A stretch of 64,000 nucleotides of DNA, taken from positions 408,501 through 472,500 of the forward strand of contig JAYKKM010000119.1 of assembly GCA_035772405.1 (NCBI GenBank), written 5' to 3'. Position 1 is the stretch's first letter; each line of letters starts with the position of its first letter. Source of the DNA: Chrysogorgia sp. JL179-B06. Taxonomy: Eukaryota; Cnidaria; Anthozoa; Scleralcyonacea; Chrysogorgiidae. The notes beneath the pieces were generated by a model. The model searched no databases. It was not told the DNA's origin and worked only from the letters and a program-made list of their open reading frames with translations. The position numbers and the translations under genes are program-made. Positions 1 to 64,000 of this stretch are shown piece by piece.

Positions 1-3000
1 GAAACACAGAGAGACACACAGCGCCATAGAGAGACACACAGAGACACGGCGAGGAACACACAGAGACACAGAGAGACACTCAGAGACACACATATACACA
101 CAGAGACAGAGAGAGAAACACAGAGACACAGAGAGACACAGAGAGACACACATAAACACACAGAGACACCGAGAGACATACAGAGATACAGAGAGACACA
201 TAGAGATACAGAGAGACATACAGAGACACACAGAGACACATAGAGACACAGAGAGACACAGAGAGACACCGACAGATACAGAGAGACACATAGAGACGTA
301 GAGAGACGCAGAGAGACACAGAGAGACACAGAGAGACAGATAGAGACACATACAGACACACAGAGACATAGATAGATACACAGAGATACAGAGAGACACA
401 GAGAGACACAGCGACACACACAGAGACACAGAGAGAGACACAGCGACATAGAGAGACAAACAGAGACACAGAGAGGAACACACAGAGACACACAGAGACA
501 CAGAGAGAAACACAAAGATACAGACAGACACAGACAGACACAGAGAGACACACAGAGCCACACAGAGACACACAGATATACAGAGAGACACAGAGACAAA
601 CAGAGAGATACAGAGCGACACAGAGAGACACATATAGACATAGAGTGACACACAGATACACAGAATGACACACAGACACACAGAGAGACACAGAGAGACA
701 CACAGGGACGCACATAGACACAGAGAGATACAGAGAGACACAGAGACAAACAGAGAGACACAGAGAGACACAGAGAGATACAGAGAGAAGCCGACAGATA
801 CAGAGAGACACATAGAGACGTAGAGAGACGCAGAGAGACACACAGAGATACAGAGAGACACAAATAGACACATAGAGACACAGCGACACACACAGAGACA
901 TACAGAGACACAGAGAGACACACAGCGACATAGAGAGACAAACAGAGACACAGGGAGGAAAACACAGAGACACACAGAGACACACAGAGACACAGCGAGA
1001 AACACAAAGATACAGAGAGACACAGACAGAGAGAGACACAGAGACACACAGAGACACAGAGAGATACAGAGAGACACAGAGACAAACCGAGAGATACAGA
1101 GAGACACAGAGAGACACAGAGAGTCATAGAGAGACACACAGAGACACAAGGAGACACACAGAGACACACAGACACGCACAGAGACACACAGAGACACAGA
1201 GAAACACAGAGTGACACACAGCGACATAGAGAGACACACAGAGACAGAGAGAGAAACACAGAGACACAGAGAGACACATAGAGACACAGAGTGACACAGA
1301 TAGACATAGAGAGACACAGAGATATACAGAGAGATACAGAGAGATACAGAGAGACACAGAGAGACACAGAGATAAATACTGAGACAACAAAGACACACAG
1401 AGGCACACAGACACACACAGAGACACGGAGAGACACAGAGAGACACAGAGACACAGAGACACAGCGAGACACAGAAAGACACAGAGAGACACACAGAGAC
1501 ACAGAGAGACACAGAGAGACACAGAGAGAGAGACACAGGGGCAGACATAGACAAAGAGAGACATAGGGAGACACAGAGAGACCAAGAGAGACACAGACAG
1601 ACACAGAGAGACACAGAGAAACACAGATAGACATAGAGAGACACAGAGATACACACAGAGACACACACACACACAGAGACACCGAGAGACATACAGAGAC
1701 ACACATAGATACACAGAGACACAGATAGATACAGAGAGACACCGAGAGACACATAGAGACACAGGGAGACACACAGGGACGCACAGAGACACAGAGAGAT
1801 ACAGAGAGACACATAGACAAACAGAGAGACACAGAGAGATACAGAGAGACACAGAGAGACACAGAGAGTCACAGAGAGACACAGAGAGACACACTGAGAC
1901 ACACATAGAGACACAGACACACACAGACACACACAGAGACACAGAGAAACACAAACAAACACACAGCGACATAGAGAGACACACAAAGACATGGAGAGGA
2001 CACACAGAGACACATAGAGACACTCAGAGACACACAGATACAGACAGAGACAGAGAGAGAAACACATAGACAAACAGAGAGACACAGAGAGATACAGGGA
2101 GACACAAAGAGACATAGATAGTCATAGAGAGACACACTGAGACACACAGACACACACAGAAACACACAGAGACACAGAGAAACACAGAGAGACACACAGC
2201 GACATAGAGAGACAAACAGAGACACGGCGAGGAACACACAGAGACACAGAGAGACACTCAGAGACACACAGATACAGACAGAGACAGAGAGAGAAACACA
2301 TAGACAAACAGAGAGACACAGAGAGATACAGGGAGACACAGAGAGACATAGATAGTCATAGAGAGACACAGAGAGACACACTGAGACACACAGAGACACA
2401 CAGAAACACACAGAGACACAGAGAAACACAGAGAGACACACAGCGACATAGAGACAAACAGAGACACGGCGAGGAACACACAGAGACACAGAGAGACACT
2501 CAGAGACACACAGATACACACAGAGACAGAGAGAGAAACACAGAGACACAGAGAGACACACAGAGACACACATAAACACACAGAGACACCGAGAGACACA
2601 CAGAGACACAGAGAGACACATAGAGATACAGAGAGACACGGAGAGACACAGAGAGACACACAGAGGCACACAGAGACACATAGAGACACAGAAAGACACA
2701 GAGAGAGACACAGGGACAGACATAGACAAATAGAGACATAGAGAGACACAGAGAGACACAGAGACACACACAGAGACACAGAGAGACACACAGAGACACA
2801 GATAGACATAGAGAGACACAGAGATACACAGAGAGACACACATATAGACACAGAGACACCGAGAGACATACAGAGACACACAGAGATACAGAGAGACACA
2901 GAGAGATACAAAGAGACAGATAGAGACACATACAGACACACAGAGACACAGATAGACACAGAGACACAGAGAGACACATAGAGACACAAGGAGACACAGC

Positions 3001-3410
3001 GACACACACAGAGACACACAGCGACATAGAGAGACAAACAGAAACACAGAGAGGAACACACAGAGACACGCAGAGATACACAGAGACACAGAGAGAAACG
3101 CAGAGACACAGAGAGACAGAGAGACACAGAGAGACACATAGAGACACAGATAGACACAGAGAGCCACACAGAGACACAAATGGACACATAGAGACACAGA
3201 GAGATACAGAGAGATACAGAGAGATACAGATAGACACAGGGAGACACACAGAGACACAGAGGGAGAAACAGAGACATAGAAAGACACAGAGAGAAACATA
3301 TAGACACATAGAGACGCAGAGAGACACATAGACACATAGAGACACACAGAGACACAGACAGACACATACAGACACAGAAAGACACAGAGACAGAGAGAGA
3401 GAGACACAGA
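1..3410. repeat. Decamer satellite array, left (irregular) part, segment 1
   Basis: This is a continuous simple-sequence array whose dominant unit on the + strand is CACAGAGAGA, mixed with 8-mers (CACAGAGA) and 12-mers with an extra CA. A occupies almost every second position, and changes mostly hit the other position (for example CATAGAGA, CAAAGAGA), so indels tend to be multiples of two. T is rare on the + strand. Reading frames of 230-512 codons exist on both strands here, but they are low-complexity products of a stop-free unit and are not genes. The array continues beyond the left window edge. Confidence 0.97.
2022..2520. repeat. Tandem ~234/242-bp block in the array, three anchors
   Basis: A diagnostic word (ACTCAGAGACACACAGATAC) recurs at about 2,022, 2,256 and 2,498, spaced 234 and 242 bp. 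It is followed in the first two copies by matching variant sequence, including ACACATAGACAAACAGAG. The shared private variants show block duplication rather than independent decamer drift. The outer boundaries are not sharply defined by eye. Confidence 0.75.
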
Positions 3411-3430
3411 GAATGAATGAATGAATGAAT
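3411..3430 (-). repeat. (ATTC)5 tail of the minus-strand LINE
   Basis: Five perfect GAAT units on the + strand lie exactly at the boundary between the array and the LINE 3' end. Short tandem tails like this, instead of poly(A), are characteristic of CR1/L2-group LINEs, and this one fixes the element's orientation and 3' terminus. Confidence 0.85.
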
Positions 3431-3620
3431 TTAATACTTATATTGCGCAAGTTACATTGATATGATCAGATGCGCATTACATACAGTTGATAAAACATTA
3501 AAAATATGGAACACTTAGGCTAAAATATTATAGTAATATTGACGAACAGTCGTAATATAGCTAATAAAAATAAAAATAAAAATTGATTAGTTATAATGCT
3601 ATTACCAAGCTTATAAGATT

Positions 3621-3914
3621 CTAATAAGATAGTCTAAAAAGGTAAGTCTTGAGATGGCTTTTAAAAGTACTAATATTGTTAATCATTCTCAGATCCTTTG
3701 GGAGGGAATTCCATAACTTTGGTGCAGCAGTTACAAAAGCCCTGTCTCCTGACATAGCTTTAGTCCTGGTTCTTGGAGTAGCCAGTAAACGACTGTCGGA
3801 CGACCTTAGACCGTAAACTGATGATTTAAGCTCTATTAAGTCACTCAAATACGTTGGCGCAAGTCCATGGATAGCTTTAAAGGTGATCAATATTACCTTA
3901 AAGTTAACCCGTGT
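3621..3914 (-). pseudogene. LINE ORF2 C-terminal fragment
   Basis: This is the last ~95 codons of the LINE polyprotein, beginning about VILITFKAIHGLAPTYLSDL and ending LKTYLFRLSY before a stop. The stretch LWNSLPKDLR is the 'W..LP..LR' signature seen near the C-terminus of many CR1/L2/Rex1 elements. It lies in a different frame from the RT fragment immediately upstream; a one- or two-base indel near 3,910 separates HWLP from this piece. It is part of the dead element and is not an independent gene. Confidence 0.8.
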
Positions 3915-4720
3915 CCTGGTAACCAGTGCAAATCACGCATGAGCGGTGTGAGATGGCAGTATCTTGGTGCGTTGGAAACTAGCCTCGCAGATGCATTTAG
4001 AACACGCTGAAGCTTTTGTAGTTGGTAATCTGGTAGTCCATATAACAAGCTCTTACAGTAATCTATCCGGGAAGTTATAAATGAATGTACTAAAGCTTTC
4101 GTTACATCTGGTGATAAATACTTCCGAATTCGTCTGATATTATGCAAGTGGTAGAATGCCATGCCACTTAACTTACTAATATGACTAGACATGGTTAATT
4201 GCGAATCAAACCATGCTCCGAGGTTCCTTACAACAGACACGGGTAGGATCTCTGATGATCCAATCTGAATACTATCAATATTAACCTTAGCTAACTGTTG
4301 CCTATTACCTAGGATTAAGAACTCGGTTTTGTTGTCATTTAGCATAAGTTTGTCCGTGATCATCCAATTCTTAATGTCGTTAATGCAGTTGGACATCGAC
4401 ATCAGTGCCGACTCAACGTCAGTGGACACATCGGGACTAAAGGAAACGTACAGCTGCGTATCATCCGCATAGCAGTGGACCTGGGGTAGATGATCATTAA
4501 CAATTTGGAAGAGCTTCCGTGTATATATGGTAAAAAGCAAGGGGCCAAGGCAGGATCCTTGTGGGACTCCATGCTTGATGGGGAAATTCCATGAGAGACC
4601 CCCATTGACTGAGATACGCTGAGATCGGTCAGATAAGTAAGACTTGAACCAAGCCAGAGTCGTCCCATTTATGCCAAGGTCAGACTTTAGACGATCAACT
4701 AGAATATCATAATGCAGAAC
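3893..4720 (-). pseudogene. LINE reverse transcriptase fragment (palm domain)
   Basis: The open stretch on the minus strand begins about VLHYDILVDRL and covers RT motifs through the C-terminal thumb region. It contains YLSDRSQRISVNG, GVPQGSCLGPLLF (RT motif B region), CYADDTQLY (motif C, catalytic aspartates intact, about position 4,470), FLILGN and HWLP. The upstream frame that carries SAYKKNHSTETALL ends at 4,707, in another frame, so the two overlap by about a dozen bases across a frameshift/deletion. The product would be a truncated RT without the first catalytic Asp block in frame. I infer it is inactive. Confidence 0.85.
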
Positions 4721-4889
4721 TTAAGTCCAACAGGACAAGCAGGGTTACATGTTGATCGTTTATGTTCATCAAAATATCATTTTTGACCTTGAGTAGTGCT
4801 GTTTCAGTGCTGTGGTTCTTCTTGTACGCAGACTGCAGTGGGGAATGCAAATCATTGACTTTCATGTGCTGCATTAGCTGATTTTCAAA
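4707..4889 (-). pseudogene. LINE reverse transcriptase N-terminal fragment
   Basis: About 60 codons on the minus strand read LQSAYKKNHSTETALL, then KNDILMNINDQHVTLL and VLLDLSSA (the start of RT motif A), and then run into a stop at 4,707. The upstream codons are satellite-derived (Ser/Leu/Cys/Val-rich), so the long frame that contains this piece is a chimera of array and LINE. The missing FD.VDH part of motif A, together with the frame change, shows a small deletion here. Confidence 0.8.
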
Positions 4890-6360
4890 CAGAGACAGAG
4901 AGAGGAACATACAGAGACAGAGAGAGACACTCAGAGACACACAGAGACACACAGAGACACACAGAGACAGAGAGAGAAACACAGAGATACAGAGAGAGAC
5001 ATAGAGACACATAGGAACACAGAGAGACACAGAGAGATACAGGGAGACACATAGAGATACAGATAGACACAGAGAGAAACACAGAGATACAGAGAGACAC
5101 AGAAAGACACAGAGAGACACATAGAGACACAGAGAGACACAGAGAGACACACAGACACACACAGAGACACAAAGAGACACACAGAGACAAACAGAGACAC
5201 ACAGAGACACAGACAGATACAGACAGACACAGCGACACAGAGAGACACACAGAGACACATCGAGACACAGAGACACACACAGCGACAGAGAGAGACACAG
5301 AGAGACATACACAGACACACAGAGGCACACAGAGGCACACAGAGGCACACAGACACACACAGAGACACACAGAGACACGGAGAGACACAGCGAGACACAG
5401 AGAGACACAGAGAGACACAGAGAGACACATAGAGACAGAGAAACACATTGAGACATAGAGAGACGCATAGAGACACAGAGAGACAGAGAGAGACACAGAG
5501 ACAAACAGATACACACAGAGACATACAGAGACACATAGAGACACACAGAGTCACAGAGAGACACACAGAGACACAAATAGACACATAGAGACACAGACAG
5601 ACACAGAGAGATATAGACACAGGGAGACACAGAGAGACACATAGGGACAGACAGAGACACAGAGAGACACAGAGATAAATACTGAGACATACAGAGACAC
5701 ACAGAGGCACACAGACAGACACAGACACACACAGAGGCACACAGAGACACGGAGAGACAAGAGACACAGAGAGACACAGAGAGAAACAGAGACACACAGA
5801 GACAGACAGAGACACACAGAGAGAGAGACACAGGGACAGACAGAGACAAAGAGAGACATAGAGAGACACAGATAGAAACAGAGAGACACAGAGAGACACA
5901 GAGAGACACATAGAGACACACATAGACACACATAGACACCGAGAGACATACAGAGATACACAGGGACACAGAGAGACATAGAGAGACACCGAGGGACACA
6001 GAGGGACACAGAGAGAGACACAGAGACACAGAGAGATACAGAGAGAGACACAGAGACAAACAGAGAGACACAGAGAGATACAGGGAGACACAGAGACATA
6101 GAGAGTCATAGAGAGACACAGAGAGACACAGGGAGACACAGAGAGACACACTGGGACACACAGAGACACACAGAGACACACAGAGACACACAGAGACACA
6201 GAGAGACACAGAGAGACACACAGCGACATAGAGAGACACACAGAGACACGGAGAGGAACACACAGAGACACAGAGAGACACTCAGAGACACACAGATACA
6301 CACAGAGACACAGAGAGAAACACAGAGACACAGAGAGACACATAGAGACACACAGAGACA

Positions 6361-6570
6361 CCGAGAGAGACAGAGAGACAAAGAGAGACACAGAGAGACA
6401 CAGAGAGACACATAGAGACATATAGAGACACCGAGAGAGACACAGAGACAAAGAGAGACACAGAGAGACACAGAGAGACACATAGAGACACACAGAGACA
6501 CCGAGAGAGACAGAGAGACAAAGAGAGACACAGAGAGACACAGAGAGACACAGAAAGACAGAGAGAGACA
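6361..6570. repeat. Three 70-bp higher-order repeats
   Basis: The word CCGAGAGAGA starts at 6,361, 6,431 and 6,501, exactly 70 bp (seven decamers) apart. It is followed each time by almost the same sequence of variants (ACAAAGAGAGACACAG, then ACACATAGAGACA). This is a clear short higher-order repeat in the array; the third copy degrades at its end. Confidence 0.8.
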
Positions 6571-7105
6571 CAGAGACAAACAGATACACAAAGATACACA
6601 TAGAGACACAGAGAGACACAGAGAGATACAGATAGACACAGGGAGACACACAGAGACACAGAGGGAGACACACAGAGACACAGAGACACAGAAAGACAGA
6701 GAGAGACACAGAGACAAACAGATACACACAGAGACATACAGAGACACCGAGAGACACACAGAGACACACAGAGATACACAGAGACACAAATAGACACATA
6801 GAGACAGAGAGATATACAGATAGACACAGGGAGACACACAGAGACACAGAGGGAGACACAGAGACACAGAAAGACACAGAGATACATAGAGACACAGAGA
6901 GACACATAGACACATAGAGACACACATAGACACACAGATACACAGAGAAACAAACAGACACAGACAGACACAGACAGACACAGAGACACACAGAGACACA
7001 CAGAGAGACACACAGAGACACATAGAGACACAGAGAGACACATAGCGACAGAGAGAGACACAGAGAGACACATAGAGACACACAGAGAGACAGAGAGACA
7101 GAGAG

Positions 7106-7460
7106 ACAGATAGAGACATAGAGAGACGCAGAGAGACACAGAGAGACACAAAGAGACACATAGATACACATACAGACACACATAGACACACAGATACACA
7201 CAGACACACGCAGAGACAAGGAGAGACACAGCGAGACACAGCGAGACACAGAGAGACACATAGAGACACATAGAGACAGAGAGACAGATAGAGACATAGA
7301 GACGCAGCGAAACACAGAGAGACACAAAGAGACACATAGAGACACATACAGACACACATAGACACACAGATACACACAGAAACACACAGAGACACGCAGA
7401 GACAAGGAGAGACACAGCGAGACACAGCGAGACACAGAGAGACACAGAGAGACACATAGA
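7106..7460. repeat. ~178-bp tandem duplication in the array
   Basis: The variant word CAGATAGAGACATA and its downstream context (ACGCAG, CACAAAGAGACACATA, ACATACAGACACACATAG, GACAAGGAGAGAC) recur with an offset near 178 bp (anchors at about 7,111 and 7,289). The shared order of private variants indicates a tandem duplication followed by small changes. Confidence 0.6.
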
Positions 7461-9445
7461 GACAGAGAGACACATAGAGACACAGAGAGACACAGAGAGA
7501 CACAGAGAGACAAATAGATATACAGGGAGACACAGCGACACACACAGAGACACACAGAGACACACAGCGACATAGAGAGACAAACAGAGACACAGAGGAA
7601 CACAGAGAGACGCACAGAGACACACAGAGACACAGAGAGACACAGAGAGAACACAAAGATACAGAGAGACACAGAGAGACACAGAGAGATACAGAGAGAT
7701 ACAGAGACAAACAGAGAGACACAGAGAGATACAGAGAGACACAGAGAGACACAGAGAGACATAGAGAGACATATAGAGACACAGACACACACAGAGGCAC
7801 ACACAGAGGCACACACAGAGACACACAGAGACACGGAGAGACACAGAGAGACACAGAGAGACACAGAGAGACACAGAGAGACACACAGAGACACATAGAG
7901 ACACACAGAGACAGACAGAGACACAGAGACACAGAGGGAGACACAGGGACAGACATAGACAAAGAGAGACATAGAGAGACACAGAGAGACAAAGAGACAC
8001 ATAGAGACACAGAGAGACACATATAGACATAGAGAGACACATAGATACACAGAGAGACACACATAGACACACAGAGACACCGAGAGACATACAGAGACAC
8101 ACATATATACCGAGAGACACAGAGAGATACAGAGAGACACAGAGAGACACAGAGAGAGACAGAGACACACAGAGAGACACACAGAGACACACAGAGACAC
8201 AGAGAGACAGAGACACAGAGACACAGGGACAGACATAGACAAAGAGAGTGATAGAGAGACACAGAGAGACACAGAGAGACACAGAGAGATACAGAGAGAC
8301 ACAGAGACACACATAGAGACACATAGAGACACAGAGAGACACATAGACACAGAGAGACACAGAGAGACATAGAGAGAGATAGAGACACACAGTGAGACAA
8401 ATACACACACACAGGGACAGACAGAGACATAGAGAGACACAGAGAGATACACAGACACACAAAGACACACATACAGACACACAGAGACACACCGAGACAC
8501 GGAGAGACACACAGAGACACACAGAGACAAACAGAGACACACAGAGACACACAGAGACACAGATACACAGAGAGACACACATAGACACACAGAGACACCG
8601 AGAGACATACATAGACACACAGAGATACAGAGAGACACAGGGAGATACAGAGAGACACCGAGAGACAGATAAACACAGAGAGACACACAGAGACACAGAG
8701 AGTCATAGAGAGACACACTGAGACACATAGAGACACACAGAGACACACAGACACACACAAAGACACAGATGAACACAGAAAGACACAGAGCGACATAGAG
8801 GGACATACAGATACACAGAGAGGAACACACAGACACAGAGAGACACTCAGAGACACACAGATACACACAGAGACAGAGTGAGAAACACAGAGACACAGAG
8901 AGACACAGCCAGAGACACAGGGACAGAAATAGACAAAGAGGACATAGAGAGACACAGAGAGACACAGAGAGACACAGAGAGAGACACAAAGAGACACAGA
9001 GAGACACAGAGAGACACAGATAGACATAGAGAGACACAGATATACACAGAGAGACACACATAGACACACAGAGACACCGAGATTCACACAGAGACACACC
9101 GAGAGACGCAGAGAGAGATACATAGAGACACAGAGAGACACAGAGAGACATAGAGAGACACAGAGGGACATATAGAGACACAGAGAGACACAGAGAAGCA
9201 CAGATATACACAGAGAGACACACATAGACACACAGAGACACCGAGACATACAGAGACACAGAGAGACACAGAGAGACACGAGAGATACAGAGAGACTCCG
9301 AGAGACTCCGAGAGACACAGAGACACACAGAGACAGACAGACCCACACAGAGACACACAGAGACACGGAGAAACACAGAGAGACACACATCGACATAGAG
9401 AGACACACAGAGACACAGAGAGGAACACACAGAGACGTATGACGT

Positions 9446-10444
9446 ATGACTTTGGCATGTGGCACAAAGGGGTCTCGCGCTTGGTGGCGTAAAGTTGATG
9501 TGCTCACGCATCGAAAGGATAAGGTGAATCTGTGCCTCGATAAGGATTTTGTGCTAAATCTGAACACATATTTCGGTAAACTCTGCTACGACGATAACTA
9601 TATCAAGCCTATACCAATGGAAATAACCGATAATGCTTCAATATCGCAATTAACAACAAACCAGGTTTTCAATGCGCTATCCAAAATTAAAAGGACGGCA
9701 ACGGGACCGGACAGTATACCTTATTGGGTTTTTAAGGAGTACGCTGCTATTCTAACTCCAGTTGTTGAAGCTGCATGGAATTTGTCATTGTCTACGCAGA
9801 GTTGGCCGAGTGTATCGAAGGAGGCAAATATTAATCCACTTCCGAAAGTAGACGTCCCTGTGGAAGATGGAGATTTTAGAGGGATCAACATAACTCCGGT
9901 GATCCCACGAACCTTCGAAAGAACCGTCTATAATATATTCAATAAGGGAGATATCGAGGAGTACCTATGTCCAAACCAGTTTGCATATCGAACAGGCGGA
10001 AGCTGTGTCAATGCGCTAATTAAGGTACAATACAACACCTTAAGAGCATTAGATAATCCTGGCAACAAGGCTGTACGACTTTTTACTATGGACTTCTCTA
10101 AGGCGTTTGATAGTGTGAGACACCACCTGTTAGCCGAGAAGCTGAAGACTAGTCCCTTGAGTACGCACATGATAAACTGGTATATAAGCTTTTTTTCAGA
10201 TCGAAAACAACGGGTGGTGTGTAATGGAACGGTCGGTGAATGGAAGGAAGTCAACAAGGGGACTACGCAAGGTAGTGTTAGTGGGCCGCATTTGTTTTGC
10301 ATTTTCTTGAACGATCCAGAAATAGAAGGACTTGAAGGCGTAAACCTAACCAAGTATGCTGATGACTCCACCCTAGGGATTAATGTGAGCGAACACTCGG
10401 ATAACACCCATGCTATAAGAGACGCTATACTTCTGAATTTATAA
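9446..10444 (+). pseudogene. LINE reverse transcriptase, truncated ORF
   Basis: This 332-codon frame, read from the first ATG, is open at its 5' side because the element is truncated. Residues ~66-99 form the pre-RT block (VFNALSKIKRTATGPDSIPY). Others are PLPKVD (131-136), FRGINIT (144-150, finger), MDFSKAFDSV (215-224, motif A with catalytic Asp), GTTQGSVSGPHLF (272-284, motif B) and KYADDSTL (303-310, motif C). These catalytic residues look intact. The remaining thumb and C-terminal domain (normally another 100-200 residues) is absent: the frame stops 22 residues after YADD. The element is therefore a remnant, not a functional RT gene. A 159-codon minus-strand frame over the same bases is a shadow. 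Confidence 0.88.
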
Positions 10445-10446
10445 AC

Positions 10447-10560
10447 ATTTAGGAATTGTTCGAAAAGTACGACAGAAGGCTCTTCGCCAGAATCAGTTCA
10501 GATTGTTAACACCCGCTATATTCCCTTCTCCCCAAAGTAAAATAATCTTCATCTAGACTC
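10447..10560 (+). pseudogene. LINE ORF C-terminal remnant and start of 3' UTR
   Basis: Just after the RT stop, another frame reads ELFEKYDRRLFARISSDC, stop (TAA at 10,507-10,509), HPLYSLLPK. This resembles the RLF..I..D..HPLY.LLP ending found on many LINE proteins in marine invertebrates. Its position next to YADD shows that a few hundred bases of coding sequence were deleted, and the in-frame stop shows further decay. Confidence 0.6.
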
Positions 10561-10770
10561 CGGTCACAAACCAGTCAACTTCCTAAAATAAACACTGAAC
10601 GTTTTAAAAATAGTTTTGTAAAGAGGCTATGTTTTAGATACCATTTAGCGATATAGTTTTAGCACTAGTTTCTAAATACTTATATTTGTAAATATTTTTG
10701 AATAAGGTGTTGATTAGTTGTTAGCAATTGTAACTTTTGATATGTTTTTTATCAAATGAATAAAGACTTT

Positions 10771-10792
10771 ATTATTATTATTATTATTATTA
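10771..10792 (+). repeat. (ATT)n tail of the plus-strand LINE
   Basis: About seven ATT units follow the AATAAA signal and abut the satellite. This marks the 3' terminus of the retrotransposon. Confidence 0.85.
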
Positions 10793-11130
10793 GAGAGACG
10801 CAGAGACACACAGAGAGACACACAGTGACACACAGAGACACAGGGACAGACAGAGACAAAGAGAGACATAGAGAGACACAGAGAGACACAGAGACACAGA
10901 GAGACACAGAGAGACACAGAGAGACACAGAGAGACACAGAGCGACACAGAGAGACATATATAGACATATAGAGACAAAGCGATACACCGAGAGACACACA
11001 TAGACACACATAGACACCGAGAGACATACAGAGACACAGAGATACAGAGAGACACAGATAGACACAGAGAGACACCGAGAGACACAGAGGGACACAGAGA
11101 GACACACAGAGACACACAGAGACACAGAGA

Positions 11131-12250
11131 GTTACAGAGAGACAGAGAGACAAACAGAGAGACACAGAGAGATAGAGAGACACAGAAATACAAAGAGAGA
11201 CACAGAGAGACATATAGAGACACAAAGAGACACAGAGAGACACAGATAGACACAGGGATACACACAGAGACACAGAGGGAGACACAGAGACACATAGACA
11301 CAGAAAGACAGAGAGAGACACAGACACAAACAGAGACACACAGAGACACACAGAGACACACAGAGACACACAGAGACACATAGAGACACACAGAGACACA
11401 GAGAAAAACATAGGGACAGACAGAGACACACAGAGACACACAGAGACACACAGGGACACATATAGAGACAAAGAGAGACATAGAGAGACACATAGAGACA
11501 CATATAGACACATAGAGACAGTGAGACACATAGAGACATAGAGAGACGCATAGAGACACACATAGACACAGGGAGATACAGAGAGACACATAGAGACACA
11601 GGGAGACACAGCGACACAGAGAGACACAGAGAGACGCACAGCGACATAGAGAGACACAGAGAGGAACACACAGAGACACACAGAGACACAGAGAGTTACA
11701 GAGAGACAGAGAGACAAACAGAGAGACACAGAGAGATACAGAGAGACACAGAAATACAAAGAGAGACACAGAGAGACATATAGAGACACAAAGAGACACA
11801 GAGAGACACAGATAGACACAGGGATACACACAGAGACACAGAGGGAGACACAGAGACACATAGACACAGAAAGACAGAGAGAGACACAGAGACAAACAGA
11901 GACACACAGAGACACACAGAGACACATAGATACACATAGAGACACACAGAGACACAGAGAAAAACATAGGGACAGACAGAGACACAGAGAGACACACAGA
12001 GACACATATAGAGACAAAGAGAGACATAGAGAGACGCATAGAGACACAGAGAGACACAGAGAGACACTGAGAGACACATACAGACACATACAGACAGACA
12101 GAGACACACATAGACACACATAGACACAGGGAGATACAGAGAGACACATAGAGACACAGGGAGACACAGCGACACAGAGAGACGCACAGTGACATAGAGA
12201 GACACAGAGAGGAACACACAGAGACACACAGAGACACACAGAGACACATA
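11131..12250. repeat. 564-bp tandem duplication in the array
   Basis: The rare word GTTACAGAGAGACAGAGAGA occurs at 11,131 and 11,695. Both copies share a long series of private variants in the same order (AAATACAAAGAG, CAGGGATACACACAG, GAAAAACATAGGGACAG, GGAACACACAGAG). The offset falls from 564 bp at the start to about 550 bp near the end, so small deletions followed the duplication. Confidence 0.85.
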
Positions 12251-14436
12251 GAGACACATAGAGAAACAGAAAGATACAGAGAGACACACAGAGACAAACA
12301 GAGACACACAGAGATACAGAGAGACACACAGGGACAGACAGACACAGAGAGACATAGAGAGACACAGAGAGACAAAGAGAGACACAGAGAGACACAGATA
12401 GACACAGAGAGACACAGAGATACACAGAGAGACACACATAAACACACAGAGACACCGAGAGACATACAGAGACACACAGAGATACAGAGAGACACATAGA
12501 CATACAGAGAGACACCGAGAAACACAGAGAGACACACAGAGACACATAGAGACACAGAGAGACACAGAGAGAGACACAGGGACAGACATAGACAAAGAGA
12601 GACATAGAGAGACACCGAGAGACACAGAGAGACACAGATACACACAGAGACACACAGAGACACACAGAGACACACAGAGACACACAGAGACACAGATAGA
12701 CATAGAGAGACACAGATATACACAGAGAGACACACATATACACACAGTTACACCGAGAGACATACAGAGACACACAGAGATACAGAGAGACACAGAGCGA
12801 TACAGAGAGACACCGAGAGACACAGAGAGACACATAGAGACACACAAGGACACATATAGGCAGAGAGAGAAACACAGAGACACAGAGAGACACACAGAGA
12901 CACACAGAGGCACAGACAGGCACAGAAAGACACAGAGAGACACAAAGAGACACATAGAGACACATAGGGACATACAGAGACACACAGAGACACAGAGGGA
13001 CACGGAGAGAGACAGAGAGACACCAATAGACACATAAAGACACATAGAGACACACAGAGACATACAGAGACACACAGAGAGATACAGAGAGACACAGAGA
13101 CAAACAGAGAGACACAGAGAGATACAGAGAGACACAGAGAGACACAGAGAGAGATAGAGTGACACAGAGAGACACGGAGAAACACAGAGAGACACAGCGA
13201 GACACAGAGAGAAATATTGAGACATACAGAGACACACAGAGGCACACAGACACACACAGAGACACACAGAGACACACAGAGACACACAGAGACACGGAGA
13301 GACACAGAGAGACACAGAGAGACACAGAGAGACACAGAGAGATACCGAGAGACACACAGAGAGACACAGGGACAGACAGAGACAAAGAGAGACACATAGA
13401 GGCACAGAGAGACACAGAGAGACACAGAGAAACACATAGAGACACAAAGAGACACAGATAGACACAGAAAAACACACAGAGACACACAGAGACACAGAGA
13501 GAAACGCAGAGACACAGAGAGACACAGAGCGACACAGAGAGACACAGAGAGACACAGAGAGACACATAGACACAAATAGACACAGATAGACACAGGGAGA
13601 CACACAGAGACACAGAGGGGACACAGAGACATAGAAAGACACATATAGACACATAGAGACACAGCGAGACACATAGACACATAGAGACACACAGAAACAC
13701 ACAGAGACACACAGAGACACACAGAGACACAGACAGACACAGTCAGACACAGACACAGACAGACACAGAGACACAGAGGGAGACACAGAGAGACACACAG
13801 AGACACATAGAGACACAGAGAGACACATAGAGACACAGAGAGACACATAGCGACAGAGAGAGACATAGAGACACATAGATAGACACACAGAGATACAGAG
13901 AGACACAGATAGACACAGAGAGACACAGCGTCACACACATAGACACACACAGCGACATAGAGAGACAAACAGAGACACAGAGAGGAACACACATAGACAC
14001 ACAGAGACACACAGAGACACACAGAGACACACAGAGAAACACAATGATACAGACAGACACAGACAGACACAGAGAGAGACACAGAGACACACAGAGACAC
14101 AATACAGAGAGACAGAGACAAACAGAGAGATACAGAGAGACACAGAGAGTCATAGAGAGACACAGAGAGACACAAAGACACAGAGAGACACACGGAGACA
14201 GACAGAGATACACAGAGACACTCAGACACGCACAGAGACACACAGACACACCGAGAAACACAGAGAGACACATAGAGACACACACAGAGACACAGAGAGA
14301 CACAGAGAGACACATAGGGAGACAGAGAGACACAGAGAGACACAGAGAGACACATAGGGACAGAGATAGACACAGAGAGACACATATAGACACACAGAGA
14401 CACACATGGACACAGAGAGACAAAGAGAGACATAGA

Positions 14437-15700
14437 GATAAATACTGAGACATACAGAGAGACACAGAGGCACACAGACACACACAGACACACACAGAGA
14501 CAAACAGAGACACACAGAGACACGGAGAGACACAGAGCGACACATAGAGACGCAGAGAGACACAGAGAGACATATAGAGACACCGAGAGATACACAGACA
14601 CACAGAGATACAGAGAGACACAGAGAGATACAGTGAGACACCGAGAGACACAGAGGAACACAGAGGGACACAGAGATATACAGAGAGACACATAGAGATA
14701 CAGGGAGACACAGAGAGACACAGAGAGACATAGAGAGACATATAGAGACACAGATAGACACAGAGAGACACAGAGATAAATACTGAGTCATACAGAGACA
14801 CACAGAGGCACACAGACACACACAGACACGTACAGAGACACACACAGACACACATAGACACGGAAAGACACGGAGAGACACACAGAGACACAGAGAGACA
14901 CAGCGAGACACACAGAGACAGAGAGACACACAGAGAGACACACAGAGACACACAGAGACACAGAGAGACAAAGAGAGAGACACAGGGACAGACATAGACA
15001 AAGAGAGACATAGGGAGCCACAGAGAGACACAGAGAGACACACAGAGAGACACAGAGACACACAGAGAAACACAGAGAGACACAGAGAGAGACAGAGAGA
15101 CACATATAGACACACACAGAGACACAGAGAGACACAGAGAGACACATAGGGAGACAGAGAGACACAGAGAGACACAGAGAGACACATAGAGTCACAGAGA
15201 GACACGGAGAGACACATAGATACACAGAGAGAGATACAGAGACACAGAGAGATACAGAGAGACATAGAGAGACAACGAGAGACACGGAGAGACACGGAGA
15301 GGCACAGAGAGACACAGAGGGACACAGAGAGACACAGAGGGACATAGAGAGGCACAGCGAGACAGAGAGATACAGTAAGACACAGAGAGACAAAGAGAGA
15401 GACACAGGGACATACATAGACAAAGGGACATAGGGAGCCACAGAGACAAACAGAGACAGAGAGACACAGAGAGACACATATAGACATAGAGACACACACA
15501 GAGACACAGAGAGACACATATAGACACACAGAGACACACATGGACACAGAGAGACAAAGAGAGACATAGAGATAAATACTGAGACATACAGAGAGACACA
15601 GAGGCACACAGACACACACAGACACACACAGAGACAAACAGAGACACACAGAGACACGGAGAGACACAGAGCGACACAGAGAGACGCAGAGAGACACAGA
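14437..15700. repeat. ~1.13-kb repeated block in the left array domain
   Basis: GATAAATACT followed by GAGACATACAGAGAGACACA occurs at 14,437 and 15,571 (offset 1,134), with matching flanks (TGGACACAGAGAGACAAAG before, AGGCACACAGACACACACAG after). Looser copies of the same marker are at 1,371, 5,674 and 14,775, so the block is dispersed through the left domain and not only tandem. Confidence 0.7.
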
Positions 15701-18463
15701 GAGACACATAGAGACACATAGAGACACCGAGAGATACACAGACACACAGAGATACAGAGAGACACAGAGAGATACAGTGAGACACCGAGGGACACAGAGG
15801 GACACAGAGGGACACATAGAGACACACAGAGACAGAGAGATACAGAGAGACACACATAGACAAACAGAGAGACACAGCAGATACAGGGAGACACAGAGAG
15901 ACATAGAGAGACACAGAGAGACACAGCGAGGCACAGAGACACACAGATAGACAGAGAGACACAGAGATACACAGAGAGACACACATAAACACACAGAGAC
16001 ACCGAGAGACATACAGAGACACACAGAGATACAGAGAGACACATAGAGATATAGAGAGACACCGAGAGACACATAGATACACACAAGGACACACATAGGC
16101 AGAGAGAGAAACACAGAGACACAGAGAGAGACACAGAGACACACAGAGGCACAGAGAGACACAGAGAGACACAAAGAGACACATAGAGATATATAGGGAC
16201 ATACAGAGACACACAGAGACACAGAGGGACACGGAGAGAGACAGAGAGACACCAAGAGACACATAAAGACACAGAGAGACACACAGAGACACACATAGAC
16301 ATACAGAGACACACAGAGAGACACAGAGAGATACAGAGAGACACAGAGACAAACAGAGAGACACAGAGAGATACAGAGAGACACACAGAGACACACAGAG
16401 ACATATAGAGATATAGAGAGACATAGAGAGACACAGAGAGACACAGCAAGACACAGAGAGATACATAGAGACACACAGAGACACAGAGAGACACAGAGAG
16501 ACACAGAGTGACACAGAGAGACACAGAGAGACACATAGAGCGACATAGAGACACAGAGAGACAGAGAGACATAGAGAGATACAGCAAGACACAGAGAGAC
16601 ACAGAGAGACATAGAGAGACACAGAGAGAAACAGAGAGACACAGAGAGACACAGCAAAACACAGAGAAACACATAGAGACACAGAGAGACACAGAGAGAC
16701 ACAGAGAGACACGAAGAGACACGGAGAGACACAGAGAGACACATAGAGACACAGATAGACACAGAGAGACACAGAGAGACACCGAGAGACATATAGAGAC
16801 ACAGAGAGACACAGAGAGACACATAAAGACACATAGAGACACAGAGATACATAGAGAGACACCGTGAGACACCGAGAGAGACAGAGAGACACAGCGAAAC
16901 ACAGAGAGACACAGAGAGACAGAGAGACATAGAGAGACACAGAGAGACACAGAGACACACAGAGAGACACAGAGAGACATAGAGAGACACCGAGAGACAC
17001 AGAGAGACGCTGAGAGACGCAGAGAGACGCAGAGAGACACAGAGAGACACGGAGAGACACGGAGAGACACCGAGAGACACAGAGAGACACAGAGAGACAC
17101 ATAGAGATACAGAGAGACACATAGAGACATATCGAGACACAGAGAAACACAGAGACACAAAGAGACACATAGTGACACAGAGAGACACAGAGAGACACAG
17201 AGAGACATAGAGAGACACAGAGAGACACGGAGAGATACAGAGAGACACGTAGAGACACAGAGATACACAGAGACACACGGAGACACACAGAGGCACACAG
17301 AGACACACAGAGACACAGAGAGACACAGAGACACAGAGAGACATATAGAGACACAGAGAAGCAGAGAGACAGAGCGACATAGAGAGATACAGCAAGATAC
17401 AGAGAGACACAGAGAGACACAGAGAGACACAGAGAGACACAGAGAAACACAGAGAGACAAATAGAGACACAGAGAGACAGAGAGACATAGAGAGATACAG
17501 CAATATACATAGAGACACAGAGAGACACAGAGAGACACAGAGAGACACAGAGAGACACAGAGAGACACAGAGAGACACAGAGAGACACAGAGAGACACGG
17601 AGAGACACGGAGAGACACAGAGAGACACATAGAGACAATAGAGACACAGAGAGACACAGAGAGACACATAGAGACACAGAGAGACACATAGAGACACAGA
17701 GAGACACAGAGAGACACAGAGAGACACAGAGACATAGAGAGACACAGAGAGACACAGAGAGACACAGAGAGACACAAAGAGACACAGAGAGACACAGCGA
17801 AACACAGAGAGACACAGCGAGACACAGCGAAACACAGAGAGACACAGCGAAACACAGAGAGACATAGAGAGACACCGAGAGACACCGCGAGACACAGAGA
17901 GACACAGAGAAACACAGAGAGACACGGAGAGACACGGAGAGACACTGAGAGACACAGAGAGACACAGAGAGAAACAGACAGACACAGACAGACATAGAGA
18001 GATACAGCGAGACACATTGAGTCATAGAGAGGCACAGAGAGACATATAGAGACACAGTGAGACACAGAGAGACACGGAGAGACACAGACAGGCACATAGA
18101 GACACAGAGAGATAAAGAGAGACACAGAGGGACACAGAGAGACAGTGAGACACAGAGAGACACAGAGAGACACAGAATGACACAGAGAGACACCGCGAGA
18201 AATAGAGAGAAACCGAGAGACAGAGAGAGACACAGAGAGACACAGAGAGACACCGCGAGACATAGAGATACAGTGAGACACAGAGGGACACAGAGAGACA
18301 CAGAGAGACACAGAGAGACACAGAGAGACACGGAGAGACACATAGAGATATAGAGAGACACAGAGAGACATAGAGAGACATAGAGAGACACCGAGAGACT
18401 CAGAGAGACAAAGAGAGACACAGGGAGACACAGAGAGACATAGAGAGACACATAGAGACACAG

Positions 18464-18487
18464 AGACACAGAGGTCTCTCTGTGTCT
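18464..18487. repeat. Strand-flip foldback hairpin inside the array, copy 1
   Basis: AGACACAGAG, a GTCT loop and CTCTGTGTCT form a perfect 10-bp stem. The right arm is the satellite unit read from the opposite strand, one of only two such flips I noticed in 48.6 kb. It lies inside the ~2-kb duplication. Confidence 0.9.
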
Positions 18488-20541
18488 ACATAGAGACACA
18501 GAGAGACAAAGAGAGAGACATAGAGAGAGACATAGAGAAACAGAGAGACATATAGAGACACAGAAGATACAGAGAGACACAGAGACACAGAGAGTCACAG
18601 CGAGACACAGAGAGACACAGAGCGACACAAAGAGACACATAGAGACATAGAGAGACATAGAGATACAGTGAGACACAGAGAGACACAGAGAGACATATAG
18701 AAAGACACAGAGAGACATATAGAGAGACACAGAGATACACGGAGATACACAGAGAGACATATAGAGATATAGAGAGACACAGAGAGACACAGAGAGAAAT
18801 AGAGAGACACAGAGAGACACAGAGAGACATAGAGAGACACAGACACTCAGAGAGACACAGAGAGACACAGCGAAACGCAGAGAGACAGTGAGACACAGAG
18901 AGACACAGAGAGACATAGAGAGACACAGAGAGACACACAGAGACACAGAGAGACTCAGCGAAACACAGAGAGACACAGCGAAACACAGAGAGACACAAAG
19001 AGACACATAGAGAGCATAGAGAGACACAGAGAGACATAGAGAGATACAGCGAGACACAGAGAGACAGAGCGACACAGAGAGACACAAAGAGACACATAGA
19101 GACATAGAGATACATAGAGATACAGTGAGACACAGAGCGACACAGAGAGACATATAGAGAGACACAGAGAGACATATAGAGACACAGAGAGACACGGAGA
19201 GATACAGAGAGACATAGAGAGATATAGAGAGACACAGAGAGATACAGAGAGAAACAGAGAGACACCGAGAGACACATAGAGACATAGAGAGACACAGAGA
19301 CTCAGAGAGACACAGAGAGACACAGAGAGACAGTGAGACACAGAGAGACACATAGAGACACAGAGAGACACAGAGAGACACAGAGAGACACAGAGATACA
19401 TAGAGAGATATAGAGAGACACAGAGAGACACAGAGAGACACAGAGACTCAGAGAGACACAGGGAGACACAGAGAGACACAAAGAGACACAGAGAGACACA
19501 GGGAGACACAGAGAGACATAGAGAGACACAGAGAGACACAGAGAGATACAGAGAGACATATAGAGCCACAGAGAGACAAAGAGAGAGACACAGAGACACA
19601 GAGACACAGAGACACAGAGAGACACAGAGAGATACAGAGAGACACAGAGAGACACATAGTGACATAGAGAAACACAGAGAGACAAAGAGAGACACATAAA
19701 GACACATAGAGACACAGAGAGAACACAGGGAGACACATAGAGACACAGAGGGACACAGAGAGACACAGAGGGATACAGAGAGACACAGCGAGTCAGAGAG
19801 ATACAGTGAGACACAGAGAGAAACAGTGAGACACAGAGAGACACGGAGAGACACGGAGAGACACAGAGAGACACATTCAGACATAGAGAGATACATTCAG
19901 ACATAGAGAGATACAGCGAGACACAGAGAGACACAGAGAGAAACAGCGAGACACAGAGAGACATAGAGAGATACAGAGAGACACAGAGAGACATAGAGAC
20001 ACAGCGAGACACAGCGAGACACAGAGAGACAAAGAGAGACACAGAGAGACACAGTGAGACACAGAGAGACACGGAGAGACACAGACAGGCACATAGAGAC
20101 AGAGAGATAAAGAGAGACACAGAGGGACACAGAGAGACACAGAGATACAGTGAGACACAGAGAGACACAGAGAGACACAGAGAGACACAGAGAGACACAG
20201 AGAGCACATAGAGACACAGAGAGACACAGAATGACACAGAGAGACACAGCTAGAAATAGAGAGAAACCGAGAGACAGAGAGAGACACAGACAGACACAGA
20301 GAGACACCGCGAGACATAGAGATACAGTGAGACACAGAGGGACACAGAGAGACACAGAGAGACACAGAGAGACATATAGAGAGACACAGAGAGACACGGA
20401 GAGACACAGAGAGACATAGAGAGACACAGAGAGACACAGAGAGACACAGAGAGACACAGAGAGACACCGAGAGACTCAGAGAGACAAAGAGAGACACAGG
20501 GAGACACAGAGAGACATAGAGAGACACATAGAGACACAGAG

Positions 20542-20565
20542 AGACACAGAGGTCTCTCTGTGTCT
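20542..20565. repeat. Strand-flip foldback hairpin inside the array, copy 2
   Basis: This is the same 24-bp hairpin as at 18,464, displaced by 2,078 bp. It was therefore copied with the ~2-kb tandem duplication and did not arise independently. Confidence 0.9.
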
Positions 20566-23500
20566 ACAGAGAGACACAGAGAGACAAAGAGAGAGACATA
20601 GAGAGAGACATAGAGAAACAGAGAGACATATAGAGACACAGAGAGATACAGAGAGACACAGAGACACAGAGAGACACAGCGAGACACAGAGAGACACAGA
20701 GCGACACAGAGAGACACAAAGAGACACATAGAGACATAGAGAGACATAGAGATACAGTGAGATACAGTGAGACACAGAGAGACACAGAGAGACATATAGA
20801 GAGACACAGAGAGACATATAGAGACACAGAGAGACACGGAGATACACAGAGAGACATATAGAGATATAGAGAGACACAGAGAGACACAGAGAGAAATAGA
20901 GAGACACAGAGAGACACAGAGAGACATAGAGAGACATAGAGAGACACAGAGACTCAGAGAGACACAGAGAGACACAGCGAAACGCAGAGAGACAGATAGA
21001 GACAGTGAGACACAGAGAGACACAGAGAGACACACAGAGAGACATAGAGAGACACAGAGAGACACAAAGAGACACACAGAGACACCGAGAGACTCAGCGA
21101 AACACAGAGAGACACAGAGAGACACAGCGAAACACAGAGAGACACAAAGAGACACATAGAGAGCATAGAGAGACACAGAGAGACATAGAGAGATATAGCG
21201 AGACACAGAGAGACAGAGCGACACAGAGAGACACAAAGAGACACATAGAGACATAGAGATACATAGAGATACAGTGAGACACAGAGCGACACAGAGAGAC
21301 ATATAGAGAGACACAGAGAGACATATAGAGACACAGAGAGACACGGAGAGATACAGAGAGACATAGAGAGATATAGAGAGACACAGAGAGATACAGAGAG
21401 AAACAGAGAGACACCGAGAGACACAGAGAGACATAGAGAGACATAGAGAGACACAGAGACTCAGAGAGACACAGAGAGACACAGAGAGACAGAGAGGGAC
21501 AGTGAGACACAGAGAGACACATAGAGACACAGAGAGACACAGAGATATAGAGAGACACAGAGAGACACAGAGAGACACAGAGAGACATAGAGAGACAGAG
21601 AGAGACACAGGGAGACACAGAGAGACACAGAGAGACACAGAGAGACACAGAGAGATACAGAGAGACACAGAGAGACATATAGAGCCACAGAGAGACAAAG
21701 AGAGAGACACAGAGACACAGAGACACAGAGAGACACAGAGAGATACAGAGAGACACAGAGAGACACATAGTGACATAGAGAAACACAGAGAGACAAAGAG
21801 AGACACATAAAGACACATAGAGACACAGAGAGAACACAGGGAGACACATAGAGACACAGAGGGACACAGAGAGACACAGAGGGATACAGAGAGACACAGC
21901 GATTCAGAGAGATACAGTGAGACACAGAGAGAAACAGTGAGACACAGAGAGACACAGAGAGACACAGAGAGACACGGAGAGACACAGAGAGACACAGAGA
22001 GACACATAGAGACACATTCAGACATAGAGAGATACAGCGAGACACAGAGAGACACAGAGAGAAACAGCGAGACACAGAGAGACATAGAGAGATACAGAGA
22101 GACACAGAGAGGACACAGCAAGACACAGCGAGACAAAGAGAGACACAGAGAGACATAGAGAGACACACAGAGACACACAGAGACACAGAGAGACACAGCG
22201 AGACACAAAGAGACACAGAGAGACATAGAGAGACATAGAGAGACACAGAGAGACACACAGTGACACAGAGAGACACAGAGAGACTCAGCGAAACACAGAG
22301 AGACACAGAGACACAGCGAGACACATAGAGACATAGAGAGCATAGAGAGACACAGAGAGACACAGAGAGACACAGAGAGACACAGAGAGACACAGAGAGA
22401 CACATAGAGACACAGAGAGACACAGAGAGACACAGAGAGACACAGAGAGACACAGAGAGACACAGAGAGACAGAGAGACACAGAGAGACACAGAGAGACA
22501 GAGAGACACAGAGAGACACAGAGAGAGACACAGAGAGACACAGAGAGACACAGAGAGACACAGAGAGACACAGAGAGACACAGAGAGACAGAGAGACACA
22601 GAGAGAGACACAGAGAGACACAGAGAGACACAGAGAGACAAAGAAGACACAGAGAGACACAGAGAGACACAGAGAAGAGAGACAAAGAGACACAGAGAGA
22701 CACAGAGAGACACAGAAGACACAGAAGAGACACAGAGCGACACAGAGAGACACAGCGAGTCAGAGAGATACAGTGAGACACAGAGAGACACAGTGAGACA
22801 CAGAGAGACACAGAGAGACATATAGAGAGACACGGAGAGACGCGGAGACACAGAGAGACACATAGAGACATAGAGAGACACAGAGAGACACAGAGAGACA
22901 CAGAGAGACACAGAGAGACACATTGAGACATAGAGAGACACAGCGAGACACAGAGAGAAACAGCGAGACACTGAGAGACATAGAGAGATACAGAGAGACA
23001 CAGAGAGACATAGAGAGACACAGCGAGACACAGAGAGAGACAGAGAGACACAGAGAAACAAAGAGAGACACAGAGAGACATAGAGAGACACAGAGATACA
23101 CAGACAGACACACAGAGACACACAGTGACACAGAGAGACACAGAGAGACTCAGCGAAACACAGAGAGACACAGAGAGACACAGCGAAACACAGAGAGACA
23201 CATAGAGGCAGAGAGAGACATAGAGAGACACAGAGAGACACAGAGAGACACACAGTGACACAGAGAGACACAGAGAGACTCAGCGAAACACAGAGAGACA
23301 CAGCGAAACACAGAGAGACACATAGAGACACAGAGAGACACAATGATAAAAAGAGACATATAGAGACACCGAGAGACACGGAGAGACACGGAGAGACACA
23401 TAGAGACACATAGAGACACATAGAGACAGAGACACAGAGAGACATAGAGAGATACAGCAAGACACAGAGAGACACAGAGAGACATAGGGAGACACAGAGA

Positions 23501-24754
23501 GACACAGAGAGAAACAGAGAGACACGGAGAGACACAGCAAAACACAGAGATACAGAGAGACACAGAGAGACACAGAGAGACACGGAGAGACACAGAGACA
23601 CATAGAGACACAGAGAGACACAAAGAGACATAGAGAGACACAGAGAGACACAGAGAGACACATAACGACACAGAGAGACACAGAGATACATAGAGAGACA
23701 CCGAGAGACACCGAGAGACACAGAGAGACACAGCGAAACACAGAGATACACAGAGACACATGGAGACACAGAGAGACAAAGACATACACAGAGAGACATA
23801 GAGAGACACAGAGAGACACACAGAGACACACAGAGACACACAGTGACACAGAGAGACACAGAGAGACTCAGCGAAACACAGAGAGACACAGAGAGACACA
23901 GCGAAACACAGAGAGACACATAGAGACACAGAGAGACACAATGATAAAAAGAGACATATATAGACACCGAGAGACACAAAGAGACGCAGAGAGACGCTGA
24001 GAGACGCAGAGAGACACAGAGAGACACGGAGAGACACGGAGAGACACGGAGAGACACGGAGAGACACAGAGAGACACAGAGAAACACAGAGAGACACAAA
24101 GAGACACATAGAGACACAGAGAGACACAGAGAGACACAGAGAGACACAGAGAGACACAGAGAGACACGGACAGATACATAGAGACACAGAGAGACACAGA
24201 GAGACACAGAGAGACACACAGAGACACACAGAGAGACACAGAGACACACATAGAGACACAGAGAGACACAGAGAGACATATAGATACACAGAGAGACACA
24301 TAGATAGACGCTGAGAGACACAGAGAGACATAGAGAGATACAGCGAGACACAGAGAGACACAGAGAGACACAGAGACACAGAGAGAGACAGAGAGACATG
24401 GAGAGATACAGCGAGACACAGAGAGACACATAGAGACACAGAGAGAGACAGAGAGACACAAGAGACATAGAGACATAGAGAGATACAGCGAGACACAGCG
24501 AGACACAGAGAGACACAGAGAGACACAGAGAGACATAGAGAGACAAAGAGACAGAGAGAGACATAGAGAGACAAAGAGACAGAGAGAGACACCTAGAGAC
24601 ACCTAGAGACACCTAGAGACACAGAGAGACACACAGAGACATATAGAGACATATAGAGATACAACGAGACACAGAGCGACACAGAGAGACATAAAGAGAC
24701 ACATAGAGACATAGAGAGCCACATAGAGACATAGAGACAGAGACACACAGAGAG

Positions 24755-27700
24755 ACACAGAGAGACACAGAGAGACACATAGAGACACCTAGAGACACAG
24801 CGAGACACAGCGAGACACAGAGAGACACAGAGAGACACCGAGAGGCACCGAGAGGCACCGAGAGACACAGAGAGACACAGAGAAACACAGCGAGACGCAG
24901 AGAGACACATAGAGACACCCAGAGACACAGCGAGACACAGAGAGACACAGAGAGACACAGAGACACAGAGAGACACAGAGAGACACAGAGAGACACAGAG
25001 AGTCATGGAGAGACACGGAGAGACAAGGATAGACACATAGAGACACATAGAGACACAGAGACACAGAGACACAGAGAGACAGAGAGACAGAGAGACATAG
25101 AGAGATACAGCAAGACACAGAGAGACACAGAGAGACATAGAGAGACACAGAGAGACACAGAGAGAAACAGAGACACAGAGAGACACGGAGAGACACAGCA
25201 AAACACAGACACAGAGAGACACAGAGAGACACGGAGAGACACAGAGACACATAGAGACACAGATAGACACAGAGAGACACAGAGAGACATGGAGAGACAT
25301 AGAGATACATAGAGATACAGTGAGACACAGAGCGACACAGAGAGACATATAGAGAGACACAGAGAGACATATAGAGACACAGAGAGACACGGAGAGATAC
25401 AGAGAGACATAGAGAGATATAGAGAGACACAGAGAGATACAGAGAGAAACAGAGAGACACCGAGAGACACATAGAGACATAGAGAGACACAGAGACTCAG
25501 AGAGACACAGAGAGACACAGAGAGACAGAGAGGGACAGTGAGACACAGAGAGACACATAGAGACACAGAGAGACACAGAGAGACACAGAGAGACACAGAG
25601 ATACATAGAGATACAGAGAGAGATACAGAGAGACACAGAGAGACACAGAGAGACACAGAGACTCAGAGAGACACAGGGAGACACAGAGAGACACAAAGAG
25701 ACACAGAGAGACATAGGGAGACAGAGAGAGACATAGAGAGACACAGAGAGACACAGAGAGATACAGAGAGACATATAGAGCCACAGAGAGACAAAGAGAG
25801 AGACACAGAGACACAGAGACACAGAGACACAGAGAGACACAGAGAGATACAGAGAGACATAGAGAGACACAGAGAGAAACAGAGAGACACAGAGAGACAC
25901 ATAACGACACAGAGAGACACAGAGATACATAGAGAGACACCGAGAGACACCGAGAGACACAGAGAGACACAGCGAAACACAGAGATACACAGAGACACAT
26001 GGAGACACAGAGAGACAAAGACATACACAGAGAGACATAGAGAGACATAGAGAGACACACAGAGACACACAGAGACACACAGAGACACACAGTGACACAG
26101 AGAGACACAGAGAGACTCAGCGAAACACAGAGAGACACAGAGAGACACAGCGAAACACAGAGAGACACATAGAGACACAGAGAGACACAATGATAAAAAG
26201 AGACATATAGAGACACCGAGAGACACAGAGAGACACAGAGAGACGCTGAGAGACGCAGAGAGACACAGAGAGACACAGAGAGACACAGAGAGACACAGAG
26301 AGACACAGAGAGACACAGAGAGACACAGAGAGTCATGGAGAGACACGGAGAGACACGGAGAGACACGGAGAGACAAGGATAGACACATAGAGACACATAG
26401 AGACACATAGAGACAGAGACACAGAGAGACACAGAGAGACACAGAGAGACACAGAGAGACACAGAGAGAGACAGAGAGACATGGAGAGATACAGCGAGAC
26501 ACAGAGAGACACATAGAGACACAGAGAGAGACAGAGAGACACAAGAGACATAGAGACATAGAGAGATACAGCGAGACACAGAGAGACACAGAGAGACACA
26601 GCGAGACACAGAGAGACACAGAGAGACACAGAGAGACACAGGGAGACACAGGGAGACACCTAGAGACACAGCGAGACACAGAGAGACACAGAGAGACACA
26701 GAGAGACACAGAGAGACACAGAGAGACACAGAGAGACACCGAGAGGCACCGAGAGACACCGAGAGACACAGAGAGACACAGAGAAACACAGCGAGACGCA
26801 GAGAGACACATAGAGACACCTAGAGACACAGCGAGACACAGAGAGACACAGGGAGACACAGAGAGACACAGAGAGACACAGAGAGACACAGAGAGTCATG
26901 GAGAGACACGGAGAGACACGGAGAGACACGGAGAGACAAGGATAGACACATAGAGACACATAGAGACACATAGAGACAGAGACACAGAGAGACACAGAGA
27001 GACACAGAGAGACACAGAGAGACACAGAGAGACACAGAGAGACATAGAGAGACACAGAGAGACACAGAGAGAAACAGAGAGACACAGAGAGACACGGAGA
27101 GACACAGCAAAACACAGAGACACAGAGAGACACAGAGAGACATGGAGAGACACGGAGAGACACAGAGACACATAGAGAGACTCAGCGAAACACAGAGAGA
27201 CACAGAGAGACACAGGGAGACATAGAGACAAAGAGACAGAGAGAGACACAGAGAGACAAAGAGACACACCTAGAGACACCTAGAGACACAGAGAGACACC
27301 GAGAGGCACCGAGAGACACCGAGAGACACAGAGAGACACAGAGAAACACAGCGAGACGCAGAGAGACACATAGAGACACCTAGAGACACCTAGAGACACA
27401 GCGAGACACAGCGAGACACAGAGAGACACAGGGAGACACAGAGAGACACAGAGAGTCACGGAGAGACACGGAGAGACACGGAGAGACACGGAGAGACAAG
27501 GATAGACACATAGAGACACATAGAGACACATAGAGACAGAGACACAGAGAGACACAGAGAGACATAGAGAGACACAGAGAGAAACAGAGAGACACAGAGA
27601 GACACGGAGAGACACAGCAAAACACAGAGACACAGAGAGACACAGAGAGACATGGAGAGACACGGAGAGACACAGAGACACATAGAGACACAGATAGACA

Positions 27701-30700
27701 CAGAGAGACACAGAGAGACATGGAGAGACATAGAGAGACACAGAGAGAAACAGAGAGACACAGAGAGACACATAACGACACAGAGAGACACAGATATACA
27801 TAGAGAGACACCGAGAGATACAGAGAGACACAGAGAGACACAGAGAGACACACAGAGACACACAGAGACACACAGAGACACAGAGAGACTCAGCGAAACA
27901 CAGAGAGACACAGAGAGACACAGGGAGACATAGAGACAAAGAGACAGAGAGAGACATAGAGAGACAAAGAGACAGAGAGAGACACCTAGAGACACCTAGA
28001 GACACAGAGAGACATAGAGAGACATATAGAGATACAGCGAGACACAGAGCGACACAGAGAGACACAGAGAGACATAAAGAGACACATAGAGACATAGAGA
28101 GCCACATAGAGACATAGAGAGACAGAGACACACAGAGAGACACAGAGAGACACATAGAGACACCTAGAGACACAGCGAGACAGAGAGAGACACAGAGAGA
28201 CACAGAGAGACACAGAAAGACACAGAGAGACACAGAGAGACACCGAGAGGCACCGAGAGACACAGAGAGACACAGAGAAACACAGCGAGACGCAGAGAGA
28301 CACATAGAGACACCTAGAGACACAGCGAGACACAGAGAGACACAGAGAGACACAGAGACACAGAGAGACACAGAGAGACACAGAGAGTCATGGAGAGACA
28401 CGGAGAGACACGGAGAGACAAGGATAGACACATAGAGACACATAGAGACACATAGAGACAGAGACACAGAGAGACACAGAGAGACACAGAGAGACACAGA
28501 GAGACATGGAGAGACATAGAGAGACACAGAGAGAAACAGAGAGACACAGAGAGACACATAACGACACAGAGAGACACAGATATACATAGAGAGACACCGA
28601 GAGACACATAGAGACACAGAGAGACACAGAGAGACACAGAGAGACACAGAGAGACACACAGAGACACACAGAGACACAGAGAGACTCAGCGAAACACAGA
28701 GAGACACAGAGAGACACAGAGAGACACAGGGAGACATAGAGACAAAGAGACAGAGAGAGACATAGAGAGACAAAGAGACAGAGAGAGACAAAGAGACAGA
28801 GAGAGACACCTAGAGACACCTAGAGACACCTAGAGACACAGAGAGACATAGAGAGACATATAGAGATACAGCGAGACACAGAGCGACACAGAGAGACACA
28901 GAGAGACATAAAGAGACACATAGAGACATAGAGAGCCACATAGAGACATAGAGAGACAGAGACACACAGAGAGACACAGAGAGACACCTAGAGACACAGA
29001 GAGACACAGAGAGACACAGAGAGACACAGAGAGACACCGAGAGACACAGAGAAACACAGCGAGACGCAGAGAGACATAGAGACACCTAGAGACACAGGGA
29101 GACACAGAGAGACACCTAGAGACACAGGGAGACACAGAGAGACACAGAGAGACACAGAGAGACACAGAGAGACACAGAGAGACACAGAGAGACACATAGA
29201 GTCATGGAGAGACACGGAGAGACAAGGATAGACACATAGAGACACATAGAGACACATAGAGACAGAGACACAGAGAGACACAGAGAGACACAGAGAGACA
29301 CAGAGAGACATAGAGAGACACAGAGAGAAACAGAGAGACACAGAGAGACACGGAGAGACACAGCAAAACACAGAGACACAGAGAGACATGGAGAGACACG
29401 GAGAGACACAGAGACACATAGAGAGACTCAGCGAAACACAGAGAGACACAGAGAGACACAGGGAGACATAGAGACAAAGAGACACAGAGAGACACAGAGA
29501 GACAAAGAGAAACACAGCGAGACGCAGAGAGACACCTAGAGACACATAGAGACACATAGAGACACATAGAGACAGAGACACAGAGAGACACAGAGAGACA
29601 CAGAGAGACACAGAGAGACACAGAGAGACACAGAGAGACACGGAGAGACACAGCAAAACACAGAGACACAGAGAGACACAGAGAGACATGGAGAGACACG
29701 GAGAGACACAGAGACACATAGAGACACAGATAGACACAGAGAGAAACAGAGAGACATGGAGAGACATAGAGAGACACAGAGAGAAACAGAGAGACACAGA
29801 GAGACACATAACGACACAGAGAGACACAGATATACATAGAGAGACACAGAGAGACACCGAGAGACACATAGAGACACAGAGAGACACAGAGACACAGAGA
29901 GACACAAAGAGACACAGAGAGACACACAGAGACACACAGAGACACAGAGAGACTCAGCGAAACACAGAGAGACACAGAGAGACACAGGGAGACATAGAGA
30001 CAAAGAGACAGAGAGAGACACAGAGAGACAAAGAGACAGAGAGAGACACCTAGAGACACCTAGAGACACAGAGAGACACCGAGAGGCACCGAGAGACACC
30101 GAGAGACACAGAGACACACAGGATCACACAGAGACACAGAGAGACACAGAGAGACACATAGAGACACAGAGACACACATAGATAGACGCTGAGAGACACA
30201 GAGAGACATATAGAGACACAGAGTGACACATAGAGACAAAGAGAAACAAAGAGAGACACATAGAGACACAGAGAGACAGAGAGACATAGAGAGATACAGC
30301 AAGATACAGAGAGACACAGAGAGACAGGGAGAGACACAGAGAGACACATAGAGACAGAGAGAGACATAGAGAGATACAGCGAGACACAGAGAGACACAGA
30401 GAGACACGGAGAGACACGGAGAGACACGGAGAGACACTGAGAGACACAGAGAGACACATAGAGACACAGAGAGACATAGAGACATAGAGAGACACAGAGA
30501 AACACAGAGAGACACATAGAGACACAGAGACACAGAGAGACACAGAGAGACACAGAGAGACACGCACAGATACATAGAGACACAGAGAGACACATAGATA
30601 CACAGAGAGACACACAGAGACACACAGAGACACACAGAGACACACAGAGACACACAGAGACCCAGAGAGACACATAGAGACACAGAGACACACATAGAGA

Positions 30701-33700
30701 CACAGAGAGACACAGAGAGCCATATAGATACACAGAGAGACACATAGATAGACGCTGAGAGACACAGAGAGACATATAGAGACACAGAGTGACACATAGA
30801 GACACAGAGAAACAAAGAGAGACACATAGAGACAGAGAGACAGAGAGACATAGAGAGATACAGCAAGATACAGAGAGACACAGAGAGACACGGAGAGACA
30901 CAGAGAGACAGAGAGAGACATAGAGAGATACAGCGAGACACAGAGAGACACAGAGACACAGAGCGACACAGAGAGAGACAGAGAGACATAGAGAGATACA
31001 GCGAGACACAGAGAGACACATAGAGACACAGAGAGACACAGAGAGAGACAGAGACACACAAGAGACATAGAGACATAGAGAGATACAGCGAGACACAGAG
31101 AGACACAGAAAGACACAGCGAGACACAGAGAGACAGAGAGAGACATAGAGAGACAAAGAGACAGAGAGAGACACCTAGAGACACAGAGAGACACAGAGAG
31201 ACATAGAGAGACATATAGAGATACAGCGAGACACAGAGCGACACAGAGAGACACAGAGAGACATAAAGAGACACATAGAGACATAGAGCCACATAGAGAC
31301 ATAGAGAGACACAGAGACACACCGAGAGACACCGAGAGACACAGAGAGACACAGAGAAACACAGCGAGACGCAGAGAGACACATAGAGACACCTAGAGAC
31401 ACAGCGAGACACAGAGAGACACAGACAGACACAGAGAGACCCATAGAGACACAGAGAAACAAAGAGAGACACATAGAGACACAGAGAGACAGAGAGACAG
31501 AGAGACAGAGAGATACAGCAAGATACAGAGAGACACAGAGAGACACAGAGAGACACAGAGAGACACAGCGAAACACAGAGAGACACAGAGAGACACAGAG
31601 AAACACAAAGAGACACAGAGAGACACATAGAGACATAGAGAGATTCAGCAAGACACAGAGAGATACAAAGAGACACAGAGAGACATAGAAAGACACAGAG
31701 AGAAACAGAGAGACACAGAGAGACACAGAGAGACACAGCAAAACACAGAGAGACACAGAGAGCACATAGAGGCACAGAGAGACACAGAGAGACAAAGAGA
31801 GACACGGAGAGACACAGAGAGACACATAGAGACACAGAGAGACACAGAGAGAAAAAGAGAGACACAGAGAGACATAGAGAGACACAGAGAGACACAGAGA
31901 GACATAGAGAGATACAGCGAGACATAGAGAGATACATCAAGATACAGAGAGACACAGAGAGACACAGAGAGACACAGCGAAACACAGAGAGACACAGAGA
32001 GACACATAGATAGACGCTGAGAGACACAGAGAGACATATAGAGAAACAGAGAGACACATAGAGACACAGAGAAACAAAGAGAGACACATAGAGACACAGA
32101 GAGACAGAGAGATACAGCAAGATACAGAGAGACACAGAGAGACACAGAGAGACATAGAGAGACATATAGAGATACAGCGAGACACAGAGAGACACAGAGA
32201 GACACAGAGAGACATAAAGAGACACATATAGACATAGAGAGCCACATAGAGACATAGAGAGACAGAGACACACAGAGAGACACAGAGAGACACAGAGAGA
32301 CACAGAGAGACACATAGAGACACCTAGAGACACAGCGAGACACAGCGAGACAGAGAGAGACACAGAGAGACACAGAGAGACACAGAGAGACACCGAGAGG
32401 CACCGAGAGACACCGAGAGACACCGAGAAACACAGCGAGACGCAGCGAGACGCAGCGAGACACCTAGAGACACCGAGAGACACAGAGAGACACAGAGAGA
32501 CACAGAGAGACACAGAGAGTCATGGAGAGACACGGAGAGACACGGAGAGACAAGGATAGACACATAGAGACACATAGAGACACATAGAGACAGAGACACA
32601 GAGAGACAGAGAGACACAGAGAGACACAGAGAGACACAGAGAGACACAGAGAGAAACAGAGAGACACAGAGAGTCACAGAGAGACACGGAGAGACACAGC
32701 AAAACACAGAGACACAGAGAGACACAGAGAGACACAGAGAGACATGGAGAGACACGGAGAGACACAGAGACACATAGAGACACAGATAGACAGAGAGAGA
32801 CACCGAGAGACACCGAGAGACACAGAGAGACACAGAGAGACACAGAGAGACACAGAGAGACTCAGCGAAACACAGAGAGACACAGAGAGACACAGCGAAA
32901 CACAGAGAGACACATAGAGATACAGAGAGACACAGAGATACACAGAGAGACACCGAGAGACACCGAGAGACACAGAGAGACACAGAGAGACACAGAGAGA
33001 TAGAGAGACACAGAGAGACACAGAGAGACACGGACAGATACATATTGACACGTAGAGACACAGAGATACACAGAGAGACACACAGAGACACACAGAGACA
33101 CACAGAGACACACAGAGACACACAGAGACACACAGAGATACACAGAGACAAAGAGAGACACAGAGAGACATATAGAGACACAGAGAGACACATAGATAGA
33201 CGCTGAGAGACACAGAGAGACACAGAGAGACATATAGAGACACAGAAAGACACATAGAGACACAGAGAAACAAAGAGAGACACATAGAGACACAGAGAGA
33301 CAGAGAGACATAGAGAGATACAGCAAGATACAGAGAGAAACAGAGAGACACAGAGAGACACAGAGAGAGACATAGAGAGATACAGCGAGACACAGCGAGA
33401 CACAGCGAGACACAGAGAGACACAGAGACATAGAGAGATACAGCGAGACACAGAGAGACACATCGCGACACATCGAGTCACACAGAGTCATATAGAGTCA
33501 CACAGAGACATATAGATACACCGAGAGACACAGAGAGACACAGAGGGACACAGAGGGACATACAGAGACACCTAGAGACACGTAGAGACACATAGACGCA
33601 CAGAGAGACACAGAGAGACACAGGGAGACACACAGAGCCACAGAGAGGCACATAGAGACACATATAGACACAGAGAGATACAGAGAGACACAGAGGGACA

Positions 33701-34820
33701 CAGAGAGACACAGCGAGACAGAGAGATACAGTGAGACACAGAGAGACACAGAGACATAGAGAGACACATAGAGACACATAGAGACACAGAGAAACACAGA
33801 GAGACAAACAGAGACACAGAGAGACACAGAGAGACACAGTGAGACACAAAGAGACACAGAGAGACACATAGAGACACAGAGAGACACAGAGAGATACAGA
33901 GAGACATATAGAGATACAGCGAGACACAGAGAGACACAGAGAGAAGCAGAGAGACACATAGAGAAAAAGAGAGACAAAAAGAGACACAGGGACACACAGA
34001 GAGACACAGAGAGACAGGGAGACACAGAGAGACACAGAGACATAGAGAGACATAGAGAGACACAGAGAGACACAGAGAGACACAGGGAGCCACAGCGAGA
34101 CACAGAGACATAGAGAGACACAGAGAGATACAGAGAGACAGAGAGACGCAGAGAGACGCAGAGAGACATTAGAGACACATAGAGAAACAGAGAGTCATAG
34201 AGAGTCATAGAGAGACACCACGAGACACAGAGAGACATAGGGAGACACAGAGAGACAAGGAGAGACACGGAGAGACACAGAGAGACACAGAGAGACACAT
34301 AGAAACACAGAGACACATAGACACAGAGAGACACAGAGAGACACAGAGAGACACAGAGAGACACAGAGAGACACAGAGAGACACAGAGAGACACAGAGAG
34401 ACATAGAGAGACACAGAGAGACACATAGAGACACGGAGAGACACGGAGAGACAAGGAGAAACACATAGAGACACAACGAGACACAGGGAGACACAGAGAG
34501 ACACAGGGAGACATAGAGAGACACATAGAGACAGAGAGACACAGAGGGACTCAGAGAGACACAGAGAGACACCTAGAGACATAGAGAGAGACAGCGAGAT
34601 ACAGAGAGACATAGAGAGATACAGCGAGACACAGAGAGACACAGAGAGAAACAGAGAGAAACAGGGAGACACAGAGAGACACAGAGTGACATATAGAGAC
34701 ACAGAGAGACACGGAGAGACACATAGAGACACATAGAGACACATAGAGATACAGAGAAACACAGAGGGACACAGAGAGACACAGAGAGACACAGAGATAC
34801 AGTGAGACACAGAGAGATAC
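24755..34820. repeat. Large tandem duplication, copy A (~10.06 kb)
   Basis: The left boundary falls between 24,751 and 24,761: sequence from 24,761 on matches 34,821 on (offset 10,060), whereas the preceding decamer differs. Markers shared with copy B include AGTCATGGAGAGACACGG (25,001 with 35,061), a set of matching frame-length signatures at 26.8-31.6 kb (offsets 10,331-10,393) and GACACATCGCGACACATCGA near 33,470 (offset about 11,061). The end at 34,763 pairs with 46,141 (offset 11,378). Hundreds of shared private variants make this a segmental duplication of satellite DNA. Confidence 0.9.
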
Positions 34821-35060
34821 AGAGACACAGAGAGACACATAGAGACACCTAGAGACACAGCGAGACACAGCGAGACACAGAGAGACACAGAGAGACACCG
34901 AGAGGCACCGAGAGGCACCGAGAGACACAGAGAGACACAGAGAAACACAGCGAGACGCAGAGAGACACATAGAGACACCTAGAGACACAGCGAGACACAG
35001 AGAGACACAGAGAGACACAGAGACACAGAGAGACACAGAGAGACACAGAGAGACACAGAG

Positions 35061-35684
35061 AGTCATGGAGAGACACGGAGAGACAAGGATAGACACATAG
35101 AGACACATAGAGACACATAGAGACAGAGACACAGAGAGACAGAGAGACAGAGAGACATAGAGAGATACAGCAAGACACAGAGAGACACAGAGAGACATAG
35201 AGAGACACAGAGAGACACAGAGAGAAACAGAGACACAGAGAGACACGGAGAGACACAGCAAAACACAGACACAGAGAGACACAGAGAGACACGGAGAGAC
35301 ACAGAGACACATAGAGACACAGAGAGACACAGAGACACAGAGAGACACAGAGAGACACAGAGAGACACAGAGAGTCATGGAGAGACACGGAGAGACAAGG
35401 ATAGACACATAGAGACACATAGAGACACATAGAGACAGAGACACAGAGAGACAGAGAGACAGAGAGACATAGAGAGATACAGCAAGACACAGAGAGACAC
35501 AGAGAGACATAGAGAGACACAGAGAGACACAGAGAGAAACAGAGACACAGAGAGACACGGAGAGACACAGCAAAACACAGACACAGAGAGACACAGAGAG
35601 ACACGGAGAGACACAGAGACACATAGAGACACAGATAGACACAGAGAGACACAGAGAGACATGGAGAGACATAGAGATACATAG
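35061..35684. repeat. 312-bp tandem duplication within copy B
   Basis: AGTCATGGAGAGACACGG starts at 35,061 and again at 35,373. The following ~300 bp (CAAGGATAGACACATAG, CAGCAAGACAC, CAGCAAAACACAGACAC) repeat in order. Copy A has only one copy, at 25,001. Confidence 0.9.
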
Positions 35685-38600
35685 AGATACAGTGAGACAC
35701 AGAGCGACACAGAGAGACATATAGAGAGACACAGAGAGACATATAGAGACACAGAGAGACACGGAGAGATACAGAGAGACATAGAGAGATATAGAGAGAC
35801 ACAGAGAGATACAGAGAGAAACAGAGAGACACCGAGAGACACATAGAGACATAGAGAGACACAGAGACTCAGAGAGACACAGAGAGACACAGAGAGACAG
35901 AGAGGGACAGTGAGACACAGAGAGACACATAGAGACACAGAGAGACACAGAGAGACACAGAGAGACACAGAGATACATAGAGATACAGAGAGAGATACAG
36001 AGAGACACAGAGAGACACAGAGACTCAGAGAGACACAGGGAGACACAGAGAGACACAAAGAGACACAGAGAGACATAGGGAGACACAGAGAGACATAGAG
36101 AGACACAGAGAGACACAGAGAGATACAGAGAGACATATAGAGCCACAGAGAGACAAAGAGAGAGACACAGAGACACAGAGACACAGAGACACAGAGAGAC
36201 ACAGAGAGATACAGAGAGACATAGAGAGACACAGAGAGAAACAGAGAGACACAGAGAGACACATAACGACACAGAGAGACACAGAGATACATAGAGAGAC
36301 ACCGAGAGACACCGAGAGACACAGAGAGACACAGCGAAACACAGAGATACACAGAGACACATGGAGACACAGAGAGACAAAGACATACACAGAGAGACAT
36401 AGAGAGACATAGAGAGACACAGAGAGACACACAGAGACACACAGAGACACACAGTGACACAGAGAGACACAGAGAGACTCAGCGAAACACAGAGAGACAC
36501 AGAGAGACACAGCGAAACACAGAGAGACACATAGAGACACAGAGAGACACAATGATAAAAGAGACATATAGAGACACCGAGAGACACAGAGAGACACAGA
36601 GAGACGCAGAGAGACACAGAGAGACACAGAGAGACACAGAGAGACACAGAGAGACACAGAGAGACACAGAGAGACACAGAGAGTCATGGAGAGACACGGA
36701 GAGACACGGAGAGACAAGGATAGACACATAGAGACACATAGAGACACATAGAGACAGAGACACAGAGAGACACAGAGAGACACAGAGAGACACAGAGAGA
36801 CACAGAGAGAGACAGAGAGACATGGAGAGATACAGCGAGACACAGAGAGACACATAGAGACACAGAGAGAGACAGAGAGACACAAGAGACATAGAGACAT
36901 AGAGAGATACAGCGAGACACAGAGAGACACAGAGAGACACAGCGAGACACAGAGAGACACAGAGAGACACAGAGAGACACAGGGAGACACCTAGAGACAC
37001 AGCGAGACAGAGAGAGACACAGAGAGACACAGAGAGACACAGAGAGACACAGAGAGACACAGAGAGACACCGAGAGGCACCGAGAGACACCGAGAGACAC
37101 AGAGAGACACAGAGAAACACAGCGAGACGCAGAGAGACACATAGAGACACCTAGAGACACAGCGAGACACAGAGAGACACAGGGAGACACAGAGAGACAC
37201 AGAGAGACACAGAGAGACACAGAGAGTCATGGAGAGACACGGAGAGACACGGAGAGACACGGAGAGACAAGGATAGACACATAGAGACACATAGAGACAC
37301 ATAGAGACAGAGACACAGAGAGACACAGAGAGACACAGAGAGACACAGAGAGACACAGAGAGACACAGAGAGACATAGAGAGACACAGAGAGACACAGAG
37401 AGAAACAGAGAGACACAGAGAGACACGGAGAGACACAGCAAAACACAGAGACACAGAGAGACACAGAGAGACATGGAGAGACACGGAGAGACACAGAGAC
37501 ACATAGAGAGACTCAGCGAAACACAGAGAGACACAGAGAGACACAGGGAGACATAGAGACAAAGAGACAGAGAGAGACACAGAGAGACAAAGAGACACAC
37601 CTAGAGACACCTAGAGACACAGAGAGACACCGAGAGGCACCGAGAGACACCGAGAGACACAGAGAGACACAGAGAAACACAGCGAGACGCAGAGAGACAC
37701 ATAGAGACACCTAGAGACACCTAGAGACACAGCGAGACACAGCGAGACACAGAGAGACACAGGGAGACACAGGGAGACACAGAGAGACACAGAGAGTCAC
37801 GGAGAGACACGGAGAGACACGGAGAGACACGGAGAGACAAGGATAGACACATAGAGACACATAGAGACACATAGAGACAGAGACACAGAGAGACACAGAG
37901 AGACATAGAGAGACACAGAGAGACACAGAGAGAAACAGAGAGACACAGAGAGACACGGAGAGACACAGCAAAACACAGAGACACAGAGAGACACGGAGAG
38001 ACACGGAGAGACACAGAGACACATAGAGACACAGATAGACACAGAGAGACACAGAGAGACATGGAGAGACATAGAGAGACACAGAGAGAAACAGAGAGAC
38101 ACAGAGAGACACATAACGACACAGAGAGACACAGATATACATAGAGAGACACCGAGAGATACAGAGAGACACAGAGAGACACAGAGAGACACACAGAGAC
38201 ACACAGAGACACACAGAGACACAGAGAGACTCAGCGAAACACAGAGAGACACAGAGAGACACAGAGAGACACAGGGAGACATAGAGACAAAGAGACAGAG
38301 AGAGACATAGAGAGACAAAGAGACAGAGAGAGACACCTAGAGACACCTAGAGACACAGAGAGACATAGAGAGACATATAGAGATACAGCGAGACACAGAG
38401 CGACACAGAGAGACACAGAGAGACATAAAGAGACACATAGAGACATAGAGAGCCACATAGAGACATAGAGAGACAGAGACACACAGAGAGACACAGAGAG
38501 ACACATAGAGACACCTAGAGACACAGCGAGACAGAGAGAGACACAGAGAGACACAGAGAGACACAGAGAGACACAGAAAGACACAGAGAGACACAGAGAG

Positions 38601-41600
38601 ACACCGAGAGGCACCGAGAGACACAGAGAAACACAGCGAGACGCAGAGAGACACATAGAGACACCTAGAGACACAGCGAGACACAGAGAGACACAGAGAG
38701 ACACAGGGAGACACAGAGAGACACAGAGACACAGAGAGACACAGAGAGACACAGAGAGTCATGGAGAGACACGGAGAGACACGGAGAGACAAGGATAGAC
38801 ACATAGAGACACATAGAGACACATAGAGACAGAGACACAGAGAGACACAGAGAGACACAGAGAGACACAGAGAGACATGGAGAGACATAGAGAGACACAG
38901 AGAGAAACAGAGAGACACAGAGAGACACATAACGACACAGAGAGACACAGATATACATAGAGAGACACCGAGAGACACATAGAGACACAGAGAGACACAG
39001 AGAGACACAGAGAGACACAGAGAGACACACAGAGACACACAGAGACACAGAGAGACTCAGCGAAACACAGAGAGACACAGAGAGACACAGAGAGACACAG
39101 GGAGACATAGAGACAAAGAGACAGAGAGAGACATAGAGAGACAAAGAGACAGAGAGAGACAAAGAGACAGAGAGAGACACCTAGAGACACCTAGAGACAC
39201 CTAGAGACACAGAGAGACATAGAGAGACATATAGAGATACAGCGAGACACAGAGCGACACAGAGAGACACAGAGAGACATAAAGAGACACATAGAGACAT
39301 AGAGAGCCACATAGAGACATAGAGAGACAGAGACACACAGAGAGACACAGAGAGACACAGAGAGACACCTAGAGACACAGAGAGACACAGAGAGACACAG
39401 AGAGACACAGAGAGACACAGAGAGACACAGAGAGACACCGAGAGACACAGAGAAACACAGCGAGACGCAGAGAGACATAGAGACACCTAGAGACACAGGG
39501 AGACACAGAGAGACACCTAGAGACACAGGGAGACACAGAGAGACACAGAGAGACACAGAGAGACACAGAGAGACACAGAGAGACACAGAGAGACACATAG
39601 AGTCATGGAGAGACACGGAGAGACAAGGATAGACACATAGAGACACATAGAGACACATAGAGACAGAGACACAGAGAGACACAGAGAGACACAGAGAGAC
39701 ACAGAGAGACATAGAGAGACACAGAGAGACACAGAGAGAAACAGAGAGACACAGAGAGACACGGAGAGACACAGCAAAACACAGAGACACAGAGAGACAT
39801 GGAGAGACACGGAGAGACACAGAGACACATAGAGAGACTCAGCGAAACACAGAGAGACACAGAGAGACACAGGGAGACATAGAGACACAGAGAGACACAG
39901 AGAGACAAAGAGAAACACAGCGAGACGCAGAGAGACACCTAGAGACACATAGAGACACATAGAGACAGAGACACAGAGAGACACAGAGAGACACAGAGAG
40001 ACACAGAGAGACACAGAGAGACACAGAGAGACACGGAGAGACACAGCAAAACACAGAGACACAGAGAGACACAGAGAGACATGGAGAGACACGGAGAGAC
40101 ACAGAGACACATAGAGACACAGATAGACACAGAGAGAAACAGAGAGACATGGAGAGACATAGAGAGACACAGAGAGAAACAGAGAGACACAGAGAGACAC
40201 ATAACGACACAGAGAGACACAGATATACATAGAGAGACACCGAGAGACACATAGAGACACAGAGAGACACAGAGACACAGAGAGACACAAAGAGACACAG
40301 AGAGACACACAGAGACACACAGAGACACAGAGAGACTCAGCGAAACACAGAGAGACACAGAGAGACACAGGGAGACATAGAGACAAAGAGACAGAGAGAG
40401 ACACAGAGAGACAAAGAGACAGAGAGAGACACCTAGAGACACCTAGAGACACAGAGAGACACCGAGAGGCACCGAGAGACACCGAGAGACACAGAGACAC
40501 ACAGGATCACACAGAGACACAGAGAGACACAGAGAGACACATAGAGACACAGAGACACACATAGATAGACGCTGAGAGACACAGAGAGACATATAGAGAC
40601 ACAGAGTGACACATAGAGACAAAGAGAAACAAAGAGAGACACATAGAGACACAGAGAGACAGAGAGACATAGAGAGATACAGCAAGATACAGAGAGACAC
40701 AGAGAGACAGGGAGAGACACAGAGAGACACATAGAGACAGAGAGAGACATACAGAGATACAGCGAGACACAGAGAGACACAGAGAGACACGGAGAGACAC
40801 GGAGAGACACGGAGAGACACTGAGAGACACAGAGAGACACATAGAGACACAGAGAGACATAGAGACATAGAGAGACACAGAGAAACACAGAGAGACACAA
40901 AGAGACACATAGAGACACAGAGACACAGAGAGACACAGAGAGACACAGAGAGACACGCACAGATACATAGAGACACAGAGAGACACATAGATACACAGAG
41001 AGACACACAGAGACACACAGAGACACACAGAGACACACAGAGACACACAGAGACCCAGAGAGACACATAGAGACACAGAGACACACATAGAGACACAGAG
41101 AGACACAGAGAGCCATATAGATACACAGAGAGACACATAGATAGACGCTGAGAGACACAGAGAGACATATAGAGACACAGAGTGACACATAGAGACACAG
41201 AGAAACAAAGAGAGACACATAGAGACAGAGAGACAGAGAGACATAGAGAGATACAGCAAGATACAGAGAGACACAGAGAGACACGGAGAGACACAGAGAG
41301 ACAGAGAGAGACATAGAGAGATACAGCGAGACACAGAGAGACACAGAGACACAGAGCGACACAGAGAGAGACAGAGAGACATAGAGAGATACAGCGAGAC
41401 ACAGAGAGACACATAGAGACACAGAGAGACACAGAGAGAGACAGAGACACACAAGAGACATAGAGACATAGAGAGATACAGCGAGACACAGAGAGACACA
41501 GAAAGACACAGCGAGACACAGAGAGACAGAGAGAGACATAGAGAGACAAAGAGACAGAGAGAGACACCTAGAGACACAGAGAGACACAGAGAGACATAGA

Positions 41601-42699
41601 GAGACATATAGAGATACAGCGAGACACAGAGCGACACAGAGAGACACAGAGAGACATAAAGAGACACATAGAGACATAGAGCCACATAGAGACATAGAGA
41701 GACACAGAGACACACCGAGAGACACCGAGAGACACAGAGAGACACAGAGAAACACAGCGAGACGCAGAGAGACACATAGAGACACCTAGAGACACAGCGA
41801 GACACAGAGAGACACAGACAGACACAGAGAGACCCATAGAGACACAGAGAAACAAAGAGAGACACATAGAGACACAGAGAGACAGAGAGACAGAGAGACA
41901 GAGAGATACAGCAAGATACAGAGAGACACAGAGAGACACAGAGAGACACAGAGAGACACAGCGAAACACAGAGAGACACAGAGAGACACAGAGAAACACA
42001 AAGAGACACAGAGAGACACATAGAGACATAGAGAGATTCAGCAAGACACAGAGAGATACAAAGAGACACAGAGAGACATAGAAAGACACAGAGAGAAACA
42101 GAGAGACACAGAGAGACACAGAGAGACACAGCAAAACACAGAGAGACACACAGAGAGCACATAGAGGCACAGAGAGACACAGAGAGACAAAGAGAGACAC
42201 GGAGAGACACAGAGAGACACATAGAGACACAGAGAGACACAGAGAGAGAAAAAGAGAGACACAGAGAGACATAGAGAGACACAGAGAGACACAGAGAGAC
42301 ATAGAGAGATACAGCGAGACATAGAGAGATACATCAAGATACAGAGAGACACAGAGAGACACAGAGAGACACAGCGAAACACAGAGAGACACAGAGAGAC
42401 ACATAGATAGACGCTGAGAGACACAGAGAGACATATAGAGAAACAGAGAGACACATAGAGACACAGAGAAACAAAGAGAGACACATAGAGACACAGAGAG
42501 ACAGAGAGATACAGCAAGATACAGAGAGACACAGAGAGACACAGAGAGACACAGAGAGACATATAGAGATACAGCGAGACACAGAGAGACACAGAGAGAC
42601 ACAGAGAGACATAAAGAGACACATATAGACATAGAGAGCCACATAGAGACATAGAGAGACAGAGACACACAGAGAGACACAGAGAGACACAGAGAGACA

Positions 42700-44060
42700 C
42701 AGAGAGACACCTAGAGACACAGCGAGACACAGCGAGACAGAGAGAGACACAGAGAGACACAGAGAGACACAGAGAGACACCGAGAGGCACCGAGAGACAC
42801 CGAGAGACACCGAGAAACACAGCGAGACGCAGCGAGACGCAGCGAGACACCGAGAGACACAGAGAGACACAGAGAGACACAGAGAGACACAGAGAGTCAT
42901 GGAGAGACACGGAGAGACACGGAGAGACAAGGATAGACACATAGAGACACATAGAGACACATAGAGACAGAGACACAGAGAGACACAGAGAGACACAGAG
43001 AGACACAGAGAGACACAGAGAGACACAGAGAGAAACAGAGAGACACAGAGAGTCACAGAGAGACACGGAGAGACACAGCAAAACACAGAGACACAGAGAG
43101 ACACAGAGAGACACAGAGAGACATGGAGAGACACGGAGAGACACAGAGACACATAGAGACACAGATAGACAGAGAGAGACACCGAGAGACACCGAGAGAC
43201 ACAGAGAGACACAGAGAGACACAGAGAGACACAGAGAGACTCAGCGAAACACAGAGAGACACAGAGAGACACAGCGAAACACAGAGAGACACATAGAGAT
43301 ACAGAGAGACACAGAGATACACAGAGAGACACCGAGAGACACCGAGAGACACAGAGAGACACAGAGAGACACAGAGAGACACATAGAGACACCTAGAGAC
43401 ACAGCGAGACACAGCGAGACAGAGAGAGACACAGAGAGACACAGAGAGACACAGAGAGACACAGAGAGGCACCGAGAGACACCGAGAGACACCGAGAAAC
43501 ACAGCGAGACGCAGCGAGACGCAGCGAGACACCTAGAGACACCGAGAGACACAGAGAGACACAGAGAGACACAGAGAGACACAGAGAGTCATGGAGAGAC
43601 ACGGAGAGACACGGAGAGACAAGGATAGACACATAGAGACACATAGAGACACATAGAGACAGAGACACAGAGAGACACAGAGAGACACAGAGAGACACAG
43701 AGAGACACAGAGAGACACAGAGAGAAACAGAGAGACACAGAGAGTCACAGAGAGACACGGAGAGACACAGCAAAACACAGAGACACAGAGAGACACAGAG
43801 AGACATGGAGAGACACGGAGAGACACAGAGACACATAGAGACACAGATAGACAGAGAGAGACACCGAGAGACACCGAGAGACACAGAGAGACACAGAGAG
43901 ACACAGAGAGACACAGAGAGACTCAGCGAAACACAGAGAGACACAGAGAGACACAGCGAAACACAGAGAGACACATAGAGATACAGAGAGACACAGAGAT
44001 ACACAGAGAGACACCGAGAGACACCGAGAGACACAGAGAGACACAGAGAGATAGAGAGAC
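42700..44060. repeat. 682-bp tandem duplication within copy B
   Basis: CTCAGCGAAACACAGAG occurs at about 43,239 and 43,921, and ACACAGCGAGACACAGCGAG near 42,720 and 43,402, both with an offset of 682. Copy A carries this block once (around 32,320-33,000). Confidence 0.88.
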
Positions 44061-45382
44061 ACAGAGAGACACAGAGAGACACGGACAGATACATATTGAC
44101 ACGTAGAGACACAGAGATACACAGAGAGACACACAGAGACACACAGAGACACACAGAGACACACAGAGACACACAGAGACACACAGAGATACACAGAGAC
44201 AAAGAGAGACACAGAGAGACACAGAGAGACATATAGAGACACAGAGAGACACATAGATAGACGCTGAGAGACACAGAGAGACACAGAGAGACATATAGAG
44301 ACACAGAAAGACACATAGAGACACAGAGAAACAAAGAGAGACACATAGAGACACAGAGAGACAGAGAGACATAGAGAGATACAGCAAGATACAGAGAGAA
44401 ACAGAGAGACACAGAGAGACACAGAGAGAGACATAGAGAGATACAGCGAGACACAGCGAGACACAGAGAGACACAGAGAGACACAGAGACATAGAGAGAT
44501 ACAGCGAGACACAGAGAGACACATCGCGACACATCGAGTCACACAGAGTCATATAGAGTCACACAGAGACATATAGATACACCGAGAGACACAGAGAGAC
44601 ACATAGGGACACATAGGGACATACAGAGACACCTAGAGACACGTAGAGACACATAGACGCACAGAGAGACACAGAGAGACACAGGGAGACACACAGAGCC
44701 ACAGAGAGGCACATAGAGACACATATAGACACAGAGAGATACAGAGAGACACAGAGGGACACAGAGAGACACAGCGAGACAGAGAGATACAGTGAGACAC
44801 AGAGAGACACAGAGACAGCGAGAGACATAGAGAGACACATAGAGACACATAGAGACACAGAGAAACACAGAGAGACAAACAGAGACACAGAGAGACACAG
44901 AGAGACACAGTGAGACACAAAGAGACACAGAGAGACACATAGAGACACAGAGAGACACAGAGAGATACAGAGAGACATATAGAGATACAGCGAGACACAG
45001 AGAGACACAGAGAGAAGCAGAGAGACACATAGAGAAAAAGAGAGACAAAAAGAGACACAGGGACACACAGAGAGACACAGAGAGACAAGAGATACAGGGA
45101 GACACAGAGAGACACAGAGACATAGAGAGACATAGAGAGACACAGAGAGACACAGAGAGACACAGGGAGCCACAGCGAGACACAGAGACATAGAGAGACA
45201 CAGAGAGATACAGAGAGACAGAGAGACGCAGAGAGACATTAGAGACACATAGAGAAACAGAGAGTCATAGAGAGTCATAGAGAGACACCACGAGACACAG
45301 AGAGACATAGGGAGACACAGAGAGACAAGGAGAGACACGGAGAGACACAGAGAGACACAGAGAGACACATAGAGACACAGAG

Positions 45383-45938
45383 ACACATAGACACAGAGAG
45401 ACACAGAGAGACACAGAGAGACACAGAGAGACACAGAGAGACACAGAGAGACACAGAGAGACACAGAGAGACACAGAGAGACACAGAGAGACATAGAGAG
45501 ACACAGAGAGACACATAGAGACACGGAGAGACACGGAGAGACAAGGAGAAACACATAGAGACACAACGAGACACAGGGAGACACAGAGAGACACAGGGAG
45601 ACATAGAGAGACACATAGAGACAGAGAGACACAGAGGGACTCAGAGAGACACAGAGAGACACCTAGAGACATAGAGAGAGACAGCGAGATACAGAGAGAC
45701 ATAGAGAGATACAGCGAGACACAGAGAGACACAGAGAGACACAGAGAGACACAGAGAGACACAGAGAGACATAGAGAGACACAGAGAGACACATAGAGAC
45801 ACGGAGAGACACGGAGAGACAAGGAGAAACACATAGAGACACAACGAGACACAGGGAGACACAGAGAGACACAGGGAGACATAGAGAGACACATAGAGAC
45901 AGAGAGACACAGAGGGACTCAGAGAGACACAGAGAGAC
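45383..45938. repeat. 278-bp tandem duplication within copy B
   Basis: ACAAGGAGAAACACATAGAG is at 45,541 and 45,819, and ACCTAGAGACATAGAGAGAG at 45,661 and 45,939, both 278 bp apart. Copy A has one copy, near 34,250-34,600. Confidence 0.88.
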
Positions 45939-48614
45939 ACCTAGAGACATAGAGAGAGACAGCGAGATACAGAGAGACATAGAGAGATACAGCGAGACAC
46001 AGAGAGACACAGAGAGAAACAGAGAGAAACAGAGAGAAACAGGGAGACACAGAGAGACACAGAGTGACATATAGAGACACAGAGAGACACGGAGAGACAC
46101 ATAGAGACACATAGAGACACATAGAGATACAGAGAAACACAGAGGGACACAGAGAGACACAGAGAGACACAGAGATACAGTGAGACACAGAGAGATACAG
46201 AGACACAGAGAGACACAGAGAGACACATAGAGACACATAGAGACACAGAGAGACAAAGAGAGACAAAGAGAGACAAATGGAGAGACATAGAGAACACAGA
46301 GAGACACACAGAGACACAGAGACACACAGAGCGACACCGAGAGACACAGAGAGACACATAGGGACACAGAGAGACATAGAGATACACAGAGATACAGTGA
46401 GACACAGATAGACACAGAGAGACACGTAGAGCCACAGAGAGACACAGAGCGACACATAGAGACACAGAGAGAGATAGAGAGACACAGAGACATACAGAGA
46501 GACACAGAGAGACACAGAGAGACATAGAGAGACAAAGAGAGACACGGAGAGACACAGAGGGACACATAGAGACATAAAGGGACATAGAGGGACATAGCGA
46601 TACAGACAGATACAGTGAGACACAGAGAGACATAGAGAGAAACAGAGAGACACAGAGAGACACAGAGAGACACAGAAAGACACATAGAGCCACAGAGAGC
46701 CACAGAGAGACACAGAGAGACAGAGGGACACAGAGAGACATAGAGATACACAGAGATACAGTGAGACACAGAGAGACACAGAGAGACACATAGAGCCACA
46801 GAGAGACACAGAGAGACACATAGAGACACAGAAAGAGATAGAGAGACACCGAGAGACACAGAGAGACACAGAGAGACACAGAGAGAGAGAGACACACAGA
46901 GAGACACAAAGGGACAGAGAGAGACACCTAGAGACACGTAGAGACACGTAGAGACACATAGACGCACAGAGAGACACAGAGAGACACAGAGAGACACATA
47001 GAGCCACAAAGAGACATATAGAGACACAGAGAGAGATAGAGAGACACAGATACATACAGCGAGACACAGAGAGACACAGCGAAACACAGAGAGACACAGA
47101 GAGACACATAGAGACACAGAGACACATAGAGACACATAGAGACATATAGAGACACAGAGAGACACATAGATAGACGCTGAGAGACACAGAGAGACATATA
47201 GAGAAACAGAGAGACACATAGAGACAAAGAGACACAGAGAGACACAGAGAGACAGAGAGACAGAGAGACAGAGAGATACAGCAAGATACAGAGAGACACA
47301 GAGAGACACAGAGAGACACAGCGAAACACAGAGAGACACAGAGAGATACAGAGAGACACAGAGATAGACAGAGAAACACAGAGAGACACAGAGAGACACA
47401 GAGAGACAGAGAGACACATAGAGACACAGAGAGACACATAGAGACATATAGAGACACAGAGAGACACATAGATAGACGCTGAGAGACACAGAGAGACACA
47501 GAGAGACAGAGAGACACATAGAGACACAGAGAAACAAAGAGAGACACATAGAGACACAGAGAGACAGAGAGACAGAGAGACAGAGAGATACAGCAAGATA
47601 CAGAGAGACACAGCGAAACACAGAGAGACACAGAGAGAGACAGGGAGACACAGAGAAACACAAAGAGACACAGAGAGACACAGAGAGACAGAGAGACATA
47701 GAGAGATTCAGCAAGACACAGAGAGATACAAAGAGACACAGAGAGACATAGAAAGACACAGAGAGAAACAGAGAGACACAGAGAGACACAGAGAGACACA
47801 GCAAAACACAGAGAGACACAGAGAGCACATAGAGACACAGAGAGACACAGAGAGACACAGAGAGACAAAGAGAGACACGGAGAGACACAGAGAGACACAT
47901 AGAGACACAGAGAGACACAGAGAGAAACAGAGAGACACAGAGAGACATAGAGAGACACAGAGAGACACAGAGAGATACAGCGAGACATAGAGATACAGCA
48001 AGATACAGAGAGACACAGAGAGACACAGAGAGACACAGAGAGATACAGAGAGAGACAGAGAGAGACAGAGAAACACAGAGAGACACACAGAGACACACAG
48101 AGACACACAGAGACACATAGAGACACAGAGAGACACAGAGAGACACAGAGAGACATACAGAGATACAGAGAGACACATAGAGACACAGCGAGACACAGAG
48201 AGACACATAGAGACACAGAAAGATATAGAGAGACACAGAGAGATACAGAGAGACACAGAGAGGCACAGAGAGACACAGAATGACACAGAGAGACAGAGAG
48301 ACACAGAGAGACATAGAGAGACACAGAGAGACATAGAGAGATACAGCGAGACACAGAGAGACATAGAGAGATACAGAGAGACACAAAGAGACACATAGAG
48401 ACATAGAGCGACACATAGAGACGCATAGAGACACAGAGAGACACAGAGAGACACAGAGAGACACCGAGAGACACAGAGAGACACATAGAGAAACAGAGAA
48501 ACACAGAGAGACACAGAGAGACACATAGAAACACAGAGAGACACATAGAGACACAGAGAGAGAGACATAGACACATAGAGAGACACATAGAGACACAGAG
48601 AGAGACAGAGAGAC

Positions 48615-49368
48615 ATAACAATCCAACTAGGAAGCTGGTACGAGGGTGCAACGTGTCAGCTATTTGCGCGTTAATTCACTCTATTTGCTCGTCAATGCCT
48701 TCTATTTGCGTTTCCTTATAATAATACGTACGGTACTAGAAACACTTTGCAGTTCGACTAGTTTCATTTAGCATATTAATAGCAAAAATAAGATAATTTT
48801 ACTAATGCAGTGGCATAGAAACATGCTTTAAGGAAACAGTAACACTGAAACCATTGACATATTTCTATTTTATTCATTAAATAATGAGTCATTTACAGAT
48901 ATGATGACTTTGGTTTCAACTGTTCATTTAGTACTCAGCGTTCAAGGGAATGCAGGCTCTCAATATATACATTTCATAGTTGTTGTACAACATATAATTA
49001 CTTTTTTAAAGTATATTTGTGAATTAAAGTTAAAAAATAATATTTTTGGAAAAAGTGGGGCATCCACCCAGCTCCCACTCCGTGGTTCGTATGGCATTAA
49101 TAAACCTATAATGCATCTTTTCAAAAGCAATGTTACAATGTTTGTGCAGTGATGGAGCGGTTTGAATATTGTGAGCAGGCACTCAAGTAATCTTGAATTT
49201 GTAAGTCTCGGAAATACCTATAACATGTTCATGGACGATCAACTTCACACATCTAATGTTCATTATCATAAGTGCACAACCAGCTATAGTCAACAGTATT
49301 TTAAGACATTCAACTTGTCTTGTTTCAACTTGATGTTGCTGCTCATGTTGCTAGCTGATTAATGATAC
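48615..49368. other. Unique AT-rich flank of the satellite, no gene recognised
   Basis: Complex sequence begins abruptly with ACATAACAATCCAACTAG. Two short plus-strand frames (83 and 66 codons) have no recognisable motif and could be chance. CTATTTGC recurs three times near 48,660-48,710 (CTATTTGCGCG, CTATTTGCTCG, CTATTTGCGTT). I see no promoter or RNA gene. Confidence 0.7.
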
Positions 49369-49670
49369 TAATATCACGTTAGCGAGTTTTCCCTTTGTCT
49401 TAACGGGTTGATTTAATCACTAAACACCCCGATTGAAGTTGTATTAGAACTAATACGACCGCGGCAAACCGTGACGACAGGTAGTATTACACTAATACGA
49501 CCTAAGGTAGGATGAACCCCAGTAGAATTATCAAATCACACACGAAACATTGCAGTATTACATCATTTTTATTAACCCAACGAAAACACAAATATAAAAC
49601 GTCCTGCCATCTCGAAGTATGCAAAGACTGCCGCACCCTTTCGCACCCTTAACTCGCAAACGTGATATTA
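49369..49670. mobile_element. MITE with ~18-bp terminal inverted repeats and TA ends
   Basis: The left end reads TA-ATATCACGTTAGCGAGTT and the right end AACTCGCAAACGTGATAT-TA. The ends are inverted repeats with one mismatch, flanked by TA on both sides. The element is about 302 bp with no coding capacity. TA target duplication and short inverted repeats are typical of non-autonomous Tc1/mariner-type elements, which is the inference here; no transposase is visible. Confidence 0.75.
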
Positions 49671-49677
49671 CAAAGTA

Positions 49678-49832
49678 ATATCATGAAATGAGGCGTATTA
49701 GCTATTAAACCGCGCCCACTCGATTCGGGTCATTTAGTAAAATTCCCTCGGGCCTTCGGCCCTCGGGAATTTTACTAAATGACCCTCATCGAGCGGGCGG
49801 TTTAATAGCTAATACGCCTCATTTCATGATAT
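49678..49832. mobile_element. Foldback MITE, almost a perfect hairpin
   Basis: Two arms of about 75 bp lie around the tiny loop GGGCC-TTC-GGCCC, with TA on both outer sides (49,676-49,677 and 49,833-49,834). The left arm starts ATATCATGAAATGAGGCGTA and the right arm ends with its complement. The arms differ by only a few bases near AAACCGC. Its ATATCA terminus resembles that of the neighbouring MITE, only 8 bp away, so the two may use the same transposase. Confidence 0.8.
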
Positions 49833-50230
49833 TACTTATAATCATACTGTACTTTGATAATCACTATAGAAAGTAAACCATCAAATAAGGTTTCTGCAGA
49901 AATACTGAAAACTAGTTGTTGCAGGTTAGTAGTATGAAGGTTAGTACAATGGGTTAATATAATAGGGTGATGGTTAGTATAAGGGTTTGATTTTGGGTTA
50001 GGGTTATTTTTCAAACCTTTATACTAACCGTCACCCACCCTAATATTATTGACCCTCGTACTCAGTGCTCTCACTTTTAAGGAATTTCGTTAAACTGAGG
50101 AAAATAGAGATATCTCAGGATATTGTACTTATCACTGATAAGAAAATGAAGACAAAATTATTTGGAATAATATAATAAAACTGGAAACACAACAAAAAAG
50201 TAGTGACAGTACGTTTCCCCCGGCGAAAAT
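49833..50230. other. AT-rich stretch with a 26-bp-stem hairpin (49,965-50,036)
   Basis: GGGTGATGGTTAGTATAAGG (49,965 on) pairs with CCTTTATACTAACCGTCACC (ending 50,035), giving a 26-bp stem with two mismatches. The 20-nt loop contains GGGTTAGGGTTA. GGTTAGTA also recurs three times just to the left. No gene is recognised. Confidence 0.75.
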
Positions 50231-50650
50231 GTGTTCATGAATTGATGAACTTTCATGGGTCGTTCATGAATGTTCATATCCGTTCATGAATAGTTCATGT
50301 TCAGTTCATCAATAATGAAACATGTAGTTCATGAATAACTGTTCATGAACTATTCATGAATGCATTTCATGAACAGTTCATGAGGTATGATGAACAACAA
50401 ATTAGTTCATGAATTTTATGTTCATTATGTTGTATCGTTCAGGAACGTTCATGAATATTCATAGTAAATCTATTGATTATTTCATGAACTTTATTATTCA
50501 TGAGAATTTCATGAAACTTGTTCATGAATATTTAATGAAATTTTGATGAACAACAGTCACATTTAAATGACAAAATACAGTTATTCATGAAAGGTTCATG
50601 AAATTTGGTCATGAATAATTCATTGGTGATCATTTCATGAAATGTACTCA
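50231..50650. repeat. TTCATGAA palindrome-word cluster 1
   Basis: The self-complementary octamer TTCATGAA occurs about fifteen times by eye in some 420 bp, with one-base variants (TTCATGAG, TTCATCAA, TCATGAAC) between. Spacing is irregular, so this is not a simple tandem repeat. The same word builds the two large inverted arms at 52.9-53.4 and 55.5-56.0 kb. Confidence 0.85.
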
Positions 50651-50832
50651 TTTGATTCCACTACTGTATCGCAGAAACTGCGCTGTGACACAAATCCGCA
50701 TGTCTTTGTTCCAGTTTTACTGCAAAATTGGTCTTAATTAGCTTCTTTATATTTTAGACATTTTACCAAGTGAGTCAGTATACTCAGTACTGGTCTGGCT
50801 CGTGGCTATATATAGACTAGCTAGAATCAAAA

Positions 50833-51512
50833 AGTCAAAACGTACCGTAATTCATTTTAGTCTACGTTAAAGTGAAGAATGAGCCGTTTAGTCCAAATGC
50901 TATAGTTGTCTGAATGAGCGCATGTAGTAATGTACTTTTCCATTTTGACCCAATATAATTGGCAGGAAATAGCAAAAATACTTTGTTGATGCTGAAGAGA
51001 TAATTACTTAATCTGTTAATAGACTTGTAAGTAACAGTAGCAGTTCTAGCATCTGCGATCTAGCTAACACAATATACCTATAAATTAGAAGAATCCTAAT
51101 TGAGCTTTTTCCAATACCGTCAGAGATGCTTCATGCTTGCGGCTATATGATAGGGCGTAATTCAATCCCGCTCAAGTGTCATTACTGAGACCATTTTGAC
51201 GCCTGTCTTTGAATATTTGAATATTGTGCGTTAAAAGCCGTTGATACGGAATGGATAATTCCACACAGTTTGGTGAACGTCTTAAAGAAAGGAGGAAAAG
51301 TGCGCTGGTACTTGCATTTAATGCTGCTATAGCTCTCAGTCTGCTGAAATTCTCTTCAACGTTTACAAGGAACCAAATTAACAATCGCACAATCGGTGCC
51401 ATTCACTGTATCATGTATAGTCCGGTGCAATGCTTGGTTATGTATAATTTATATTACTCGGCGTTCCTATTAACAGTGTAAGCGTTTAATGTAGTTTCTT
51501 CAATTTCATTGT
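50833..51512. repeat. Outer inverted-repeat arm, left
   Basis: This arm matches the reverse complement of 56,512-57,072. Outer ends read AGTCAAAACGTACCGTAATT on both sides; the inner end is around GTGTAAGCGTTTAATG...TTTCTTCAATTT. Long stretches are nearly identical: over about 200 bp at 51,120-51,335 I count roughly five differences. The left arm is ~120 bp longer, partly from extra sequence at about 51,005-51,110. It contains a short open frame that is conserved in the other arm. Confidence 0.88.
51251..51481 (+). CDS. Small open frame in the outer arm (hypothetical, possibly an exon remnant)
   Basis: This 76-codon frame starts MDNSTQFGERLKERRKSALV, then LAFNAAIA. The inverted counterpart near 56,750 reading leftwards has the same first 28 residues; the only base difference over these ~85 bp is a T/C change in an Asn codon (synonymous). 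After AIA the two arms diverge and the proteins differ completely. I recognise no family. It may be part of a transposon gene or a cellular exon captured in the repeat, or just chance in a recently copied DNA segment. Confidence 0.25.
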   Translation: MDNSTQFGERLKERRKSALVLAFNAAIALSLLKFSSTFTRNQINNRTIGAIHCIMYSPVQCLVMYNLYYSAFLLTV

Positions 51513-52418
51513 TATGCAACATATATATAATCTATTATTATAAAACTTATCTCGTTAGAGCATTCGTGCCGACCTAATTGAATACCGACGCATAAAGATT
51601 ATCTAAATGATCTTATCTACTATTGCGTGTTTCTTGTCATATTTATAATTACCATCTTGTTAGCAGTCTCCTGAAAATCTTTTATTGTCTTTAATTAGAA
51701 TGATTTTATACCACACGCACATTTGTTGATTTTGTTTAATTAAATTGAGCATGATTGGGTATTAAATTTAAGCGAAGAAGAACCATTCGATTAATTTACA
51801 TTAATTGTCGTAACGAACCTTTAAAGTCGAATTGGTTCTTAAATACTTTGTGAAACTGTAAAATGATATAACGATTATGGAGCTTATGATATCTCCTATC
51901 TTACCATGTCAATTTAGTTAGGAACTAAAATTATTTACTATATGGAAAAACTTTTCAACCGACTTGCCTTGGCCAGAGTATTCCAGAGCAACGCCTTTAT
52001 TTTGTCGAGCAAGAGACTCAGTCCAAATCCACCTGATTGGTTGATCTAAGATTACAGTTATCAATCACATTTACCCTCTGAACGAATAAGTCGCAGAGAG
52101 ACCACAGAGACCAGAGAGAACAGAATATCCAGAAGAGCAGTATATACAGAGCTGCGCTGAGCAGAACCCAACCAAGAAGAGAACCTTGAGTGAGAAGAAC
52201 TTCTCGAGCCCTGAAACTTATCCTTGAACCTTGAATCTTTAACCTTGAATCTTGAACTTATCCTGTGAACAGAACGACAACCGTATAAAGAACTCAGAAG
52301 ATCTAAAGAATAGCGAAGTAAAGCAGAACAAAGAACACGAAAGAATATCCTGAACATTTGAACTAACTTTATATATACTTTTAGTAGATTCCTTGCATTT
52401 GTTATCCTATTAATAACT
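51513..52418. other. AT-rich interval with no recognised gene
   Basis: There is no homologue of this interval on the opposite side of the inverted nest, so it may be an insertion into the left arm. At 52,090-52,140 a short tract (CGCAGAGAGACCACAGAGAC) resembles the satellite unit, and nearby CCTTGAATCTT/CCTTGAACC words repeat. A 98-codon minus-strand frame (52,061-52,357) covers this low-complexity tract and has no motif I know. Confidence 0.6.
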
Positions 52419-52543
52419 TCTTATTAACCGAGAGCGCGGTCATTACGGGATTATCAGACCGAGCCCGCTAGGGCGAGGTTCGTACATAAAAGACCGAGGT
52501 CTGATATTTTCCCGTAATGACCAAGCGTTCGAGGTTAATAAGA
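52419..52543. mobile_element. Foldback element, ~125 bp
   Basis: The left arm has CTTATTAACCGAGAGCG, GGTCATTACGGGA and ATCAGACC. The right arm carries the complements in reverse order (GGTCTGAT, TCCCGTAATGACC written as TTTCCCGTAATGACC, and GGTTAATAAGAG). The loop is AG/GC-rich. Arms of about 42-46 bp with some mismatches and no coding content suggest a short MITE. Confidence 0.7.
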
Positions 52544-52868
52544 GGTTTATTATATGGCATGTCTTTTTTAAACAACATACTTTACATACGTTTTGAGTGA
52601 CAGAATCGTCATTTTCAATCTTGTTCTTGTTCTTCTATTGCTTTCATGATAGTAAGACTCTCTTTAGATTGTTCATCGTCCGAATCGTAGATGATTTAGT
52701 GCTTAATTTACTAAATTCGTTAAATTTTTGCTGCTTTTCAAAGTTTCCTATCGTTGTAAACAAAATGGCTGACAAAATCCGTAATCCGGACCGGTCCATT
52801 ACGGGAAATAACGAACCGGCACGTGACGTGTCTCAGCCAATCAGAGCACGCAATTTCACCGGAAGTAG
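52544..52868. other. Interval between foldback elements, no recognised gene
   Basis: AT-rich at first, then GC-richer around 52,780-52,830, with short internal inversions (CCGTAATCCGGACCGG, CCATTACGGGAAATAACG). A 100-codon plus-strand frame starting 52,597 has no motif I recognise. Confidence 0.5.
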
Positions 52869-53404
52869 CTTGTACCTTGTATACACAAAATGTTCATGAA
52901 CTTATATGGTTCATGAACTATCACTTTCATGAACTCGGCCATTTAATGTTTTGATGCATGGGCATGAACTGTTCATGTACTAGTGGATATTCATGGACAA
53001 AATTAATGACCTAATTATCGAACAATTCATCACATTTTCACCGGGGAGTTCATGAACAATTCATTAACAATGTTCATGAATTGTTCATCAAAATTTATAA
53101 CCGTATTATATTCCTAATTAAGTTCATGAACTATTCATGAACTGTGAACATCATCAACCTTCCATTTAATGTTCATGAGTTATTTCATGAACAATTCATG
53201 AACAATGTTCATGAATTGTTCATGAATGTTCATAAACCGTTTTGCCAAATTCAGCTCATGAACTGTTCCTGAACTAAAATGTTCATGAACTTGAATAATA
53301 AATTTCATTTAATGTTCATGGCATATTCATGAATAGTTCATGAATTTATCAAGAATATTCATGAATAATATTCATGAATTATTCGTGAACAATTCATCAA
53401 ATTT
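52869..53404. repeat. Middle inverted-repeat arm, left (TTCATGAA-rich)
   Basis: It begins CTTGTACCTTGTATAC and ends AATTCATCAAATTT, matching the reverse complement of 55,516-56,041 along its whole length with scattered differences and small indels. Shared non-palindromic landmarks (CTCGGCCATTTAAT, TTTTGATGCA, GTGAACATCAT) show true homology and not merely shared TTCATGAA words. There is no coding potential. Confidence 0.88.
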
Positions 53405-53421
53405 CGCCTGGGTCATTTTTG

Positions 53422-53560
53422 TAGATAGATAGATAGATAGAAACTTTATTTATACACGCTGCCCCGTCAACCGAAGCTGATTTCCACATTGTCTGATTGT
53501 CTGATCATCACAGTCTATCAGACACTTAAAACAACTTAAAACACTTGAAAAGTGTAGAGA
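53422..53560 (-). mobile_element. Probable 3' end of a LINE on the minus strand
   Basis: A (TAGA)n run at 53,422-53,440 is followed by TTTATT (AATAAA on the minus strand, 53,445-53,450) and complex sequence. This is the layout of a LINE 3' end with a tandem tail, like the two dead LINEs in the satellite. No reverse transcriptase is visible, so this is at most a short 5'-truncated copy, and its upstream limit is a guess. Confidence 0.4.
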
Positions 53561-54359
53561 TGACATCACGCGATGTCACGTGTTACGAACACGTGAGTCG
53601 TGAGTTAATATTACAGTTGTTAATAAGACAGTCTATTTTGTACACGTTATATATATATATATATTAAATATATAAACTACTCGTTACAAAAAGTTTAACT
53701 AATCATTACAAAATTACATATTACTGGTAAAAAATTATTTTGTAATGAGTTTGTCAGCATTACTGTCTGTGACATTATTTTTCAGTGAAAACTCGGGCAC
53801 GTCAAAAAACGTTTAAATTTAAAAATTTTGCCTTTTCAGTTTTCACGCTTGGCCCAAGTCCCCTACGCGGTCGACCACACAAATATTTAATTTTATAGTT
53901 TAGTTAATATAATATAATACAATAATTTAGTTTCCACAAAGAGGCTCCAGCAGCAGAATCTAAGGAATTCATATAGCAACAGGAAGTGAGAGCCTGTAGT
54001 AACCTTCGTACTATAAACCATTGACTTTACCGGTATATAAACCATGGAACAATTCTAGTTTACAGTCTTTCTCTAGAAACCAATTACAATATTTGATTGT
54101 AGTAGTGGTGTGGAGCAACATATGGACATTGGAGATGTATACAAGTTGTCACTTAATTCTGTTTTATTGGTGTTTCATACCCGACTATATGCCCAGCCGC
54201 CCTGTGTTGGTGAAATTCAGTTCGAACTGACAAACAAATCCCCTTTTCAAATTGACAATACATTGCGTAAATTTCAGACCGGTCATGCCAGACCCAAATT
54301 TATCATCAACCTGTATGAAAAAAAATTCGATAACGTAGTACGTACATTTTATACAGGGT
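53561..54359. other. AT-rich interior of the middle element, with a small hairpin
   Basis: A (TA)n run lies at about 53,649-53,663. Arms ACTCGTTACAAAA (about 53,678) and TTTTGTAATGAGT (ending about 53,750) make a small hairpin of roughly 75 bp. Frames at 54,021-54,361 are short and overlapping, with no known motif. Confidence 0.5.
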
Positions 54360-55157
54360 AGGTACATTTTGCTGACCCCCAGTCCATGGACCAGGACAAT
54401 CAACCACTGTATACTACATAACATGGACTTCCCTAAAAAAACAATTTTTATGCAAACTGCAGTTAAAATTACTTTAATAATTATTATATTAACGTTATAT
54501 TATGTTTTTTATATTATAATGTTTTTCATGACAAATTAGTATATCATTATGCTATCATCATGCTTGTTTAGGTAATCTTGTTTTGTCAACGCTGGTCAAA
54601 ATATATACCTGCGCGCCGGCTAAATATTCGCTTAATTCAGAAGCCTATTTGCCTATTTGCCTATTGCATGACATTTATAGAGAAGGAAGACACATATCAA
54701 CACCAATTTCGTTTGTTATATTTATAACACCAGATATAAATTAAGAATTAAATAAAAATTAAGATATTTAAATAATTTCAAGATATTTGAAAAGGTTAAA
54801 TATTGCTGGACAGCCTCTTCCAAACTAAACAAGACATGTATATATCTTCATTATCTCTTGTTGACATTTTTAGTTATGGAAATAATCATTGAACATTTTT
54901 AAATTTCTTCGATCTTTGTCTTGTTTTGTCCAGCAATATTAACCTTTTCAAATATCTTGAAATTATTTAAATATCTTAATTTTTATTTAATTCTTAATTT
55001 ATATCTGGTGTTATAAATATAACAAACTAAAGCTATCAAAGCTATCTCTACAAGAGGAAGGGTGAAATAGAAGGACTTCTACAGCGGCCTGTTTTCAATA
55101 GGGTAGTTCATATTTAGGGTGGTCGGTCCATGGACTGGGTGTCAGCGAAATGTACCT
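54360..55157. mobile_element. ~0.8-kb element with 33-bp terminal inverted repeats
   Basis: The left end AGGTACATTTTGCTGACCCC (54,360 on, to GGACC at 54,392) is inverted at the right end (55,125-55,157, ending AAATGTACCT). The ends match except for two or three bases and include the palindrome GGTCCATGGACC-like core (CAGTCCATGGACC). The interior is AT-rich, with a large hairpin at 54,711-55,027 and no transposase. I infer a non-autonomous DNA transposon, nested within the TTCATGAA-armed structure. Confidence 0.7.
54711..55027. repeat. Hairpin with ~101-bp arms and ~114-bp loop
   Basis: The left arm is 54,711-54,812 (GTTTGTTATATTTATAACAC ... ATTGCTGGACA) and the right arm 54,927-55,027 is its reverse complement, with very few changes (such as GGTTAAATATT against AATATTAACC). 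The loop is unrelated sequence. High arm identity suggests a young or gene-converted structure. Confidence 0.9.
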
Positions 55158-55515
55158 TCCCTTTTCCAGCCTTGGCTGAAACCAGGAAATTAAGTAAAAA
55201 TCCCAATAAAGGTCTGAAAATATCCCAAGATTCCCTATTTTTTACCAAAAAATCCCACGGTTCACTGGAGGTTCACAGCTTCATTTCCTGACTAGTTCCC
55301 AGGTCTCTCCCTAAAAATTATATATATACAGGTAGGCAATGTTCCAATGCCTATAGGCACCTATAGGCACCTATAGGCACCTATAGGCATCTATAGGCTA
55401 ATATGTTTCATTATAGGTCGCCTATAGAAAACGTTCCAATTGCCTATAGAAGCCTATAGCATCCTATAGGTTGCCTATAGACATGCCTATAGGTAAGCCT
55501 ATATACTTTTTGAGA
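55158..55515. repeat. CCTATAGG-word cluster (core 55,340-55,505)
   Basis: After about 180 bp of unremarkable sequence, the palindromic word CCTATAGG and near-copies (GCCTATAGA, TCTATAGG) recur about every 10-20 bp. The first four are in tandem as a 12-bp CACCTATAGG-type unit. It abuts the TTCATGAA arm at 55,516 and is the second palindromic-octamer cluster in the region. Confidence 0.8.
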
Positions 55516-56041
55516 AAATTTGATGAATTGTTCATGAATTATTCATGATATTGTTCATGAATATTCTTGATAAATTCATGAACTATCATGAATATGCATG
55601 AACATTAAATGGCCGCTTCATGAAATTTATTATTCATGAACAACAAGTTCATGAACATTTTAGTTCATGAACAGTTCATGAGCTGAATTTGGCAAAACGG
55701 TTTATTCATGAACAATTCATGAATTGTTCATGAAATAACTCATGAACATTAAATGGCCGGTTCATGATGTTCACAGTTCATGAATAGTTAATGAACTTAA
55801 TTATGAAAACGGTTAAAATTTTTGATGAACAATTCGTGAACATTGTTAATGAATTGTTCATGAACAGGGGAAAATTTGATGAATAATTGTTCATGAATTG
55901 TTCATGAATTTTGTCCATGAACATCGATGATAAGTACATGAACAGTTGATGCCCGTGCATCAAAACATTAATTAAATGGCCGAGTTTATGAAAGTGATAG
56001 TTCATGAACATTTTGTGTATACCAGTATACAAGGTACAAAG
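55516..56041. repeat. Middle inverted-repeat arm, right (TTCATGAA-rich)
   Basis: This is the reverse complement of 52,869-53,404, ending GTATACAAGGTACAAAG as the mirror of the left start. TTCATGAA and its variants occur throughout. The minus-strand frame of 84 codons here (55,778-56,032) is low-complexity (Met/Asn/Phe/His-rich) and is not a gene. Confidence 0.88.
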
Positions 56042-56511
56042 ACAAACATCTTCATTATATTATAAGGAATGCGTAATTGGATTCATTTCGGCCGTTTGTT
56101 CGATAGCTAATAACGCAACTTACACAGGACGCGGCTTACACAAGACGCGAAACACTTGTATAAAAGGTACAAAGACTAAATATTCGCGTCTTGCACAAGC
56201 CGCGGCATGTTCAAAAAGGTCGTATAAATGGGTCAGATAAAGGCGCGTCTAATATCGGCTCTCGTATAAACGGCCGTAATCCTTAACCCATCGGCCGAGT
56301 AAGAAACCTTTTCAAATTCTATGTTTAGGCCCGTTAACGCCTGAGATTTTTTGATGCCAACTTCTGGTTTAGTGAAACCACGGCACAATCCGCGGACTGT
56401 GGTTCTACGTAACATGCATCTAATTTAGAAGTTGGCAAGCAATATTTATCGTATAAAAAATCGCACGCAAATATTAAAGCCACGCGCTGTGACAAGACAA
56501 TCAGACAAATT
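56042..56511. other. Interval with a CGCGG inverted pair, no recognised gene
   Basis: CGCGGCTTACACAAGACGCG (56,130-56,149) and CGCGTCTTGCACAAGCCGCG (56,185-56,204) are inverted, with mismatches only in the middle. An imperfect third word (ACACAGGACGCG) precedes them. The rest has no recognised feature; the short frames present lack motifs. Confidence 0.6.
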
Positions 56512-57072
56512 AGCATTAAATTGAAGAAACTCGATTAAACGCTTACACAGAATGTTAACCCCCGAGTAATATAGATTACCAAGCATTATAATATATAACC
56601 AAGCATTGCAACCGGACTACATGATGATACAGAGAAGAAACAATTTGGTATAGATTTATCTCTGAATGGCGAGCTATAGCAGCGTTAAATGCAAGTACCA
56701 GCGCACTTTTCCTCCTTTCTTTAAGACGTTCACCAAACTGTGTGGAATTATCCATTCCGTATCAACGGCTTTTAACGCACAATATTCAAATATTCAAAGA
56801 CAGGCGCCAAAATGGTCTCAGTAATGACACTTGAGCGGGATTGATTTACGCACTATCATATGGCCGCAAGCATGAAGCATCTCTGACGGATTAAGATCTC
56901 TTCAGCATCAACAAAGTATTTTTGCTATTTCCTGCCAATTATATTGGGTCAAAATGGAAAAATTCGAAGTAAAAGTACATGCGCTCATTCAGACAACTAT
57001 AGCATTATTTTGGACTAAACGGCTCATTATTCACTTTAAGTAGACTAAAATGAATTACGGTACGTTTTGACT
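56512..57072. repeat. Outer inverted-repeat arm, right
   Basis: This is the reverse complement of 50,833-51,512, ending TACGTTTTGACT at 57,072. The part carrying the small MDNSTQFGERLKERR frame (minus strand here, starting near 56,756) is the best conserved. Several small indels distinguish it from the left arm, which suggests independent decay after duplication. Confidence 0.88.
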
Positions 57073-57282
57073 CAGAATTATATATTTAAAAAGTTTTGTA
57101 GTCTGTAAAACTGAATGATAAAATCGAATTTATGTAGTACAGTTTGCAAAACGTCCAATACACATGCAGCACTGATGAAGTAGCCATTGGCCGATTATGT
57201 TTACAAACAGAATCAGGCTTTTGAGCAACGTTTGTAGAACCGGCGAACTACTTTCGAACTATGTAAATATCCTAAATTGATT
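57073..57282. other. AT-rich spacer, nothing recognised
   Basis: Non-repetitive by eye, with no open frame of note and no hairpin above 10 bp that I can see. Confidence 0.5.
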
Positions 57283-57451
57283 TACTCAAATTTTCAATAT
57301 GCGCAAATATGGAGTAAACTTGGTAAATGCCGTATTTACTCACTTTTGAGCAAATATGAAGCAAATGCGGCATTTACCATGTTTAGTCCTATAGTAAATT
57401 GTAACATTTGAATAAATTTGCTCCATATTTGCGCAGTTGCAAATTTGAGTA
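57283..57451. mobile_element. MITE-like inverted repeat, ~169 bp
   Basis: Ends TACTCAAATTTTCAATATGC and GCAGTTGCAAATTTGAGTA are inverted. Inner blocks GCGCAAATATGGAG and GGTAAATGCCG also pair across the centre, with a ~25-bp insertion in the right arm. The element is AT-rich and non-coding. Confidence 0.7.
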
Positions 57452-58676
57452 CATCCATTTTTTCATGCAGTGATATATGCTCAGAAGATTAAGCAAAAAT
57501 CCAAAATACTACGGAAAACTAAAAAATTTGGACATTTAAAGATTTCGTTCCCCCCGGGCTTCGTTCCCAGGCTCTCATCTACCCCGAATTCCGAACTCGA
57601 AGTCTGAAGACTCCTGACGTCCGCGGAATTCAGGAAATGAAAATAAAAATGAAAAACGAAGGTCAGTTTCACACTTTCGCCATAAGATTTCCTTCAGCAC
57701 AGCTTTTTGTTAGTTCGGTAACTTGTTTCTCAACCGCGTTTTTTCCAGAATTTACGAAAAAAGCAAAAAAAAATTATTGTCAGCCAAATATTTATTTCGA
57801 CGGCTAAGGCTAATTCCAAACGGCCAAAACAAAGACATTTGGCCGAAAAACAGCCAAATGGCAACCATGGCTGAAACGGAATTACGGAAACTCTGTACGC
57901 CCGTAACTGATGAACTTTCACACGCTAAATTTAGCCCAGACTGAAGTTGTCGCCATGTAATCGCAACGTCAATTTGGGATTTGTTGATGAGGCGTGAAAG
58001 TTTCCATGTGATGTGATATAGAATTGCTTGTAACATTTTGCTCTAGTATTTTATAATAATAATAATAATTTTAAAATATTTTATTGATAAAGCCACGTAC
58101 ACGTGACCAAAAGGGGTGTTTTAATATATTATGAGATGCGAGCCTGCCGGGTTACCGAGCTAACTGCGGAGGTAAGCGAGATGATTGCTAGCCTACGCAT
58201 AGACAGAGGAATAAGGAGCGTCTAGGCTACATGATTTATGGCTCGCGTTTATATTGGAAAAATTTATCCCGCTTTGTTTCAAGCCTGCCAAACAATAGAC
58301 GGCGTCGGCACCTTTGAGGCAGCACGGTTGCGAGTGAGATCTCGACGCCTCTCTCAAGCATAGTTAATGAAAATAATTACAGATATCGCTCACCGAGCTT
58401 GTCAATTATAAACCGGAATTTCTAGTGAATTTTAAGCGTTGATATCTCGCTTATACCCGGGAACCTTTGGCTCGTCTCTCCTCTCCAAAATTACACCAAA
58501 CTTTATATATATATATTTGATTTATATTTCTACACTGTCTACGCAGCACAACACGTTTTATTATTCATTTGGATGTTTAAACTTTTGGTGCGTAACTGCA
58601 AAAGACGAAGTAGGTGCGGCGCACATAATTGTAAATCGCAAATAAACGGGCATGCATAAACGGTGTATTTATTATA
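57452..58676. other. Interval with a possible LINE tail, otherwise unassigned
   Basis: At 58,052-58,068 an (ATA/AAT)n run is followed by TTTATT (58,079-58,084), which on the minus strand reads AATAAA then (ATT)n, like the LINE at 9.4-10.8 kb; a tiny 5'-truncated copy is possible. Short inverted words are present (GGCCAAAACAAAGACATTTG region; TAGCCTACGC with GCGTCTAGGCTA). Frames of 60-94 codons show no motif. Confidence 0.4.
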
Positions 58677-58963
58677 CAGGGTGTATAAAAAAAAGCGCAA
58701 CTTCGGAATATTTTCCCAAGAAATCCACTTTGTTTTTATTAGCACAAAAGATTTTAGGCGTCTTTAACTGTTGTTGATACTTGTAAACTAAACAACTTTT
58801 CATTAAATAAATGCATCAATTTCGATTCAATTCTGCTTTACGTACGTGCTCTAGTTTGTAGTAATTAGACAGTTATGCCCCCTAGGGGCGAAAATCTTTT
58901 GTGTTTAAGAACACAGTGGATTTATTGGGAAATTGCGAGGTTGCGTTTTTTTGATACACTCTG
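58677..58963. mobile_element. MITE with ~75-84-bp terminal inverted repeats
   Basis: Left CAGGGTGTATAAAAAAAAGC pairs with the right end GCGTTTTTTTGATACACTCTG. Pairing continues through AAATCCACTTTG and ACACAAAAGATTTT of the left arm. TA precedes the left end. The interior of about 130 bp is AT-rich. CAGGGTGT-type termini are common on DNA transposons; the superfamily is not determined. Confidence 0.75.
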
Positions 58964-61135
58964 CGGTATATTTTCGAATATTGTCCCACCAAAAATCTTT
59001 TAAGAGTACAGGAAAAAGGAGAAATAATAAAGAAAAAATAATAACAAGCTGCGTGTAAACAATGCGTAAATAAATTAGTAATGAAACCTCGACTGAAACA
59101 ATTATTTTGTCAATAAAATGTACACGTGCATTGCTATTGCAATGGTTTATATTTTCCTTGCGTCAAGATTTCATGCCAAGCCAATTTTTGTCAACAGTCA
59201 AAACAACCTATGTATAGACCAACCAAAATATTAATATAAATTGTATTGAAACTAGGTAAGCAGTTCGATGAATAGCTGCAGTAATAATTATTTTATTTAT
59301 TAAATGTTCAATCGCGTGTTTAATAGTATGGCCTTCCTGAGAATTATTCCTAGACAATTATTTTTATTACCACATTACGATTTAATTCATGGTAGATACT
59401 TGTAGTACAAAAACAAGACTGTGCATTGACCGATATTTTTGATCGAGTGAATAATCCAGTGCGTTTTTTAAAAAATTATGACTACTGAGGCAAATTATGT
59501 AAGGAGCCTTTTTCCCAATTTTCAATTTACTGAATATAGTGTACAATGTATTGTACACAAAGACCATTACTTTTCTGACTTTTGATCAATTTAAAAACGA
59601 TAAAACAAAGGGATTATTATAGGGAAGACAGGCAGTTGAAAGCCTGAAACGTTTATGATGAAAAGGGCCCACACAGTCTACTGGGGCAAAACCCAAAAAA
59701 ATTGCTTCGCTACTGGGCAAGCAAAGGGCTACTGGGGTAAATGCCCCAGTAGTTATAACGTTAAAAAATACCGTGAGTGAATCGATAAAGAAAGAAAGAA
59801 AATTAATATAATAATTTTCGCAAAAGTCTACAGCATATGTGTATATAACATAACAACAAATATTTCACAAAAAAGCGCAAATTAAAGAAAAGCACGTAAC
59901 GTTGTCATGTATTGTAATCAACATACTCGTATACGTATGTATATTTGCTTATTTAAGTAAATATTAGTATTTGCTTACCTTGAAAATAGTCAGGGAATGT
60001 ACTGCTTTGTGATTGCCTGGTAAAGACTTTGATGTTTTAAATATCGGTCACGAATACAATGTTAGATGTTTATACAATTAATCCCATCATCTATACTTTA
60101 ATTGTTGACTTGCATCTTGGAATAATTATCGTGGGAAGATAGGATCGGACGTTGATAATATTCAGTGCCCAACACTTTTAGAATGCAGAATGAAACAGAA
60201 TTCATTGCGTTGTTTTAAACTAATGTGATGGGAAATAAACCAATAGCTGAAGCGGGATTTTAGTGTGGTGCTACTCGCGTGGGCTACTCGTGTGATTGCA
60301 ACGGTTTATTATTTGCGAGAGACTAAAATGGCGCGGTGAGAGGTAACTTTTGTGTCTCCACTGTATTGCCATATTTTTGGATCTGCGTGTCGTGATTGAT
60401 TCGAAGACATCATGTAAAGTCTAATGACAGTCGATCTACCTGACCTTTCAAAGAACCGAGAGGTCTTATCGTTGTTGAACGTGAAACGGTGGAGGTCACG
60501 ACGCGGGTCAGCTATAGGTATTTTAGTCGTTAGTCGTTGGAAAAATTTTTTTAAAAATATTAGATGCCATATAATTGAGATGTGGCAGTGTGTCTCTCGC
60601 CTAGGATACGTTTCGGCTTGTGATTTCGACCCCTAATTAGTCTTATATAAGTTATTATTATTCGCAGGGAGGCCATGGTTCCTTGGCAAAATTTTCAACG
60701 ATTACCCATAATGCATTTGGAAATTAGTTTACCGGGGGTATATCATTTACTATCAATGCGTCTTCAACACCACCCCCCGACATAATAAAATTTTCACAGA
60801 GCAATGAAAATAAACTACTCGCATAGCTAAACACTACATTTAATATATATATATATATAATATACTCTATTTAGAATATGTAATTAATTCCAAATCTGTT
60901 TTCAGAATTGAAATCGAGTGAACATTGGCCTAGATAACGTTCAAAATCTAGGTATGACGAACCGGTCTTTTGGGATTTGTTATCGACAGACTGCAAATAC
61001 AAATAAGAAGTCTGTGGGCACTAATGGTCTGGATGGGGGAAAGAAAATCTAGGGGTGGGGTGGCAGTGGCCGGTATAAAAGGCTAGCGACGTATTTCTAG
61101 TTGTATCCTAACCGCCAAGGGAGGAGTGATCCAAA
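58964..61135. other. Intergenic interval up to the 28S homology, no supported gene
   Basis: Mostly AT-rich, with a local repeat of CTACTGGGG/GCAAAG words around 59,680-59,760 and a (TA)n run near 60,845-60,858. A 70-codon plus-strand frame at 60,424-60,636 (start MTVDLPDLSKNREVLSLLNV) has no known domain. TATAAAAG lies at 61,074, ~60 bp before the 28S homology. GGGGGAAAGAA at 61,035 resembles a conserved 28S word at about the expected distance, but flanking bases do not fit. Confidence 0.6.
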
Positions 61136-61460
61136 TGTGAAATACCACTACTCTTGTCGTTCTTTTACTTATTCGGTGAAGCGGAGTTGCACGAGAGTGC
61201 ATATGCTTGCGTTAAGATTGTGCTGTGATTGGCGCGGTCGATCCGAGCCGAAGACACTGTCAGGTGGGGAGTTTGGCTGGGGCGGCACGACTGTCAAACG
61301 ATAACGCAGGTGTCCTAAGGTGAGCTCAATGAGAACGGAAATCTCATGTAGAACAAAAGGGTAAAAGCTCACTTGATTTTGATTTTCAGTATGAATACAA
61401 ACTGCGAAAGCATGGCCTATCGATCCTTTAACTCTTACGAGTTTTAAGCTAGAGGTGTCC

Positions 61461-61493
<33 letters not shown>

Positions 61494-61516
61494 AGCCAAG
61501 CGTTCATAGCGACGTT

Positions 61517-61554
<38 letters not shown>

Positions 61555-61596
61555 CGAAGCAGAATTCGCCAAGCGTCGGATTGTTCACCCGCCAAT

Positions 61597-61651
<55 letters not shown>

Positions 61652-61890
61652 TTGAAACGTTGTTGCTATAGTAATTCTGCTCAGTACGAGAGGAACCGCA
61701 GATTCAGACAATTGGCATTTGCACTTGGTTGATTAGCCAGTGGTGCGAAGCTACCATCTGTTGGATTATGACTGAACGCCTCTAAGTCAGAATCCCCGCT
61801 AGAAAGTAACGATTCCATCTCTGGACACACGTTGACGAACGGAAATAGAGGCCCAGGCCTCCTGCGCCACAATGTGCCTGGAAGACCACC
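61136..61890 (+). rRNA. 28S rRNA, 3' part only (domains V-VI)
   Basis: Recognisable from GTGAAATACCACTACTCTTG onward. It includes GTCAGGTGGGGAGTTTGGCT, the peptidyl-transferase region (TTACCACAGGGATAACTGGC), the block from TTCGATGTCGGCTC to AGCAGAATTC, ACCGTCGTGAGACAGGTTAG, and the sarcin-ricin loop AGTACGAGAGGAACC at 61,683-61,697. These conserved blocks look intact. Upstream of about 61,136 the highly conserved preceding 28S segment is missing or unrecognisable, so the 5' ~80% of the gene is not here. The 3' end is estimated at about 61,890 because the terminal helix diverges. Frames predicted inside it are not proteins. Confidence 0.93.
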
Positions 61891-63343
61891 GCGCGCTTCC
61901 AAAGCACTAACTCCACTAAATTGTACCGTTGCCAGAGCGAAATCATTTGCAGACCACTTAAATAAAGAACGAGGTATTGTAAGTAGCAGAGTAGCCTTGT
62001 TGCTACGATCTACTGAGATTTATCCTTCGTTCTGCGATTTGTTTCCTTTTTTTTTATTCCCCCATTATACATCCTCCTGCATTACTTTTCGAGGCGTACA
62101 ACCGATGGGTACGATCTGTCGCAAAAACCACCCTATATTATTAGTAATAATGATTACAGTTCTTTGTATTGCCAGGCGAGAAATCACAATAAGTTTAAAA
62201 TTAGAAACTATAAAGTATTGCATACTGCATGGACTAAAAATAAGTCTTTAAACAAGAGTGAAATGTCATAATTAACTGACTTTGAAATTCTATATTATAT
62301 ATTCTGTTATATAAACGTTTCCTAGAATACCATTGGTCTCACGAATCAACAGAAACGGATTCGATTTTGAGGATAGCAGCTAGGATTAGAAACCGTCTGG
62401 CCAATTGCCGTCGCACATTTGTTGAACACGTTGTTGAACTTCGAAACCATGTTTTCGACATGTATTCTGTTTCATTGTTTTCTCCACGCGAAATATTTCA
62501 TTCCTATTGCTGGTCCCACGGCCAAGTTGGCAACGCTTTACATTCCGTTTCTTCCTTCGTTTGCTCGTTCCGAATAAATACCGAGCATCTACTTCGTGTA
62601 GGCCGATTTTAACAAAGCCAAAACAAACTCGTTCCCAGATCCCCTATCACGCTCCTCGCCCGGAGGCAGGCGGGGAGAGGAGATAACGCCCTGCGAACGA
62701 ACTGAGAATGGTTATTATTTTTCTCACTACGATTCTAATCATTGGCATCGTGTTTGGTCACGTTTCAAAAGTTTTAATATCAAACATCCCGTCAAATTTG
62801 CAATCAACTTTGACGAGTGTCGGTTACGAAAACGCTAACAAAACTCTATTTTTTTAACTCTATTTGTTTAACAATATCAAAACCGCGACCGTATCCAACA
62901 TAACCATTTTCAGTAAGCTTGTAATAAAACATGTTTTAGATATTCCAACTCTTGGAAATAGTTTGCAACTCGACTGCTTTGCAGCCGTCGTTTCCATGCT
63001 ACGAGATATCGTAGAAAATGGCCGCGTTCCCTGGAACTAATGTGAGAGCGAGCGACGATGATGAAGTAAGCACACAGCAGCGTGTAGCAATGCGCAACTT
63101 CACCAAACGGGAAGGCGTCATAATGTCGAAAGCGTCACCCGCTTTTATTATGACGTCGTACGTGTTTCGTACGCCCGTTTGTGCGAAGTTGGCCATCGCT
63201 ATGCGTTGTTGTTACTTTCGCTTTACCGATCGCGCTTGCCTCCTGTGAACTCAATCTGCTTGATCGTACTCAGTTTATACATAAACTGTGTTTTCGTACC
63301 ACGTCTACGTTTGACTGTACGTCTGTTTTTGTAATCGAAAAAT
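61891..63343. other. rDNA spacer without an 18S gene (includes possible ITS1)
   Basis: This ~1.45-kb interval lies between a 28S 3' end and a 5.8S gene. I searched by eye for the near-universal 18S 3' end (GTAGGTGAACCTGCGGAAGG) and for 18S core words and found none. GCGGGGAGAGGAG-type GC-rich sequence near 62,650-62,690 and CGTACGTGTTTCGTACGCCC near 63,157 are local features. The last few hundred bases might be ITS1-like. Opposing frames at 62,999-63,248 look like chance. Confidence 0.7.
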
Positions 63344-63500
63344 ACGACTTCCAGCGGTGGATCTCTGGGCTCGTGTATCGATGAAGAACGCAGCTAGATG
63401 CGATATGTAGTGTGAATTGCACGATCCAGTGAATCATCGAATCTTTGAACGCAAATTGCGCTCTCGGTAATGCCGGGAGCATGCCTGTCTGAGTGTTGTC
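63344..63500 (+). rRNA. 5.8S rRNA
   Basis: About 157 nt with the canonical blocks in order: AGCGGTGGATCTCT, CGATGAAGAACGCAGC, GTGTGAATTGCA, GAATCATCGAATCTTTGAAC, GCAAATTGCGCTCTCGG and GAGCATGCCTGTCTGAGTG. No obvious breaks. The ends are estimated from family consensus. Over the central part the sequence resembles sponge 5.8S as I remember it, which is the main hint on the organism. Confidence 0.95.
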
Positions 63501-63672
63501 GTTCTAGTTCTCAAACGAACTGCTTTGGGATGCCATGGCGTTTCGCCATGTCTCCCTAAATCCCCAGGAAGTAGGCACGTGCTGTTGAGCGCAGACGCCG
63601 AAAGAGCGAACAGCGTCTTCGTGTGCAACTCTCTCTTCACTTCCTGTCCGTTGCATTGAAGTGCCGCGTGTC
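63501..63672 (+). other. ITS2
   Basis: This ~172-nt spacer lies between the 5.8S end and the 28S start, as expected for a short ITS2. TGGGATGCCATGGCGTTTCG in its middle can fold locally (ATGGCG/CGCCAT-type pairing). No coding content. Confidence 0.85.
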
Positions 63673-64000
63673 TCGACCTCAGATCAGGCAAGAACACCCG
63701 CTGAATTTAAGCATATTAATAAGCGGAGGAAAAGAAACTAACAAGGATTCCCTCAGTAATGGCGAATGAAGAGGGAAGCGCTCAACGTTGTAATCTCCGT
63801 CGCTTGCGACGGCGAATTGTAGACTACGGAAGTGCTGTCAAGGCCATGGCGACCATGCCTAAGTTGCTTGGAAAGGTGCGTCGTAGAGGGTGACAACCCC
63901 GTACGTGGCATCGGTCGCACGGCTCGCGAAGCGCTTTCCACGAGTCGGGTTGTTTGGGATTGCAGCCCTAAATGGGTGGTAAACTCCATCTAAAGCTAAA
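63673..64000 (+). rRNA. 28S rRNA, 5' part (runs off the window)
   Basis: It starts TCGACCTCAGATCAGGCAAG, followed by CACCCGCTGAATTTAAGCAT, AATAAGCGGAGGAAAAGAAA and CTAACAAGGATTCCCTCAGT, the standard beginning of metazoan 28S (D1 region), continuing to the window end. Conserved positions look intact, apart from lineage-specific differences such as AATGGCGAATGAAGAGGG. This is a separate gene copy from the 3' fragment at 61.1-61.9 kb. Confidence 0.95.

Follow-up and report, generated by a model that had tools for sequence, protein, structure and literature searches.

Ribosomal DNA (rDNA) is normally present in high copy number. Copies located at the edges of rDNA arrays apparently escape homogenisation, or lag behind in it, giving rise to pseudogenes in human and wheat, according to the portion of the article available (PMC10462631). 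In Daphnia, qPCR revealed a significant difference between the numbers of 18S and 28S genes in 61% of 69 isolates, and 28S was in excess in 76% of these; the same study cites human cases of unequal recombination with a starting point between the 18S and the 5.8S (PMC3315735, partial text). Large-scale variants have also been described in human rDNA, in which approximately one third of the units are inverted or palindromic (PMC7909238, partial text).

We analysed a stretch of 64,000 nt (hereafter referred to as the window) of contig JAYKKM010000119.1 from the anthozoan Chrysogorgia sp. JL179-B06, the right end of which contains rDNA. In common with the canonical animal unit (18S-ITS1-5.8S-ITS2-28S), this locus carries 5.8S, ITS2 and 28S, which are contiguous and in the same order, with pairing between the 5.8S and the 28S. 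The canonical 45S unit also has an 18S gene ahead of the 5.8S, upstream of ITS1, whereas neither an 18S nor an 18S 3′ end was found there, in searches with the SSU model as well as with short motifs. The locus resembles the 45S array-edge copies of human and wheat in that an altered unit is placed at a junction between the array and other DNA; those copies, as presented in the available portion of PMC10462631, are pseudogenised, whereas the present locus retains conserved genes and is devoid of 18S altogether. The incomplete units of Daphnia, and the human cases cited along with them, contain 28S without 18S, as does the unit described here. The former were inferred from qPCR copy counts (PMC3315735, partial text), whereas the latter is a single unit seen in sequence. 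It is probable that the locus represents the left-hand edge of a 45S rDNA tandem array, which has been rearranged and has undergone an IGS-to-ITS1 deletion.

The Rfam matches at the end of the window are all located on the + strand, in the order 28S (3′ part), spacer, 5.8S, ITS2, 28S (5′ part), which is the arrangement proposed in a first-pass annotation of this DNA. The left-most gene is a 5′-truncated 28S (LSU) rRNA gene (RF02543; positions 61137-62042), of which the last ~906 nt are present; its conserved part begins at 61137, against 61136 in that annotation. The final position of the LSU model falls at 62042, so that the gap between the 28S and the 5.8S amounts to 1,303 nt (62043-63345), which is shorter than the ~1.45 kb estimated previously. 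This spacer, lacking any SSU match, may be composed of the start of the IGS fused to the end of ITS1. It is followed by a complete 5.8S rRNA gene (63346-63498; RF00002, model positions 1-154 of 154, 149.5 bits, E 1e-39), ITS2 (63499-63673; 175 nt, delimited as the interval from the 5.8S end to the LSU start) and the start of another 28S gene (63674-64000, 327 nt; RF02543, model positions 1-320, 251.2 bits), which runs off the end of the window. One unit junction is visible. When larger segments were scanned, RF02543 was reported as one joined match across 60986-64000 (591.3 bits), and the 5.8S was masked, because it overlaps this match and belongs to the same clan. The SSU families presumably belong to another clan than LSU and 5.8S, and such masking should not affect them.

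No match of the SSU model was obtained at the gathering score in the whole 64,000 bases, at E≤0.1 within 54-64 kb, or at E≤10 within 61850-63700. The last of these scans did detect the 5.8S. Since this gene, of only 153 nt, was found there with 149.5 bits, a piece of 18S as long and as conserved as this would presumably have been detected as well. The 18S 3′-end motif was absent at ≤3 mismatches. Eight of 11 SSU motifs had no match in the window at the same threshold, and each of the remaining three matched once, with 2-3 mismatches, at positions 9761, 10208 and 48058, all of them outside the rDNA. Control motifs of LSU and 5.8S, picked after the window sequence had already been read, were recovered in place in five cases out of five (four of them exactly). 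The absence of the 18S and of its conserved 3′ end, as claimed in the first-pass annotation, was thus borne out by both types of search. A tRNA scan gave no hits.

We also inspected the conservation of the rRNA sequences. The letters and pairs were counted in hand-copied cmscan alignment blocks (61138-61646, 63674-64000 and the 5.8S, with 61647-62042 outside the count); these alignments are fitted to the structure of the model, which biases the counts toward paired cells, and they stand without relatives as a control. In the left 28S block (61138-61646), 312 of the 317 consensus letters with strong conservation have been kept, together with 109 of the 188 weaker ones. Among its 113 pairs, 84 show the consensus letters, 14 carry two-sided changes that preserve the pairing and 3 one-sided changes that do so, whereas 9 are non-standard and 3 gapped. 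The start of the right 28S retains 130/134 strong and 93/186 weaker letters; of its 81 pairs, 44 are unchanged, 17 have two-sided and 6 one-sided changes, and 14 are unpaired. The corresponding values for the 5.8S are 72/79 strong and 53/75 weaker letters, with 25 pairs, of which 19 are unchanged, 2 have two-sided and 3 one-sided changes, and 1 is unpaired. Moreover, the 5′ end of the 28S pairs with the 3′ end of the 5.8S (-23.7 kcal/mol). Judging from these sequence features, the 5.8S and both pieces of 28S have the appearance of copies of a functional, lineage-specific rRNA and do not resemble old pseudogenes. A search for relatives with a 5.8S pattern yielded 0 matches in viral_contigs and 0 in genome_contigs, sets from which the own or a very near genome is possibly excluded.

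The recognisable rDNA of the window begins in the middle of a gene. When the region 60900-61480 was scanned alone, the left 28S started abruptly within the conserved GTGAAATACCAC core, at position 61137, with nothing continuous upstream. In the larger scans, a weak LSU alignment reached position 60986, with good posterior marks across 60986-61070. The extension of the gene to 60986 was considered and set aside, because the separate scan of 60900-61480 gave no continuous match upstream of 61137. The 5′ limit of the left 28S is not beyond doubt, given this weak continuation of the LSU match, and a strongly diverged 28S stretch of ~150 nt might still be present to the left of 61137. The weak alignment notwithstanding, a truncated rRNA gene abuts non-rDNA at this place, and the 61.1 kb to the left of the truncated 28S contain no other rRNA match at the Rfam gathering score. 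The abrupt start within the core and this long stretch without any further rRNA match together define the locus, by its position, as an array edge.

The spacer opens with a T run, located immediately 3′ of the left 28S. Close to its other end lies a hairpin of 199 nt (63044-63242, + strand), which terminates 103 nt before the 5.8S. The segment 63030-63250 has an MFE of -99.7 kcal/mol (z -7.95), with none of 200 shuffled sequences being equally stable, and 63051-63250 is the most stable among 157 windows of 200 nt covering 56-64 kb. We infer that this long stable hairpin is part of ITS1, and it may be regarded as a candidate ITS1 processing structure. The presence of such a strong hairpin at the position of ITS1, together with the normal 5.8S/28S junction, suggests that the 5.8S was formerly located downstream of an ITS1. 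Comparison of the spacer with the region 48.6-61.1 kb revealed no blastn match at E≤1e-3, and the flank and the spacer have in common just short repeats (20-31 nt, 68-80% identical), taken as chance. In four of the six reading frames of the spacer there was a single Pfam match (E 0.33), below its cut-off. A scan of 61900-63400 with bacterial models, which are unsuited to Pol I, gave 4 sigma-70-type sites against a shuffle mean of 3.0, and 0 terminator-like sites against 1.3, neither number exceeding the chance level.

If the locus is the rearranged left edge of an array, its first gene would be the 28S 3′ end alone, with non-ribosomal DNA fused to its left side. From the following unit, a stretch would be missing that runs from within the intergenic spacer across the 5′ ETS and the 18S into ITS1, and this loss would leave the spacer of ~1.3 kb ahead of a normal 5.8S-ITS2-28S block. 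Both scars may have resulted from unequal exchange or break repair inside the array, the edge being a place where homogenisation would be weak. Complete, 18S-bearing units would be expected to the right, and the deletion would be specific to this unit. Two features count against the edge reading: a single junction is all that is visible, and the left 28S piece is not decayed, while an old edge copy might be.

The main rival to the edge reading is mis-assembly, in which a collapsed or chimeric join within the high-copy array would have set the 28S 3′ end directly before the 5.8S. We consider this unlikely, albeit worth serious attention, given the copy number of rDNA and the fact that its large-scale variants are seriously hard for sequencing methods (PMC7909238, partial text). 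Several features of the assembled sequence speak against such an event, although all of them would be compatible with a clean chimeric join: 56-64 kb is free of N, blastn at E≤1e-3 detects nothing in common between the spacer and the left flank, and the 5.8S, like the end of the 28S, is complete. A further view is that the locus is an isolated fragment, i.e. a lone piece of an array, from a 28S end to a 28S start, without an active array on its right side. The repeat-rich nature of the left flank, with ~48 kb of minisatellite and a large inverted repeat (50833-57072), might suit such a fragment, but the rRNA sequences are not decayed, and we regard this view as extremely improbable.

Another interpretation assumes a split organisation of rDNA, with self-standing 5.8S-28S repeats, the 18S elsewhere in the genome, and a 1.3-kb spacer provided with a terminator and a promoter. 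The lack of 18S in 64 kb and the conserved, seemingly functional 28S pieces and 5.8S are in agreement with this layout. It nevertheless appears very unlikely, since only a single junction was seen, at an array edge and beside a truncated gene, and no promoter was recognised in the spacer by a scan made for bacteria and not for Pol I. Furthermore, no animal with such a layout appeared among the open-licence literature matches listed, as judged by the title and the start of the abstract, and we know of no animal in which 18S is unlinked from 5.8S-28S. The first-pass annotation had offered both a split operon and a rearranged edge copy. The latter is favoured by the 5′ cut of the left 28S and by the lack of other rRNA in the 61 kb to the left, whereas the missing 18S is the only positive support for the former.

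Should the split layout prove to be genome-wide, the rRNAs of the small and the large subunit would be derived from separate transcripts, an organisation that, to our knowledge, would be very unusual among animal rDNA. If the array is otherwise ordinary, the locus calls for caution against deducing operon structure from a single array edge. It would then also illustrate, at the level of sequence, an array edge harbouring a unit without 18S, such as was inferred from the Daphnia copy counts (PMC3315735, partial text).

The region between ~48.6 kb and the rDNA is an AT-rich flank of ~12.5 kb. It contains a TATA-box-like word, TATAAAAGG, at positions 61074-61082, separated by 54 nt from the left 28S, which may have occurred by chance. 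The only Pfam match in the six reading frames of 58.0-61.1 kb was to Nlp36 (E 0.04), below its cut-off. A retroelement at the joint was also considered and rejected, as a tblastn search with the 120 RT proteins listed gave matches at E≤1e-3 in 3.5-5 and 9-11 kb alone. Most of the window upstream of the flank (positions 1-48615) is occupied by a degenerate minisatellite of the AGACACAGAG kind, ~48 kb in length. Stretches with ORFs encoding putative reverse transcriptases (RVT_1) interrupt it within 3-5 kb and again within 9-11 kb. Among the 120 of 316 RT matches that were listed, 11 carried a taxon name, and all of these were cnidarian: five from Paramuricea, three from Stylophora, and one each from Dendronephthya, Montipora and Nematostella. 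As an indication of the host this is weak, since retroelements may be misleading. Within the flank, blastn revealed a large imperfect inverted repeat (50833-57072), in which three blocks (50833-51001, 51117-51509 and 52909-53404) match the segment 57072-55516 in reverse, with 80-91% identity. In its structure, this repeat resembles a long-armed DNA transposon.
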